Below are positions 1 through 64,000 of a DNA stretch of 64,000 nucleotides, in pieces. The stretch covers positions 625,498-689,497 of the forward strand of contig NZ_LMSU01000001.1 in NCBI RefSeq assembly GCF_001429625.1, given 5' to 3'. Numbering within the stretch: position 1 is the first letter of the stretch; each line of letters begins with the position of its first letter. The position numbers and the translations under genes are program-made. This DNA is from Nocardioides sp. Soil805 (GTDB lineage Bacteria > Actinomycetota > Actinomycetes > Propionibacteriales > Nocardioidaceae). The notes below the pieces were generated by a model, which saw only the letters and a list, made by a program, of their open reading frames with translations, was not told where the DNA came from and did not search any database.

Positions 1-186
1 GCAGGCGACCGCGAGCAGGTCGACGACCTCCGCGGGATCGCTGGGGCCGTCCGGGAGGTCCGGGCCGAGCCGAGCCACCACGTCCTCGATCGAGGCGCTC
101 GCCGGCACCGGACGCGTGCCGAGGGAGACTAGCCAGGCCAGGGCGTGCGTGTGGGCGCGCTCCAGCGCGACCCCGTGGTCCTCCAT
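1..186 (-). CDS. Pyridoxal-dependent decarboxylase, 5' part (cut by window edge)
   Basis: Only the first 62 codons are inside the window; the frame is open to base 1. The start is the ATG read from 186. The peptide opens MEDHGVALERAHTHALAWL and continues with a 'RPVPASAS' stretch and 'DGPSDPAEVVDLLA'. This is the usual N-terminal layout of actinobacterial group II PLP-dependent decarboxylases and aspartate aminotransferase-fold proteins, which begin with a helix, then 'R-V-P', then 'G-x-(T/S)-x-P-x-x-V-x-x-L'. The PLP lysine and substrate site lie outside the window, so the substrate cannot be told. Family assignment is by pattern recognition. Confidence 0.6.
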   Translation of the reverse strand, partial: MEDHGVALERAHTHALAWLVSLGTRPVPASASIEDVVARLGPDLPDGPSDPAEVVDLLAVAC

Positions 187-261
187 CGCCCCAGTCTCCT
201 CGCGGCGGCGCCTCCCGGTAAGGCCCGGACGGGCCAGTCCTCCCGGGGCACGCCGCTCGGC

Positions 262-289
262 GCGCGGTGTCAGGTGCGCGGCGTCAGGT
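262..289. repeat. Two tandem copies of a 14-bp unit
   Basis: The unit gcgcggTgtcaggt (262-275) is followed directly by gcgcggCgtcaggt (276-289), one mismatch. The second copy contains the stop codon of the minus-strand SnoaL-like gene, so a small duplication has been added just after that gene's 3' end. No function is evident. Confidence 0.6.
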
Positions 290-661
290 GCGCGGGCGGA
301 AGCCGGAGCAGAGGACCCGCAGATGACTGATCCGACCAGCGGTCGTGCGGAAGTAGGCCTGCTGCTCGGCGACCTGCTCGCCGTCGTCGTTGACGAGGTC
401 GAGACGGTACGAGACGTGCTGGGTGTCGGCGACGTCGTCCCCGGTCGTGACCTCGACGAGTGCCTGGATGGTGTCGCTCGGCTCGAACCAGTGGTCGAAG
501 TACACCGCGGCCACGGCCGCCGGTCCGGTCGCCTCCCACGCCCGGCGCGGGGTCAGGCCCAGGAAGTCCACGTCGTCGGCGAGGATGCGGGCGAAGGCGG
601 CGCGGTCCTTCGCCGCGACCGCGCGGGCGAGCTGTTCGCCCACGGATGTCGAGCCCGTCAT
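284..661 (-). CDS. SnoaL/NTF2-like fold protein, 125 aa
   Basis: Small single-domain protein that starts MTGSTSVGEQLARAVAAKDRAAF and ends VLCSGFRPRT. The opening helix, 'ARILADDVDFLGLTPRRAWEATG', 'YFDHWFEPSDTI' and a strand-rich second half fit the SnoaL/DUF4440 cone-shaped fold of about 120 residues, which serves as ketosteroid isomerase-like enzymes or ligand-binding proteins. The substrate is not predictable. The ATG at 661 is preceded by a good spacing but no strong Shine-Dalgarno. It is divergent from the gene at 728, leaving about 66 bp for both promoters. Confidence 0.6.
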   Translation of the reverse strand: MTGSTSVGEQLARAVAAKDRAAFARILADDVDFLGLTPRRAWEATGPAAVAAVYFDHWFEPSDTIQALVEVTTGDDVADTQHVSYRLDLVNDDGEQVAEQQAYFRTTAGRISHLRVLCSGFRPRT

Positions 662-727
662 GGCGCCTCCCGTGATGGCCTGCCGTCGGTTCTCGAGTGT
701 GCCACCGAGCGACCTACCCTGTCCTGC

Positions 728-1621
728 GTGCAGGTCGTGGATCAGGAGCAGGTGCTGGAGCGGGGAACGTGGCTCCCGCGCGTGGACGCCCATGCCGCTC
801 GCGTCGACGCCCACCTGAGGCCGCACCTGTCCCGCCGGGCCGGCGGCGTGAAGCACCCGGTCCACGACTTCCTCTTCACCTACTACTCCCAGCGCCCCGC
901 CCAGCTGCGGCGCTGGCACCCCGGGTACGGCGTGCGGCTGGCCGACGCGCCGGAGTACGACGGGCTGCGCGGCTACGAGGCGGGCGCCGTGACCGGTGCG
1001 TACGTCGCCTCGCAGGCGCCGCTGCTGCGCGGGCTGGCCAACCTCCTGCGGGCCACCGAGTCGAGGCCGGCGCACACCGGCTGCTTCGGCCTCCACGAGT
1101 GGGCCATGGTCTACCGGCAGTCGCCCGACGAGGTGCGCCACAACGACTGGCCCCTGCGGCTCGGGTCGACGGGCACCGACACCGTGGTCGAGTCGCACAA
1201 GGTCCAGTGCTCCCACTTCGACGCATTCCGCTTCTTCACGGACGCGGCACGACCGCTCAACGCGCTCCAGCCCGGGCGCGACGACCGTGCGTCGTACGAG
1301 CAGCCGGGGTGCCTGCACGCGGGGATGGACCTCTACAAGCACGCCTTCCGGCTCACGCCGATGATCAGCTCGGACCTGGTCGCCGACTGCTTCGAGCTCG
1401 CCCGCGACATCCGCGAGCTCGACATGCGGGCCGCGCCGTACGACCTCGCGGACCTCGGCTTCGAGCCGGTGCGCATCGAGACCCCGGAGGGCAAGGCGGC
1501 CTACGTGCGGGAGCAGCGCTCGTTCGCCGAGCGGGGCGCTCCCCTGCGGCGCGCACTCGTCGAGGAGTGCGAGCGGCTGCTCGCCGTCGTCGAGGGTGAG
1601 GCCCGGGCTCAGAACTCGTAG
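728..1621 (+). CDS. Conserved actinobacterial protein, often labelled 3-methyladenine DNA glycosylase
   Basis: About 297 aa when started at the GTG at 728; a second GTG lies at 737. Upstream sequence in the same frame is low-complexity and overlaps the divergent gene, so a longer start is unlikely. Conserved-looking blocks are 'HPVHDFLFTYYSQRPAQLRRWHPG', 'GCFGLHEWAMVYR', 'RHNDWPLRLG' and 'VVESHKVQCSHFDAFRFFT'. From memory, relatives are named 3-methyladenine DNA glycosylase in databases, but I see no helix-hairpin-helix or other glycosylase signature, so that name should not be trusted. The His/Asp/Cys-rich 'SHKVQCSHFD' motif could bind metal. Its last 13 bp overlap the convergent sulfotransferase gene. 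Confidence 0.6.
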   Translation: MQVVDQEQVLERGTWLPRVDAHAARVDAHLRPHLSRRAGGVKHPVHDFLFTYYSQRPAQLRRWHPGYGVRLADAPEYDGLRGYEAGAVTGAYVASQAPLLRGLANLLRATESRPAHTGCFGLHEWAMVYRQSPDEVRHNDWPLRLGSTGTDTVVESHKVQCSHFDAFRFFTDAARPLNALQPGRDDRASYEQPGCLHAGMDLYKHAFRLTPMISSDLVADCFELARDIRELDMRAAPYDLADLGFEPVRIETPEGKAAYVREQRSFAERGAPLRRALVEECERLLAVVEGEARAQNS

Positions 1622-2250
1622 CCGAAGGCCTCGATCGCGTCGGCGAAGACGAGCCCGACGCGCTCGCGGGAGGTGTCGGAGTAGAGCTCGCGGTAGTGCC
1701 CGGCCGGACGTGCGTGGCCCTTCGCGCGTGGGAGGTCGGGCTCGCCGGGGAGGCCGAGGTGGTCCCAGACCTCGGCGAGCTCGGTGGCGAGGTGCTCGTA
1801 GCGCAGCACCCGGTCGACGGCGAGGCGCCCGCGGATGCGGTACATGCGGCGGTTGTTGGCCAGCTGCTCGATCCACTCCTCCGAGACGTAGGTGTCGAAG
1901 TCCGGCAGCTCGTCGCGGTCCTTGTACTTCCAGTAGTAGAGCGAGACGACCGCGTCCCACGGGTTCCGCTCGATCGCGAACGTGTAGTAGTCGCGCCACG
2001 CGTCGAGGCCGACGACGTCACGGGCCAGGCGGGCACTCATGTGGTTGAAGGCCTTGCGCGGCAGCGGTGGGGACTGGAAGTTCTGCGGGCCCCGGCCCCC
2101 GGCGGCCGCACGCAGCTGCTCGTCCTCGGGGCTGATCAGGGTGATCACGTCGTCCGGGCCGCAGACCTTCGACAACGCGATCTCGACGCTCGTGCCCGCC
2201 GTCTTGCGAGTCTTGAGGAAGATGAAGCGGTGGGCATGGGACGCGATCAC
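1609..2250 (-). CDS. Sulfotransferase family protein, 213 aa
   Basis: The N-terminus reads IASHAHRFIFLKTRKTAGTS. This matches the PAPS-binding 5'-phosphosulfate loop of carbohydrate-type sulfotransferases (sulfotransferase family 2: beta strand, then K-x-x-K/R-T-A-G-T-S). Residues near 95-108, 'FAIERNPWDAVVSLYYW', match the 3'-phosphate-binding segment (R-N-P-x-x-x-x-x-S). At 213 aa it is a compact single domain. It probably transfers sulfate from PAPS to a cell-surface glycan or small molecule, but the acceptor is unknown. The 3' end overlaps the convergent gene by 13 bp. Confidence 0.8.
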   Translation of the reverse strand: MIASHAHRFIFLKTRKTAGTSVEIALSKVCGPDDVITLISPEDEQLRAAAGGRGPQNFQSPPLPRKAFNHMSARLARDVVGLDAWRDYYTFAIERNPWDAVVSLYYWKYKDRDELPDFDTYVSEEWIEQLANNRRMYRIRGRLAVDRVLRYEHLATELAEVWDHLGLPGEPDLPRAKGHARPAGHYRELYSDTSRERVGLVFADAIEAFGYEF

Positions 2251-2333
2251 GCCCCGACCCTACCGGCGCCGCCCGTGCCGGCAGCGGGCTAGCGTGGCGC
2301 GGGTGACGAGTCCCACTGCCGCCGCGGTCCACG

Positions 2334-2942
2334 ATGCCTGAGCCGATGCAGGCCAGTGGCCGCGACTTCCGCGACGACGACTGGTACGGCGACGAGCTGG
2401 GCGCCGCGCGCTTCACCGAGTGCACGTTCACCGGCGTCGACCTCAGCGAGGCCACGACCTCCGGGGCCGTCTTCGACCGGTGCACCTTCCACCAGTGCCT
2501 CTTCAGCTCGTCCACCCACACGTCCACGGCGTTCGTGGCGTGCGACGTGCGCCGCTCGAAGTTCTTCGACGTCACGTTCGACGGGTGCAAGCTGGTCGGC
2601 ACCGTGTTCTCCGAGTGCGTCATGCGACCGATGACGGTGCGGGGCGGTCAGTGGCAGGGCGTCACGATCCGGGGCACCAACCTCGCCCGCCTCGACCTCG
2701 CGGGCGTCGACCTGCGCGAGGCCGACCTGTCGCTGAGCGACCTCACCGGCACCTCGCTGAGGAACGCCCGGCTCGATCGGGCGACGCTGCGGGAGGCGAA
2801 CCTGGCGAAGGCGGACCTGCGCGGCGCGTCGCTGGACGGCGTCGACCTGGCCTCCGCCCGGCTGCAGCGGACCCGGCTCGACCTCGCCGGCGCGGTGCTG
2901 CTCGCGGAGCTGCACGGCGCCGAGGTGGACCTCAGCCCCTGA
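2334..2942 (+). CDS. Pentapeptide-repeat protein, 202 aa
   Basis: From about residue 20 onward the protein is a run of degenerate A(D/N)LXX pentapeptides, such as 'FTECTFTGVDLSEATTSG' and 'LREADLSLSDLTGTSLRN'. This predicts a right-handed quadrilateral beta-helix of about eight coils. Phenylalanine occupies the centre position in the first half and leucine in the second, a common pattern. Such proteins act as scaffolds or as DNA mimics that protect gyrase (MfpA/Qnr). Nothing here shows gyrase targeting. No clear ribosome site precedes the ATG. It ends inside the convergent TetR gene (11-bp overlap). Confidence 0.85.
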   Translation: MPEPMQASGRDFRDDDWYGDELGAARFTECTFTGVDLSEATTSGAVFDRCTFHQCLFSSSTHTSTAFVACDVRRSKFFDVTFDGCKLVGTVFSECVMRPMTVRGGQWQGVTIRGTNLARLDLAGVDLREADLSLSDLTGTSLRNARLDRATLREANLAKADLRGASLDGVDLASARLQRTRLDLAGAVLLAELHGAEVDLSP

Positions 2943-3585
2943 CGCGCCGGCTCGCCGGCGCGTGCACGCCGAGACCGTCGAGCACGAGACCGAGACCGAG
3001 GTCGAAGTCGCCCGTGCGGTCAGCGCTCCGGTCGTCGGCCGCCGCCCCGGCGACGGCGCCGGCGCTCTCGGCCTGCAACGCCGTCTGCTCCTCGAAGGTG
3101 TGGCCGAAGACGAAGTGCAGCAGCGTGCGCGCGCCCACCCCCACCAGCGACTCGTCGAAGCCGGCCGTCTCCAGGATGTCCTCGAGCTCGTCGGCCGGCC
3201 CCTGCGCACCGAGGCCGAAGGCGTAGACCGTCGCCACCAGGTCGGCGCCGTCGCGGTAGGCCAGCATCGCGTCCCGCAGCTCGTAGCAGGCCTCGACGAG
3301 GAGGTCGTCCCACGCGCCGCCCGCGCGGGGACGGCGGCCACGGGCGAGGATCTCGTCGGCCACGGCGGCCAGCAGAGCCTGCTTGCTCGGGAAGTGGTGG
3401 TAGATCGCGCTCGCCTGCAGGCCGAGCTCCGAGCCGAGCCGGCGCATCGTGAGGGAGGCGAGTCCGTAGTCGTCGAGCACCCGGACGGCCCGCTCGACGA
3501 TGTCGTCCCGATGGTGGCGCAAGGACGCTCCCCCTCCTCGCCTGGTCGGACGGACCCGTCGCGGGACCGCGTTGACGTCGTACAC
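2932..3585 (-). CDS. bioQ: TetR-family repressor, probable BioQ (biotin genes)
   Basis: An N-terminal TetR helix-turn-helix (about residues 25-70, 'DIVERAVRVLDDYGLASLTM..LGLQASAIYHHFPSKQALL') is followed by a helical ligand domain. It is divergent from bioYMN, and the intergenic space holds two TGAAC-N3-GTTCA-like sites, the kind of operator known for BioQ in mycobacteria and corynebacteria. The natural reading is a biotin-gene repressor that also controls itself. The longest frame starts at GTG 3585. A TTG at 3522 has a better Shine-Dalgarno (GGGGAG) and begins just before the HTH (196 aa), so the true start is uncertain. Confidence 0.75.
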   Translation of the reverse strand: MYDVNAVPRRVRPTRRGGGASLRHHRDDIVERAVRVLDDYGLASLTMRRLGSELGLQASAIYHHFPSKQALLAAVADEILARGRRPRAGGAWDDLLVEACYELRDAMLAYRDGADLVATVYAFGLGAQGPADELEDILETAGFDESLVGVGARTLLHFVFGHTFEEQTALQAESAGAVAGAAADDRSADRTGDFDLGLGLVLDGLGVHAPASRRVRG

Positions 3586-3599
3586 GTGTCACCCTAACC

Positions 3600-3627
3600 T
3601 GAACACCGTTCAACTGACCACCGTTCA
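3600..3627. promoter_or_regulatory. Two tandem BioQ-type operators
   Basis: Site 1, TGAACACCGTTCA (3600-3612), is a perfect 5-3-5 inverted repeat. Site 2, TGACCACCGTTCA (3615-3627), differs by one base in the left arm. Start-to-start spacing is 15 bp. They lie between the divergent bioQ-like gene and bioY, 20-48 bp before the bioY start, where a repressor would block both promoters. The motif agrees with published BioQ boxes as I recall them. Confidence 0.75.
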
Positions 3628-3647
3628 GGTACGCCGAAGGAACCCCC

Positions 3648-4259
3648 ATGCAGACTCGCCGCGCCGGCACCGACATCGCCCTGATCGCGGCCTTCGCCGC
3701 CCTCATCGCCGTCTGCGCCCTCCTCCCCGCCCTCTCGGTCGGCACCCCGGTGCCGATCACCCTCCAGACCTTCGCCGTGCTCCTCTCGGGAGCCGTGCTC
3801 GGCATGCGACGCGGTTTCCTGGCCGTCCTGCTGTACGTCGTCGCGGGTGCGGCCGGACTGCCGGTCTTCTCCGGCGGCGCGGCCGGCCTCGCGGTGCTGA
3901 CCGGCCCGTCCGCCGGCTACCTGGTCGGCTTCCCGTTGGCCGCGGCGCTCTGCGGCTTCATCGTCGAGCGGCTCCCCCGGCGCTCGCTGGTCAGCGTGCC
4001 GGCGATCTTCGCGGCGGGGCTCTTCAGCTCCGCGGTCTGCATCCACACGCTCGGCATGGCCGGTCTCGTGCTGCGGGCCGACCTGACGTGGGCGCAGGCC
4101 TTCGACGTCGACAAGATCTTCTGGATCGGCGACATCATCAAGAACGTCGCCATGGCCCTGGTCGCCACCGCCGTCCACCGCGCCTTCCCCGACCTCCTCG
4201 GCCGCCCGACGCGCGCGGACTCGACGCAGGAGCAGCCGGAGGGCACGCTCGCCACGTGA
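3648..4259 (+). CDS. bioY: Biotin ECF transporter substrate-binding subunit BioY
   Basis: A 203-aa hydrophobic protein with about six membrane helices and the BioY signature region ('VPITLQTFAVLLSGAVLGMRRGFLAVLLYVVAGAAGLPVFSGG', 'GPSAGYLVGFPLAA'). It is the membrane S component that binds biotin. The ATG has a ribosome site (AAGGA, 6-7 nt upstream). The next gene starts inside its stop codon (GTGA), and bioM-bioN follow, giving a complete BioYMN group I ECF importer. The paired operators upstream indicate biotin-responsive control. Confidence 0.95.
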   Translation: MQTRRAGTDIALIAAFAALIAVCALLPALSVGTPVPITLQTFAVLLSGAVLGMRRGFLAVLLYVVAGAAGLPVFSGGAAGLAVLTGPSAGYLVGFPLAAALCGFIVERLPRRSLVSVPAIFAAGLFSSAVCIHTLGMAGLVLRADLTWAQAFDVDKIFWIGDIIKNVAMALVATAVHRAFPDLLGRPTRADSTQEQPEGTLAT

Positions 4260-4945
4260 GTGCGATCTCCCTGGAGCAGGTCACCGTCCGGTTCCCCACG
4301 CACGACGGCGACGTCCCGGTCCTCCACGAGACGTCGCTGTCGCTCACCGAGCAGCGGATCGCGCTCGTCGGGCCCAACGGCTCCGGCAAGTCGACCCTGG
4401 CGCGGCTGCTCAACGGCCTGGTGACGCCGACCACCGGCCGCGTTCTCGTCGACGGCCTCGACGTCGCCCGGTCCGGTCGCGAGGTGCGCCGCCGCGTCGG
4501 CTTCGTCTTCACCGATCCCGCCGCGCAGCTGGTGATGCCGACCGCGCGCGAGGACGTGGCGCTGTCGCTGCGGCGTACCCATCGCGACAAGGTCGACCGG
4601 CTGGCCGCGGCCGACGCGGTGCTGGCCGACTTCGGGCTCGCGGGCTTCGGGGACCGCAGCGTGCACGGCCTGTCCGGCGGCGAGCGCCAGCTGCTGGCGC
4701 TGGCCGGGGTGCTCGCCACCGCCCCGAGCGTGCTGGTCGCCGACGAGCCGACGACCCTGCTCGACCTGGGCAACAGCCGCCGCATCGGCGACCTGCTGCT
4801 CGCCCTCCCCCAGCAGCTCGTACTGGTCACCCACGACCTCGAGCTGGCGGCGCGTTGCGACCGTGCGCTGCTGGTGCGGAACGGGCGGATCGAGCACGAC
4901 GGCGCCGCCGAGGACGTCGTCTCCAGCTACCGGGCGACCGCATGA
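4256..4945 (+). CDS. bioM: Biotin ECF transporter ATPase BioM
   Basis: A 229-aa ABC ATPase. Walker A GPNGSGKST is at about residues 39-47, the signature is 'LSGGERQLLALAG', and Walker B is 'VLVADEPTTLLD', followed by the H-loop 'LVTHDLE'. It is the energy-coupling subunit of the biotin importer. The start is the GTG that overlaps the bioY stop (GTGA); the upstream part of the open frame is only the bioY shadow. The stop overlaps the bioN start (ATGA), implying translational coupling. Confidence 0.92.
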   Translation: MSAISLEQVTVRFPTHDGDVPVLHETSLSLTEQRIALVGPNGSGKSTLARLLNGLVTPTTGRVLVDGLDVARSGREVRRRVGFVFTDPAAQLVMPTAREDVALSLRRTHRDKVDRLAAADAVLADFGLAGFGDRSVHGLSGGERQLLALAGVLATAPSVLVADEPTTLLDLGNSRRIGDLLLALPQQLVLVTHDLELAARCDRALLVRNGRIEHDGAAEDVVSSYRATA

Positions 4946-5550
4946 ACGCCGACCTGCTCGGGATCCACCGGCCCGGGGACACCTTCCTCCACCGACAGCG
5001 GGCCGGGACCAAGCTGCTGGCGCTGATGCTGGCCAGCGTCGTCGTGGTCGTCGCCAGCGGACCGATGTCCGCCGTGGTGTTCGTGATCGCGGCGGCCGCG
5101 CTGCTGGTGTGGTCCGGCGCCCGGCTGGGCGTGACGCTGCGGGCGATGCGCGGCCTGCTGGTCATGGCCGCCGTGCTGGGTGCCTGGACGGCCTGGCAGA
5201 GCGGGTGGCCGCGCTCGGTGGAGGTGGTGGGTGACCTGGTCGCCCTGGTCCTCCTCGCCACCACGCTCACGGTGACGACCCCCGTCGACGAGGTGATGGA
5301 CGCCGTGGTCCACGGGCTGCGTCCCTTCCGACGGCTCGGCGTCGACCCGGAGTCGGTCGGGCTCGCGTTCTCCCTGATGCTGCGAGCGATCCCCTCGACC
5401 CTCAGCCTCGCCGCCGAGGCCCGCGACGCCGCGGTGGCCCGGGGCCTGGAGCGGTCACCGCGTGCGCGGCTCACCCCGCTCGTGATCCGCGTGGTGGCCC
5501 GGGCCCGCGAGACCGGTGACGCGCTGCACGCGCGCGGGGTCGGCGACTGA
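4942..5550 (+). CDS. bioN: Biotin ECF transporter T component BioN
   Basis: A 202-aa transmembrane EcfT/CbiQ-family protein. It has four to five helices and two cytoplasmic Ala-Arg-Gly coupling motifs, 'AAVARGLERS' (about residue 166) and 'ALHARGVG' at the C-terminus. These helices seat in grooves of the ATPase. It starts with the ATG in the bioM stop overlap. It is short for the family but matches BioN size. It is the last gene of bioYMN; a long hairpin follows at 5617-5673. Confidence 0.92.
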   Translation: MNADLLGIHRPGDTFLHRQRAGTKLLALMLASVVVVVASGPMSAVVFVIAAAALLVWSGARLGVTLRAMRGLLVMAAVLGAWTAWQSGWPRSVEVVGDLVALVLLATTLTVTTPVDEVMDAVVHGLRPFRRLGVDPESVGLAFSLMLRAIPSTLSLAAEARDAAVARGLERSPRARLTPLVIRVVARARETGDALHARGVGD

Positions 5551-5557
5551 CGCCGGC

Positions 5558-5592
5558 GGCACGCGGCACGCGGCACGCGGCACGCGGCACGC
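5558..5592. repeat. Five perfect tandem copies of ggcacgc
   Basis: A 7-bp unit is repeated five times without error directly after the bioN stop. The unit length is not a multiple of three and it is noncoding, so copy number can drift by slippage without harming a protein. No role is visible. Confidence 0.9.
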
Positions 5593-5616
5593 GGGAGCGG
5601 AGCCGGCGAGCGACGT

Positions 5617-5673
5617 CGAGTGTGCGTGGATGCACCGGAACGGTCGACGGACCGGTGCATCCACGCACACTCG
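5617..5673. terminator. Long perfect hairpin between convergent genes
   Basis: Arms 5617-5638 and 5652-5673 are perfectly complementary over 22 bp with a 13-nt loop that contains GGAACGG. It sits between the bioN stop and the stop codon of the convergent VOC gene (5674), so it can end transcription from both sides. There is no U-tract on either strand, so it is not a textbook intrinsic terminator. Confidence 0.7.
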
Positions 5674-6060
5674 TCAGCCGAGCGGCTGGTCGAGGAACCA
5701 GCGGTGGCCGAAGGGGTCGCGGAAGACCGCCACCCTGCCGGCCGGCGGTGAGTCCTCGGGGCCCCGGTCCAGCGGCGTACCGGCAGCGCGCACCCGCTCG
5801 CAGACCGCGTCCACGTCGCCGACGGTCAGGTGCAAGGAGACGGCGGCTCCCCGCGAGGGGTCGGGGGCGGCCACCCCGGCGGTCTCGAACTCCTCCGACA
5901 TCATCCAGCCGGCCCCGTCCACGGCCAGCTCGACGTGCCCGACGCGCCCGTCGTCCATGACGATCGGCTCGTAGGTCACCTCGGCGCCCAGCACGTCGAC
6001 GTACCAGTCGATGGCCGCGCGGGCGTCGGACACGCAGAGGTACGGCGTCAGCTCGCTCAT
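5674..6060 (-). CDS. VOC (glyoxalase/bleomycin-resistance fold) protein, 128 aa
   Basis: Starts MSELTPYLCVSDARAAIDWY, the standard first strand-helix of PhnB-like VOC proteins. Later motifs are 'GHVELAVDGAGWMMS' and the closing 'VFRDPFGHRWFLDQPLG'. One polypeptide holds two beta-alpha-beta-beta-beta modules. Ligand and activity are unknown. A GTG at 6096 would add 12 residues that do not fit the fold, so the ATG at 6060 is preferred. It follows the amidase gene on the same strand with a gap of about 43 bp. Confidence 0.75.
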   Translation of the reverse strand: MSELTPYLCVSDARAAIDWYVDVLGAEVTYEPIVMDDGRVGHVELAVDGAGWMMSEEFETAGVAAPDPSRGAAVSLHLTVGDVDAVCERVRAAGTPLDRGPEDSPPAGRVAVFRDPFGHRWFLDQPLG

Positions 6061-6103
6061 GGGACCACCGGACCACGCGGGACGCCGGTTGTCCACGGGT
6101 CAC

Positions 6104-7495
6104 TCACCAGCCCGGTGGCCGCCGGTCCGCCCACGGCCGTACCGCCTCCAGCTGGGCCGAGGCGGCCAGCAGCACGTGCTCCTCGGCGGGCCGGGCGGCC
6201 AGCATGACTCCCACGGGCAGGCCCTCCGCGGTCTGGTGCAGGGGCAGCGAGACGGCGGGCATGCCGGTGACGTTCCAGGCACTGGTCCACGGCGTGAACC
6301 GCTTCTGGGCCTCGAAGTCCGCCGCCGGGTCGGCGTCGTCGCGCAGCGCACCCACGAGGGGCGGCGGGGTCGCCAGCGTCGGGGTGAGGACCAGGTCGTA
6401 CGGCGCGAGGGCGACGAGGGCGTCCGCGGCGTACTGGCGCATCCGGGCGATGGCCGAGCCGAACTCGGGTCCGCTGACCGCGCGGCCCCGGTCGGCCAGC
6501 CACCGGGTGAGCGGCCGGAGCAGGTGCTCGGTCCCGGGCGGGGCCGGCGACATCGCGGTCAGCACCGCCCAGCAGGTCTCGAAGGTCGCGACCGCCTCGC
6601 GGGGCAGCGGGACGGCGACGTCGTCGACCTCGTGGCCGAGGTCGGCGAGCAGGGCCGAGGTGGCCTCCCAGGCGTCGCGGCTGCTGGCGTCGACGTCGCT
6701 GTCGGTGATGACGGGGGCGATGAAGCGCGCGACCCGGAGACGCCCGGGGTCGCGGTCGCAGGCGCCGAGGAAGGGCATCGGAGGAGGTGGCGCCCAGGAG
6801 TGGTCGCCGGGGCGTCGGCCGGCCAGCACGTCGAGCAGGGCGGCGGCGTCGCGCACGGTCCGGGCGAGCGGACCGGCCGTCGCCAGGCCGGTCGGGTCGC
6901 CGTACATCGGGGCGGCGCTGATCCGCCCGCGCGTGGGCTTGAGGCCGACGAGGCCGCAGCACGAGGCCGGGATGCGGATCGAGCCGCCGCCGTCCGAGCC
7001 CGGGGCGAGGGGCACCAGGCCGGCCGCGACCGCCGCGGCCGCACCACCGCTCGACCCACCGGCGGTCCGCGTCGGGTCCCACGGCGTCACGGCCGGCGGC
7101 GCGACGTCCGGCTCGGTGTAGCAGGGCGATCCGAACTCCGGGGTGTTGGTCTTGCCCAGGCTCGGCATGCCCGCGCCCTCGACGGTGAGCACGACATTGT
7201 CGGAGAAGTCCGGGACGTGGTCGGCGTAGGCCGCCGACCCGAACGTCGTGCGGACCCCCGCCGTCGGGTGCAGGTCCTTGATGGCGGTCGGCACGCCCCA
7301 GAGCGGTCCGGCGTCCCCGGGGCGGGCCCCGAGGCGCCGCGCGTGCTCGCGCGCCCGCTCGGGGGTGGACGTGACGAACGCGCCGACGGTGTCGGCGCGT
7401 GCGAGGTAGTGCTCGACCAGCTCGAGGGGGGTGACCTCGCCGCGGCGGACGAGGTCACCCTGCTCGAGGGCGGTCAGGTCGTGGAGTGCGGCCAC
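6104..7495 (-). CDS. Amidase-signature family hydrolase, 463 aa
   Basis: The amidase catalytic triad is visible: Lys73 in 'TAIKDL', the cis-Ser in 'GGSSGG' (about 146-151) and the nucleophile Ser172 in 'GSDGGGSIRIPA'. Length is typical for bacterial amidases acting on small amides, nitrile-derived amides or carbamates. It is distinct from the true gatA at 53184-54728, and no gatB or gatC is nearby, so it is a stand-alone amidase of unknown substrate. Start is GTG 7495; the gene ends 43 bp before the VOC gene and may be cotranscribed with it. Confidence 0.85.
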   Translation of the reverse strand: MAALHDLTALEQGDLVRRGEVTPLELVEHYLARADTVGAFVTSTPERAREHARRLGARPGDAGPLWGVPTAIKDLHPTAGVRTTFGSAAYADHVPDFSDNVVLTVEGAGMPSLGKTNTPEFGSPCYTEPDVAPPAVTPWDPTRTAGGSSGGAAAAVAAGLVPLAPGSDGGGSIRIPASCCGLVGLKPTRGRISAAPMYGDPTGLATAGPLARTVRDAAALLDVLAGRRPGDHSWAPPPPMPFLGACDRDPGRLRVARFIAPVITDSDVDASSRDAWEATSALLADLGHEVDDVAVPLPREAVATFETCWAVLTAMSPAPPGTEHLLRPLTRWLADRGRAVSGPEFGSAIARMRQYAADALVALAPYDLVLTPTLATPPPLVGALRDDADPAADFEAQKRFTPWTSAWNVTGMPAVSLPLHQTAEGLPVGVMLAARPAEEHVLLAASAQLEAVRPWADRRPPGW

Positions 7496-7519
7496 GCAGG
7501 CGACCGTACCCCGACCGGG

Positions 7520-8065
7520 TCAGGCAGCGGCGTCGTCGCTCCAGGCGGCGAGGTCGGCGACGGCGGCGCGGAACTTGGCCAGCACCTCGTCGTCGTTGAG
7601 CACGTCGACCTCGACGCCCGGCTGGGAGAGCACCACGGTGTCGATGACCTTCGCGCCGGCGATGGTCGCGGAGTGACGGGCGTGCTCGTGCGACCACTTG
7701 CCGCCGTACGGCGTGGGGGTGGTACCGACCGCGGCGAACGGCTTGCCCACGATGGCGCCGGCGCCGTAGGGACGCGAGAGCCAGTCGATGGCGTTGTTGA
7801 GCACGGCAGGCATGGTGCCGTTGTACTCGGGAGTGATCACGAGCACGCGGTCGGCGGCGGCGACCTGCTCGCGCAGGGCGACGGCGGCGGCGGGCGGGGT
7901 GTCGCCGTCGATCTCCTCGTTGTAGAACGGGATCGCGCCGAGGCCCTCGGCGATCTGCAGCGAGACGCCCTCGGGCGCGGAGGCCTGCAGCGTCTCGGCG
8001 AGACGGCGGTTGACGGAGTCGGCGCGCAGGCTGCCGACGAGGACGAGAACACGGGTGTCAGTCAT
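7520..8065 (-). CDS. NAD(P)H-dependent FMN reductase, 181 aa
   Basis: Flavodoxin-like fold. 'VLVGSLRADSVNRRLAE' at residues 7-23 is the FMN phosphate loop, and 'VITPEYNGTMPAVLNNAIDWLSRP' (about 77-100) is the signature of the NADPH:FMN/azo/chromate reductase family. It probably reduces FMN or quinones with NAD(P)H in the cytosol. It is divergent from a TetR gene, with a palindrome 9 bp from its start. That arrangement suggests induction by a small molecule through that regulator. Confidence 0.88.
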   Translation of the reverse strand: MTDTRVLVLVGSLRADSVNRRLAETLQASAPEGVSLQIAEGLGAIPFYNEEIDGDTPPAAAVALREQVAAADRVLVITPEYNGTMPAVLNNAIDWLSRPYGAGAIVGKPFAAVGTTPTPYGGKWSHEHARHSATIAGAKVIDTVVLSQPGVEVDVLNDDEVLAKFRAAVADLAAWSDDAAA

Positions 8066-8073
8066 GCAGGATC

Positions 8074-8093
8074 AAACGGACCGTGGTCCGGTT
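8074..8093. promoter_or_regulatory. Palindromic operator candidate between FMN reductase and TetR gene
   Basis: The sequence aaacggaccGTggtccggtt has perfect 6-bp arms (cggacc/ggtccg), a 2-bp centre and partly matching flanks. It lies 9 bp upstream of the FMN reductase start and 66 bp from the regulator start. Size and position fit a TetR dimer site controlling the reductase. Confidence 0.6.
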
Positions 8094-8158
8094 GTATTCC
8101 CGTGGGTGTCGCACATTTCCGGGTGATCGCGTGTGGCCTCCCCACTAGCCTTGACCCC

Positions 8159-8749
8159 GTGCCGATCAGCCTCCCGATGGCGGACTCCCCGCCTCCCGAG
8201 CGGGCCGACGCCGCGCGCAACCGCGAGATCATCCTCGCCGCTGCGCTGCGCCTGGTGGAGACCCGGGGGGTCGACTGCGTGACCATGGACACGGTCGCCT
8301 CCGAGGCCGGCGTCGGCAAGGGCACGCTGTTCCGGCGCTTCGAGAGTCGTGAAGGGCTCATGGCCGCGGTCCTCAACACCTCGGAGACCCAGTGGCAGGC
8401 CTCGGTGATCGGTGGCCCGCCTCCCCTCGGGCCGGGGGCGCCACCGATGGAGCGGCTGCTGGCCTTCGGGCACTCACGGCTGCGCGCCAACCTGGTGTCC
8501 GCCTCGCTCATCGAGGCGGCCGGGCGGGCGGGCCAGCGGTCGGTCGCGGCGATGTCGTTCGCCAACATGCACGTGCGCTACCTCCTCCGGGAGCTCGGCG
8601 TCGAAGGCGACCTGCCCCTGCTCGCCACCGCGATCCTCGCTCCCCTCGAGCTGGTCGTGCTGGAGCAGCAGGTCGAGCGGGAGCGGATCCCCGTCGAGCG
8701 CCTGGAGGCGGCCTGGGACGACCTGGTCCGCCGGGTCGTCGGGCACTGA
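8159..8749 (+). CDS. TetR-family regulator of the FMN reductase, 196 aa
   Basis: The N-terminal HTH (about residues 17-62: 'NREIILAAALRLVETRGVDCVTMDTVASEAGVGKGTLFRRFESREGL') is complete, with the usual 'KGTLFRRF' recognition helix. The helical C-terminal domain would bind an inducer. The start is GTG 8159; an ATG at 8177 is also in frame. Neither has a Shine-Dalgarno, so translation may be leaderless. It probably represses the divergent reductase gene via the palindrome at 8074. Confidence 0.85.
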   Translation: MPISLPMADSPPPERADAARNREIILAAALRLVETRGVDCVTMDTVASEAGVGKGTLFRRFESREGLMAAVLNTSETQWQASVIGGPPPLGPGAPPMERLLAFGHSRLRANLVSASLIEAAGRAGQRSVAAMSFANMHVRYLLRELGVEGDLPLLATAILAPLELVVLEQQVERERIPVERLEAAWDDLVRRVVGH

Positions 8750-8762
8750 GAGGGCCCCGGGC

Positions 8763-9125
8763 TCAGCCCACGGCGGAGGCGGCGATCACGGCGCCGAGGC
8801 CCCACAGCGCGGCACCCGCCACGAGGGCCACCAGCGGCACCCACCAGGCGGGCAGCCGTCGCACGATGCGGACGATCACGACCACCAGGGCGACCACGAA
8901 CACCACCACCGGCGATCCGGCGGCCACCAGGACCCCCAGCCCGATCTGGCCCCCGTTGCACTCCGTGTCGCCCGTGCACCCGTCCGAGACCATCGCGAAG
9001 AACAGCCCGAGGAACGACGCGACCGGCACGAGCACGGCCAGCCCGACCATGAGCAGCGCGGTCACGCCGCGCTCGACGGTCGAGGTCTGGCGCGGGAGGT
9101 CGTCGTACGTCACGGGCTCGGTCAC
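8763..9125 (-). CDS. Small membrane protein, three predicted helices
   Basis: A 120-aa protein with hydrophobic segments at about 21-44, 60-87 and 92-118. Between the first two is a short external loop with two cysteines ('DGCTGDTECNGG') that could form a disulfide. Start is GTG 9125. I do not recognise the family. Its stop is 13 bp from the convergent TetR gene. Upstream on the same strand, 21 bp away, is the cimA stop, so it may be read through from cimA. Confidence 0.6.
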   Translation of the reverse strand: MTEPVTYDDLPRQTSTVERGVTALLMVGLAVLVPVASFLGLFFAMVSDGCTGDTECNGGQIGLGVLVAAGSPVVVFVVALVVVIVRIVRRLPAWWVPLVALVAGAALWGLGAVIAASAVG

Positions 9126-9146
9126 GGCACGAACCTAGGGCACGCC

Positions 9147-10727
9147 CTACCGGTGGTGGCGCCGCAGACCGAAGGTGAGCCCGTCGACCAGGGCGCCCCA
9201 CGACGCCTCGATGACGTTGTGGCCGACTCCCACGGTGACCCACGAGGACTCCCCGTCGGTGGTCTCGATGAGCACCCGGGTGATCGCGTCGGTGCCGTGC
9301 CCCTGGTCGAGGATCCGCACCTTGTAGTCGATGAGCTCGAACTTGGCGACCTCGGGGAACGCCTGCCCGATCGCGCTGCGGAGTGCGGCGTCGAGCGCGT
9401 TGACCGGCCCGTTGCCCTCCCCCGTCACGACGTACCGCACGCCCTCGGCCCGGAGCTTGACCGTCGCCTCCGAGACCGCCTCGGCCGCAGGGGAGGTCTC
9501 GGTGATCACCCGCCACGACTCGATGTCGAAGTACGACGGACGCACGCCCTCGACCTCCTCGACGAGCAGCAGCTCGAAGGAGGCGTCCGCGGCCTCGAAG
9601 GTGTAGCCGCCCTGCTCGAGCCGCTTGACCCGGTCGGTGACCCGGGTGACGAGCTCGCGGTCGCCGGAGAGGTCGAAGCCCAGCTCGCGGCCCTTGAGCT
9701 CGATCGAGGCCCGGCCCGCCATGTCGGAGACCAGCAGTCGCATGTCGTTGCCGACGCCCGTGGGGTCCATGTGCTGGTAGAGGTCGGGGTCGACCTTGAT
9801 GGCCGAGGCGTGCAGGCCGGCCTTGTGCGCGAAGGCGGACGTGCCGACGTACGGCTGCCGCGACGCCGGCGGGACGTTCGTGACCTCGGCGACGGCGTGC
9901 GCGATCCGGGTCGCCTCGCCGAGCAGCCCGGGCGGCAGGACCGTGCGGTCCAGCTTGAGCTCGAGGTTGGCGACCACCGAGACGAGGTCGGCGTTGCCGG
10001 TGCGCTCGCCGTACCCGTTGATGGTGCCCTGCACGTGGGTGGCGCCGGCGTCGACGGCGGCCAGGGTGTTGGCCACCGCGCAGCCGGTGTCGTTGTGGCA
10101 GTGGATGCCCACCCGTGCGCCGGTGGTCTCGATCACGTCGTGCACGACGTCGCCCACCCAGTCCGGCAGCATGCCGCCGTTGGTGTCGCACAACGCGACC
10201 ACCTCGGCACCCGCCTCGGCCGCGGTGCGCAGCACCTCGAGGGCGTAGTCGCGGTTGGACCGGTAGCCGTCGAAGAAGTGCTCGGCGTCGAGGAAGACCG
10301 TCTGGCCGGACTCGCGCAGGTGGGTGATCGTGTCGCGGACCATCGCGAGGTTCTCCTCGAGCGTGGTGCGCAGGGCGAGCTCGACGTGGCGCTCGTGCGA
10401 CTTGGCGACCAGCGTGACCACCGAGGCGCCGCTGTCGCGCAGGGCCGCGACGAGCGGGTCGTCGGCCGCCGCGACGCCGGCGCGCCGGGTCGCCCCGAAC
10501 GCCGCGAGCCGGGCGTGCCGCAGGTCGAGCTCCTGGGAGGCGCGGCGGAAGAACTCGGTGTCCTTGGGGTTGGCCCCGGGCCAGCCGCCCTCGATGTAGC
10601 CGACGCCCAGCCCGTCGAGCTGGCGCGCGATGGTCAGCTTGTCGGCCACGGAGAGGTTGAGCCCCTCCTGCTGCGCGCCGTCGCGCAGCGTCGTGTCGTA
10701 GACGTGGAAGGAGCCCTGCAGGTCCAT
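9147..10727 (-). CDS. cimA: (R)-citramalate synthase CimA
   Basis: A 526-aa enzyme of the IPM/homocitrate/citramalate synthase family. The N-terminus [20 protein letters not shown] plus '[29 protein letters not shown]' is specific to the CimA branch. The catalytic TIM barrel has the '[13 protein letters not shown]' metal-binding motif, and a C-terminal LeuA-type allosteric dimer domain follows. It condenses pyruvate and acetyl-CoA, giving a threonine-independent route to 2-oxobutyrate and isoleucine. The ATG at 10727 has AGAAGAG upstream; a longer frame would run into the leader terminator. An Ile-rich leader ORF and terminator lie upstream. Confidence 0.92.
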
Positions 10728-10767
10728 CGATCTCTTCTCTCGGGCGGGAGCAGCTGTGTCGGGGTAC

Positions 10768-10794
10768 AAAAAAACCTCCCGGGGTGCAGGAGGT
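10768..10794 (-). terminator. Intrinsic terminator/attenuator in the cimA leader
   Basis: On the minus strand ACCTCC (10794-10789) pairs with GGAGGT (10779-10774) across a 9-nt loop, followed at once by an uninterrupted run of Ts ending at 10768. It lies between the leader ORF (stop at 10819) and the cimA start at 10727. A terminator inside a leader, upstream of the gene it serves, is the hallmark of transcription attenuation. The stem is short, as expected if it must compete with an alternative fold. Confidence 0.8.
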
Positions 10795-10818
10795 CGGCGC
10801 GGCGGGGGTCCCGTCGCG

Positions 10819-10848
10819 CTAGGAAATGATGATCGTGCTCGTCGTCAC
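10819..10848 (-). CDS. cimA leader peptide MTTSTIIIS
   Basis: A nine-codon ORF (GTG start, TAG stop) encodes M-T-T-S-T-I-I-I-S. Three consecutive isoleucine codons stand before the stop, 25 nt ahead of the terminator stem. Isoleucine is the end product of the citramalate pathway, so ribosome stalling at the Ile codons would couple cimA to charged tRNA-Ile. The GGAGG before the GTG is only 1 nt away, too close for a normal ribosome site. The hexamer CACAGT ends 6 nt before the GTG, so a leaderless transcript is plausible. Confidence 0.75.
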   Translation of the reverse strand: MTTSTIIIS

Positions 10849-10932
10849 GCCTCCACTGTGCCACGGCGCCGGGCGGGGAGGTCGTGTGTCTCGCGATCCG
10901 GCCGCGGCCGGTGGGTGGGCGAGGATGGACCG

Positions 10933-11985
10933 GTGAGACGCCCCTCGATCGCATCCGGGCTCGCTGCGGAGCTGGTCCGGGTCAACCCCGCCGCCGGAGC
11001 GCACCGGGTGGCTGTCCGGGCCGCGGTGTCGGTCGCGGTTCCCCTGCTGCTGCTGTGGTCCGTGGACCGGGTCGAGTGGTCCATCTATGCCGCCTTCGGC
11101 GCGTTCACCGCGTTGTACGGGCGCACCCACGTGCACCTGTCCCGCCTGCAGATGCAGGCTGCCGCCGGCGCGCTGCTCGTCTCGGTCACCGTCCTCGGCG
11201 TCGTCGTCGGCACGTCCTCGCACCGGGCCTGGCTGGCCGTGCCGGTCGCCGGGGTGGTCGCCGCGATCGGCTCGCTGTTCTCCGACGCCATGGACTGGCA
11301 CCCGCCCGGCCCGCTGTTCCTCGTCTTCGCCTTCGCCGCCTGCGCGTCCATCCCCAGCCATCCCGTCGACGTGGCGGTCGCGGCGGGCGTCGCGCTCGCA
11401 AGTGCGGCGTTCGCCGCGCTGATCGGGTACGCCGGGTCGGCCTGGCGCTCGATCCGCGTGCCGGGCGCGCCGCGGACGACGTGGCGGCGTACGGCGTTCA
11501 GGGACGTCGCGCGCCGGCACCTGGCCCGCAACGTGGGCGGAGTCGTGCTCGCCGGGTCGATCTCGACCGCGGCCGGGATCGGGCACCCCTACTGGGCGAT
11601 GGTCTCTGCCGTGGTGCCACTGGCGGCCACCCGTCCCTCGGCGCAGGTGGTGCGCGGCGTGCACCGGGTCATCGGCACCTTCGTCGGGCTGGCGGCGGCC
11701 GCGGTGCTCCTCGCCCTCGACCCGGGCGGCCTCGTCCTGATCCTGGTGGTGGTGGCGCTGCAGTGCGCCGCCGAGCTGCTGGTGGGGCGCAACTACGCCC
11801 TGGCCCTGGTCGCCATCACGCCCCTGGCCCTGCTGATGGTGCACCTCGCGGCGCCGACCCCGGCCCGCGTGCTGCTGGAGGACCGCGGCGTCGAGACCGT
11901 GATCGGCGTGGCCGTCGGTCTCGCGATCGGCTACCTCACCCGGGACCGCTCCGGACCGGCGCTCAGAGCCAGCTCGGCAGGCTGA
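10933..11985 (+). CDS. FUSC-family membrane protein, 350 aa
   Basis: Two sets of hydrophobic helices (about residues 28-150 and 195-345) flank a short cytoplasmic segment. This repeat layout is seen in FUSC/aromatic-acid-exporter-type inner membrane proteins. Conserved-looking stretches are 'WSIYAAFGAFTALYGRTH' near the N-terminus and 'HPYWAMVSAVVPLAATRPSAQVVRGVHRVIGTFVG' in the second half. It is presumably an exporter component; the substrate is unknown. GTG 10933 has GAGGA 7 nt upstream. The 3' end overlaps the convergent kinase by 23 bp. Confidence 0.78.
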   Translation: MRRPSIASGLAAELVRVNPAAGAHRVAVRAAVSVAVPLLLLWSVDRVEWSIYAAFGAFTALYGRTHVHLSRLQMQAAAGALLVSVTVLGVVVGTSSHRAWLAVPVAGVVAAIGSLFSDAMDWHPPGPLFLVFAFAACASIPSHPVDVAVAAGVALASAAFAALIGYAGSAWRSIRVPGAPRTTWRRTAFRDVARRHLARNVGGVVLAGSISTAAGIGHPYWAMVSAVVPLAATRPSAQVVRGVHRVIGTFVGLAAAAVLLALDPGGLVLILVVVALQCAAELLVGRNYALALVAITPLALLMVHLAAPTPARVLLEDRGVETVIGVAVGLAIGYLTRDRSGPALRASSAG

Positions 11986-13612
11986 CGTCCGCGAAGGGCC
12001 GGTCCGCGGCGGGCGCCCAGGACGTGCCGTCGCTGGTGACGATCGCGGCGAGACCGGTGGCCCCGGCCAGCAGCACCACGGTGGTGAGCAGCCACGGGAC
12101 GCCCCGGGCCGCGACGGGGTGGCTCAGCCGTTGCAGCGGGCCGCGCAGCCGTGAGCTCCCCGGCCCCCACCACATCGCGAGGGCGAGCACGACCCCGATG
12201 GCGGCCAGGCTCGGCGTCATCGCGACCCCGGCGGCGAAGCACAGCAGCGCCGCGGCCAGCGCGAGGCCGAGGCTCCACGTCACCAGCAGGAGCGTGCCCG
12301 GGACCGCGGCCAGCACGTGCCAGGGGGTGGCGAGCAGCAGCTGGGGCGCGTCGTACCACTTGACGCCGCGCACCCGGCGACGGGCACCGGCCGCGCTGGC
12401 GGCCAGCGAGCCACTGCGCAGCAGAAAGGCGACGACGGCGAGCAGGAGGGTGGTGAGGTACGGCGCGACGGCGACGCCCGCGCCGACGACGCCGGCGCCG
12501 GCGAGGACCAGGACGGCGCGCCGGAACCGCTCGAGCCCGCCGACCCGTGGCGGTGGCGCCCAGGGCGGCGCACCGGCTCCCGGCTCACGGAGCGCCTCGG
12601 TGTCGCCGTCCTCGGGCAGGACACGGGTGGGCCGGGGCGCCGGATCGAACCCGCCCTGCGGGCGCGGGTCGAACCCGCCTCCCGGGCCGGGGCCCGGACC
12701 GGCGTCGCGGGCGACCACCTCGGTGGTGTCGTACGCCGGGGCGAGCGAGGCGACGGCCATCGGCACGGTGAAGGGGTCGGGCTCGCGCTCGACCGCGGAG
12801 GGCAGCAGCCGGTCGAGCCACTCCCGCAGCTCCGGCAGGGACGGACGGCGGGCGGGGTCGGGGTCCAGGGCCTCCTCGATCGCGGGCCCCAGCACGGGGT
12901 CGAGACCGGAGAGGTCGTGCTCGCCGCGGCGCACCCGGTCCATCACCGCGACCGACGGGCCCCGGCCGAAGGGCGCGCGGCCGAGGCCGGCGAAGGCCAC
13001 CGTCGCGGCCCACGAGTGGACGTCGGAGGCCGCCGTGGCGTCGTCGCCGTGCAGGATCTCGGGCGCAAGGTAGCCCGGCGTGCCCAGCAGCCACCCGGTG
13101 TGGGTGAGCTTGGGGTCGTCGGCGACGCGGGCGAGGCCGAAGTCGATGAGGATCGGGGTGCGGCCCTCCATCAGCACGTTGGAGGGCTTGATGTCGCGGT
13201 GCAGCACCCCGACGGCGTGCACCGCGGCCAGCGCCTCGGCCAGGCAGCTCGCGGCCCACACGAGGTCGGCGCCGGTCAGCGGGCCCTCCTCGTGGACGTG
13301 GTCGTGCAGCGAGAGGCCCGGCACGTAGCGGGTGGCCACGAACGGGATGTCGCCCCACGGGTCGGCGTCCACGATCTCCGCGACCCGCCGGTTGGTGATC
13401 CGGCTGAGGCTGTTGACCTCCCTCGCCAGCCGCTGGCGGGCCTCGTCGTCGCCGACGATGTGGGGGCGCAGGACCTTGAGGGCCACCCGCTCCCCTCCCG
13501 GACGCCTGGCCAGGTGGACCACCCCCATGCCGCCCTCACCGAGGCGGGTCAGCAGCTCGTAGCCGCCCACCCGGAGACCGGGAGGCGCCTGCTCGGGGCG
13601 GGACGTGGTCAC
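11963..13612 (-). CDS. Serine/threonine protein kinase with multi-helix membrane tail
   Basis: A 549-aa protein. The Hanks kinase domain (about 18-275) has the glycine loop GEGGMG (25-30), Lys46, HRDIKPSN (138-145) and DFG (157-159), so it looks active. A Pro/Gly-rich linker (about 310-355) follows. The last 190 residues hold several hydrophobic segments and end without a PASTA or other extracellular sensor. Most actinobacterial membrane kinases have one helix and an outside domain; here the input is probably intramembrane. It lies 9 bp downstream of the degenerate AMP-binding gene and may be cotranscribed with it. Confidence 0.9.
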   Translation of the reverse strand: MTTSRPEQAPPGLRVGGYELLTRLGEGGMGVVHLARRPGGERVALKVLRPHIVGDDEARQRLAREVNSLSRITNRRVAEIVDADPWGDIPFVATRYVPGLSLHDHVHEEGPLTGADLVWAASCLAEALAAVHAVGVLHRDIKPSNVLMEGRTPILIDFGLARVADDPKLTHTGWLLGTPGYLAPEILHGDDATAASDVHSWAATVAFAGLGRAPFGRGPSVAVMDRVRRGEHDLSGLDPVLGPAIEEALDPDPARRPSLPELREWLDRLLPSAVEREPDPFTVPMAVASLAPAYDTTEVVARDAGPGPGPGGGFDPRPQGGFDPAPRPTRVLPEDGDTEALREPGAGAPPWAPPPRVGGLERFRRAVLVLAGAGVVGAGVAVAPYLTTLLLAVVAFLLRSGSLAASAAGARRRVRGVKWYDAPQLLLATPWHVLAAVPGTLLLVTWSLGLALAAALLCFAAGVAMTPSLAAIGVVLALAMWWGPGSSRLRGPLQRLSHPVAARGVPWLLTTVVLLAGATGLAAIVTSDGTSWAPAADRPFADVSLPSWL

Positions 13613-13621
13613 GCACGGAGA

Positions 13622-14410
13622 TTACCCGGACCCACCCCTGCCCGCGTCGAGGACGACGCCGAAACCCCTGGCCAGCTGGGCGGCGAGCAGCCCGTGCGCG
13701 GCCGGCAGGCTGAGGGACGCGTCGAGGGTCCGCACGGCGTCGCCGCCCCCCGGCTCGGCGGCCGCCCCCTCGACGACCCAGTCGCCGTGCGTGCCGGGGA
13801 TGCCGCCCGCGGGCGACCCGGGCGGGTGCAGCACGGTGGCGAGCGTGTCGGGGCGCACGGCGGCCACGCGCCGTACGACGGTCGCGGCGTCGCGGGCGAG
13901 CACGTCCTCGCCGTGGGCCAGCAGCGCCTCGAGCGTCATCACCCGACGGTCGGGGTAGTCCCCGTCGAGCTGCACGACCTTGCGGACGCCGCGGATGTCA
14001 CCGCGGACCACCCGCAGCTTGTCCACCTGCTCGACGTCCTCGGCCAGGACGACCACGGACCCCGACCCGTGGACGAGCCGCGCGACGTCGGCGGGCGCGC
14101 TCGCGGGATCGAGGACGGTCGTCGCCGCGCCCGCGCACAGGACGGCGAGGTGGCCCAGCACCGCGTCGGCGCGGGTCGAGGACAGGATCGCGACCCGGTC
14201 ACCCGGCTCGACCCCGAGCCCGACGAGCCCCGCGGCGAGCGGCTCGACCAGCGCCCGGGTCTCGGCCCAGGTCACCTGCTCGGTGGCCTCCCGCGCACGG
14301 GTGCGGACGAGGTGGTGGTAGGCCACGGCGTCCGGCGCCGCGTGCGCGCGCGCCCACAGCAGGCTCGCGAGCGTCGTCGCCTCGGTGGTCCCCTGCGCCA
14401 CCTCGTCCAC
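13622..14410 (-). CDS. Truncated, degenerate AMP-binding (acyl-CoA synthetase-like) protein
   Basis: A 262-aa protein resembling the N-terminal part of long-chain acyl-CoA synthetases: 'LLWARAHAAPDAVAYHH', 'EQVTWAETRALVEPLAAGLVG', 'GDRVAILSSTRADAVLGHLAV'. At the place where the ATP-binding P-loop (T-S-G-T-T-G-x-P-K-G) should be, it reads 'LHPPGSPAGGIPGTHGDW', having lost the essential Ser/Thr/Lys residues. Everything after about residue 190 of a normal enzyme is missing. It is either a pseudogene in a still-open frame or a non-catalytic descendant. GTG 14410 has GAGGGGGA 7-8 nt upstream. It sits between ilvE and the kinase gene. Confidence 0.7.
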   Translation of the reverse strand: MDEVAQGTTEATTLASLLWARAHAAPDAVAYHHLVRTRAREATEQVTWAETRALVEPLAAGLVGLGVEPGDRVAILSSTRADAVLGHLAVLCAGAATTVLDPASAPADVARLVHGSGSVVVLAEDVEQVDKLRVVRGDIRGVRKVVQLDGDYPDRRVMTLEALLAHGEDVLARDAATVVRRVAAVRPDTLATVLHPPGSPAGGIPGTHGDWVVEGAAAEPGGGDAVRTLDASLSLPAAHGLLAAQLARGFGVVLDAGRGGSG

Positions 14411-14467
14411 GGTCGAGTCCCCCTCGTGCCCCCGGCACGTCACCTGGCCCGGGTCCGGGCCGGGTCG

Positions 14468-15547
14468 TCAGCAGACCTGGTGCATCCACCCGAAGGCATC
14501 GTCCGCCCGGCCGAGCTGGATGTCGACCAGCTCCTTGCGGATCCGCATCGTCAGCTCGGTGGACGCCGGAGCCGCCACCTCGCCGCCGTCCCACTTCAGC
14601 GAGCCCACCGGCGTCACGACCGCAGCCGTGCCGCAGGCGAAGATCTCGACGATGTCGCCGCTGGAGACGCCGTCGCGCCACTCGTCGATGGAGAACCTGC
14701 GCTCCTCGACCTGGTGTCCGAGCTTGCCCGCGAGCTCGATGATGGACGCCCGCGTGATGCCCTCGAGGATCGTGCCGGTCGCGGGGGTCACGATGCGGCC
14801 GTCGGCGTGCACGAAGTAGAGGTTCATGCCGCCGAGCTCCTCGACGTACCTGCCCTCCTGGGCGTCGAGGAACACGACCTGGTCGCAGCCCTGGGCCGTC
14901 GCCTGCTGCTGGGCGACCAGCGAGCTGGCGTAGTTGCCACCGGTCTTGGCCGCGCCCATGCCGCCGCGGCCGGCGCGGGTGTAGTCCTCGGTCAGCCACA
15001 GCGTGACCGGCTTGACGCCACCCTTGAAGTACGCGCCGGCCGGCGAGGCGATGACCATGAAGGTCACGTGCTGGGCGGGCCGGACCCCGAGGAAGACCTC
15101 GGAGGCGAACATGAACGGTCGCAGGTAGAGGCTCTTCTCCCCGCCGTCGGGGTTGTCGGGCACCCACCGCTGGTCGACGGTGACGAGCGCGTCGACGGCG
15201 GCCACGAAGTCGTCGGGGTCGAGCACCGGGAAGGCCAGCCGGTCGCTGGAGCGCGCCATCCGCTTGGCGTTCTCCTCGGGGCGGAAGGTCCAGATCGTCC
15301 CGTCGGGGTGGCGGTAGGCCTTCATCCCCTCGAACGTCTCCTGCGCGTAGTGCAGGACGGCGGTGGCCGGGTCGAGGCTCAGGGGGCCGTACGGCGTCAC
15401 CCGGGCGGCGTGCCAGCCCTCCCCCGGCGTCCACTCGACCGTGAACATGTGGTCGGTGAAGTGCGTGCCGAAGCCCGGGTTGGCGAGGATCTCGGCCAGT
15501 CGCGCGTCGTCGACGGGCCGGTCGGTGGCGGTGGTGCTGATGTCCAT
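14468..15547 (-). CDS. ilvE: Branched-chain amino acid aminotransferase IlvE
   Basis: A 359-aa class IV PLP aminotransferase. Residues 60-75 'PATAVLHYAQETFEGMKAY', the PLP lysine Lys201 in 'GAAKTGGNYASS', and 'EELGGMNLYFVH' are standard for IlvE. It performs the last, reversible transamination to Leu, Ile and Val. It begins 22 bp after the leuB stop on the same strand, so leuB-ilvE is a likely transcription unit. Confidence 0.95.
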   Translation of the reverse strand: MDISTTATDRPVDDARLAEILANPGFGTHFTDHMFTVEWTPGEGWHAARVTPYGPLSLDPATAVLHYAQETFEGMKAYRHPDGTIWTFRPEENAKRMARSSDRLAFPVLDPDDFVAAVDALVTVDQRWVPDNPDGGEKSLYLRPFMFASEVFLGVRPAQHVTFMVIASPAGAYFKGGVKPVTLWLTEDYTRAGRGGMGAAKTGGNYASSLVAQQQATAQGCDQVVFLDAQEGRYVEELGGMNLYFVHADGRIVTPATGTILEGITRASIIELAGKLGHQVEERRFSIDEWRDGVSSGDIVEIFACGTAAVVTPVGSLKWDGGEVAAPASTELTMRIRKELVDIQLGRADDAFGWMHQVC

Positions 15548-15569
15548 GGCGTCAGGCTAGCCGCAGCGA

Positions 15570-16673
15570 TCAGAGCCGCGCGGCGATGGCGTCGCCGACC
15601 TCGCTGGTACGCCGCGTGGTGCCGGGCGTGCGCTCGGCCAGGTCGGCGAGCACGGCCGCCTCGACGGCCGCTGCGGCCCCGGGGTGGCCGAGGTGGTCCA
15701 GCAGCAGCGACGTCGAGAGGATGGCGGCGGTGGGGTCGGCCTTCTGCTGGCCCGCGATGTCAGGCGCGGAGCCGTGCACGGGCTCGAACATCGACGGTGC
15801 CGTGCGGTCGGGGTTGACGTTGCCGGAGGCGGCCAGGCCGATGCCACCGGTGATGGCAGCGGCCAGGTCGGTGATGATGTCGCCGAAGAGGTTGTCGGTG
15901 ACGATCACGTCGAAGCGGCTCGGGTCGACCGTCAGGTGGATCATCGCGGCGTCGACGTGCATGTAGTCGGTCGTCACGTCGGGGAACTCGGCGGCCACGG
16001 CCTCGAAGACCCGCCACCACACCGATCCGGCGTGGACGAGCACGTTGGTCTTGTGGACCAGGGTGAGGTGCTGGCGTGGGCGGCGCCGGGCGCGTGCGAA
16101 CGCGTCGCGCACGACCCGCTCCACGCCGTACGCCGTGTTGACGCTGACCTCGGTGGCGACCTCGGCCGGGGTGCCGACCCGCAGGGCGCCGCCGTTGCCC
16201 GTGTAGGGGCCCTCGGTGCCCTCGCGCACCACGACGAAGTCGATCTCGCCGCCGTCCTCGGACCGGTAGCGGGCGAGCGGGCTGGGTGTGCCCGGGAAGA
16301 GCCGCGACGGACGCAGGTTGACGTAGTGGTCGAGCTCGAAGCGGAGCTTGAGCAGCAGGCCGCGCTCGAGGATGCCGGGCGGCAGGTTCGGGTCGTTGGG
16401 CCTGCCGCCGACGGCACCCAGCAGGATCGCGTCGTGCTGGCGGATCTCCGCCAGCACGGTGTCCGGGAGCACCTCGCCGGTCGCGAGGTAGTTCTCCGCG
16501 CCCAGGGAGTAGTGGGTCTGCTCGAACTTCACCGGCACGTCGACCGCCTCGAGGACCTTGAGGGCCTCGGGGGTCACCTCCTGGCCGATGCCGTCGCCGG
16601 GGATGACGGCGAGGGCGACGGTGCCGGACCCGGCGACGGAGTCGGACGGCGTGCTGCTGGTGTCGGTGCTCAT
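15570..16673 (-). CDS. leuB: 3-isopropylmalate dehydrogenase LeuB
   Basis: A 367-aa isocitrate/isopropylmalate dehydrogenase-family enzyme: '[20 protein letters not shown]', '[20 protein letters not shown]', '[29 protein letters not shown]' and '[15 protein letters not shown]'. It oxidatively decarboxylates 3-isopropylmalate in leucine synthesis. The first 18 residues are a Ser/Thr-rich extension. No strong Shine-Dalgarno lies close to the ATG. The stop of a 45-codon ORF lies 9 nt upstream, suggesting translational coupling to that ORF. Confidence 0.95.
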
Positions 16674-16682
16674 GGCGCGAAT

Positions 16683-16820
16683 CTAGTTGTCCTCGGGCCG
16701 CTGCCCGCCGTTGTCTCGCAGGTCAAGCGAGGCCTGGACGGCCGCCGCGGTGGCCTCGAGGCTGCGCGGGTTGTCGGGGTGGTGGCTGGCAGGTCCCCAG
16801 TCGGGGTACATGTCGTACAT
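16683..16820 (-). CDS. Small acidic protein directly upstream of leuB, 45 aa
   Basis: An ORF too short for routine calling, starting MYDMYPDWGPASHHPDNPRS and ending DNGGQRPEDN. GGAGA is 5 nt before the ATG. The stop is 9 nt before the leuB start, so it sits inside the leuB-ilvE transcript. The composition is ordered (Tyr/Trp/Pro/His-rich head, helical middle) rather than random, and G/C preference at codon third positions supports coding. Function unknown. Confidence 0.55.
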   Translation of the reverse strand: MYDMYPDWGPASHHPDNPRSLEATAAAVQASLDLRDNGGQRPEDN

Positions 16821-17021
16821 GGCTGTCTCCGTGGTCGTGTGAGAGTCGTCAGGGTCGGGTGGTGCGGCCCGACGCCCCGGGACGGGGCGGCGACGACTCG
16901 TGGATCACACGAAGCGGGGAACCAGCGGACTGCGGATCGCGCGAGATGGAGCTGGGAGCGGGACCGCCGCGGGGCGTCTGGGCCTGGAACTTCTGCTCCG
17001 AGGCCACTGCAACGCCGAACA

Positions 17022-17057
17022 CCGCGGCGAGGTGGCCTCGGTCAGGCCTCGCCGCGG
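17022..17057 (-). promoter_or_regulatory. Strong hairpin overlapping a candidate leader peptide stop (leuB upstream region)
   Basis: Perfect 11-bp arms ccgcggcgagg (17022-17032) and cctcgccgcgg (17047-17057) enclose a 14-nt loop. The stop codon of the candidate leader ORF (17042-17044) lies in the loop, and the last four sense codons before it lie in or next to one arm. A ribosome translating or stalling in the ORF would therefore prevent this stem forming. There is no U-tract after it. Inside the loop, gcct/aggc offers a competing pairing. The rest of 16821-17189 shows no other clear gene. Confidence 0.45.
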
Positions 17058-17086
17058 CAGTCGATGAGTACGAGCTGGCTCCGCAT
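17042..17086 (-). CDS. Candidate leader peptide upstream of leuB: MRSQLVLIDCRGEA
   Basis: A 14-codon ORF with ATG start contains Leu-Val-Leu-Ile early and ends in a strong hairpin. It lies on the leuB strand, about 220 nt before the 45-codon ORF and leuB. Its first four residues (MRSQ) are the same as in the ilvB leader peptide at 30760. No Shine-Dalgarno is visible, as with the ilvB leader. The missing U-tract makes this less certain than the other two leaders. Confidence 0.4.
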   Translation of the reverse strand: MRSQLVLIDCRGEA

Positions 17087-17189
17087 GGTGAGACCGACGG
17101 TACGCCGCGTCCCGCGGCGGCGCACCGGGTCACCGGAAATCGCTCACGATGCGAGACGAGCGGTTCGCCATGGAAGACTCGGCGACCTC

Positions 17190-17756
17190 ATGAGTGCCCC
17201 ACCCGAGCTGCCCGAGATCGTGTCCCGCGCCTTCGACGTGTCCCGCAAGGCGGGCTACGTCTCCTTCTGCCGCAACGAGACCGGTCGCCTGCTGGCGACC
17301 CTGGCCGCGACCCGGGGCGGCACGATGGCCGAGTTCGGGACGGGCTGCGGCGTCGGCACCGCCTGGCTGCGCAGCGGCGTGCGCAACGGCGCGCACATCC
17401 TCACCGCCGAGCGCGACGCCCGCCTGGCCACCGCGGCCGCCGAGATCTTCCGCGACGACGACCACGTCGAGGTGCTCGAGGCGGACTGGTCGCTCCTGCA
17501 CGAGCGAGGCCCCTACTCGCTCGTCTTCCTCGACAGCGGCGAGCCGGAGGCGGTCCGCGTGGACGCGGTCGTCGACCTCCTGGAGCCGGGCGGGATCGTC
17601 GTCCTCGACGACTTCACCCCCTGCGAGATGTGGCCGCCGATCACCTACGGCCGCGTCGACACCCTGCGTGAGGAGTGGCTCACCGACGAGCGGTTCACCG
17701 CCGTCGAGGTGATGATCGCGCCGGACGCGTCAGCGTTGATCGCCACGCGCCGCTGA
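17190..17756 (+). CDS. SAM-dependent methyltransferase, 188 aa
   Basis: Rossmann methyltransferase with motif I 'MAEFGTGCGVGTAWL' (about 47-61), motif II acid 'TAERDARLATAA', and 'YSLVFLDSGEP' then 'LLEPGGIVVLDDFTP'. This resembles O-methyltransferase family 3/CmoM-like proteins, but the acceptor is unknown. The ATG at 17190 is the first in frame after the divergent regulatory region. The 3' end overlaps the convergent YczE-like gene by 27 bp. Confidence 0.8.
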   Translation: MSAPPELPEIVSRAFDVSRKAGYVSFCRNETGRLLATLAATRGGTMAEFGTGCGVGTAWLRSGVRNGAHILTAERDARLATAAAEIFRDDDHVEVLEADWSLLHERGPYSLVFLDSGEPEAVRVDAVVDLLEPGGIVVLDDFTPCEMWPPITYGRVDTLREEWLTDERFTAVEVMIAPDASALIATRR

Positions 17757-18407
17757 CACCTCGACCGTGCACCAGGGCAGCATGTGCTGGGCCAGCGGCC
17801 CGATGGCGAGCGCGTAGAGCACCGTCCCGACGCCGAGCGCTCCCCCGAGCATCAGGCCGATCACCACGACAGTGACCTCCAGCCCGGTGCGGACGAGGCG
17901 CAGCGAGAGGCCGGTACGGCGCGCGAGGCCGGTCATCAGCCCGTCGCGCGGTCCGCGGCCGAACTGCGAGCCGATGTAGAGCGCGGTGGCCAGGCCGTTG
18001 AGGACGAGGCCGCCGAGCATCAGGGCGAGCCGCAGCGCCAGCGAGTCGGGCTCGGCGAGGACCGTCAGCGTCGCGTCGGCGGCCACCCCGACCAGCAGGG
18101 CGTTGGCCACCGTGCCGATGCCCGGCTTCTCCCGCAGCGGGATCCACAGCAGCAGCACGAGGAAGCTGAAGAGCACGACGGCCTGACCGATCGTCATGGG
18201 CACGTGGCGGATGAAGCCGGAGTGCAGGACGTCCCACGGGGCCAGCCCTAGCGCGCCACGGACCATCATCGCCAGCGACGCGCCGTACAGCGCGAGACCC
18301 ACCAGGAGCTGCGTCAGCCGCCGGCCGAGCCGTCCGGCACGGAGCTGGGCGAGGGGGCCGAGGTCGAGGAGGGCGGGACGGGGACGGGGCGTGGTGGTGC
18401 TGCTCAT
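17730..18407 (-). CDS. YczE/YitT-type integral membrane protein, 225 aa
   Basis: About five membrane helices. 'SLAMMVRGALGLAPWDVLHSGF' and 'GRGPRDGLMTGLARRTGLSLRLVRTGLEVTVVVIG' match the YczE family (BCR, YitT/YczE). YczE proteins are commonly encoded divergently from MocR-type regulators, exactly as here, and are thought to be their targets. The ATG is at 18407, 61 bp from the MocR start. Function of the family is unsettled; a transport or export role is likely. Confidence 0.8.
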   Translation of the reverse strand: MSSTTTPRPRPALLDLGPLAQLRAGRLGRRLTQLLVGLALYGASLAMMVRGALGLAPWDVLHSGFIRHVPMTIGQAVVLFSFLVLLLWIPLREKPGIGTVANALLVGVAADATLTVLAEPDSLALRLALMLGGLVLNGLATALYIGSQFGRGPRDGLMTGLARRTGLSLRLVRTGLEVTVVVIGLMLGGALGVGTVLYALAIGPLAQHMLPWCTVEVSAARGDQR

Positions 18408-18425
18408 GGTTCCAGTCTGCCCAGA

Positions 18426-18450
18426 ATTGGCCTTCTCCTCGATAGCCAAT
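18426..18450. promoter_or_regulatory. Inverted repeat ATTGGC-N13-GCCAAT between yczE-like gene and MocR gene
   Basis: Perfect 6-bp arms (18426-18431, 18445-18450) with a 13-bp spacer sit midway between the two divergent starts. Centre-to-centre spacing of 19 bp, about two helical turns, suits a dimer of winged-helix domains. It is the best operator candidate for the MocR regulator acting on both promoters. Confidence 0.55.
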
Positions 18451-18468
18451 CGTGGGACAGTGGCCTGC

Positions 18469-19911
18469 ATGAGCCGCACCGTCACCGCCGCCCGTGTGGC
18501 CACGCTCGTCGGCGACCTCCGCGCGGACGGCCGCCCGCTGTACCGCGAGCTCGCCGAGCAGCTGCGCCTGCTCATCGGCGAGGGACGGATCCCCGCGGCG
18601 ACCCGCCTGCCCAGCGAGCGGGACCTGACCACCGCGCTGGGGGTCAGCCGCACCACCGTCACCCGGGCCTACGCCGAGCTGCGCGAGCGCGAGTACGCCG
18701 AGTCGCGGCGCGGCTCCGGGACGATCACCCGGCTCCCGCTGCGGGCCGAGTCGGTCACCGACCGCGCCTTCGCCCCGTGGTCGCAGGACCCCGACGTCAT
18801 CGACCTCAACTGCGCCGCGCCGAGCGCCCCGGCCGGAGTCGCGGCGGCGTACGACGCGGCGGTGGGCGAGCTGCCGGCGTACCTCTCCAGCCACGGCTAC
18901 TACCCCGCCGGGCTCCCGCGCCTCCAGGCCGCCGTCGCGGCGACGTACGAGGAGCGAGGACTGCCCACCTCCCCGGGCCAGGTCATCATCACCGCGGGCG
19001 CGCTCGGTGCCGCAGCGATCGTGGCGCAGGCGCTCACCGCCCCGGGCGACCGCGTCGTCGTCGAGGACCCGGTCTACCCCAACGCCACCCAGGCGCTGAG
19101 CCACCGCAGTGCCCGGCTCGTGCCGGCGCCGGTCGACCCCGACGGGTGGGACATCGCCGCGACCGCGGCGATCATCCGGCAGGCCGCCCCCCGGCTGGCC
19201 TACCTGGTCCCGGACTTCCAGAACCCCACGGGCAACCTGATGTCCGACGCCCAGCGCGAGGAGTACGCCGCCGCGCTGCGCCGCGCCCGGGTCGTCCCGG
19301 TCGTCGACGAGGCGCACCAGGCCCTGGCCCTCGACGGCCAGGAGATGCCGGCGCCGTTCGCGGCGCACCTGCCGGGAACGGTGACGATCGGCAGCGCGAG
19401 CAAGCAGTTCTGGGGCGGCCTGCGGCTCGGCTGGCTGCGGGTGCCGGAGACCATGGTGCCGCAGCTGCTGCACGCCCGGATGAGCCTCGACCTCGGGGCG
19501 CCCCTGGTCGAGCAGCTGGCCCTGCTGCACCTGCTCGAGCACCGGCACACGGTGTGGGCGACCAACCGGGCGCGGCTGAGGACCCAGCGCGAGGCGCTGC
19601 TCGACGGGCTCACCGCCCGCCTGCCGACGTGGGACTTCGTGCGACCCGGCGGCGGGCTGGCGGTCTGGTGCCGCCTCCCCCAGCCCCGGGCCTCGGCGCT
19701 GGTGGCGGAGGCGGAGCGCCGGGGCGTGGTCGTGGCCGCGGGTCGCGTCTTCGCTGTCGCGGGCGGCCTCGAGCACCACGTGCGGATCCCCTGGACCCGT
19801 TCCCCCGACGAGCTGGGGACCGCCGTGGACCGGCTCCGTGACGCCTGGGACGCGGTGGCCCGCGGTCGTGGGGGGGACGGCGGGGCCGCCGACCGCCTCA
19901 CGGTCGCCTGA
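18469..19911 (+). CDS. MocR-family GntR/aminotransferase regulator, 480 aa
   Basis: A GntR winged helix at about residues 20-88 ('LYRELAEQLRLLIGEGRIPAATRLPSERDLTTALGVSRTTVTRAYAELRE') is fused to a fold-type I aminotransferase domain. 'GLPRLQAAVAATYEERGLPTSPGQVIITAGA', 'DFQNPTGNLM' and the PLP lysine in 'GSASKQFWGGLRLGW' are intact. It should use PLP or a PLP adduct as effector. Divergent pairing with a YczE gene and the ATTGGC inverted repeat point to that gene as target. Confidence 0.9.
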   Translation: MSRTVTAARVATLVGDLRADGRPLYRELAEQLRLLIGEGRIPAATRLPSERDLTTALGVSRTTVTRAYAELREREYAESRRGSGTITRLPLRAESVTDRAFAPWSQDPDVIDLNCAAPSAPAGVAAAYDAAVGELPAYLSSHGYYPAGLPRLQAAVAATYEERGLPTSPGQVIITAGALGAAAIVAQALTAPGDRVVVEDPVYPNATQALSHRSARLVPAPVDPDGWDIAATAAIIRQAAPRLAYLVPDFQNPTGNLMSDAQREEYAAALRRARVVPVVDEAHQALALDGQEMPAPFAAHLPGTVTIGSASKQFWGGLRLGWLRVPETMVPQLLHARMSLDLGAPLVEQLALLHLLEHRHTVWATNRARLRTQREALLDGLTARLPTWDFVRPGGGLAVWCRLPQPRASALVAEAERRGVVVAAGRVFAVAGGLEHHVRIPWTRSPDELGTAVDRLRDAWDAVARGRGGDGGAADRLTVA

Positions 19912-19976
19912 CCCGCCCGGCGATCCGGCGGGCCGGTGACCGGCCGAGCCGGCGGAGGACCCGGCCGCGGACTGGC

Positions 19977-20037
19977 GTAGTCCGTGACGAAGGGACCCCG
20001 GAACGGCTGTCCGAGGGGTCCGATCGTCACGGACTAC
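19977..20037. terminator. Long two-part hairpin between MocR gene and serA
   Basis: The outer arms 19977-19990 and 20024-20037 are a perfect 14-bp inverted repeat. After a 2x2 internal loop comes a second 7-bp stem, ggacccc (19993-19999) with ggggtcc (20015-20021). The terminal loop starts GGAACGG, the same heptamer as in the 5617-5673 loop. It lies between two convergent stops and has no U-tract on either strand. Confidence 0.7.
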
Positions 20038-20050
20038 ACCGGGTGCGGGC

Positions 20051-21640
20051 TCAGTCCAGGTCGACGGCGCGGACCGAGACCGCGTCGATCGCGGAGCCGA
20101 TCTCGGTCAGCGTCTCGGCGGGGATCGCGGTGTCGACCGACAGCGCGACCAGGGCCTCGCCGCCCTTGTCGGTGCGCGAGACCTGCATGCCGGCGATGTT
20201 GACCGAGGCGTCGCCGAGGATGCGGCCGACGGTGCCGATCATCCCGGGGCGGTCGGCGTAGGTGAAGAACGCCAGGTGGTCCGTCGGCTCGATGTCGATG
20301 TCGAAGCCGTTGACCTCGACGATCCGCTCCTTCTGGTTGATCCCGACGAGCGTGCCGCTCGCGGAGACCTGCGACCCGTCGGCCAGGGTGCCGCGGATGG
20401 TGATGAGGTTGCGGTGGTCGGGGCTCTCGGCCTCGGTCACGAGGCGTACGGCGGTGCCGCGCTCGGCCGCCAGCAGCGGCGCGTTCACGTAGGAGACCTG
20501 GTCCTCGACGATGTCGGAGAAGACGCCCTTGAGGGCGGCCAGCTCGAGCACCTTGACGTCGTACTCGGTGATCTCGCCGCGGACCTCGACGTCGATCTGC
20601 TGGGCGACCTCGCCGGCGAGCGCGGTGAACACGCGGCCGAGCTTCTCGGTGAGGGGGATGCCGGGACGCACGTCCTCGGCGATCACGCCGCCCTGGACGT
20701 TGACCGCGTCGGGGACGAGCTCGCCGGAGAGCGCGAGGCGCACCGACCGGGCCACGGCGATGCCGGCCTTCTCCTGGGCCTCGTCGGTCGAGGCGCCGAG
20801 GTGCGGGGTGGCCACGACGTTCTCGAGCTCGAAGAGCGGGCTGTCGGTGCACGGCTCCTGGGCGAACACGTCGAGCCCGGCGGCCGCGATCTGCCCGGTC
20901 TTGAGGGCGTCGTACAGCGCCGCCTCGTCGACGATCCCGCCGCGGGCGGCGTTGACGAGCACGAGCGAGCCCTTGGCCTTGGCGAGCTGCTCGGCGCCGA
21001 TGAGGCCCACCGTCTCGGGGGTCTTGGGGAGGTGGACGCTCATGAAGTCGGCCTCGGCGAGCAGGGTGTCGAGGTCGACGAGGCGGACCCCCATCTGCGC
21101 GGCGCGACCGGCCTGGACGTAGGGGTCGTAGGCGATGACCTTCATGCCGAAGGCCGAGAGCCGCTGGGCCACGAGGACGCCGATGCGGCCGAGGCCGACG
21201 ATGCCGACGGTCTTCTCGTAGAGCTCGATGCCGGTGTACTTCGAGCGCTTCCACTCGCCGTTCTTCAGCGCCGCGTGCGCGGGGCTCACGTGGCGGGCGG
21301 CGGCGAGCATCAGCGCGACGGCGAGCTCGGCGGCCGAGACGATGTTGGAGGTCGGCGCGTTGACCACCATGACGCCGGCCTGGGTGGAGGCCTTGACGTC
21401 GACGTTGTCGAGGCCCACCCCGGCGCGGGCGACGACCTTGAGGTTGCGCGCGGCGGCGAGCGCCTCGGCGTCGACCTTGGTCGCGGAGCGCACCAGGATC
21501 GCGTCGACGTCGGCGATGGCGGGGATGAGCTCGGCGCGGTCGGCGCCGTTGCAGTGGCGGATCTCGAAGTCCGGGCCGAGCGCCTCGACGGTGGCGGGGC
21601 TCAGCTCTTCGGCGATGAGTACGACGGGTCGTGAAGTCAC
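20051..21640 (-). CDS. serA: D-3-phosphoglycerate dehydrogenase SerA (long form)
   Basis: A 529-aa enzyme. The substrate domain and the NAD-binding Rossmann domain ('VGIVGLGRIGVLVAQRL', GxGxxG at 149-154; 'VNAARGGIVDEAAL'; catalytic 'TPHLGAST') are followed by an intervening ASB domain and a C-terminal ACT domain ('DRPGMIGTVGRILGDASVNIAGMQVSR'). This is the type 1, serine-feedback-regulated form known in Mycobacterium. GTG 21640 has GAGGA 8 nt upstream. It starts serine synthesis from 3-phosphoglycerate. It is monocistronic here. Confidence 0.96.
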   Translation of the reverse strand: MTSRPVVLIAEELSPATVEALGPDFEIRHCNGADRAELIPAIADVDAILVRSATKVDAEALAAARNLKVVARAGVGLDNVDVKASTQAGVMVVNAPTSNIVSAAELAVALMLAAARHVSPAHAALKNGEWKRSKYTGIELYEKTVGIVGLGRIGVLVAQRLSAFGMKVIAYDPYVQAGRAAQMGVRLVDLDTLLAEADFMSVHLPKTPETVGLIGAEQLAKAKGSLVLVNAARGGIVDEAALYDALKTGQIAAAGLDVFAQEPCTDSPLFELENVVATPHLGASTDEAQEKAGIAVARSVRLALSGELVPDAVNVQGGVIAEDVRPGIPLTEKLGRVFTALAGEVAQQIDVEVRGEITEYDVKVLELAALKGVFSDIVEDQVSYVNAPLLAAERGTAVRLVTEAESPDHRNLITIRGTLADGSQVSASGTLVGINQKERIVEVNGFDIDIEPTDHLAFFTYADRPGMIGTVGRILGDASVNIAGMQVSRTDKGGEALVALSVDTAIPAETLTEIGSAIDAVSVRAVDLD

Positions 21641-21763
21641 AGCTGTGTTCCTCGTGGATCGGGTGCGGTGAGGGCCTGCACGACGCTGTGCGCCCCCGAC
21701 CCTAGCCCACCTCCGGTGAGCCCCGGACATCGTCTCGGAGCCGGTCGGGACGACCCGCCGGGC

Positions 21764-22327
21764 TCATCGCTCGCGGTGGCGGTGAGCGGCGGCCTTGACG
21801 CGGTTCTGGCACCGCGTGGAGCAGAATCGGCGCCCTCCGTTGCGGGAGGTGTCGACGAAGACCCGGTCGCACGGATCGGCCGCACACACGCCCAGCCGTC
21901 CTCCCCGGTCACTGCCCAGCGCGAGGGCGAGGCCCGCGGCGAGGCCGGCGGCCCAACCGCGGGCGACGGTCTGGTCGGGACCGTGGAAGTGCAGGTCCCA
22001 CCCGGTCTCGGTGTGGGTGAGCCGCGGGCGGGCCCCGGTGCGCTCGAGCAGCTCGTTGACCAGCCCGGCTGCCCGGTCGAGGTCGCCCGCGTCGGTGGCG
22101 GCGTACACCGCGCGGACGTCGGTCCCGACCTGGGCCAGGGCGCGGGCGGTCGCCGGGGAGACGGTGGCCTCGTAGTCGTCGCGGGAGATCGCCTCGCGGA
22201 CCGCGTCCTGGAGGGCTCGCCCGGTCGGCGCACCGACCGGCTCGGTGCCGTCGTGGCCGGGCGTGGTCGCGTTGACCAGGGCCGCGCCGGTGTCCAGCAA
22301 GATCGAGACATGACTGTCGAACAACAT
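21764..22327 (-). CDS. CGNR zinc-finger (ABATE-like) regulator, 187 aa
   Basis: The C-terminus 'CAADPCDRVFVDTSRNGGRRFCSTRCQNRVKAAAHR' is the CGNR zinc finger (C-x4-C ... C-S-T-R-C-x-N-R), with Gln in place of the usual Gly/Ala before Asn-Arg. The N-terminal about 130 residues form the ABATE stress-response domain. Such proteins are putative transcription regulators. It is divergent from an MFS exporter with only about 35 bp between them, so that exporter is the likely target. ATG 22327 is chosen; GTG 22339 would add four residues. Confidence 0.82.
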   Translation of the reverse strand: MLFDSHVSILLDTGAALVNATTPGHDGTEPVGAPTGRALQDAVREAISRDDYEATVSPATARALAQVGTDVRAVYAATDAGDLDRAAGLVNELLERTGARPRLTHTETGWDLHFHGPDQTVARGWAAGLAAGLALALGSDRGGRLGVCAADPCDRVFVDTSRNGGRRFCSTRCQNRVKAAAHRHRER

Positions 22328-22362
22328 TTGACCAGTCACTCCTGTCGTCGTACGGTCGTCCG

Positions 22363-23565
22363 GTGATCACTGACGATAGCGCAGACACCAGTCACGCAAC
22401 ACGACTGACGCCCCCACTCCCCCGTGCGGTCCGAGCCCTGGTGGCCGCACGGGCCGTCAACCGGCTCGGCGCCTTCGCCCTGCCCTTCACCGCCGCCATC
22501 CTCGTGGAGGACTTCGGCACGTCGGTGACGACGGCGGGGCTCGTCGTGGCCTCCTTCGGCGTGGCCTCCATCCCCTCCCGCCTGGCCGGCGGAGCACTCG
22601 CCGACCGCTGGGGCCGGCGGCCGACGATGCTGCTGGGGCTCGTCGGGTGCGCGGTCGCCCTGCTGGCGTTCGCCGCCTCGCCCACGCTGCTCGTGGCCGC
22701 GGTGTCGGTGACGCTGCTGGGCCTGGCCTTCGAGCTGTACGAGCCACCCAGCCAGGCCATCGTCGCCGACCTGTGCCCGCCCGACCAGCGCCCCAGCGCC
22801 TACTCGCTGCTGGGGACGGCGCTGGCGGTGGCCGGTGTCGTGGCCGGCCTCCTCGCGGCGGTGCTGGCGACCCTCGACCTGCGCTGGCTGCTCGTGGCCG
22901 ATGCGGCGTCCTGCCTCGCCGCCGCCGTCGTCGTGGCCCTGGTGGTGCCCGCGGACCGACCCGCCCCGGTCGACGAGAGGCACACCGGGAGCCCGTGGCG
23001 GGACAGGCGGCTGCTGCTCATGTGGGTGGCCGGGACGGCCTTCGCAAGCCTCTACCTGCAGGCGATGGTCGGCCTCCCGCTGACGCTGCTCGAGCGGGGC
23101 CTGCCGGCGAGCCGGATGGGCTGGCTGCTCGCGGTCTCCGCCCTGGTCATGGTCCTCGTCCAGCGCCTCACCCGGGACTGGTCACCGAGCCCGTTCCGGG
23201 CGATGGCGATCGGCTACGTCCTGCTGGCCGTCGGGATGGGGATCGCCGGGGCGGCCGGCAGCACCGGCGGCTTCGTCCTCGCCGTGGCCGTGTGGAGCGT
23301 CGGCGACCTGCTCCTGCTCGGGCACCCGTTCGCGGTGGTCGCGGGGCTGGCGCCCCCGGGCGGGAGCGCGCGCTACCTCGCGGCGTACGGCACGTGCTGG
23401 GGTGTCGCGGCGGTGCTGGCGCCCGTGGTGGGGACGCGGCTGCTGGCGGTGGACCCGGCGTGGTTGTGGGGGTGCTCCGCCGGCCTGGCCCTCGTGCTGG
23501 CCGCGGTCCAGCCGCTGCTGGCGGACGCCATGGGCCAGGAGACGCAGGGATCGACCCGGGCATGA
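22363..23565 (+). CDS. Major facilitator superfamily exporter, 400 aa
   Basis: About twelve hydrophobic helices. The loop 2-3 motif A is 'GGALADRWGRRPTMLLG' (about residues 70-86), typical of drug:H+ antiporter-like MFS proteins. A second-half repeat and the C-terminal helices are present, so it is full length. GTG 22363 begins in the divergent spacer with the CGNR regulator. Substrate unknown; regulation by the CGNR protein is inferred from position only. Confidence 0.85.
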   Translation: MITDDSADTSHATRLTPPLPRAVRALVAARAVNRLGAFALPFTAAILVEDFGTSVTTAGLVVASFGVASIPSRLAGGALADRWGRRPTMLLGLVGCAVALLAFAASPTLLVAAVSVTLLGLAFELYEPPSQAIVADLCPPDQRPSAYSLLGTALAVAGVVAGLLAAVLATLDLRWLLVADAASCLAAAVVVALVVPADRPAPVDERHTGSPWRDRRLLLMWVAGTAFASLYLQAMVGLPLTLLERGLPASRMGWLLAVSALVMVLVQRLTRDWSPSPFRAMAIGYVLLAVGMGIAGAAGSTGGFVLAVAVWSVGDLLLLGHPFAVVAGLAPPGGSARYLAAYGTCWGVAAVLAPVVGTRLLAVDPAWLWGCSAGLALVLAAVQPLLADAMGQETQGSTRA

Positions 23566-23577
23566 CGCCCCGCGGTG

Positions 23578-24237
23578 TCAGGCGCCGAGGCGGGCGACCT
23601 CGTCGGCGACCGGGGTGTCGCCGGAGACGAGGTCCCACTGGGCACCGATCCCGGCGCCCGAGTCGATGACCTCGGCGAGCACGGCGGCGACGTCGGCGCG
23701 GGGCACCTCGCTGCGGGCGACGTCCTCCCCCAGCTCGACGCGGCCGGTGGGCTCGTCGTCGGTGAGGCGGCCGGGACGGATGATCGTCCAGTCGAGCCCG
23801 CTGTCGCGCAGCGCGGCGTCGGCGTCGCGCTTGGCCTCGACGTACGCCGCCCAGACGGGCGCGGTGTCGTCGGGGAGCGGCTCGTCGACGTTGATCGCCG
23901 ACACCTGGACGAAGCGCGTGATGCCGGCCACCTTCGCCCCCGCGATGGACTTGAGCGAGCCCTCGAGGTCGACGGTGCGCTTGCGCTCGATGTTGCCGTC
24001 CGCACCGCCGCCGGCGGCGAAGACCACCGCGTGGGCACCCTCGAACGCGGCCGCGAAGGTCGCCTCGTCACTCTGCTCGATGTCCAGCAGGCGCACCTCG
24101 GCGCCGGCCTCCTCGAGGTCGGCGCGGTAGGACTCCGAGCGCACCAGGGCGATGGGCGTGTGGCCCCGCTCCACGAGCAGGGGGTGCAGCAACCGGGCGA
24201 TCTGCCCGTTGCCTCCGACGACGGCGATGCGACTCAT
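23578..24237 (-). CDS. NAD(P)-binding atypical SDR protein, 219 aa
   Basis: Rossmann start 'IAVVGGNGQIARLLHPLL' (GxxGxxG). Later 'DWTIIRPGRLTDDEP' and a missing YxxxK pair place it in the atypical SDR a5/NAD(P)H-binding group (YwnB, BVR-B-like). A likely role is reduction or NAD(P)H sensing. The start overlaps the stop of the NCS1 permease (ATGA), so the two are coupled; why a nucleobase permease is paired with this protein is not clear. Confidence 0.82.
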   Translation of the reverse strand: MSRIAVVGGNGQIARLLHPLLVERGHTPIALVRSESYRADLEEAGAEVRLLDIEQSDEATFAAAFEGAHAVVFAAGGGADGNIERKRTVDLEGSLKSIAGAKVAGITRFVQVSAINVDEPLPDDTAPVWAAYVEAKRDADAALRDSGLDWTIIRPGRLTDDEPTGRVELGEDVARSEVPRADVAAVLAEVIDSGAGIGAQWDLVSGDTPVADEVARLGA

Positions 24238-25754
24238 GCGTCCACCGTGCCAGAGGGGTCAAGGGCACCGGCCGGCTGGGCCTCCTGGCGCGCGACGGTC
24301 CCCCGGCGCGCGACGTACGTCACGGCGAAGCCGAGGACCAGGGCGAGCAGGACGCCGAGGTTGGCGTAGGGCCAGTTGCCCTCCCAGTAGCCGTCGGCCT
24401 CCATCCAGGTGCCGAGGCCGAGGGGCTCGAGCAGGTAGCCCTGCCAGTTGTTCCACGAGGCGGAGGTGGCGAAGTTGTTGACGACCAGCCCCCAGCCGAG
24501 CACCGACGCCACGACCATGGTGCCGAGGGAGACCCAGTCGACGGAGCCGTAGCGGCCCGAGGCGTCGAAGAGGGACTCGTCGTCGTAGTCGCGCTTGCGC
24601 AGCGCGATGTCGGCGATCATGACCCCCGCCCACGCGGCCAGCGGCACGCCCAGCGTGATCAGGAAGCTCTGGAACGGCTCGATGAAGCTGGTCGCGACGA
24701 AGACGACGTAGATCGTGCCCAGGGTCAGGATGATGCCGTCGACCCCGGCGGCGGCGGGGCGCGGGATCCTGACCCCCAGGCTGAGCAGGGTGAGACCGCT
24801 GGAGTAGATGCCCAGCACCGCGCCGCTGACCAGGGCGAGGATCGCGGCGAGCAGGAACGGCACGAGGAACCACGTCGGCAGCAGCGTGCCGAGGGTGCCG
24901 ATCGGGTCGGAGACGATGCCCGCGGAGAGCTCCTCCGACGAGCCGGCGAGCAGCAGCCCGAAGACGACGAGGAGCACGGGGGCGATCGCGCCACCGAAGG
25001 TGTTCCACGCGACGATGGCCGAGCCCTTGGCGTCACGGCGCTGGTAGCGCGACCAGTCGGCGGCGATGTTGATCCAGCCGAGGCCGAAGCCGGTCATCAC
25101 CATGACCAGGGCGCCCACCATCTGCTGGGTGCTGCCGCTGGGCAGGTCGCTCACGGCCGCCCAGTCGATCTCGTCGAGCGTGAGGGCGACGTAGACGATC
25201 GTCGCGATGCCGGTGATCCACGTCAGCCACGACTGCATCCGCATGATGACGTGGTAGCCCGCCACGCTGGCGGAGACGATCAGCAGGGCCACGACGAGGG
25301 TGGCCACCACCTTGGTGAGGGTGCCTCCCGACCAGCCGAGCTGGTCGAAGATCGTGGCCGTGGCGAGCACGGCGAGGATGGCGAGGAACGTCTCCCAGCC
25401 GATCGAGACCAGCCACGAGACGACGCCGGGCACCTTCTGCCCGTTGACCCCGAACGCCGCCCGGCTCAGGACCATGGTCGGCGCCGAGCCGCGCTTGCCG
25501 GCGATCGCGATGACGCCGCAGAGCGCGAACGAGACCACGATGCCGACGACCGTGACGACCGCCGCCTGCCAGAAGGAGATGCCGAAGCCCAGCACGAACG
25601 AGCCGTAGCTGATGCCGAAGACGCTGACGTTGGCCGCGAACCACGGCCAGAAGAGGTCGGCCGGACGCGCCGTGCGGTCCGCCTCGTCGATGATCTCGAT
25701 GCCCGTCGTCTCGACTCCGAGGGCGCGGGTCTGCTGCAGCGTGCGGTCGCTCAT
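24234..25754 (-). CDS. NCS1-family nucleobase:cation symporter, 506 aa
   Basis: Twelve-helix purine/cytosine permease-type transporter. The N-terminal 'ADLFWPWFAANVSVFGISYGSFVLGFG' and 'SRAAFGVNGQKVPGVVSWLVSIGWE' are characteristic of the CodB/FCY branch of NCS1. It imports cytosine, a purine or a hydantoin-like substrate with Na+ or H+. No deaminase or hydantoinase gene is adjacent, so the substrate is open. It is the first gene of a two-gene unit with the SDR protein. Confidence 0.88.
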   Translation of the reverse strand: MSDRTLQQTRALGVETTGIEIIDEADRTARPADLFWPWFAANVSVFGISYGSFVLGFGISFWQAAVVTVVGIVVSFALCGVIAIAGKRGSAPTMVLSRAAFGVNGQKVPGVVSWLVSIGWETFLAILAVLATATIFDQLGWSGGTLTKVVATLVVALLIVSASVAGYHVIMRMQSWLTWITGIATIVYVALTLDEIDWAAVSDLPSGSTQQMVGALVMVMTGFGLGWINIAADWSRYQRRDAKGSAIVAWNTFGGAIAPVLLVVFGLLLAGSSEELSAGIVSDPIGTLGTLLPTWFLVPFLLAAILALVSGAVLGIYSSGLTLLSLGVRIPRPAAAGVDGIILTLGTIYVVFVATSFIEPFQSFLITLGVPLAAWAGVMIADIALRKRDYDDESLFDASGRYGSVDWVSLGTMVVASVLGWGLVVNNFATSASWNNWQGYLLEPLGLGTWMEADGYWEGNWPYANLGVLLALVLGFAVTYVARRGTVARQEAQPAGALDPSGTVDA

Positions 25755-25824
25755 GTGCTCATCGTGCCGTACGCCGCGGCGTCGGGCCTCGACGCCGACC
25801 CACGGCCGATGCGAGGCTGCCCGG

Positions 25825-26400
25825 ATGGGCGTGCAGGACGAGGCGGAGGACGTCGAGCCGCAGACCGTCGAGGAGTGGTCGGCGTGGCTCGACGAGCACC
25901 ACGACCGTGGCGCCGGCGTGTGGCTGGTCTCCCGCCGGCGGGCCGCCGACCGGGCCTTCTCCTACGAGGACAGCGTCATCGAGGCGCTGCGGTGGGGATG
26001 GGTCGACTCGACCCAGAGGCCGGTCGACGACGAGCACTCACGGATGTGGTTCGCACCCCGGCGGCCGGGGAGCATCTGGACCCGCCCCAACAAGGCGCGG
26101 ATCGCCCGCCTGGAGGCCGAGGGACGTCTCGAGGCACCGGGCCGGGCGGCCGTGGAGGCGGCCCGGGCGAACGGCAACTGGACCCTCATGGACGCCGTCG
26201 ACGACCGGATCGTGCCCGACGACCTGGCAGCGGCCCTCGCCGCCCACCCGGGGTCGCGCGAGCACTGGGACGGCTTCTCGCCCTCGGCACAGAAGCAGAT
26301 GCTGGCCTGGGTCGTCATGGCCAAGCGTCCGGCGACGCGCGCCCAGCGCATCGCCGCGATCGCCGAGGCCGCCGCCCTCGGGGAGAAGGCCCTCGGCTGA
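25825..26400 (+). CDS. YdeI/OmpD-associated-like protein, 191 aa
   Basis: Matches the YdeI family: 'EEWSAWLDEHHDRGAGVWLV', 'DSVIEALRWGWVDSTQRPVDDEHSRMWFAPRRPGSIWTRPNKARIARLEAEGR', and the C-terminal 'FSPSAQKQMLAWVVMAKRPATRAQRIA'. In these proteins the C-terminal helices follow a DUF1905-like core. Biochemical function is unknown. ATG 25825 opens the conserved region. The stop is 16 bp from the convergent DsbA-family gene. Confidence 0.8.
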   Translation: MGVQDEAEDVEPQTVEEWSAWLDEHHDRGAGVWLVSRRRAADRAFSYEDSVIEALRWGWVDSTQRPVDDEHSRMWFAPRRPGSIWTRPNKARIARLEAEGRLEAPGRAAVEAARANGNWTLMDAVDDRIVPDDLAAALAAHPGSREHWDGFSPSAQKQMLAWVVMAKRPATRAQRIAAIAEAAALGEKALG

Positions 26401-26416
26401 TCCGGCAGAGCCGGAC

Positions 26417-27166
26417 CTACGGCTGGGGCACGGCGCAGCCGTCGGGCCCGCACGCGTCGCCCGACTCCCCGGCGCCGGCCACCATCTGCACAGCCGGCGT
26501 CCGCTCCGACCAGGCCCGCTCCAGCACCTGGGTGAAGGTGTCGGCCGGCTGGGCACCGCTGACGCCGTACTTCTCGTCGATGACGAAGAACGGGACGCCG
26601 GTGGCGCCGAAGCGCTGCGCCTGCTCGATGTCGGCCCAGACCTCGTCGGCGAGCTCGTCGCTGCCGAGCACCCGCTCGACCGCGGTCGCGTCCAGGCCGG
26701 CGCCCACGGCGACCTCGCGGAGCACGGTGTGGTCGGCGACGTTGCGCGCCTCGACGAAGTACGCCGTCAGCAACGCCTCCTTGAGCACGCCCTGGAGGGC
26801 GGAGCCGCCCTCGTGGTGGGCCAGGTGCAGCAGCCGGTGGGCGTCCATCGTGCCGACCCGCAACGAGTCGTGGTGGCGCCAGACCATGCCCTCCTCGGCG
26901 GCGACGGCCTCCACCCGGTCGATCATGTCGTTGCCGGCGGCGGCCCCGCCGCCGTACTTGCGGCCGAGCGCCTCGGCGACCGTCTCGACGGGTACGTCGG
27001 GTGCGCCCGGGTCGAGCTGGAAGGAGTGCCAGACGACCTCGACGTCGTCGGCGTGCTCGAAGCCGGCCAGGGCCGTCTCGAGTCGGCGCTTGCCGATGAA
27101 GCACCAGGGGCAGACCACGTCGGACCAGATGTCGATGCGCACGGGCGTGGGGGCGGGGGATGTCAT
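26417..27166 (-). CDS. DsbA/FrnE-family thiol oxidoreductase, 249 aa
   Basis: The thioredoxin-fold start 'VRIDIWSDVVCPWCFIGKRRLE' carries a CPWC active site (about residues 19-22). 'FGATGVPFFVID' with the cis-Pro loop is near residue 195, and the helical insert is of the FrnE/DSBA type. There is no signal peptide, so it acts in the cytosol. An unusual cysteine pair, 'GDACGPDGCAVPQP', sits at the C-terminus, as seen in FrnE-like proteins with a second redox pair. It is separated from ilvC by a strong hairpin. Confidence 0.9.
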   Translation of the reverse strand: MTSPAPTPVRIDIWSDVVCPWCFIGKRRLETALAGFEHADDVEVVWHSFQLDPGAPDVPVETVAEALGRKYGGGAAAGNDMIDRVEAVAAEEGMVWRHHDSLRVGTMDAHRLLHLAHHEGGSALQGVLKEALLTAYFVEARNVADHTVLREVAVGAGLDATAVERVLGSDELADEVWADIEQAQRFGATGVPFFVIDEKYGVSGAQPADTFTQVLERAWSERTPAVQMVAGAGESGDACGPDGCAVPQP

Positions 27167-27182
27167 GGTGGCCCGAACGCGC

Positions 27183-27214
27183 GACGGACCCCCGGATGTT
27201 CCCGGGGGTCCGTC
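27183..27214 (-). terminator. Hairpin terminator after ilvC
   Basis: Perfect 13-bp arms gacggacccccgg (27183-27195) and ccgggggtccgtc (27202-27214) with a 6-nt loop lie 15 bp downstream of the ilvC stop on the minus strand and before the next gene. It very likely ends the ilvBNC transcript. No U-tract follows. Confidence 0.8.
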
Positions 27215-27229
27215 ACGTCACATCGTCCG

Positions 27230-30647
<3,418 letters not shown>

Positions 30648-30697
30648 GGTGCTTCCTTCGTCGTGATGATCCTGGCCAACAACTGTGTCCTGCCAAC

Positions 30698-30731
30698 AAA
30701 AAACCCCTCGGCCCGGTGGGCAACGAGGGGT
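30698..30731 (-). terminator. ilvBNC attenuator (terminator)
   Basis: On the minus strand ACCCCTCG (30731-30724) pairs with CGAGGGGT (30710-30703), extended inside by GCCC/GGGC with a two-base bulge, and runs straight into six Ts. It is 50 bp before ilvB. A second hairpin (30741-30765, agct/agct outer and cagcc/ggctg inner pairing) lies between the leader codons and this stem and would serve as pause or competing structure. Confidence 0.9.
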
Positions 30732-30759
30732 GACGCGTGGAGCTCTCAGCCTGGGGCTG

Positions 30760-30813
30760 TCAGCTCACGCGTCGCGTGCGTACAAGAATCCGTGCGGATG
30801 TCTGGGAGCGCAT
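30760..30813 (-). CDS. ilvB leader peptide [17 protein letters not shown]
   Basis: A 17-codon ORF contains consecutive Ile-Leu-Val codons, one for each branched-chain product, followed by Arg-rich codons. This is the same type of leader known upstream of ilvB in Streptomyces and Corynebacterium. Stalling for lack of any of the three charged tRNAs would favour antitermination. No Shine-Dalgarno is present; the -10 hexamer ends 6 nt before the ATG, so the transcript is probably leaderless. Confidence 0.88.
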
Positions 30814-30819
30814 GCGCCT

Positions 30820-30849
30820 ACCGTCGCCGTCGAGTCGATCCGACGTCAA
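30820..30849 (-). promoter_or_regulatory. Promoter of ilvBNC
   Basis: On the minus strand TTGACG (30849-30844) is followed by an 18-bp spacer and GACGGT (30825-30820). The hexamer fits the actinobacterial xANNNT pattern. It ends 6 nt before the leader peptide ATG, placing the transcript start at or next to the A of ATG. The rest of 30850-30921 shows no other clear element. Confidence 0.6.
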
Positions 30850-30921
30850 CCGAGTCTGCCACCTGTCCCACTATCTGGTACGCCCGTCTCGGGATGTGAC
30901 CCGTTGACGCAGGTTCCGCGG

Positions 30922-31572
30922 TCAGCGTCCCTGCGCGGTGCAGACGCACGAGCGGTTGCCCTGTGCGTCCTCCAGCACCCAGAAGGAGTGCTCGGGATAC
31001 TCCGCGACCAGCCGGCCCCCGCCCGCGACGACCGCGTCGATGCGGGCCTGCACCTGGTCGCCGGGCACCCAGACGTCGAGGTGCCAGCGCTGTCGCGGCT
31101 CGTCGCTGCCCGACTCCTGGAACCACACCGCGGGAAGCCGTCCGTGGGGGTCGGTGATGTCGTCGTCGCCGGCGCGGAAGGCCAGGAGCTCGCGCCAGAA
31201 GGGCAGCACCGCCGACTGGTCCGGGGAGTCGAGCCCCAGCTCGAGCTGCTGCAGCCCGGAGGGGTCGGCCGTGAGGCCCTGCTCGGCGGCGATCTCGCTG
31301 ATCCTGCGGGCGAGTGCGAGGTCGCGGTCCGTCACGCGGCCGACGTCGTGGCTGACGAGGGCCACGTCGACGCGCGGGTAGGTCAGGGTGACGTCAGGGT
31401 GGTGGTCGGCCTCGTCGGCCGCCGCACCGATGGCGTCGACCAGGCGCACCCCGGCCGCGAAGCTGCCGGTGCGGAACCGAGCGTGGATCCCGGTCACCAG
31501 CATCCGCCAGTCGTCGAGGCCGGCCGCGGCCACGTCGTCGTACGTCACTCGATCGCTCGTGCTGTCGCTCAC
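30922..31572 (-). CDS. Fusion of pterin-4a-carbinolamine dehydratase and VOC domain, 216 aa
   Basis: Residues about 1-95 match pterin dehydratase (PCD/DCoH): 'DDWRMLVTGIHARFRTGSFAAGVRLVDAIGAAADEADHHPDVTLTYPRVDVALVSHDVGRVTDRDLALARRI', with the active-site histidines in 'DHHPDV'. Residues about 110-216 form a VOC module ending 'FWVLEDAQGNRSCVC'. The dehydratase half should recycle 4a-hydroxytetrahydropterin; the VOC half is of unknown role. GTG 31572 has AGGAGG 7 nt upstream and overlaps the previous stop (GTGA). Confidence 0.85.
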   Translation of the reverse strand: MSDSTSDRVTYDDVAAAGLDDWRMLVTGIHARFRTGSFAAGVRLVDAIGAAADEADHHPDVTLTYPRVDVALVSHDVGRVTDRDLALARRISEIAAEQGLTADPSGLQQLELGLDSPDQSAVLPFWRELLAFRAGDDDITDPHGRLPAVWFQESGSDEPRQRWHLDVWVPGDQVQARIDAVVAGGGRLVAEYPEHSFWVLEDAQGNRSCVCTAQGR

Positions 31573-31982
31573 GGGAGCACCTCCTGGCCGATGGGTCCTG
31601 GGTTGAAGCAGATCTCCCAGCGGAAGCCGTCTGGGTCGGCGAAGTAGCCGGAGTAGCCACCCCACTCGCGCTCGACCGCGTCGCTGACGTGCTGGGCGCC
31701 GGCCACGCGGGCCTGCTCCAGCACCCGGTCGACGCCGTCGGTGGTGGCGAGGTTGTGGGAGAGCGTCAGCGGGGCGAGCCCTCCCCCGGGCGCCTGCCCC
31801 ACCTCTGCGGTGAAGGCGTCGACGTCCCACAGCGACAGCACCAGCCTGTCGCCGGCCTTGAACATCAGCACCTCCCCCGGCACGTCGACCGCCGGCTCCC
31901 AGCCGAGCCCGTCCACGTAGAACGTGCGGGAGGCGCCGAGGTCGCGCACGGCGAGGGTCACGAAGGAGATCCTCTGGTCCAT
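31569..31982 (-). CDS. VOC-family protein, 137 aa
   Basis: Glyoxalase-fold protein: 'MDQRISFVTLAVRDLGASRTFYVDGLGWEP', 'LSHNLATTDGVDRVLEQARVAGA', 'WGGYSGYFADPDGFRWEICFNPG'. The last motif carries the metal-ligand-type Glu. It overlaps the PCD-VOC fusion gene by 4 bp, so the two VOC proteins are made together and may act on related ligands. Ligand unknown. ATG 31982 starts the first strand of the fold. Confidence 0.85.
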   Translation of the reverse strand: MDQRISFVTLAVRDLGASRTFYVDGLGWEPAVDVPGEVLMFKAGDRLVLSLWDVDAFTAEVGQAPGGGLAPLTLSHNLATTDGVDRVLEQARVAGAQHVSDAVEREWGGYSGYFADPDGFRWEICFNPGPIGQEVLP

Positions 31983-32015
31983 GCGCCCCACCCTGCCAGC
32001 GCGCACCGACACTGG

Positions 32016-32483
32016 CTACCGCCGACCGAAGACCTGCGCGGCGTACCAGGTGCCGGACCCGCCGCGCCGGGCGGCGACCGCGACCAGTCGGTACCGGGGC
32101 TCGAGGATGTTGGCCCGGTGCCCCTCCGAGCCCATCCAGCCGGTGACCACGGCGCGACCGCTCGGGTAGCCGGCGGCGACGTTCTCCCCGACCGAGCCGA
32201 GGCCGCAGGTGCTCATCACAGCACCGATGTCCTGGTGCCAGATCGACTCACGGCGCGCCATCGCGCGCGCCTGGCGGGTGGCCGCGCGGCGCAGGCAGCG
32301 GGTGCTGCGGAGTGCCCGGAGGTCGTGACGCGCGCGGGCGGCGTTGGTGGCGCGCACCGCGTCGGCGGCGTACGACGTCGCACCGTCGGCGCGGGCGGCG
32401 GCCGGGGCGGTCGCGGCGGTCGCGGGGACGGCCAGGACGAGGGCGAGCAGGGCGGTGCCGAGGAGCGGGGGGATCCGGGACAT
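32016..32483 (-). CDS. Secreted CAP-domain (SCP/PR-1) protein, 155 aa
   Basis: A signal peptide (about residues 1-31, 'PLLGTALLALVLAVPATAATA') precedes a CAP domain: 'VRATNAARARHDLRALRSTRCLRRAATRQARAMARRESIWHQ', then 'GENVAAGYPSGRAVVTGWMGSEGHRANILEPRYRLVAVAA' and 'WYAAQVFG'. The family's His/Glu cavity residues are present ('WH', 'GEN', 'GHRANIL'). Two cysteines (in 'STRCLRR' and 'STCGLGS') may form a disulfide. Bacterial CAP proteins are exported and mostly of unknown function. It is divergent from the gene at 32532. Confidence 0.88.
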   Translation of the reverse strand: MSRIPPLLGTALLALVLAVPATAATAPAAARADGATSYAADAVRATNAARARHDLRALRSTRCLRRAATRQARAMARRESIWHQDIGAVMSTCGLGSVGENVAAGYPSGRAVVTGWMGSEGHRANILEPRYRLVAVAARRGGSGTWYAAQVFGRR

Positions 32484-32531
32484 CGGGCCATCGTAGGAGC
32501 GGCGAGCGGCCACGTCTGGCACGGTGGTCCG

Positions 32532-32984
32532 ATGACCTCGCCCCTCGACCGGCTCAAGAAGGCGGCCCAGGCCGTCGCCGGCGCCCCGCACGTCTTCAAC
32601 GCCGCCCGGGCGGCCGGCGCGAGCAGCTCGGCCGCCGCCGACGTGATGGCCGCCTCCGCCGCGGCCGTCCAGGTGGCGGCGTCGCACACCGACGGGACGC
32701 CGGGGATGCAGAACGCGATCCGGCACTTCGTGTGGCAGGCCTACATCGCCGGGCGCCACGGGGCAGCCGTGGCCGAGGCGGTCGCGGCCGCCCACGAGGA
32801 GGGTCGCGACACCCCGCACGACACCCGGGTCGACCTGCACAACAACGCTGTCGGGCGGGCCTGGGGCGTCGCCCACAGCGCCGAGATCGGCCAGGGCTCG
32901 ATGCCCGACGCCCTCGGACGGCTGGCCGTCGTCGCGACGCAGAAGTGGGCCGCCGACGAGCTGATCTGGGTCAGGTCCCACTGA
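32532..32984 (+). CDS. DUF6973-like protein, 150 aa
   Basis: The core 'GMQNAIRHFVWQAYIAGRHGAAVAEAVAAAHEEG...DTRVDLHNNAVGRAWG' holds spaced N-RH-W and D-HNN-G residues. I associate these with the DUF6973 family, which appears in secreted and polymorphic-toxin-like contexts, but no toxin role is shown. The N-terminal 55 residues are Ala-rich helix without a signal peptide. The 3' end overlaps kynU by 14 bp. Confidence 0.55.
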   Translation: MTSPLDRLKKAAQAVAGAPHVFNAARAAGASSSAAADVMAASAAAVQVAASHTDGTPGMQNAIRHFVWQAYIAGRHGAAVAEAVAAAHEEGRDTPHDTRVDLHNNAVGRAWGVAHSAEIGQGSMPDALGRLAVVATQKWAADELIWVRSH

Positions 32985-34221
32985 GCAGGTCGCGGATCGC
33001 CGACATGCCGGCGTGCACCTCGGCGTACGACGTCGACAGCGGCGACAGCCCGATCCGCAGGCCCCCGGGGTCGCGGTAGTCCGGGATCACGTCCCGCTCC
33101 CACAGCGCCGCGGTGACCTCGCGCATCCGCTCGTGGTGCAACGTGACGTGCCCGCCGCGCAGCGCGGGGTCGCGGGGAGAGGCCAGGGTCACGCCGTGCT
33201 CGACGAGCCAGACGTCGGCGAGGTCGACGGCGTACGACGTGAGCGCCTGCGACTTGGCACGCACGGCGTCGATACCGGTGCGTTCGAGCAGGGCGAGCAT
33301 GTCCTGCATGGCGAGCATGCCGACCACGGCGGGGGTGCCGGAGATGAAGCGACGGACGCCGCCCGACGGCTGGTAGCCGGGACCCATGAGGAACGGGTCG
33401 GCGTGGCCCATCCAGCCCTGGATCGGCTGCTGGAGGGCCGGCCCACCCGCCGAGCCGTCGAGGTGGCGCTGCGCCACGTAGGCGAAGGCCGGCGACCCGG
33501 GTCCGCCGTTGAGGTACTTGTAGGTGCAGCCGACCGCGAGGTCGACACCCCAGCGGTCCAGCTCGACCGGGACGGAGCCGGCGGAGTGGCACAGGTCCCA
33601 GACCATGAGCGCGCCGGCGTCCTGGACGACGGGGGTGATCGTCTCGACGTCGGCCAGGTGACTCGACCGGTAGGCGACCTGGCTCAGCACCACGACGGCG
33701 GTCCGCTCCCCCACGGCCCCCCGGACCTGCTCGAGGGTCACGCCCGCGGCGCGGTCCACCTCGATCCACCGCACGGTCAGGCCGCGCTCGGCGGCGATGC
33801 CCTCGACGATGTAGCGGTCGGTGGGGAAGTTGTCGGAGTCGATGACGATCTCGCTGCGGCCCGGGCGCGCGTCGACCGCCGCGCGGATGAGCTTGTAGAG
33901 CAGCACCGTGGTCGAGTCCCCGACGGTCGTCTGGCCCGGCGCGGCGCCCAGGCTGACGCGGGCGATCTCGTCGCCGAGGGTGAGCGGGAGGTCGTACCAG
34001 CGCTCGTCCCAGCCACGGATGAGGCGCCCGCCCCACTCCTCCTCGACGAAGGCGCGCAGGCGTTCGCCGGTGACGGCCAGCGGACGGCCGAGCGAGTTGC
34101 CGTCGAAGTAGACGAGGGAGGTGTCGGCGCCGACGAACTCCGACCGGTGGGCGGCCAGCGGATCTGCTGCGTCGAGCGCTGCGGCGTACGCCGCGGTGGT
34201 GTCGGTGGCGAGGTCGCTCAT
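32971..34221 (-). CDS. kynU: Kynureninase KynU
   Basis: A 416-aa PLP enzyme. 'SLVYFDGNSLGRPL' at the start, 'DSDNFPTDRYI', 'VVLSQVAYRSSHLADV', 'WDLCHSAGSVPVEL', the PLP lysine in 'GCTYKYLNGGPGSPAF', and 'QPIQGWMGHADPF' are all kynureninase signatures. It cleaves kynurenine or 3-hydroxykynurenine to anthranilates plus alanine. No tryptophan dioxygenase or kynurenine formamidase is adjacent, so the rest of the pathway is elsewhere or kynurenine is taken up. Confidence 0.95.
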   Translation of the reverse strand: MSDLATDTTAAYAAALDAADPLAAHRSEFVGADTSLVYFDGNSLGRPLAVTGERLRAFVEEEWGGRLIRGWDERWYDLPLTLGDEIARVSLGAAPGQTTVGDSTTVLLYKLIRAAVDARPGRSEIVIDSDNFPTDRYIVEGIAAERGLTVRWIEVDRAAGVTLEQVRGAVGERTAVVVLSQVAYRSSHLADVETITPVVQDAGALMVWDLCHSAGSVPVELDRWGVDLAVGCTYKYLNGGPGSPAFAYVAQRHLDGSAGGPALQQPIQGWMGHADPFLMGPGYQPSGGVRRFISGTPAVVGMLAMQDMLALLERTGIDAVRAKSQALTSYAVDLADVWLVEHGVTLASPRDPALRGGHVTLHHERMREVTAALWERDVIPDYRDPGGLRIGLSPLSTSYAEVHAGMSAIRDLLSGT

Positions 34222-34387
34222 GCGGACACCTTCTCAGAACGTGCCCGACCGGACGTGCTCCGCGCCGCGGCATCCCGGCGGTGACTCCACCCGCAGGGAG
34301 GGGAACCACTGTCCCTCCTCACAAATAGGTACGTAAGTTCGGTCGGAGGCTCCGCTGTCAGCGTGGCCGAATCTTGGGAGGGATTCA

Positions 34388-34993
34388 ATGATCACCAGCA
34401 TTCGCACCGTGACCGTCACGTTCGTCGCGGCCATCGCCATGGCCGTCGGTCTCAGCACCGTCGGCATCGCCCCCGCCACCGCCGCACCCGGCGACTGGAC
34501 GACCGTCGCCAAGACGGCCGAGGGCAAGATGAAGAGCAAGCTCGTCGGTGAGACGTCCACGGGACGCAAGGTCACCGGGTCGTTCACGCCGAAGCGCTTC
34601 GTCGAGAAGGACGGCAAGGTCTTCGCCAAGGGCGTCATCCGCGGAGCGTTCGAGACCAAGTCGGGCGCCACCAAGACGTTCAAGGTCAAGCGCCTCGTCC
34701 CGGTGAAGAAGGCCAACGGCACCCTGCTCAACGCCCGCGCCGCCAACCGCGCCGACTGCGACGTCCTCAACCTCGTGCTGGGCCCGCTGGACCTCAACGT
34801 GCTCGGCCTCACGGTCAGCCTGAACCGCGTGCTGCTCGACATCGTCGCCGTCTCCGGCGCCGGCAACCTGCTGGGCAACCTGCTCTGCGCGGTGGCCGGC
34901 CTGCTCGACGGCGGTGGCCTGCTGAGCAACCTGCTGGGTCAGATCACCGACCTGCTCAACCAGATCCTCGGGCGTCTGGCTCTGCCTGCCTGA
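34388..34993 (+). CDS. Secreted protein of unknown function with hydrophobic C-terminus, 201 aa
   Basis: The signal peptide (1-33, ending 'IAPATAA') is followed by a basic, beta-rich region ('GKMKSKLVGETSTGRKVTGSFTPKRFVEKDGKVFAKGVIRG', about 45-110). The C-terminal 75 residues are Leu-rich and amphipathic ('LNLVLGPLDLNVLGLTVSLNRVLLDI' and 'GNLLGNLLCAVAGLL'). The C-terminal part does not look like one simple anchor and may insert into or coat a membrane or lipid. GGGAGG lies 5 nt before the ATG. I do not recognise the family. A strong hairpin follows. Confidence 0.7.
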   Translation: MITSIRTVTVTFVAAIAMAVGLSTVGIAPATAAPGDWTTVAKTAEGKMKSKLVGETSTGRKVTGSFTPKRFVEKDGKVFAKGVIRGAFETKSGATKTFKVKRLVPVKKANGTLLNARAANRADCDVLNLVLGPLDLNVLGLTVSLNRVLLDIVAVSGAGNLLGNLLCAVAGLLDGGGLLSNLLGQITDLLNQILGRLALPA

Positions 34994-35009
34994 GCCGACC
35001 CGCACCTCG

Positions 35010-35047
35010 GGGCAGTGCGGGACCTTTGCACAGGTCCCGCACTGCCC
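35010..35047. terminator. Perfect 16-bp hairpin between convergent genes
   Basis: Arms gggcagtgcgggacct (35010-35025) and aggtcccgcactgccc (35032-35047) with a 6-nt loop, 17 bp after the secreted-protein stop. No U-tract. It faces the convergent ilvD, whose own side carries another hairpin at 35083-35118. Confidence 0.8.
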
Positions 35048-35082
35048 TACAGTTGGAGGCGAGGCGCCACGCGCCTTGGACC

Positions 35083-35118
35083 ACAGCCCCGATCAACCCC
35101 CCGGCGATCTGGGGCTGT
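35083..35118 (-). terminator. Imperfect hairpin downstream of ilvD
   Basis: acagccccgatc (35083-35094) pairs with gatc-t-ggggctgt (35106-35118) with a single bulged base and an 11-nt loop. It is on the 3' side of ilvD, 95 bp past its stop, and is a plausible terminator for it. Confidence 0.55.
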
Positions 35119-35127
35119 GTCCTATTT

Positions 35128-35191
35128 ACGGCCCGTGCGACTTCACGGCCCTGCGACTTCACCGCCTTGCGGCTTCACCGCCTTGCGCTCG
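35128..35191. repeat. Four imperfect tandem copies of a 16-bp unit
   Basis: Units begin at 35128, 35145, 35161 and 35177 and follow the pattern ac(g/c)gccytgcgRcttc. The first has one extra base and the last is one short. It lies in the 220-bp noncoding space after ilvD. Confidence 0.7.
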
Positions 35192-35212
35192 TGGCCGGCC
35201 GTGCCGGAGCGG

Positions 35213-36925
35213 TCAGCTGGTGACGGCCCCGTGAGCGGCGGACTGGACCACCTTGGCGTACTTGCCGAGGACACCGCGCGTGTACTTCGGCGGGAGCGGC
35301 TCCCAGCCGACCTTGCGGTCCTCCCAGGACTCGCTCCCCTCGGCAGGCTCGACGTCCAGGGTCTGGTGGGCCACGTCGAGGGTGATCTGGTCGCCGTCGC
35401 GGATGAACGCGATCGGACCGGCGTCGACGGCCTCGGGGGCGATGTGGCCGACGCAGAGCCCGGTGGTGCCACCGGAGAAGCGCCCGTCGGTGATGAGCAG
35501 GACGTCCTTGCCGAGTCCGGCGCCCTTGATGGCGCCGGTGATGGCCAGCATCTCGCGCATCCCGGGGCCGCCCTTCGGTCCCTCGTAGCGGATCACGACG
35601 ACGTCGCGGGGCTTGATCTCCCCGGCGGTCAGGGCGTCGAGGGCCTTGCGCTCGCCGTCGAAGACACGCGCCGTGCCGGTGAAGGTCGAGTCGTCGAAGC
35701 CGGCGCTCTTGACGACCGCGCCCTCGGGGGCCAGCGAGCCCTTCAGGATGGTGAGGCCACCGGTGGCGTGGATCGGGCGGTCCAGGTGGCGCAACACCTC
35801 GCCGTCGACGTGCTGGGGGGCGAGGGCCTCGAGGTTCTCGGCCATCGTGCGGCCGGTCACGGTGAGGGTGTCGCCGTGCATCAGGCCGGCGTCGAGCAGC
35901 GCCTTCATCACGACCGGGATGCCGCCGATCTTGTCGACGTCGTTCATCACGAAGCGCCCGAACGGCTTCAGGTCACCGATGTGCGGCACCTTGGCGCCGA
36001 TCCGGTTGAAGTCGTCGAGGGTCAGGTCGACCTCGGCCTCGCGGGCGATCGCGAGGAGGTGGAGCACGGCGTTGGTCGATCCGCCGAGGGCCATCACGAT
36101 GGCGATCGCGTTCTCGAAGGCGGGCCTGGTCATGATCTGCCGGGCGGTGATGCCCTGGCGGAGCATCTCCACCACGGCCTCGCCCGAGCGGTGGGCGAAG
36201 CCGTCGCGGCGCCGATCGACGGCCGGCGGGGCGGCGCTGCCGGGCAGGCTCATGCCGAGGGCCTCGGCGACGCTGGCCATGGTGTTGGCGGTGTACATCC
36301 CGCCGCAGGCCCCCTCGCCGGGGCAGATGGCCTTCTCGACGCGGGTGACCTCCTCCTCGGTGATCTTGCCGGCCAGGCAGGCTCCGACGGCCTCGAAGGC
36401 GTCGATGATGGTCACGTCGTTGCCGTCGACCTGGCCCGGCATGGTCGAGCCGGCGTACAGGAAGACGCTGGCCAGGTCGAGCCGCGCGGCGGCCATGAGC
36501 ATGCCGGGGAGCGACTTGTCACAGCCGGCCAGGAGCACCGAGCCGTCGAGGCGCTCGGCCATCATCACGGTCTCGACGGAGTCGGCGATGACCTCGCGGC
36601 TCACCAGGCTGAAGTGCATCCCCTCGTGACCCATGGAGATGCCGTCGGAGACCGAGATGGTGCCGAACTCCAGCGGGTAGCCGCCGCCGGCGTGCACGCC
36701 GTTCTTCACGGCCTTGGCGAGCCGGTCGAGGCTCAGGTTGCACGGGGTGATCTCGTTCCAGCTCGACGCGACGCCGATCTGGGGCTTGACCCAGTCGTCG
36801 TCGCCCATGCCCACGGCGCGGAGCATCCCGCGGGCCGCGGCCTTCTCGAGGCCGTCGGTGACGTCGCGGGATCGGGGCTTGATGTCGGGCTGCTGTCCCG
36901 TCGTCTGGCTGGTCGGCTGGGTCAT
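35213..36925 (-). CDS. ilvD: Dihydroxy-acid dehydratase IlvD
   Basis: A 570-aa IlvD/Edd-family enzyme. Cluster-binding cysteines are visible in '[13 protein letters not shown]', '[19 protein letters not shown]' and '[16 protein letters not shown]'; the C-terminal '[22 protein letters not shown]' is complete. It converts dihydroxy acids to 2-ketoacids for Val, Ile and Leu. It is monocistronic here, 4.5 kb upstream of ilvBNC on the same strand. I see no leader peptide or terminator before it, unlike ilvB and cimA. Confidence 0.96.
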
Positions 36926-36968
36926 GGCGTCAGGCTAGTCCGGCGGCGTCACCGACCCCGCCCCCGTC

Positions 36969-37526
36969 TCAGCAGGCACGAGGGTGCTCCGCGTCCTGGA
37001 CCCTCAGGATGGCGACCACGTCGGCGAGCGTCGGATGGTCGTACGGCACTCCGTAGAAGTGACGCTCGAGGTCCCGCAGCCACCCCAGGCCGTAGAAGAT
37101 CCGCGGATCTCCCAACGCGGCCGACCGGCGCTCCTCGTCGAGCTCGCGCGCGGTGAGCCAGCTGTCGCGCGGGGTCCACCATCCCCCGGGCCTCGGGTCC
37201 GCGTGGGCCGGGTACCGCCGACCCGCCCGGTCGCGGACGGCGTCCTCACGCATGGTCCCGACGACCGCACCCTCACTGTCGACCACCACGAGCCTGAACC
37301 CCGCCAGGGCGAGCACCGACTCCAGGTCGGCGACACCCATGGCGAGGGCACCGGTCTCCCACCGCGCCACCTTGGACCTGTCGACGCCCAGCCGACCGGC
37401 CAGCCCGCGTTGCGAGCAGTCGAGCACCCGCCGCACCCGCCGGACCAGGCCGCCGACCTGCTCGTGGTCGACCCCGGCGTCGTGCGACGTCGCGATCGGC
37501 TCCTCCATGCTCCTGCTCTCCCCCAT
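36969..37526 (-). CDS. XRE-type HTH protein with unknown C-terminal domain, 185 aa
   Basis: A lambda-repressor-like HTH at about residues 22-75: 'LVRRVRRVLDCSQRGLAGRLGVDRSKVARWETGALAMGVADLESVLALAGF'. A second part ('GGWWTPRDSWLTARELDEERRSAALGDPRIFYGLGWLRDLERHFYGVPYDHP') resembles the tail of some actinobacterial HTH proteins, but I cannot name it. ATG 37526 has AGGAG 7 nt upstream; ATG 37508 is an alternative. The repeats at 37653-37753 lie between it and the divergent nucleotidyltransferase gene. Confidence 0.75.
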   Translation of the reverse strand: MGESRSMEEPIATSHDAGVDHEQVGGLVRRVRRVLDCSQRGLAGRLGVDRSKVARWETGALAMGVADLESVLALAGFRLVVVDSEGAVVGTMREDAVRDRAGRRYPAHADPRPGGWWTPRDSWLTARELDEERRSAALGDPRIFYGLGWLRDLERHFYGVPYDHPTLADVVAILRVQDAEHPRAC

Positions 37527-37652
37527 CTCGCCACTCCTGTCAGGTCCCGTGCCCGGTCGACCACGTCGCTCGGCCGAGGTCCTGGACGAAAGCACGTGCC
37601 ACCGACACAGCGTTCCGTGTGCCACCGATACCGGCCCGTGACGTCGGCGCCT

Positions 37653-37753
37653 CCGCGTGGTGCGAGCTGCTGCTCAGGGCGCAGCAGGTGCCAGCGCGCC
37701 GACAGGCCCACCGCGTGGTGCGAGCTGCTGCGCTGGGCGCAGCAGGTGCCAGC
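37653..37753. repeat. Two 43-bp direct repeats, each with an internal palindrome
   Basis: Copies at 37653-37695 and 37711-37753 match at 41 of 43 positions and are 58 bp apart. The second contains the perfect hairpin ctgctgcgc-tgg-gcgcagcag; the first has it in weakened form. Just upstream a shorter direct repeat (tgccaccga, twice, near 37600-37630) is present. The rest of the 300-bp gap (37527-37827) has no convincing ORF. It could be an operator array for the HTH protein or part of a dispersed repeat family. Confidence 0.75.
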
Positions 37754-37827
37754 ACGGAGCCGGCAGTCGTGCGGGGCGACCGGCGTGACGCCGAGCGTTC
37801 CCGGCGCGGACAGGTCAAGATGGGTAC

Positions 37828-38592
37828 GTGACCCGGGTCAGCGAGGCGATCGACGAGCTCGCCGCCCGTCTCGTGGAGCTCGGCTGGGTGACCGACGTGT
37901 GGGTCGGGGGGTCCGTTTCCACCGGTGACCACCGCATCGGTGTGAGCGACGTCGACCTCGTCGCCCTGGTCGACGGGCCCATGGGCGCCGGCCGCGTCGC
38001 CGCCGTGCGCTCGCTGCACGTCGCCCTGGACGCGGGTGTGGCACGCGGGCTGCAGCTCGGGTGCGTGTACGTCGACGCGGGGGTGCTGCCGGTCGTCGGT
38101 GAGCGCCACCCGACATGGACCCACGGCCGGATGGTCGAGCGCGCCCTGTCGCCCCTTGCGCGCGCGGAGCTGGCTCAGCACGGGTGGGCCCTGACCGGCC
38201 GCGGACTGCGGGAGAGATCACCCGCCGACGTGTTGCCCCCGGCGGACGCGGCAGCCGTGCGCAGTGCCGTGCGGTCCGAGCTGGCCGGCTACTGGACCTG
38301 GGCGGTGCGTCGTCCCTGGCTGTGGCTCGATCGGGACCTCCAGGAGCTCGCCATCGTCACGATGGCCCGTGCCCGCCGCGCGCTGGCCGACGGGGAGCTC
38401 GTGTCCAAGACCGCCGTCCTCGACGACCTGGCGGCACCCCCCTGGCTCGGGCGTGCGATCCGCGCCCACCGCACCGGCGAGGGCGGCCGCTCCCCCGTGG
38501 TGCTCGCACCGGTCAGCGGCGTCATCGCACTGGGGGACACCGTGCGCACGATCCGCAGCGCCAGAGCGACCCGCAGCGCCAGAGCGACCTGA
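37828..38592 (+). CDS. Nucleotidyltransferase-fold protein, 254 aa
   Basis: The N-terminal 'DVWVGGSVSTGDHRIGVSDVDLVALVD' (about 22-50) is the GS-x10-12-D-x-D signature of Pol-beta-type nucleotidyltransferases. The remainder is helical, as in aminoglycoside adenylyltransferase-like proteins; the 'DRDLQELAIVTMARARRALADGELVSKTAVLDD' helix pair fits a DUF4111-like tail. The substrate is unknown. An exact 18-bp tandem duplication (38553-38588) at the 3' end gives a doubled RSARAT at the C-terminus. GTG 37828 is the start. Confidence 0.72.
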   Translation: MTRVSEAIDELAARLVELGWVTDVWVGGSVSTGDHRIGVSDVDLVALVDGPMGAGRVAAVRSLHVALDAGVARGLQLGCVYVDAGVLPVVGERHPTWTHGRMVERALSPLARAELAQHGWALTGRGLRERSPADVLPPADAAAVRSAVRSELAGYWTWAVRRPWLWLDRDLQELAIVTMARARRALADGELVSKTAVLDDLAAPPWLGRAIRAHRTGEGGRSPVVLAPVSGVIALGDTVRTIRSARATRSARAT

Positions 38593-38636
38593 GGACGGTC
38601 GGGAGCAGAGGTCGGGAGCGGGGCCGGCCCACAACC

Positions 38637-38661
38637 CGAGGCGGCCGCGTCGACCGCCTCG
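38637..38661. terminator. Short hairpin between convergent genes
   Basis: cgaggcgg (38637-38644) and ccgcctcg (38654-38661) form an 8-bp stem with a 9-nt loop, immediately before the convergent SRPBCC stop at 38662. No U-tract. Confidence 0.5.
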
Positions 38662-39120
38662 TCAGCGGGCCTCGGCCGCGGCCTTGAGCGAGGCGAGTCC
38701 CCGGTCGAAGTCCTTGCCGATGGCCCGGTCGAAGAACAGCCGCCCCGCGATCGCCATGACCGGGTTGCGGCGGCCCGACATCGTCCAGACGACGCGCGTG
38801 TGGCCGCCCCCGACCTGCTCGAGCTCGAACGTCGTGAGGTTGCGCGCCTTGAAGGGCTTGAGGAACTCCAGGTCGACTGCCACCCGCGCCGGGGTGGACT
38901 CGACGATCTCCATCGCGCCCTCTCCGGCCTTCCTGTTGCCCGACCAGCGGTAGATCGAGCCGACCCCGGACGGGGGTCCTGCGTACGTGCGCTGCATGGC
39001 CGGGTCGAGTCCCTCCCAGGGGGACCACTGCGGCCAGTGGTGGAAGTCGTCGACGAGCCGGTGGACCCGGTCGGCGGGCGCGTCGACCGTCGTCGAGCGC
39101 GACATCGAGAAGTCGGTCAT
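38662..39120 (-). CDS. SRPBCC (START-like) family protein, 152 aa
   Basis: Polyketide-cyclase/START-type fold: 'FSMSRSTTVDAPADRVHRLVDDFHHWPQWSPWEGLDPAMQRTYAG', 'GSIYRWSGNRKAGEGAMEIVESTPARVAVDLEF', 'GHTRVVWTMSG', ending in a long helix. These proteins bind hydrophobic ligands in a deep cavity. The ligand is unknown. It lies 15 bp after the BNR-repeat gene on the same strand and is probably cotranscribed with it. Confidence 0.88.
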   Translation of the reverse strand: MTDFSMSRSTTVDAPADRVHRLVDDFHHWPQWSPWEGLDPAMQRTYAGPPSGVGSIYRWSGNRKAGEGAMEIVESTPARVAVDLEFLKPFKARNLTTFELEQVGGGHTRVVWTMSGRRNPVMAIAGRLFFDRAIGKDFDRGLASLKAAAEAR

Positions 39121-39135
39121 CGAAGCCCTCGGGGC

Positions 39136-40245
39136 TCAGTCGAGCGCGGCGGCGCGCACGAACATGACGTCGGGCAGGTCCTTGTGGATCTCCTGCCACG
39201 TCTCGCCCGTGTCCGGCGAGCACCAGACCCCGCCGTTGCGGCCGCCGAAGTAGAGGCCCGGCACGGCGTGGTCGTCGGTGCACATCGCGTCGCGCATCAC
39301 CGCCGCGTAGTAGCCGTCGGGGAGCGAGCCCTCGCCCAGAGCCTCCCAGGTCGCGCCGCCGTCCGTCGTACGGCAGACGCGGGCCTTGCCGTCGACCGGC
39401 CACCGGGCGCCGGCGTCCGCGATCGGGAAGGTGTACGCCGTGTTGGCGCGGTGCGGGTGGGTCACCATCGCGAAGCCGAACTCCGAGGGCAGCCCGGGGG
39501 CGATGTCCTGCCACGAGGCCCCGCCGTCGTCGGAGCGGTAGACGCCGCCGTGGTTCTGCAGGAACAGCCGGTCCGGCTCGGTGGCGTCACGGGCGACCTT
39601 GTGCACGCACTGGCCGAACTCGGGGTAGTTGCGCTCCCCCGGGTAGAACTCCGCCTTGACGCCGGTGTTGGACGCGGTCCAGGACGTGCCCCCGTCGGAG
39701 GTGCGGTAGACGCCGCCGGTGGAGATGGCGGCGAGGACCGAGTCGCCGTCGGTGGGGTGCGGCAGGATCGTGTGGAACGCCTGCCCACCGAAGCCCTCGT
39801 TCCACTCCTGGCGGTGCGGGTGGTCCCAGAGCCCACGGACCAGCTCGAAGGTCTCCCCCCGGTCGGTGGAGCGGAAGATCGCCCCCGGCTCGGTGCCGGC
39901 CCACACGACGCCGTCCTCGACTCCCGGCGCGAGCTGCCACACGCGGGCCAACGTGGCCGGGCTGCCGTCGGGCAGCGTCGCGTCCTCGGGGAAGCGGATG
40001 GCGCCGTTGGGCGTCTCCTGCCACGAGGCGCCGAGGTCGTCGGAGCGCCAGACCTGCGGCCCGAGCCAGCTCGACGAGGCACCCGCGAGCAGCCTCGGCG
40101 TGCCTCCGCGGCCGTCGATGAGCACGGAGTAGACCTCCTCCATCGCGAAGTGCGGCCCCGACCAGTCCCAGGCCGTCCGGGCCTCGTCGGAGGTGCCGAT
40201 CCACAGGCCCTTGCGGGTCCCGACCATCACCAGCGTGCGTGCCAT
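39136..40245 (-). CDS. BNR/Asp-box beta-propeller protein, 369 aa
   Basis: Six Asp-box motifs (S/T-x-D-x-G-x-S/T-W/F) are spaced along the chain: SDDLGASW, STDRGETF, TSDGGTSW, SDDGGASW, TTDGGATW, SPDTGETW. This predicts a six- to seven-bladed propeller. Relatives are called exo-alpha-sialidase, but the sialidase arginine triad is not evident and there is no signal peptide, so it is probably a cytosolic propeller of other function. ATG 40245; longer frames upstream overlap the PadR gene. Divergent from padR-like 40303. Confidence 0.82.
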   Translation of the reverse strand: MARTLVMVGTRKGLWIGTSDEARTAWDWSGPHFAMEEVYSVLIDGRGGTPRLLAGASSSWLGPQVWRSDDLGASWQETPNGAIRFPEDATLPDGSPATLARVWQLAPGVEDGVVWAGTEPGAIFRSTDRGETFELVRGLWDHPHRQEWNEGFGGQAFHTILPHPTDGDSVLAAISTGGVYRTSDGGTSWTASNTGVKAEFYPGERNYPEFGQCVHKVARDATEPDRLFLQNHGGVYRSDDGGASWQDIAPGLPSEFGFAMVTHPHRANTAYTFPIADAGARWPVDGKARVCRTTDGGATWEALGEGSLPDGYYAAVMRDAMCTDDHAVPGLYFGGRNGGVWCSPDTGETWQEIHKDLPDVMFVRAAALD

Positions 40246-40267
40246 GTCCACGACTCCCGTCCCCGTA

Positions 40268-40280
40268 TTCCTAATAGGAA
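40268..40280. promoter_or_regulatory. Palindrome TTCCT-AAT-AGGAA, candidate PadR operator
   Basis: A perfect 5-3-5 palindrome in the 57-bp divergent space between the BNR gene and the PadR gene. A TAGTCT hexamer (40288-40293) that fits an actinobacterial -10 box lies just downstream, 9 nt before the padR ATG. PadR boxes are usually short AT-rich palindromes, so this is the natural site. Confidence 0.55.
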
Positions 40281-40302
40281 CAGACAGTAGTCTCTTCCCA
40301 CC

Positions 40303-40872
40303 ATGGGTCAAGACCTTCCTGTCACGTCGTACGCCCTGCTCGGCCTCCTGACCTTCGGGGACGAGCTGACCGGCTACGAGCTCAAGCAGCGCGCCGACGC
40401 GACCCTGCGGTTCTACTGGGTGTCCCCCGCGATGAGCCAGGTCTACAGCGAGCTGGCCCGGCTCACCGAGCGCGGCCTGGTGCTCACCCGGGGTGGGGGC
40501 GAGCGCAGCACCACCTACCGCCTCAGCGCCAAGGGCCGACGCGCGCTCGAGTCCTGGATGCGGGGCACCGACCCGGGCTTCTCCGTGCTGAAGCACCCAG
40601 TCGCCCTGCGCCTGCTGCTCGGGCACGTCGTGGACACGCCGACGACCATCGCGATGCTCGAGGCCCACGTCGCCGCCCTCGACGCGGAGCGGGAGGCGCT
40701 GGTGCAGGTGCGCGAGGGACTGCGCGGCGCCGACGCCCCGGGCCAGAGGTTCCGCCACCCCGGCCTGGTGGCGGACTGGGGGCTCGACTACTTCGACAAC
40801 GAGCGCCGTATCGTCACCAGCCTCATCGAGCGCTTGCACGAGGAGGAGCTGCAGGAGGAGGGGGACGCGTGA
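40303..40872 (+). CDS. PadR-family transcriptional regulator, 189 aa
   Basis: The N-terminal winged helix 'SYALLGLLTFGDELTGYELKQRADATLRFYWVSPAMSQVYSELARLTERGLV' (about 8-58) is a typical PadR domain. The C-terminal part (about 95-185) is a coiled-coil dimer arm (Vir C-like). It is divergent from the BNR/SRPBCC pair and overlaps the EamA exporter by 4 bp (GTGA), so it likely controls both. Confidence 0.9.
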   Translation: MGQDLPVTSYALLGLLTFGDELTGYELKQRADATLRFYWVSPAMSQVYSELARLTERGLVLTRGGGERSTTYRLSAKGRRALESWMRGTDPGFSVLKHPVALRLLLGHVVDTPTTIAMLEAHVAALDAEREALVQVREGLRGADAPGQRFRHPGLVADWGLDYFDNERRIVTSLIERLHEEELQEEGDA

Positions 40873-41714
40873 GGCGAGCCGTCTGGCTGGTGCTCGTCGG
40901 CATCGTCTCGGTCCAGGTCGGAGCGGCCTTCGCCAAGGACCTCTTCGACACCATCTCCCCCACCGCGATCGTCTGGCTGCGGCTGGCCACCAGCGCGCTC
41001 GTCCTGGCCGCGCTGGCCCGTCCGCGCCTGCGGGGCCGGACCCGGTCCGACTGGGCGGTCGTCGTCGGCTTCGGCCTCAGCCTCGGGCTGATGAACTGGG
41101 CCATCTACCAGTCCTTCGCCCGCATCCCGCTGGGCATCGCGGTGACCATCGAGTTCATCGGGCCGCTCACCCTGGCCGTCCTGGGCTCGCGACGCGCCCG
41201 CGACCTCGTCTGGGTCGGCCTCGCGGCCCTCGGCGTGCTGCTGCTGGGCTTCGAGCCCGCGGACCTGACGGTGGCGGGTATGGCCTTCGCCCTGCTCGCC
41301 GGGGCGGCGTGGGCGGCGTACATCCTCCTCAGTGCCCGCACCGGCGCCCGGTGGCCGGGCCTCGACGGGCTGGCGGTCGCCAGCCTGCTGGCCACCGCAC
41401 TGCTGACCGTCCCCGCGATCGTGACCGGCGGCGAGACCCTGCTGGACGGGCACGTGCTGCTCGTCGGCGCGATGATCGGGCTGCTGTCCTCGGTGATCCC
41501 CTACAGCTGCGAGATGGTGGCCCTGCGGACGCTGCCGCCCTCGGTCTTCTCCATCCTGATGAGCCTCGAGCCCGCCGCGGCCGCGCTGGCCGCGATCGTC
41601 GTGCTCGACGAGCTGCTCACCCCGCTGCAGGGGGTCGCGATCGCCTGCGTGATCGCCGCCAGCGTGGGCGCCACCCGGAGCCGGCCCGTGCACACCGAGC
41701 CGGCCCCGGACTGA
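40869..41714 (+). CDS. EamA/RhtA-type transporter, 281 aa
   Basis: Ten predicted helices in two five-helix EamA repeats. 'QVGAAFAKDLFDTISPTAIVWLRLATSALVL', 'FARIPLGIAVTIEFIGPLTLAVL' and 'ALRTLPPSVFSILMSLEPAAAALAAIVVLDE' match the RhtA threonine/homoserine exporter branch. It could export an amino acid or related metabolite. It is translationally coupled to the PadR regulator. Confidence 0.88.
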   Translation: MRRAVWLVLVGIVSVQVGAAFAKDLFDTISPTAIVWLRLATSALVLAALARPRLRGRTRSDWAVVVGFGLSLGLMNWAIYQSFARIPLGIAVTIEFIGPLTLAVLGSRRARDLVWVGLAALGVLLLGFEPADLTVAGMAFALLAGAAWAAYILLSARTGARWPGLDGLAVASLLATALLTVPAIVTGGETLLDGHVLLVGAMIGLLSSVIPYSCEMVALRTLPPSVFSILMSLEPAAAALAAIVVLDELLTPLQGVAIACVIAASVGATRSRPVHTEPAPD

Positions 41715-41734
41715 GGCTCACCGCGAGCGTCGGG

Positions 41735-43408
41735 TCAGTGCCCCGTCTCCGCCTCGATCGTGTCGGCGATGATCGCGGCGTCGCTGCGAGGCGCGCGCAA
41801 CGACCGGTCGAGGCGTGCGGTGGGCAGCGGGTTGTCGGCCACCTGGCGCATCCCGCGCACCCCGTCGTCGACCACGAACGTCGCGCGGGTGAACGCCTGC
41901 TCGCCCGGCACCGACACGCGCGGCACGCACCGGTAGTCGGCGGTGAACGAGGTGGGGGTGATGGTCGTGCTGACGTAGCCGCGCAGGTTGGTCCAGAACC
42001 TCAGGTTGGGGTTCTGGGCGGCCCACGGGTGGGTGCCGTCGGCCTTGTCGTAGCCGTCGCCGCCGCTGGTGATCGAGGAGCAGACGAACTCCGATCCCAG
42101 CACCGGTGACGAGCCGTCGGTCCAGTCCCCCAGGACGTCGGAGGCCCAGTGCGCGTGCACGTCCCCGGTGAGCACGATCGGGTTGCGCACCCCGGCGTCG
42201 ACCCACGACCGGACCACGCGGTCCCGCGAGGCCGGGTAGCCGTCCCAGGCGTCCATCGACACCGTGTCGTCCGGGGTCGCGGTGCTGTCGCGCCGCCCGA
42301 AGAACACCTGCTGGCCCAGCACGTCCCACGTCTGGGTGGACGCGGCGAACCGCTCCGCCAGCCACGCCTCCTGGGTGCTGCCGGGCAGCGACCGCTCCGG
42401 CGCCGCGGCGGGCGGGCAGTCGTCGTACCCGTCGCCGCAGGCCTGGTCGTCGCGGTACTGGCGGGTGTCGAGCATGTGGAAGCTCGCCAGCCGGCCCCAC
42501 TGGACCGAGCGGTAGAGCTGGAGGTCCGGTCCGGCGGGGATCGAGGTACGCCGCAGCGGCATGTTCTCGTAGTAGGCACGGAAGGCGGCGGCGCGGCGGT
42601 CCAGGAAGCCGAGCTGCGAAGCGGCGTTCTCGGCGATCTCGTCAGCCCAGTTGTTGTCGACCTCGTGGTCGTCGAAGACCACCAGCCACGGGGCGGCAGC
42701 GTGCGCGGCCTGCAGGTCGGGGTCGGTCTTGTACTGCGCCAGGCGCTGTCGGTAGCCCGCCAGGTCGACCGTCTCGGGGCCCTGGTGGTCCCGGATGTTG
42801 CCGCCGGGGATCGTGTAGCTGTCCGCCTTGTACTCGTACTGGTAGTCGCCGAGGTGCAGGACCAGGTCGGGCCGCTCCTCGGCGAGCCGGCCGTAGGCGG
42901 TGAACCAGCCGTGCTCGAACTGCGAGCAGGAGGCGAACGCCATCGACAGCGAGGCGGGCATCGAGAGGGGGTCGGGCGCGGTCACCGAGCGTCCGGCCGG
43001 GGAGAGGTGCGAGCCGGCGCGGAAGCGGTAGTGGTACTCGCGACCGGGCAGCAGGCCACCGACCTCGACGTGCACCGCGTGCCCGAGCTCGGGGCCGGTG
43101 CGGACCGAGCCGGCCCGGACGACGTCGGTGAAGCGCTCGTCGGTCGCGACCTGCCAGGCGACCTGCTGGTGCCGCGACGGCATGCCGCCGGCGCCGTCGT
43201 CGGCCAGCGGTTCGGGCGCCAGCCTCGTCCAGATCACGAAGCCGTCGGGCAGCGGGTCGCCGCTCGCGACGCCGAGGGTGAAGGGGTCGGTGCGGGTCGG
43301 GGGCGCAGCGGCGGTGGGCCGCTGGTCGAGGAGGACGGGCGTGGCGGCCAGCGCCGCACCGCCCGTCACGAGGCCGGTCTTGAGCAGGATTCGCCGAGAG
43401 GTCTCCAT
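41735..43408 (-). CDS. Tat-exported PhoD-family alkaline phosphatase, 557 aa
   Basis: A twin-arginine signal (METSRRILLKTGLVTGGAAL, 'SRRILLK', cleavage near residue 35) precedes the PhoD N-terminal domain and metallophosphoesterase core. Motifs are 'FASCSQFEHGWFTAYGRL', 'DLVLHLGDYQYEY', 'FDDHEVDNNWADE', 'MLDTRQYRDDQAC' and 'PIVLTGDVHAHWASDVLG'. It is a Ca/Fe-dependent phosphodiesterase/monoesterase secreted folded, for phosphate scavenging. ATG 43408 places the RR motif at residues 5-6. Relatives are usually Pho-regulated; I did not find a clear PhoP box. Confidence 0.94.
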   Translation of the reverse strand: METSRRILLKTGLVTGGAALAATPVLLDQRPTAAAPPTRTDPFTLGVASGDPLPDGFVIWTRLAPEPLADDGAGGMPSRHQQVAWQVATDERFTDVVRAGSVRTGPELGHAVHVEVGGLLPGREYHYRFRAGSHLSPAGRSVTAPDPLSMPASLSMAFASCSQFEHGWFTAYGRLAEERPDLVLHLGDYQYEYKADSYTIPGGNIRDHQGPETVDLAGYRQRLAQYKTDPDLQAAHAAAPWLVVFDDHEVDNNWADEIAENAASQLGFLDRRAAAFRAYYENMPLRRTSIPAGPDLQLYRSVQWGRLASFHMLDTRQYRDDQACGDGYDDCPPAAAPERSLPGSTQEAWLAERFAASTQTWDVLGQQVFFGRRDSTATPDDTVSMDAWDGYPASRDRVVRSWVDAGVRNPIVLTGDVHAHWASDVLGDWTDGSSPVLGSEFVCSSITSGGDGYDKADGTHPWAAQNPNLRFWTNLRGYVSTTITPTSFTADYRCVPRVSVPGEQAFTRATFVVDDGVRGMRQVADNPLPTARLDRSLRAPRSDAAIIADTIEAETGH

Positions 43409-43523
43409 GCCCCGAAGGGTGCGCAGGCTCCGTCGACGGGCCGGCGACGCGGGCATGAAGGCGGGATGACCGGCCCGGGGCCCTTCGGTCCCGCGTCATC
43501 ACCCGGAAGGCACAATCGGGACC

Positions 43524-44462
43524 ATGTCCCCCACCCTGACGCCGGGCTCGACCCCCGGCGCGACCGACGTCACCACCCCGCCGCGGATCGGCTACGTCGA
43601 CGTGCTGTCCGACGACGGCACCCGGATCCGGGCCTGGACCAACGACCCCGACGGCACCATCGAGGGACCGACCGTGGTGCTGTGCAACGGCCTGGGCACG
43701 GCGCCCTGGGTTTGGCCCGCGTTCTTCGAGCCGGGGTGCGGGGTGCGGGTCGTGTCGTGGAACCACCGCGGCGTCGGCGGCTCCGCCCGACCCGACGATC
43801 CCGACCGGGTGGGCATCGACGAGTTCGTCGAGGACGGCCTGTCGGTGATGGACCACTTCGGCATCGAGCGCGCCGTCCTGGTCGGCTGGTCGATGGGGGT
43901 CAACACGGCCTTCGAGCTCGCGGTCTCCCACCCCGAGCGGGTGAGCGGGATCCTGGCGGTCGCCGGCGTTCCGGGCGACACGTTCGCCACCATGCTCGCT
44001 CCGCTGCACCTGCCCCGGTGGGCCGCCCGCGGCGCCGCCGTGGGTCTCTCGCACGTCCTCAAGCGCACCGGGCGCCTGCTCTCCCCGGTGGTCGCCCGGG
44101 TGCCCGTGACACCGCTGACCATCGGTGCGCTCTCCCACTCAGGCTTCATGCGGCCGGTCCGCCACCCCGTGCTGGCTGCCCGGGCGGTGGAGGAGTTCCT
44201 GGCCACCCCGGTCGAGTGGTACTTCCACCTGGCACTGCGCACCAGCGAGCACGCCCGCGTCTCCCTGAGCGGCGTGCACGTCCCCACCACCTTCGTGGCC
44301 GCGTCGTACGACGTCCTGGCCGGCGCCCGCGACATGCGCCGGGCCGCGGCCCGGATGGCCTCCGCGACCTACGTCGAGCTGCGGGCGAGCCACTTCGTCC
44401 CCATGGAGCACCCGGAGACGGTCCACGGGCTGCTCCTCGAGCTGCTGGCCCGGGCCTCCTGA
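43524..44462 (+). CDS. Alpha/beta-hydrolase, 312 aa
   Basis: Nucleophile elbow GWSMG with Ser123, oxyanion region 'LCNGLGTAPWVWPAF' and 'WNHRGVGGSARPDD', acid in 'SYDVLAGARD' and His in 'SHFVPMEHPE'. This is a complete triad of the epoxide-hydrolase/esterase type. No signal peptide. The stop overlaps the next start (TGATG), coupling it to the sugar-dehydrogenase-like lipoprotein. Substrate unknown. Confidence 0.85.
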   Translation: MSPTLTPGSTPGATDVTTPPRIGYVDVLSDDGTRIRAWTNDPDGTIEGPTVVLCNGLGTAPWVWPAFFEPGCGVRVVSWNHRGVGGSARPDDPDRVGIDEFVEDGLSVMDHFGIERAVLVGWSMGVNTAFELAVSHPERVSGILAVAGVPGDTFATMLAPLHLPRWAARGAAVGLSHVLKRTGRLLSPVVARVPVTPLTIGALSHSGFMRPVRHPVLAARAVEEFLATPVEWYFHLALRTSEHARVSLSGVHVPTTFVAASYDVLAGARDMRRAAARMASATYVELRASHFVPMEHPETVHGLLLELLARAS

Positions 44463-45601
44463 TGCGGGCCCGGCTGGCCGCGGCGTCCGCGCTGCTCGGC
44501 GTCTCCGTCCTGTCGGGCTGTGCCGACGACGGCGCCGAGCCGCGGATCCCCAGCGTCACCCAGCCCACGGACGCCACACCCGACGGACCGGCCAGCACGC
44601 CGTCCGGGTCCGGGTCGGGGTCCGCGCGGGGCGAGGCACCGCGCGTCACCGGGACGGTGGCGTCCGGGCTGGAGGTGCCGTGGGGCATCGAGGTCTTCGA
44701 CGACGGGACCGCGCTGGTGACCGAGCGGGACAGCCGGCGGGTGCTCTCGGTCGACGACTCGGGCGAGGTCAGCCAGGTGGGCGAGGTGAGCGAGGCCGAG
44801 CCCGAGGGTGAGGGTGGCCTGCTCGGGATCGCGGTCGACCCGGCCAGCGACGGCCGCGACGTCTACCTGTACGCCACTACCGCCGACGACAACCGGGTGC
44901 TGCGCGCCGAGCTCGACGAGGGGCGGCTCGGGCCCGCGGAGGTGGTCCTCGACGGCATCCCGAAGGGCTTCATCCACGACGGGGGCCGTCTCGTCTTCGG
45001 TCCCGACGGCTTCCTCTACGTCTCCACCGGCGAGACCGGCGACCGCGACCTCGCCCAGGACCCGGACTCGCTGGCCGGCAAGATCCTGCGCATCACCACC
45101 GACGGGGAGCCGGCGCCCGGCAACCCCGACCCCGGCTCCCCCGTCTGGTCGCTGGGCCACCGCAACGTGCAGGGCCTCGCGTTCGACGACGAGGGCCGGT
45201 TGTGGGCCTCGGAGTTCGGCGAGTCGACGTACGACGAGATCAACCTCATCGAGCCGGGCGCCAACTACGGCTGGCCGCTGGTCGAGGGGCCCGGGGGCGG
45301 GGACGACTTCGTCGACCCACTGGTCACGTGGCCGACCTCTGCGGCGTCCCCGTCGGGGATGGCCTACGCCGACGGGCAGCTGTGGGTCGGTGCCCTCCGG
45401 GGCGAGCGGCTGTGGCGGGTGCCCGTGCTCGGGAACCGCCTCGGCGAGCCCGTGCCCTACCTCGAGGGCGAGTACGGCCGGCTCCGCACGGTCGTCGCCA
45501 CGCCCGGGGGCGACCTGTGGGTGACGACGTCCAACCGGGACGGGCGCGGCACGCCGGCCGACGAGGACGACCGGATCCTGCGGGTCACGCCGTCCGGGTG
45601 A
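44462..45601 (+). CDS. Lipoprotein of the PQQ-dependent sugar dehydrogenase (Gdh/sorbosone) family, 379 aa
   Basis: Lipobox 'VSVLSGC' (Cys20) after a short signal peptide, a Ser/Pro/Gly linker to about 60, then a six-bladed GSDH propeller: 'VASGLEVPWGIEVFDDGTALVTERDSRRV', 'EGGLLGIAVDP', 'HDGGRLVFGPDGFLYVSTGETGD', 'GHRNVQGLAFDDEGRLWASEFG' and 'PGANYGWPLVEG'. Relatives are periplasmic aldose dehydrogenases, but many lack PQQ binding; that cannot be settled here. It is anchored outside the membrane. The 3' end overlaps the convergent S-component gene by 17 bp. Confidence 0.88.
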   Translation: MRARLAAASALLGVSVLSGCADDGAEPRIPSVTQPTDATPDGPASTPSGSGSGSARGEAPRVTGTVASGLEVPWGIEVFDDGTALVTERDSRRVLSVDDSGEVSQVGEVSEAEPEGEGGLLGIAVDPASDGRDVYLYATTADDNRVLRAELDEGRLGPAEVVLDGIPKGFIHDGGRLVFGPDGFLYVSTGETGDRDLAQDPDSLAGKILRITTDGEPAPGNPDPGSPVWSLGHRNVQGLAFDDEGRLWASEFGESTYDEINLIEPGANYGWPLVEGPGGGDDFVDPLVTWPTSAASPSGMAYADGQLWVGALRGERLWRVPVLGNRLGEPVPYLEGEYGRLRTVVATPGGDLWVTTSNRDGRGTPADEDDRILRVTPSG

Positions 45602-46436
45602 CCACCGAGCGCCGCGACGCGCGGCGCAGCGTGGTGAGGATCGCCGGCCCGAGCACCACCAGCGCGATCGAGGTCGTGATCGCCCGGCCGGTGTCCCAGC
45701 TGCCGGTCGAGGTCAGCAGCGTGTAGACGCCGAAGCGGTGCAGGTTCTCCACCAGCGGCGCGCCGGCGACGTACGACAGCGACCCCTCGTGGCCCGGCAC
45801 CGCGATGCCGAGGGTGAAGGGCCAGCTGGAGAGGTTCATCAAGATGCCGAAGGCGTACGACGCGACGACGCCGTAGGCGACCAGCACGGCGATCTCCGCG
45901 CGACCGCTCAGCCGCCGCGGCAGCAGCCCGGCGCCCATCCCGATCCACGCCGAGAGCAGCATCTGGAACGGCAGCCAGGGCCCCACGCCGGCGGTCATCA
46001 GCGCGCTGGCGAACAGCGACGTGCAGCCGAGCACGAAGCCGAAGCCGGGGCCGAATACCCGCCCGGCCAGGATCAGCAGGAAGAAGACCAGCTCGATGCC
46101 GGCCGTGCCCGCACCGAGCCCCCGTAGCACCGCGTTGACGGCGCTGAGGACCCCGAGGATCGCCAGCACCCGCGCGTCCATCCCGCCCTCCCCGAACTCG
46201 GCCAGGACGACCACGATCACCAGCGGCAGCAGGACCAGGAAGAGGAACGGCGGGTCCACGCGGGCGCTCTCCGGCACGCGCAGCAGCAGCGGCCAGCAGA
46301 GCATCATCATCCCGGCCACCGAGGCGGCGGTCAGCACCAGCGCCGACCGCAACCGGATCGGGACCGCGGCGGAGCGTGACGGGTCCGGCGACGGCCGCTC
46401 GGCGGTGCGGGTCGGACGGGACGCGTCGATGCTCAT
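45585..46436 (-). CDS. ECF transporter S component (predicted cobalamin-specific)
   Basis: A 283-aa membrane protein with six to seven helices. 'GTAGIELVFFLLILAGRVFGPGFGFVLGCTSLFASALMTAGVGPWLPFQMLLSAWIGMGAGLLPRR' is typical of an actinobacterial family of ECF S components, larger than BioY. It is the last gene of a five-gene operon headed by a cobalamin riboswitch, so B12 or a precursor is the expected ligand (inference from regulation). The start overlaps the ATPase stop by 4 bp. Confidence 0.85.
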   Translation of the reverse strand: MSIDASRPTRTAERPSPDPSRSAAVPIRLRSALVLTAASVAGMMMLCWPLLLRVPESARVDPPFLFLVLLPLVIVVVLAEFGEGGMDARVLAILGVLSAVNAVLRGLGAGTAGIELVFFLLILAGRVFGPGFGFVLGCTSLFASALMTAGVGPWLPFQMLLSAWIGMGAGLLPRRLSGRAEIAVLVAYGVVASYAFGILMNLSSWPFTLGIAVPGHEGSLSYVAGAPLVENLHRFGVYTLLTSTGSWDTGRAITTSIALVVLGPAILTTLRRASRRSVVTRTA

Positions 46437-48028
46437 CGGGCCGCCTCCATCGCTGCCACGACCTCGTCGACGCGCAGCCACGGGGCGCCGAGGATCTTGG
46501 TGACCTGGGGGGCGTACGACGGCGACGCGGCCACGACCTCCCGGGTGCGGCCGGCGGAGACCACCTCGCCCTCGGCGAGCACGACGACGTCGTCGGCGAC
46601 CGAGGCGACGAACTCCACGTCGTGGGTGGCGACGAGGACAGCGTGCCCGTCGTCGGCCAGGTCGCGGACGATCGCGGCGAGCTGGCGCTTGGCGGCGTAG
46701 TCGAGCCCGCGGGTCGGCTCGTCGAGGAGCAGCACGCGTGGGCTGGTGGACAGCACGATGGCGAGCACCAGGGCCAGGCGCTGCCCCTCCGAGAGGTCGC
46801 GGGGGTGGTGCCGGGGGTCGATGCCCGGCGCGAGCCGGTCGAGCAGGGCGCGGCAGGTGCCGGGTCCCGCGTCGCTGCCCCGGTCGGCGGCCGCGCACTC
46901 CTCGCCCACGGTCTCGAGGTAGAGCAGGTCCGCCGCGGTCTGCGGCACGAGCCCCACGTGGGCACGCCGCCGGTCGGCGGCCAGCCGGGCCGGGTCCGCG
47001 CCGTCGACCGCGACGGAGCCCGAGCGGCGCTCGTGGGCCCCCTGGAGCGTCCAGATCAGCGTCGACTTGCCGGAGCCGTTGCGCCCCATCAGTGCGGTGA
47101 CATGACCGGCCCGCAGCTCCACGTCGACGTCGCGGACGGCCACGTGCCGGCCGTGGGTGACGACGAGGCCCTGGGCGGTCAGCAGGATCTCGCCGCCCGT
47201 GGCCGGGTGCTCCTCCGGTGCCGGCAGCACGCGCAGGTGGCGCGCGTGGCGTCGGGCCTCGCGGACGCTGAGCGGCAGCGGCGACCAGCCGGCCGCCCGG
47301 CCCAGCTCGACGATGGGCGGCACGACCGGGGAGGTGGCCAGGACGGTCGCGGGCTCGTCCACCACGAGTCCGCCGTCCCCGGTGAGCAGGGCGATCCGGT
47401 CGGCGAAGGGCACGACGCGTTCGAGACGGTGCTCGGCCAGCACGACGGTGAGCCCGAGGTCGTGCACCAGCCGGGTCAGGGTGGCGAGCACGTCCTCGGC
47501 CGCAGTCGGGTCGAGCGCCGAGGTGGGCTCGTCGAGCACGAGCAGGCGCGGGTGGGTGGTGAGGACGGCGCCGATGGCGACCCGCTGCTGCTCGCCGCCG
47601 GACAGCGTGCGCAGGTCACGGGCCCGGAGGTCGGCGATGCCGAGCAGGTCCAGGGTCTCCTCGACGCGACGTCGCATGGTGTCCGGGGCGACCCCGAGCT
47701 GCTCCATGCCGTAGGCGAGCTCCTCCTCGACGGTGTCGGTGACGAACCCGGCTGCCGGGTCCTGGCCGACGTAGCCGATGACGTGGGCGCGCTCGCGGGG
47801 CGGGGTGTCGATGATGCTCGTGCCGTCGAGCAGCACGTCGCCGGTGAGGGTGCCCCCGCTGAAGCGGGGCACGAGCCCGGTGAGCACGCCGAGCAGGGTC
47901 GACTTGCCGACCCCGGTGCGGCCGGAGACGAGCACCAGCTCGCCCTCGTCGAGGGTCAGGTCGATGCCGTCGAGGACGGGCGCGGCCGCGTCGTCGTACG
48001 TGACGTGGATGTTGCGCAGCTCGATCAC
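46433..48028 (-). CDS. ECF transporter double ATPase (EcfA-EcfA' fusion)
   Basis: A 531-aa protein with two complete ABC ATPase domains. First: Walker A 'SGRTGVGKST' (35-44), signature 'LSGGEQQRVAIGA', Walker B 'LLVLDEPTSALD'. Second (from about 285): Walker A 'GRNGSGKST', signature variant 'LSEGQRLALVLA', Walker B 'VLLLDEPTRGLD', H-loop 'ATHDVEF'. It fuses the two EcfA subunits into one chain. The second signature has Glu in place of the first Gly, so the two sites may be unequal. GTG 48028 overlaps the T-component stop. Confidence 0.92.
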   Translation of the reverse strand: MIELRNIHVTYDDAAAPVLDGIDLTLDEGELVLVSGRTGVGKSTLLGVLTGLVPRFSGGTLTGDVLLDGTSIIDTPPRERAHVIGYVGQDPAAGFVTDTVEEELAYGMEQLGVAPDTMRRRVEETLDLLGIADLRARDLRTLSGGEQQRVAIGAVLTTHPRLLVLDEPTSALDPTAAEDVLATLTRLVHDLGLTVVLAEHRLERVVPFADRIALLTGDGGLVVDEPATVLATSPVVPPIVELGRAAGWSPLPLSVREARRHARHLRVLPAPEEHPATGGEILLTAQGLVVTHGRHVAVRDVDVELRAGHVTALMGRNGSGKSTLIWTLQGAHERRSGSVAVDGADPARLAADRRRAHVGLVPQTAADLLYLETVGEECAAADRGSDAGPGTCRALLDRLAPGIDPRHHPRDLSEGQRLALVLAIVLSTSPRVLLLDEPTRGLDYAAKRQLAAIVRDLADDGHAVLVATHDVEFVASVADDVVVLAEGEVVSAGRTREVVAASPSYAPQVTKILGAPWLRVDEVVAAMEAAR

Positions 48029-49122
48029 GCACCCACCGCCAGGGCCGGGGCGACGGCGAGGCGCGGCGGGGGTGCCGCGACGGCCGGCACGAGTCCGACC
48101 AGGACTGCGCCCAGCGCGGCCACGTCGAGGTAGGGCACCGACTCGACGCCGGGGTGGGCCACCGCGAGGTCGTGGCCCGCGATCCACCAGACGATGACCC
48201 CGACCGCGGTGCCGGAGAGCGCGACGAGCGACTCCTCGATCCGCCAGGGGTCGGGTCGGTAGCGGGAGCGCCGGACCCGCCGCCCCGAGCTGACCAGGCC
48301 CACGGCCGCCACCGCGACGCCGGCGAGCAGCATCGGCGTGGCCAGCCAGCGGGGGGCGGTGGTGTCGAGCACGGCGTAGGTCCCCACACCGATGCCGCAC
48401 AGGGCACCGAGCAGGAGCGCACCGTTGAGGCGGCGCTCGGCACGGGTCGCGTCGCCGGCGCGACCGTAGCCGCGGGTGTCCATGCCGGCGGCCAGGGCCA
48501 GGGACCGTTCGAGGGCGTCCTCCAGCACGGGGACGAGGAAGCGCCGCAGCCGACCGACCCGGCCGTCCACTCCCCCGCGCAGCGCCTGCGCCGCCCGGAC
48601 CCGGCGGGCGCTGTCGGCCAGCTGGGGGAACACCGTGACGGCCACGACCAGCGCCGTGCCGACCTCGTAGAGCGCGGGCGGCACGGACTTGAGCAGCCGC
48701 TTGGGGTTGGCCAGCGAGTTGGCCGCGCCGATGCAGATGACGATGGTGGCCAGCCGCATGCCGTCGTACAGGCCGGCGAGCAGGCCCTCGAGGGTGAGCG
48801 GACCGAGGAGTCGGACGCCGGCGACCCAGTCGGGCAGCGGCACGCTCGGGAGGTCGAGCAGGACGTGCCCGCCGTCCACGCCGCCGAAGAGGATCCGGAA
48901 GACCACCCGGATGAGGACGATGGCCAGGCCGAGCCACAGGTAGAGCCGGAAGGACCGCGCCCACGGCTGGTCGGAGCGCCGGGCCTGCACGACCACGGCG
49001 GCCACGGCGACGAGCAGCAGGAGCAGGAGCGGGTTGGTGGTGAGGGTCGCCGCCGCGGCGAGGCCGATCGCCCACACCCACCAGGCGACGGGGTGGAGGT
49101 CGCGGGCCAGCCGCGCGCTCAC
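48025..49122 (-). CDS. ECF transporter T component (CbiQ/EcfT), 365 aa
   Basis: A membrane protein with a central EcfT domain ('LFGGVDGGHVLLDLPSVPLPDWVAGVRLLGPLTLEGLLAGLYDGMRLATIVICIGAANSLANPKRLLKSVPPALYEVGTALVVAVTVFPQLA'). The coupling-helix region 'RVRAAQALRGGVDG' and 'AAGMDTRGYGR' stand where ARG/ARx motifs are expected. It is about 100 residues longer than BioN through extra C-terminal helices. GTG 49122 overlaps the stop of the anchored DUF4430-like gene. Confidence 0.9.
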   Translation of the reverse strand: MSARLARDLHPVAWWVWAIGLAAAATLTTNPLLLLLLVAVAAVVVQARRSDQPWARSFRLYLWLGLAIVLIRVVFRILFGGVDGGHVLLDLPSVPLPDWVAGVRLLGPLTLEGLLAGLYDGMRLATIVICIGAANSLANPKRLLKSVPPALYEVGTALVVAVTVFPQLADSARRVRAAQALRGGVDGRVGRLRRFLVPVLEDALERSLALAAGMDTRGYGRAGDATRAERRLNGALLLGALCGIGVGTYAVLDTTAPRWLATPMLLAGVAVAAVGLVSSGRRVRRSRYRPDPWRIEESLVALSGTAVGVIVWWIAGHDLAVAHPGVESVPYLDVAALGAVLVGLVPAVAAPPPRLAVAPALAVGA

Positions 49123-50075
49123 GGCCGGTCGCCGCGGCGGCGTCGGGCGGCGAGCGTCATCACGGCGAGCGCCGCCACGAGCGCCACCAGCACGAGCAGC
49201 GTCACCCAGGTCGGGACGCGGGCGGCGTCCTGCGCCGGCTCCGCGGTGGTTTCCGACGAGGTGCTGTCGTCGGGAGCAGTCTCGGGGTTCGCGGTGCCGG
49301 ACGGGGCGCTGCCGGGGCGCTCGGACGGCGAGGAGCTCGGCTTCCCGGTGCCCGGGCCGCGACGCGGGGACCGCGACGGCGAGGCACTCGGCGAGCCGCC
49401 GGACGAAGCGCTGGGCGAGGCACTCGGCGCGGCGCTCGGCGTGGCCGACGAGGACGGGGCGGCGGGCGACGACGGTGTCTTGGAGGGCGTGGGCGTGGCG
49501 GTCGGCGCCGGGGTGGGCGCCGGCTTCGGCGAGGTCGTCGGCGACGTGGTGGGAGTCTTGGTGGGGGTCTTCGTCGGGCTCGGGGAGGGCTCGGGCGCCG
49601 CGTTGACGGGGGCGGCGACACCGGGCGTACGACGCGTGCTGCCCTGCTGCCAGGCCAGGGCGACCGCTCCGCCCTCGGGCACCTGGAGGCCGGTGACACC
49701 GAGGGAGGAGTAGGTCCAGGTGCCGCTCTCCCCGTCGGTCCACCACAGGCCCCAGTAGGCGTCGGCCGGCGGCGTGTTGACGCACGGGTCGCTGGCCGGG
49801 ACGCCGTCGACCCGGCACACGAAGCCGGGCTGGCGCTGCACGTAGGTGATCGTGACTCCGGAGTCGGCGTACCGAGCCGATGCCGCCTGCCCGGAGCCGC
49901 TGTCGCACACCGCGGTGAGGGCACCCCCGAGCGCACCGGGGTCGACGACCACGGTGACGCCGGAGCCCGACGTGCAGGGCGCGGCCGAGGCCGGCGCCGC
50001 CGGGGCGAGCACGCCCGCCGCCGCGGCCACCAGGGTGGCCGCGGCGACGAGGCGTGCGAGAGGTGCTCTCGTCAC
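49119..50075 (-). CDS. Surface-anchored protein with DUF4430/transcobalamin C-domain-like region, 318 aa
   Basis: A signal peptide (1-33) is followed by a globular part of about 105 residues: 'VTVVVDPGALGGALTAVC', 'GFVCRVDGVPASDPCVN', 'DAYWGLWWTDGESGTWTYSSLGV', 'PEGGAVALAWQ'. The order beta, long loop, 'G-x-x-C-x-(V/I)-(D/N)-G', 'YW' and a final strand resembles DUF4430, the beta domain of transcobalamin/intrinsic factor. A 120-residue Ser/Pro/Thr wall-spanning linker, one helix (about 290-310) and RRRRGDRP follow, so it is membrane-anchored with the domain outside. It overlaps the T-component gene. Confidence 0.75.
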   Translation of the reverse strand: MTRAPLARLVAAATLVAAAAGVLAPAAPASAAPCTSGSGVTVVVDPGALGGALTAVCDSGSGQAASARYADSGVTITYVQRQPGFVCRVDGVPASDPCVNTPPADAYWGLWWTDGESGTWTYSSLGVTGLQVPEGGAVALAWQQGSTRRTPGVAAPVNAAPEPSPSPTKTPTKTPTTSPTTSPKPAPTPAPTATPTPSKTPSSPAAPSSSATPSAAPSASPSASSGGSPSASPSRSPRRGPGTGKPSSSPSERPGSAPSGTANPETAPDDSTSSETTAEPAQDAARVPTWVTLLVLVALVAALAVMTLAARRRRGDRP

Positions 50076-50086
50076 GGGAGGGACCT

Positions 50087-51460
50087 TCAGTTGCGGACCG
50101 AGATGCGGGTCTTGGCGGACTCGTCGGCCGTCTTGACCTTCACGGTGCGCGTCTTGTTGCCGGTCGGCATCGTGAGCTTGCGGGTGACCGGCCGGGTGGA
50201 GGCCTTGCCGACGATCCGCTTGGTGTCGCCCTTGATGGAGACGCAGGCACGCTCGCCGGGGGCCAGGCCCACGACCTTCACGCGGACCTTGTCGCCGGAC
50301 TCGGCGGAGGAGCGGGTCAGGGTCACGCCGAGGTCGGCGGTCGCCGCCGGCGCCCACTGCAGCACGGCCATCGCCTGAGCGGTGGCGCGACGCCACTGGC
50401 CACGCACGTCGCCGTCGGTGAGGCCGCTGTTGCGGGCCGCCTTGACGGCCTTGGCCTCGTACGCGATCGCCCCAGTGTCCTTGGTCAGCGCACTGCGGCA
50501 GCGGAACTTGTCGACCGGCTGCTGGCTGCGGACCCAGGTGGCGGCCTTGCCGGCGGCGGAGCGGGCCTTGACGAGGCCGAGGGCCCAGCCGGCGAGCCCG
50601 GTGCTGTTGGTGTTGCCGGCGAACGAGCCGTTCTTCTTCTGCTGGCTCACCAGCCAGTCGGTGGCGTTGTCGACGGCCTCGTTGACCCCTGGGCCCTTGG
50701 CGCCCCCCTGGACGAGGTTGACGACGGCGAGCGCAGTGGCGTCGACGCTGGGCTCGGAGCCGGCCTGGCCCTCCGTGCAGCCCTGGGCGGCGGCGGCCTT
50801 GTCCTTGGTGAAGTCCTGGCGGAAGAAGCCGGACGTGCACTGCTGGGCGAGCAGGAAGGCGACCGCGTCGGCGGCGCGCTGCGACTTGGCCTCGGTGAGG
50901 GCCCGGGCGGCGTACGACTGGCCCAGGGTGTTGGCGTAGTCGCCGTAGGTCGAGGTGTCCTCGAGGCGGCCCACGATCGGGGCGGTCGCGCTCACGCGCT
51001 GCTCGAGGCGGGTGACGAGGTTGACCCCGCCGTACGACGTCGGGTTGGCGCCGGCGACCCGGGCGAAGGTCGCGGCCTTGGCGACCGCGCCGGCGTAGGT
51101 GCTGCCCGCGTCGCCGAAGGCGTCGCCGGAGATGTAGTCGCCGATGACCGGCTGGAAGGCCCGGTTGATCGTCGCCACGCCCGCCTTGTCGCCGGCCTGG
51201 TCGAGGGCGAAGCCGGTGTCGAGCGTGAGGCCGTAGTCGGTGAAGCCGCCGGCGTCGACGAGCCCGTCGGTGAGCTCGCCCTTGAGCCAGGTGCCGGCGA
51301 GGGTGATGGCCCCGTCGTCGGTCCTGCCGCTCGTGGCGGGCGGCGCGGCCGTGGCCGAGGGGGCGACGACGCTGAGCGCCAGGGTGGAGGCGGCCACCAG
51401 CCCGGCGGCGCGACGCCAGGTGTGGGAGCCTCGGGTGTGGAGGCGCAGTGCGTGAGACAT
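50087..51460 (-). CDS. Secreted alpha/alpha-toroid (prenyltransferase/transcobalamin N-domain-like) protein, 457 aa
   Basis: A signal peptide (1-38, 'LVAASTLALSVVAPSATAA') is followed by about 330 helical residues with repeated toroid motifs: 'DGLVDAGGFTDYGLTLDTGFALDQAG', 'AADAVAFLLAQQCTSGFFR', 'SVDATALAVVNLVQ', 'ATDWLVSQQKKNGSFAG', 'STGLAGWALGL'. Repeated 'D-(T/A)-x-x-A' and 'W-L-x-x-Q-x-x-x-G-S/G-F' occur in terpenoid-cyclase/prenyltransferase folds, including the cobalamin-binding N-domain of transcobalamin. A C-terminal Ig-like strand domain (about 370-457) follows. It is the first gene after the B12 riboswitch; AAGGA lies 4 nt before the ATG. Confidence 0.82.
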   Translation of the reverse strand: MSHALRLHTRGSHTWRRAAGLVAASTLALSVVAPSATAAPPATSGRTDDGAITLAGTWLKGELTDGLVDAGGFTDYGLTLDTGFALDQAGDKAGVATINRAFQPVIGDYISGDAFGDAGSTYAGAVAKAATFARVAGANPTSYGGVNLVTRLEQRVSATAPIVGRLEDTSTYGDYANTLGQSYAARALTEAKSQRAADAVAFLLAQQCTSGFFRQDFTKDKAAAAQGCTEGQAGSEPSVDATALAVVNLVQGGAKGPGVNEAVDNATDWLVSQQKKNGSFAGNTNSTGLAGWALGLVKARSAAGKAATWVRSQQPVDKFRCRSALTKDTGAIAYEAKAVKAARNSGLTDGDVRGQWRRATAQAMAVLQWAPAATADLGVTLTRSSAESGDKVRVKVVGLAPGERACVSIKGDTKRIVGKASTRPVTRKLTMPTGNKTRTVKVKTADESAKTRISVRN

Positions 51461-51468
51461 GCTGTCCT

Positions 51469-51667
51469 TCCCGCTGTTGAAGCGGGAGGCGCCCTCGGGG
51501 GACGACACCCGCTGTTTCCTCGCAGCGTGGTTGTCAGGTATGCCCGCGACGGGCGGTCCGGCTCGCGCCACGGCCCTGGGGCCGGGACGCCTACGGTTGC
51601 GGGTCAGCGCCGGAGTTGGACCGGCTTCCCCGTCGCAGACGGATGATGGTTTCCTCGGCGCACCCTA
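51469..51667 (-). promoter_or_regulatory. Cobalamin riboswitch with translational expression platform
   Basis: The B12 box, read on the minus strand at 51631-51593, contains GAAGCCGGTCCAACTCCGGC followed by GCTGACCCGC, which is near-consensus. Flanking paired segments extend to about 51500. Just before the toroid gene a perfect 7-bp hairpin (51469-51475 with 51481-51487) abuts the Shine-Dalgarno, so B12 binding would hide the ribosome site. A TAGGGT -10-like hexamer is at 51667-51662, directly behind the gatB stop (51694). Low B12 should switch on the whole downstream operon. Confidence 0.9.
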
Positions 51668-51693
51668 CAGCCACGGCGCCCCCGCGGGATCCC

Positions 51694-53183
51694 TCAGGTG
51701 AGCTTCTCCAGGATGAGCTCGCGCACACGCCCGGCGTCGGCCTGCCCGCGCATCTCCTTCATCACCGAGCCGATGAGCGCACCGGCGGCCGCGACCTTGC
51801 CGTCGCGGATCTTGTCGGCGACGTCCGGGTTGTCCGCGATCGCCTTGTCGACCGCCGCGCCGAGCGCACCGTCGTCGGAGACGATGGCCAGCCCACGCGC
51901 CTCGACGATCTGCTCGGGCGTGCCCTCGCCGGCGTACAGGCCCTCGAACACCTGGCGGGCCAGCTTGTCGTTGATGCTCCCCGCGTCGATGAGCCGCTGG
52001 ACGGCGACGACGTCGGCCGGGGTGACGCCGAGCGAGGCGATGTCGGTGCCGGTGTCGTTGGCGCGACGGGCCAGCTCGGAGAGCCACCACTTGCGCGCGA
52101 CCTGCGGGGCGGCACCGGCGGCGATGGTCTCCTCGACCAGGCCGAACGCCCCCGCGCCGACGGTGTCGCGCATCTCCAGGTCCGAGAAGCCCCACTCGCC
52201 CTGCAGCCGGGCCCGCTTCTGCGTCGGGTTCTCCGGCAGCGTGCCGCGCAGCTCCTCGACCCACTCCCGGCTCGGCGCCACCGGCACCAGGTCGGGCTCG
52301 GGGAAGTAGCGGTAGTCGTCGGCGTCGGACTTCACGCGGCCGCTGGTGGTCACGCCGGTGTCCTCGTGCCAGTGGCGCGTCTCCTGCAGGATCGAGCCGC
52401 CGCCGGAGAGGATCGCGGCGTGCCGCTGCATCTCGTAGCGCACGGCCCGCTCGACCGAGCGGAACGAGTTGACGTTCTTGGTCTCCGTGCGGGTCCCGAG
52501 GGTGCCGGTGCCCTTCGGCGCCAGGGACAGGTTGACGTCGGCGCGCAGGTTGCCCTGGTCCATCCGCGCCTCGGAGACGCCGAGGGCGACGATCAGCTCG
52601 CGGAGCTGCGCGACGTACGCCCGCGCCACGTCCGGGGCCCGCTCCCCCGCGCCCATGATCGGGCGGGTGACGATCTCGATGAGCGGGATGCCGGCACGGT
52701 TGTAGTCGACCAGCGAGTAGTCGGCACCGTGGATGCGGCCGGTGCTGCCGCCCACGTGCAGCGACTTGCCGGTGTCCTCCTCCATGTGCGCGCGCTCGAT
52801 CTCCACGCGGAAGGTCTCACCGTCCACCTCGACGTCCATCCAGCCGTCGAAGGCGATGGGCTCGTCGTACTGCGAGGTCTGGAAGTTCTTCGGCATGTCC
52901 GGGTAGAAGTAGTTCTTCCGGGCGAAGCGGCACCACTCGGCGATGTCGCAGTTGAGCGCGAGCCCGATCCGGATCGCCGACTCCACGGCCTTGCCGTTGA
53001 CGACCGGCATCGCGCCGGGCAGGCCCAGGCAGGTCGGGCAGGTGCCCGAGTTGGGCTCGCCGCCGAAGACGGCCGGGCAGCCGCAGAACATCTTGGACGC
53101 GGTGTTGAGCTCGACGTGGACCTCGAGGCCCAGCGCGGGGTCGAAGGCGGCCAGCACGTCGTCGTACGGCATCAGCGTGTCGG

Positions 53184-53187
<4 letters not shown>
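51694..53187 (-). CDS. gatB: Asp-tRNA(Asn)/Glu-tRNA(Gln) amidotransferase subunit B
   Basis: A 497-aa GatB/GatE protein: '[45 protein letters not shown]' with Zn-type cysteines, '[24 protein letters not shown]', '[10 protein letters not shown]', and a C-terminal YqeY-like tail (about 370-497). It binds misacylated tRNA and activates it for amidation with ammonia from GatA. ATG 53187 overlaps the gatA stop (ATGA). The mycobacterial-type insertion of pfkA between gatA and gatB is absent here. Confidence 0.97.
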
Positions 53188-54724
<1,537 letters not shown>

Positions 54725-54728
<4 letters not shown>

Positions 54729-55024
54729 TGCTCGTCCCCCAGGATCCTCGGCACGCTGAAGCGCTGCTGCTCGCTGGCGGGGGCGCCCGACAGCGCCTGC
54801 TCGGCCGTCAGGCCAGGCACCACCACGTCCTCGCGGAAGACGTTGGTCAGCGGCAGGGCGTGCGACGTCGGGGGGACGTCGTCGCCGGCCACGCCGTTGA
54901 TGGACGCGACGGACTCGAGGATCACGCTCAGCTGGGGGGCGAGGTGGTCGAGCTCGGCGTCGTCGAGGTCGATGCGGGCGAGGGTGGCCAGGTGGGCCAC
55001 CTCCTCGCGGGAAATCTCGGGCAT
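54725..55024 (-). CDS. gatC: Asp-tRNA(Asn)/Glu-tRNA(Gln) amidotransferase subunit C
   Basis: A 99-aa GatC: '[40 protein letters not shown]' at the start and the belt-like C-terminus '[37 protein letters not shown]'. It clamps GatA to GatB. ATG 55024 has AGGA 8 nt upstream. First gene of gatCAB; divergent from the sigma-factor gene with 78 bp between. Confidence 0.96.
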
Positions 55025-55102
55025 GGGCAGAATCCTAGGTCCGCCCAACCCGCGCGGCGCACGCGGCGTCTCTTGGGGTGACAACCCATCCCAGGAGGAC
55101 CG

Positions 55103-55633
55103 ATGGCTCGATCACCATCTGGCAGGACGCACGACGGGGACTTCACCGAGTTCGTGCAGGCCAGCTGGCCGGGGCTCTACCGCACCGCGTTCCTGCTCGT
55201 CGGCGACCGCCAGCTGGCCGAGGACCTCGCGCAGACCGCACTGGCCAAGACGTACGCCGCGTGGTCGCGCATCGAGGACCGGGCGGCGGCGCCCGCCTAC
55301 GCGAGGCGCACCCTGGTCAACACGGCCTCGTCCTGGTTCCGCACGAAGGGCTGGCGCAACGAGCTGCCGACCGACGACCTGCCGGACGCGTCGTACACGA
55401 GGGACCCCAGCACCCGGCCGGCGGTCGTCGACGCGCTGGGCCAGCTGCCGCCCCGTCAGCGCGCGGTCGTCGTCCTGCGCTACTACGAGGACCTCTCGGT
55501 CGCCGAGACCGCCGACGCGCTCGGCTGCTCGACCGGGACGGTCAAGAGCCAGACCTTCGAGGCCTTCGCCAAGCTGCGCGTGCTGCTGGGCGACGCCGTG
55601 ATCCCCGCGACCCTGGGAGCCCACCGTGACTGA
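55103..55633 (+). CDS. SigE-type (group IV) RNA polymerase sigma factor, 176 aa
   Basis: ECF sigma factor. Region 2 is at about 14-80 ('[44 protein letters not shown]') and region 4 at about 112-165 ('[49 protein letters not shown]'). This is the actinobacterial SigE/ECF41-unrelated group with 'VKSQ' in the recognition helix. GGAGG is 4 nt before the ATG. The next gene overlaps by 8 bp and encodes a membrane protein that may sense and restrain it. Confidence 0.93.
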
Positions 55634-56864
55634 ACGACTTGCCGACCTGATGCGCGCCGAGGCCGACCTCCTCGACGTCCCCCCACCGCCCCTGGAGGAG
55701 ATCCTCGGCGCCGGCCGGGCCCAGCGTCGCCGCCGACGTGTCCTCCCGGTCCTCGGCACGGCCGCCGCCGCGCTCCTCGTGGGCGCCCTGGTGGTGGTGC
55801 CCGGGCTGCGGTCCGGGTCGTCGCCCGACGACGGGTCCGTGCCCGACGACGCCGCCGTCGCCGTCCACGAGCGGTCCGGCGCGAGCTTCACGAGCGCGCA
55901 GGCCGCGGCGGCCGCGCTCGCCTACTCCCGGGGCGGCGCCTTCGCGGTCGGCTCCACCGTCTACCTCGGAGACACCGACCACCGGGTGGAGATCGGCGAT
56001 CCCGCCGTACGGGGCCTCTACTACACCTCGGCCGGCGTGCTGGTCCGGCACGGCAAGGACTACGCCATGGACGGCTCGAGCCGCGACGGCTACTCCCTGG
56101 TCGGCACCGACGGCAGCGTGACCGGGCTCGACCTGCACATGGGTGACGTCTCGCCGTCCACGGACCCGGGCCAGCCCTACCTCGCCTACGCCCGTCCCGC
56201 GTCCGGCGACTGGGAGGTGGTGGTGCTCGACCTGCGCTCCGGCGAGCCCGCCGCCACGGTCCCGGTCGGCGGGGCGTTCACGTGGGGCGGCTGGGACGCC
56301 CCGCCCGTGGCGCTGGTCGGCGACCACGTGTACGTCGGGCTCGACGACGCGACGGTGCGGGTGGACTGGCGCTCCGGCGAGGCGACGACCACGCCCCTGC
56401 CCTCGTCCACCTATCCGGCGATCGAGGCCGACCGCTACCTCCAGATCGACTACCACTCCTCGGCGGACGGCTCGCGGATGCAGTCGAGCGTGCAGGTGCG
56501 CGACGCCCTGTCCGGGGAGACCCTGCTGGACCTGCCCGACGTGGGTGACCGGTGGGCGTCGCTGTCGCCCGACGGCGAGCACGTGCTCGTCCTGCCCTTC
56601 ATGCCGGTCGACGGCGAGGGCCAGATCGGCCGGTTGGGCGGCGCCGTGCTCCACTCCGTCGACACCGGCGAGGAGATGCCCCTGCCCCCCTCGCCGGTGG
56701 GCGGCTACGGCTGGACGCCCGACGGCCTGGTCTTCAGCGTGGCCGGCGACTCGGTGACCCTCTGCGACCCGGAGCGGAGCAGCTGCTCCACGACCCCGCT
56801 GCCGTCCGGTCCGAGCACCGAGGACGGCACCCTGCGGCTGGGCGGCATGGTCAACGAGTCCTGA
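55626..56864 (+). CDS. Membrane-anchored propeller-like protein, possible anti-sigma partner, 412 aa
   Basis: A short cytoplasmic N-terminus (1-40: 'LADLMRAEADLLDVPPPPLEEILGAGRAQRRRRR') is followed by one helix (about 40-60) and a large outside domain with repeated 'V-x-L-x-D-x-x-S-G' and 'S-P-D-G-E-H-V-L-V' strands, suggesting a WD40/TolB-like propeller. There is no zinc-binding HxxxCxxC anti-sigma motif. The 8-bp overlap with the sigma gene and its topology suggest a role in sigma control (inference). Similar pairs recur in Nocardioides-like genomes as I recall. Confidence 0.72.
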   Translation: MTERLADLMRAEADLLDVPPPPLEEILGAGRAQRRRRRVLPVLGTAAAALLVGALVVVPGLRSGSSPDDGSVPDDAAVAVHERSGASFTSAQAAAAALAYSRGGAFAVGSTVYLGDTDHRVEIGDPAVRGLYYTSAGVLVRHGKDYAMDGSSRDGYSLVGTDGSVTGLDLHMGDVSPSTDPGQPYLAYARPASGDWEVVVLDLRSGEPAATVPVGGAFTWGGWDAPPVALVGDHVYVGLDDATVRVDWRSGEATTTPLPSSTYPAIEADRYLQIDYHSSADGSRMQSSVQVRDALSGETLLDLPDVGDRWASLSPDGEHVLVLPFMPVDGEGQIGRLGGAVLHSVDTGEEMPLPPSPVGGYGWTPDGLVFSVAGDSVTLCDPERSSCSTTPLPSGPSTEDGTLRLGGMVNES

Positions 56865-56888
56865 CACGATCGGGCCGGCGGCGGCGAC

Positions 56889-58136
56889 TCAGCAGGAGCC
56901 GCGGCGCTCGATCAGCAGGCACGTGTCGTTGCCGCCCTTGGCGAAGGCGATGTCGAAGCCCTTGCCGCCGACGAGCAGGTCGGCACGGTTGGAGCCGGTG
57001 ATGACATCGGCGCCGCCACGGCCCTTGATGACCGCACGGTGCTCGGGGTTGGCGTCGATGATCTCGCCCTTGTCGAGCCCCTTGTAGAACGACTTGGTGT
57101 TGCCGGGCAGCACCACCTCGGTGAAGCTCTGGAACTTGCCCGTGAGCGCGACCGGCGCCAGCTTGGTGATCTTGGTGACGCCCTTGCGCTGGTCCATCCG
57201 CATGGTGGGCTCGGCCGCGGGGTTGGGGTAGGCCTGCATCCGCAGCTTGTCCTGGCCCGGGCCGCCGAGCACCTTGAAGCCCGTCTCCCCCGGCACCTGG
57301 ACGGTGACGGTGTCGCCGCCACTGCCGCCGTTGACCGAGAGCCGGTTGACCGAGGTGGAGCTGATGGCGTCGGCGTCGATGCCGCCGACCAGCGTGTCGT
57401 AGCCGGCCACGCTCTCGATGGTGTCCCGACCGCCGCCACCGTCCACGATGTCGGAGCCGGCGCTGTCGGCTCCGTCGGGCAGGAGGCGGTCGTCGCCGTC
57501 CTGGCCGTAGATCTGGTCGTCGCCGGCCAGCCCCACGATCACGTCGTCCTGGTAGGTCCCGCGGATCACGTCGTTGAAGGCCGTGCCGACGAAGCGCAGC
57601 GCCGACCCGGCGGCGACCACGATGGTGTCGGCGCCGTGCGCCCCGACCGTCGCGGGGCTGGTGCGCAGGTCGACGACCGCGGCCGCCGGGGCGTCGGCGT
57701 ACGTCACCGTGTCCGGGACGAAGTCGACGCCGGGTGAGGTGCGCCGGGCGTCGTAGCCCGGGTCGACGGAGTCGTTGCCGGCACCCGGATCGATGACGTC
57801 ACCCTCCTTGTGCAGCAGCCCGAACGCGTCGGTGTAGTAGCGGTCGGTGCCGCCGTCGATCGCGTCGTCGTCGGCGCCCCCGGAGATGCGGTCGGCGCCG
57901 TCCCCGCCGCAGATGACGTCGTTGCCGCCGAGGCCGCGGATCGTGTCGTTGCCGTCGCCGGCGGCGATCACGTCCCGTCGCTCGGTGCCGTTGATGGTGT
58001 TGGCCTTGGCGTTGCCGACGATCGTCGCCTTCAGCCCGCCGCAGGATGCGGCGGCGGCATCGGCGGCCGTCGTGGTGACGACGAGGCCCGGGACCAGCAG
58101 GCCGAGCGTGAGTGCGGCAGTCGGGACGAGACGCAT
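56889..58136 (-). CDS. Secreted RTX-like calcium-binding repeat protein, 415 aa
   Basis: The signal peptide (1-32) is followed by blocks of 'GxGNDxI' nonapeptide-type repeats ('VIAAGDGNDTIRGLGGNDVICGGDGADRISGGADDDAIDGG' near 55-95, more at 200-260 and 375-405). These form Ca-binding beta-rolls. Non-repeat segments between may hold their own fold. A cysteine pair lies at the very C-terminus ('DTCLLIERRGSC'). There is no lipase or toxin domain and no type I secretion genes nearby, so Sec export and a surface role are more likely. Confidence 0.85.
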   Translation of the reverse strand: MRLVPTAALTLGLLVPGLVVTTTAADAAAASCGGLKATIVGNAKANTINGTERRDVIAAGDGNDTIRGLGGNDVICGGDGADRISGGADDDAIDGGTDRYYTDAFGLLHKEGDVIDPGAGNDSVDPGYDARRTSPGVDFVPDTVTYADAPAAAVVDLRTSPATVGAHGADTIVVAAGSALRFVGTAFNDVIRGTYQDDVIVGLAGDDQIYGQDGDDRLLPDGADSAGSDIVDGGGGRDTIESVAGYDTLVGGIDADAISSTSVNRLSVNGGSGGDTVTVQVPGETGFKVLGGPGQDKLRMQAYPNPAAEPTMRMDQRKGVTKITKLAPVALTGKFQSFTEVVLPGNTKSFYKGLDKGEIIDANPEHRAVIKGRGGADVITGSNRADLLVGGKGFDIAFAKGGNDTCLLIERRGSC

Positions 58137-58206
58137 GTGGGACCCCCAGAGAAAGTGGTGTACCCCTGCTTACTACCGCCCGGTCACGGTCGTAAACGTC
58201 TGCTGC

Positions 58207-61128
<2,922 letters not shown>

Positions 61129-61156
61129 CCCGCAGACTCGACCCAGAAGGAACACC

Positions 61157-62782
61157 ATGTCCGACAAGACCCAGGCCCCGGAGGCCGTCGAGGTCACCCC
61201 GCAGGAGCACAAGCGGCTCCGGTGGGCACTGATCCTCATCTCCCTGGCCCAGCTGATGGTGGTGCTCGACTCCACCATCGCCAACATCGCCCTGCCCTTC
61301 ATCGGTGCCGACCTGGACATCGACCAGGCCAACCTGCAGTGGATCGTGACCGGCTACGCGCTCACCTTCGGCGGCTTCCTGCTGCTCGGTGGACGACTCG
61401 CCGACCTCTACGGCCGCCGCCGGATCTTCATGATCGGCGTGCTCGTCTTCGCGCTCGCCTCGCTCCTCGGCGGCATCGCCCAGAACGAGGCCATGCTGCT
61501 CTCGGCCCGTGCCTTCCAGGGCACCGGTGCCGCGATGGCCTCCCCCGCCGCCCTGGCGCTCATCACCACGACCTTCCCCGCCGGCAAGGAGCGCAACCGC
61601 GCCTTCGCCGTGTACGCCGCGATGGCCGGCGTCGGTGCGGCCGTCGGCCTCATCCTCGGCGGCTGGCTCACCGGCCTCGACAGCCCGCTGGGCATCGCCG
61701 GCTGGCGCTACACCTTCCTGATCGTCGTGCCGATCGGCGTGTTCGCCGCGGTGCTCGCCCCCCGCTACTTCGACGAGTCCGAGCGCCACAGCGGTTGGCT
61801 CGACGTGCCGGGCGCCATCACCGGCACTGGCGGACTGCTCGCCATCGTCTACGGCCTCTCGCTGGCCGGCCAGGAGGCGCACGGCTTCGGCGACTCCACC
61901 ACGATCACCAGCCTGGCGATCGGCGTCGTGCTGCTCGGCGTCTTCCTGCTGGTCGAGTCGCGCGTGGAGCACCCGCTCATGCCGTTCCGGATCTTCAAGA
62001 GCAAGAACCGGGCCACCGCGTTCGCCGTCATGATGATCGTCCCGGCCGCGATGTTCGCGATGTTCTTCTTCCTGTCGCTGTTCATCCAGCAGGTCGTGGG
62101 CTACTCCCCGCTGCACACCGGCGTGGCGTTCCTGCCGTTCTCGATCGCGATGATCATCTCGGCCACCGCGGCCTCCAAGCTCATCAGTCACGTCGACCCG
62201 CGCTTCCTGTCGGGCATCGGCACGCTGCTCTCGGCCGCGGCGCTCTACGGCTTCAGCCGGATCACGGTGCCCGAGGACCCGGCCTCCATCCTGGGCTCGC
62301 TGCCCGCCGCGATGGGCGGTCAGGGCGTCCCGATCGGCGACGGGGTCAACTACTGGACGCAGATCCTGCCGTTCATCGTGCTGATGGCCTTCGGCATGGG
62401 GCTCAACTTCGTGCCGCTCACCCTGGTCGCCGTGCACCACCTGCGGGCCCAGGACACCGGCATCGGCTCCGGCGTGCTCAACACGATGCAGCAGGTCGGC
62501 GGCGCGCTCGGCCTCGCCACCCTCAGCACCGTGTCGCTGCACTTCGCCCAGTCCCGCGCCGACGAGATCGCACCGTCGATCGCGGCGGCGGCACCCGGCA
62601 TGGACCAGGCCGCGCTGTCCCAGCTGGCCAGCCTCGGGGCGTTCACCGAGGGCGCGACCATGGCCTTCTTCACCGGCGCGATCATGATGCTGGCGGCCTC
62701 GGCGATCGTGTGGATCTTCCTCGACGTCAAGCACGAGGAGCTCGCCACCGAGAACGCCCCCGAGGGCGTCCACGTCGGCTGA
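61157..62782 (+). CDS. DHA2-family (14-helix) MFS drug exporter, 541 aa
   Basis: EmrB/QacA-type MFS protein. Motif D1 is 'VLDSTIANIALPFIGADL' (about 36-53), motif A is 'GGRLADLYGRRRIFMIG', motif C is in 'GVGAAVGLILGGWLTG', and fourteen hydrophobic stretches are countable. 'LDSTIANIALP' is the typical DHA2 opening. AGAAGGA lies 6-7 nt before the ATG. It is coupled to the upstream TetR gene. Probable substrates are hydrophobic or cationic compounds. Confidence 0.92.
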   Translation: MSDKTQAPEAVEVTPQEHKRLRWALILISLAQLMVVLDSTIANIALPFIGADLDIDQANLQWIVTGYALTFGGFLLLGGRLADLYGRRRIFMIGVLVFALASLLGGIAQNEAMLLSARAFQGTGAAMASPAALALITTTFPAGKERNRAFAVYAAMAGVGAAVGLILGGWLTGLDSPLGIAGWRYTFLIVVPIGVFAAVLAPRYFDESERHSGWLDVPGAITGTGGLLAIVYGLSLAGQEAHGFGDSTTITSLAIGVVLLGVFLLVESRVEHPLMPFRIFKSKNRATAFAVMMIVPAAMFAMFFFLSLFIQQVVGYSPLHTGVAFLPFSIAMIISATAASKLISHVDPRFLSGIGTLLSAAALYGFSRITVPEDPASILGSLPAAMGGQGVPIGDGVNYWTQILPFIVLMAFGMGLNFVPLTLVAVHHLRAQDTGIGSGVLNTMQQVGGALGLATLSTVSLHFAQSRADEIAPSIAAAAPGMDQAALSQLASLGAFTEGATMAFFTGAIMMLAASAIVWIFLDVKHEELATENAPEGVHVG

Positions 62783-62874
62783 TCGTCGTACCAGCCCCGA
62801 CCCGTCCGCGCGCCGCGGGCGGGTCGGTGCCGTTCCACCCCCATCCGTCCCCGCCGTCGCACCGAAGGAGTCCC

Positions 62875-63495
62875 GTGAGCGAGCAGCTGCTGACGAGGTA
62901 CGACGCCCCCGGGCGTCCCGACGCCCTGGTCCTGATGCTGCACGGCGGCAAGCCGCGCTCGCGGCAGCCGGTCGACGGCCGCAGCGCCTCGTGGCGCCGG
63001 TCGCTGTGGATGCAGCGCACGATCGCGATGCGGGCCCACCGCGCGGGCACCGGGATCTGGCTGCTGCGCTACCGCGAGCGCGGCTGGAACGGCGGCGCCG
63101 ACCGGGTCGACGACGCCCGCTGGGCCCTGGACCGCGTGCGCCGCGCGCACGGCGACGTGCCGGTCGTGCTGCTGGGCCACTCGATGGGGGCCCGGGTCGC
63201 CGTCCACGTGGCCGACGACCCGTCGGTCGTCGGGGTGGTCGGGCTGGCCCCCTGGTGGTCGGCCGAGGACCCCGTCCACGCGCTGGCCGGTCGCTCCCTG
63301 GTGGCGGCGCACGGTCGCCGCGACCGGATCACGTCGTACGCCGAGACGGCCCGGTTCGTCGAGCGCGCCCGGGAGGTCGCCTCCGGCGTGGCCCTGCACG
63401 ACATGGGCGCGCTGGGGCACTACATGCTGACCGGCGTGGAGCGCTGGAACGACGAGGCCATCGACTCCTCGCTGGGCCTGCTCGCGCCCGCCTAG
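62875..63495 (+). CDS. Small alpha/beta-hydrolase (dienelactone-hydrolase-like), 206 aa
   Basis: 'LVLMLHGGKPRSRQPVDG' (oxyanion region), nucleophile elbow 'LLGHSMGARVAVHVA' with Ser about residue 102, acid in 'VAAHGRRDRITSYAETARF' and His in 'GALGHYMLTG'. This gives a compact complete fold. There is no signal peptide. GTG 62875 has GAAGGAG 4 nt upstream. Substrate unknown. A long hairpin follows the stop. Confidence 0.85.
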   Translation: MSEQLLTRYDAPGRPDALVLMLHGGKPRSRQPVDGRSASWRRSLWMQRTIAMRAHRAGTGIWLLRYRERGWNGGADRVDDARWALDRVRRAHGDVPVVLLGHSMGARVAVHVADDPSVVGVVGLAPWWSAEDPVHALAGRSLVAAHGRRDRITSYAETARFVERAREVASGVALHDMGALGHYMLTGVERWNDEAIDSSLGLLAPA

Positions 63496-63518
63496 GTCAC
63501 CCGGCCGCCCCGCCCCCG

Positions 63519-63583
63519 GGTAGTTGAGGACGATCTCGTCGGGGATCCCACCGATCCGCCCACCCAGATCGTCCCCCACTACC
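63519..63583. terminator. Long hairpin between convergent hydrolase and MetE-like genes
   Basis: Arms ggtagttgaggacgatct (63519-63536) and agatcgtcccccactacc (63566-63583) pair at 16 of 18 positions, with a 29-nt loop that contains the smaller palindrome gggatccc. It lies 10 bp before the MetE-like stop. Like the hairpins at 5617 and 19977, it joins two convergent genes and lacks a U-tract. Confidence 0.65.
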
Positions 63584-63592
63584 GCCAGCGGG

Positions 63593-64000
63593 TCACAGGT
63601 GGCCGGCGACGGTGCCGGAGAGGCGCAGCGCCTGACGCGCCCAGTCGTACGACGCCCCGGCCAGGCCGCAGGACGGCGTCACGACCAGCCGTCCCGACGC
63701 CTCCTCGTGGTCGAGGCCCAGCATGTCCAGCCAGCGCAGCACGCGCTCGGTGAGCGCCGTGTCGCCCGGGAGGGTGCCGGGGTCGGTCGAGGGGACGATG
63801 CCCAGCGCGACGGTCTCCCCCGCCTCGATGGCCTCCGCGAGGTGGTCGAGGTCATGGGGCCGCAGCACGTCGAGGTCGACGGACAGGCCGCGCGTCCCGG
63901 CACCGCGGACCAGCGACCAGGGCACGTCGGGCGCGCACGAGTGCACCCACGGCTCGGCACCGGACTCGGTGATCGCGGTCAGCACCCACTCCAGGGCGGC
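63593..64000 (-). CDS. Cobalamin-independent methionine synthase-like protein, C-terminal part (cut by window edge)
   Basis: The last 135 codons are in the window and the frame stays open to base 64000. 'EPWVHSCAPDVPWSLVRGAGTRGLSVDLDVL', 'DHLAEAIEAGETVALGIVPST' and 'SGRLVVTPSCGLAGASYDWARQALRLS' match the C-terminal Zn-binding half of MetE-like barrels ('H-x-C', 'T-x-x-C-G-L'). In actinobacteria a short MetE-like protein of about 330 aa is encoded next to ligA (Rv3015c in M. tuberculosis). It may be a dedicated methyltransferase rather than full MetE. Confidence 0.8.
   Translation of the reverse strand, partial: AALEWVLTAITESGAEPWVHSCAPDVPWSLVRGAGTRGLSVDLDVLRPHDLDHLAEAIEAGETVALGIVPSTDPGTLPGDTALTERVLRWLDMLGLDHEEASGRLVVTPSCGLAGASYDWARQALRLSGTVAGHL

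Follow-up and report, generated by a model that had tools for sequence, protein, structure and literature searches.

We describe a short leader in front of cimA, found in the window (the whole 64-kb stretch of DNA analysed here), and judge from its sequence that it is very probably a ribosome-mediated transcription attenuator that reads charged tRNA-Ile. Citramalate synthase, the product of cimA, catalyses the committed step of the route to isoleucine that bypasses threonine, and the element most likely restricts production of this enzyme to isoleucine shortage. Such a leader would give citramalate synthase end-product-specific control across Actinomycetia, which include many antibiotic producers and in which the supply of branched-chain amino acids also feeds polyketide precursors. 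Control of the isoleucine-only branch would be split from control of the ilvB step, which is shared, and one 64-kb window contains both leaders. The separation from ilvBNC that had been predicted for this locus holds at the level of sequence, since the ilvB gene of the window has an Ile-Leu-Val leader of its own (30813-30698, minus strand).

Leader control of ilvB in actinobacteria, to which the original prediction appealed, is indeed published (PMC1262725, PMC8079986, PMC10272879). By comparison, cimA is absent from PMC1262725, PMC10272879 and PMC4833913, and the table of leaders in S. lividans contains none for cimA (PMC8079986). The suggestion that a cimA leader had not been described before agrees with our search of the full-text literature, a scope that most subscription papers fall outside, in which no report of such a leader was found. 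The cimA leader thus appears to be previously unreported, with priority not certain.

Architecture of the cimA leader

The gene behind the leader matches the equivalog model TIGR00977 at 640 bits (cut-off 450), which confirms it as citramalate synthase, as had been proposed. The original prediction of a nine-codon ORF with an isoleucine run was right in its coordinates and its Ile codons and wrong in its start, which is GTG rather than ATG; the codons read GTG ACG ACG AGC ACG ATC ATC ATT TCC TAG. Similarly, the predicted terminator is present at the expected place before cimA, and what had been taken for one stem is a pair of tandem hairpins, A and T (Table 1). Hairpin A begins 5 nt past the third Ile codon, and its 5' arm opens with the last base, G, of the leader's TAG. 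Terminator T consists of a stem-loop at 10795-10773 and a T-run to 10768, starts 1 nt 3' of hairpin A, and is followed about 40 nt past the T-run by the cimA ATG at 10727. A scan for intrinsic terminators across 10400-11200 returned this single site, with the stem at 10795-10773 and seven T (10774-10768), compared with a mean of 0.2 sites in shuffled versions of the same region. Only one short ORF in the entire window contains an uninterrupted series of at least three Ile codons and ends within 16 codons; five or more T in succession follow within 70 nt downstream.

Table 1. Features of the cimA and ilvB leader regions in the window, with the basis of each assignment
Feature	Position	Strand	Basis
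Extended -10 box, TGG-CACAGT	10855..10863	minus	sequence; 6 nt upstream of leader GTG
cimA leader ORF, VTTSTIIIS*	10819..10848	minus	sequence; same-place leader ORFs in relatives
Control codons ATC ATC ATT (Ile-Ile-Ile)	10825..10833	minus	sequence
Hairpin A (GCGCGACGG...CCGCCGCGC)	10797..10819	minus	fold; covariation, 27 + 99 distinct sequences
Intrinsic terminator T	10768..10795	minus	terminator scan, fold, covariation
cimA, citramalate synthase, 526 aa	9147..10727	minus	TIGR00977 equivalog
FUSC-family gene, divergent from cimA	10933..11985	plus	PF13515, 1.9e-24
ilvB leader ORF, control codons Ile-Leu-Val	30760..30813	minus	sequence
ilvB-leader terminator (ACCCCTCG...CGAGGGGTTTTTT)	30698..30731	minus	sequence
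ilvB	28848-30647	minus	TIGR00118; start 30647

An extended -10 box of the form TGn-nAnnnT lies 6-7 nt 5' of an in-frame ATG or GTG in 66 of 91 cimA leaders, whereas shuffled sequences gave a mean of 0.5 and a maximum of 4. With transcription starting about 7 nt after the box, a start codon at this distance would make the mRNA leaderless. The window leader mRNA is probably leaderless as well, with its 5' end at or near 10848. In S. lividans, ilvL and leuL2 have been reported as leaderless (PMC8079986).

Runs of at least two adjacent Ile codons occur in 83 of 94 cimA leaders (48 with two, 33 with three and 2 with four), and the remaining 11 have no two Ile codons side by side; Streptomyces leaders carry Ile-Ile or Ile-Met-Ile only. 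The distance from the last Ile codon to hairpin A is 5 nt in 54 of 91 leaders, and the leader reaches its stop codon at the 5' arm of A, within it or shortly beyond it. Hairpins A and T are directly adjacent (0 nt) in 76/91 cimA leaders and separated by 1 nt in 15/91, and this 0-1 nt junction is constant in the cimA, ilvA and leuS leaders and in nearly all ilvB leaders. The cimA element also has the arrangement by which the actinobacterial leaderless ilvB/leuS group is recognized, namely control codons immediately ahead of a GCGCG-type hairpin, with the terminator abutting that hairpin.

Conservation and covariation in relatives

With the cimA protein as the sole query, we fetched 80 loci and found the same element at most actinomycete loci where cimA is not directly behind ilvE. 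In Nanopelagicales-like MAGs (L016-L026, L186), in which cimA stands directly behind ilvE, no leader precedes it. An alignment of 27 leaders contains 20 base pairs in two helices, with 96.3% of cells paired. Changes on both sides are seen in 9 of the 20 pairs, a value reached in 0 of 500 shuffles, and slid versions of the alignment score far lower.

A covariance model built from these 27 leaders matched 261 of 394 sampled genomes of the class and 111 of 137 genera, counts that are biased by its training on Ile leaders, as are all later ones from this model. Despite this training, it also retrieves Leu and Val leaders, including leaders without any Ile codon. Nearly all of the checkable matches (87/88) are on the cimA strand, 25-227 nt ahead of the gene, and the genome that contains the window has its sole strong match at the cimA site (E 6.5e-18). 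Matches in f27 at E ~0.001 include unrelated terminators (L215, L218) and were left out. Both hairpins covary in a larger alignment of 99 distinct sequences (191 double-changed cells; 0/500 shuffles), which was fitted to the model, includes a dozen weak opposite-strand matches and leans towards structure.

The basal GCGCG/CGCGC of hairpin A shows scarcely any variation in either alignment. In the 27 sequences these pairs are invariant (alignment A1, columns 18-22 and 52-56), whereas the upper stem of A covaries freely; pairing alone fails to explain the invariant base.

The original prediction would have been refuted had relatives lacked a conserved Ile run or terminator; instead, Ile runs, hairpin A and T are all kept before cimA across Actinomycetia, with a few cases in other classes of the phylum. 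The cimA leaders of those other classes have three or four Ile codons (L286, L301, L302), four of them in L286 and L301. At two Nitriliruptoria cimA loci (L054, ~100-215; L056, ~2290-2360), an Ile run is followed by a hairpin with no T-run, perhaps a leader of a non-terminator type.

Close to the window genome, the leader has been lost in two genomes of the same genus and three of a sister genus (L273, L274, L277-L279), where a promoter-like box lies shortly upstream of the cimA start. In one of the former (L274), the promoter and the GTG are kept, and the Ile codons, hairpins and terminator are gone, apparently through a deletion of the attenuator.

The same chassis in front of other genes

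Weaker matches of the model precede ilvB, with mixtures of Ile, Leu and Val codons, and leuS, with Leu-Leu-Leu; in f12 and in other classes they precede leuA, again with Leu-Leu-Leu. Summed by gene, Ile/Leu/Val codons number 224/49/52 before cimA, 10/24/30 before ilvB, 1/31/2 before leuS and 1/9/0 before leuA, and the composition of the control codons differs by gene (chi-square p 2e-34). Two of these other leaders occur in the genome under study. The ilvB leader in the window has a terminator that ends about 50 nt ahead of the listed ilvB start, and a leuS leader, MCTQSLLLRQPR*, carries Leu-Leu-Leu on the same hairpin-terminator chassis (L209, C5:91000-94200, minus strand, ~2697-2611).

In family f19, the element stands before ilvA in 12 of 12 genomes (L243-L254) and before cimA in none of the 12, and no element was found at ilvA-like loci fetched from other families. 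Two of the f19 proteins were scanned and matched threonine ammonia-lyase models over the catalytic part, below the curated cut-offs. Most f19 ilvA leaders contain a single Ile codon in the motif LM[AV]IT, whose Met, Ile and Thr all belong to the aspartate family; with one Ile codon only, they are no more than candidate sensors of isoleucine. That the element has shifted from cimA to ilvA in this family would predict which route to isoleucine each lineage regulates.

Two further arrangements were observed. In genus g70 of f21 (L131, L133), an Ile-only leader with a terminator precedes a small gene of uncharacterised function, whose match to an ACT domain is weak (PF13291, below cut-off) and which may encode a regulatory subunit for branched-chain synthesis. 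In another class (L296), a Val-Val-Ile-Ile leader lies ahead of a leuB-like gene.

Mechanism, alternatives and known attenuators

In the attenuator that we propose, transcription would start on the leader GTG or right beside it, and the leaderless end would then recruit a ribosome. When Ile-tRNA is ample, the ribosome would reach the stop codon at the foot of hairpin A, mask the 5' arm of A and then leave; with this arm masked, T would form and transcription would end before cimA. A terminating ribosome covers up to about 12 nt past the stop codon (PMC4833913), a reach that would suffice to mask the 5' arm of A. When Ile-tRNA is scarce, the ribosome would instead stall at the first Ile codon, where it should mask this arm hardly or not at all, so that A would be free to fold while T is being made. 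With A folded, RNA polymerase would read through into cimA; we suggest that A, standing against the foot of T, would prevent the lower part of the T stem from pairing inside the RNA exit channel. Comparison of sequences establishes the ORF with its Ile codons, the two covarying hairpins in their fixed geometry, their conservation ahead of cimA and the exchange of codons ahead of other genes; from this we infer the stalling of the ribosome, the direction of the response and the weakening of T by A. That A and T abut within 0-1 nt and share no bases suggests that A may act on T by exclusion.

Constrained folding of 11 leaders revealed no conserved classical 2:3 antiterminator, and RNAalifold, run with the 5' arm of A made unavailable and the 3' arm of T left out, gave no conserved structure that shares bases with T. 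Since no T-overlapping antiterminator is conserved, a classical switch is not visible in these leaders. Flanking pairs that would lengthen A into T were considered and rejected as a general feature, as they are possible in a few sequences only (e.g., UA/UA in L040). The strict junction between A and T raises the question of whether a hairpin can serve as an antiterminator without bases shared with the terminator. We tentatively suggest, as a possibility that we hold with less than even confidence, that the leaders represent a phylum-wide chassis, whose codons are exchanged to fit the gene behind it and which has changed places between the two alternative enzymes by which isoleucine synthesis is entered (cimA in most lineages, ilvA in f19), and that it works without a T-overlapping antiterminator, a ribosome-decided hairpin flush with the foot of T blocking T by exclusion.

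The main rival is itself a variant of the attenuator explanation, and confidence in the two overlaps. Here hairpin A would be a pause hairpin that synchronises RNA polymerase and ribosome, and read-through would be set by the proximity of the ribosome or by Rho/NusG rather than through exclusion of T by A. This kinetic switch would account for the lack of any alternative A-T pairing among those we looked for, and it fits a hairpin A that is very stable (median -20.4 kcal/mol) and has a basal GCGCG/CGCGC that scarcely varies. However, a pause hairpin need not touch the terminator, yet the gap to T is 0 nt in 76/91 leaders and 1 nt in 15/91. We regard the kinetic switch as a serious candidate, though not the one we would expect. 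A quite different explanation, that a regulatory protein or a small molecule reads the hairpins in the manner of a riboswitch or T-box and that the short ORF is incidental, could draw on the conservation of the hairpins in sequence as well as in structure. It could also draw on the S. coelicolor ilvB leader, where changed control codons left regulation unaltered (experiments cited in PMC1262725), a result that is a real caution for the whole leader group. Nevertheless, the region has no match to any Rfam family, the T-box included, at the gathering score or at E up to 5; the control codons track the amino acid of the gene behind them, and frame, start, stop and spacing are all kept, none of which such a binding site would need. 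We therefore consider a protein or ligand site improbable.

In principle, T could be a plain terminator that ends some other transcript, or a relic, with the cimA promoter downstream of it. The roughly 40 nt between the T-run and cimA would leave room for a promoter with a short leader, and relatives that have lost the element do have a promoter directly before cimA. However, the upstream FUSC-family gene is divergent, so T cannot be the stop of a co-directional neighbour, and we rejected it as the terminator of that gene. Furthermore, a simple scan of the region found no sigma-70-like site, the conserved -10 box precedes the leader ORF, and leader and terminator are retained together throughout, which makes a downstream promoter very unlikely. 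GC-rich DNA is rich in short ORFs, and a chance juxtaposition of such an ORF with a terminator might also be envisaged. This is already refuted: dinucleotide shuffles of the whole window gave 0.02 Ile-run ORFs each and none with a T-run, and the element is conserved in 111 genera with covariation. The attenuator that reads charged tRNA-Ile is thus the explanation that we retain.

Enterobacterial trp and ilv attenuators likewise combine control codons, coupled translation and a terminator before the structural gene. The cimA element differs from them in its leaderless start and in that no segments competing with the terminator in a 2:3 fashion were found. The LEU element before leuA (PMC1262725) resembles it in placing a control-codon ORF ahead of a gene of the isopropylmalate-synthase family. 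However, LEU has been described as a pseudoknot in which the codon run pairs with the Shine-Dalgarno box, whereas the cimA element folds as two simple hairpins with an intrinsic terminator.

Closer relatives are found among the actinobacteria. The Streptomyces leuS leader (PMC1262725; leuL2 in PMC8079986), seen in several families here, has the same chassis and geometry, but its codons are for Leu and it controls a tRNA synthetase. Proposed models of the ilvB leaders in C. glutamicum and M. tuberculosis include an antiterminator that is mutually exclusive with the terminator, and in C. glutamicum ilvBNC a three-nucleotide overlap has been described (PMC11857589); by contrast, the cimA leaders show no conserved overlapping competitor of T. 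The geometry of stop codon and hairpin proposed for M. tuberculosis ilvB1 attenuation is shared by cimA (PMC13236596). More generally, the actinobacterial ilvB (ilvBNC/ilvBHC) attenuators (PMC1262725, PMC8079986 for ilvL, PMC10272879, PMC11857589, PMC13236596) also have a short, often leaderless ORF of branched-chain codons, a GC-rich hairpin whose 5' arm lies at the stop codon, and a terminator ahead of the biosynthetic gene. The likeness extends to details, as S. lividans ilvL and many cimA leaders have in common the tail G-(R/K)-R-(A/V)-G* and the GCGCG arm. What sets the two apart is the codons that are read: ilvB leaders mix Ile, Leu and Val, whereas cimA leaders carry mainly those for isoleucine.
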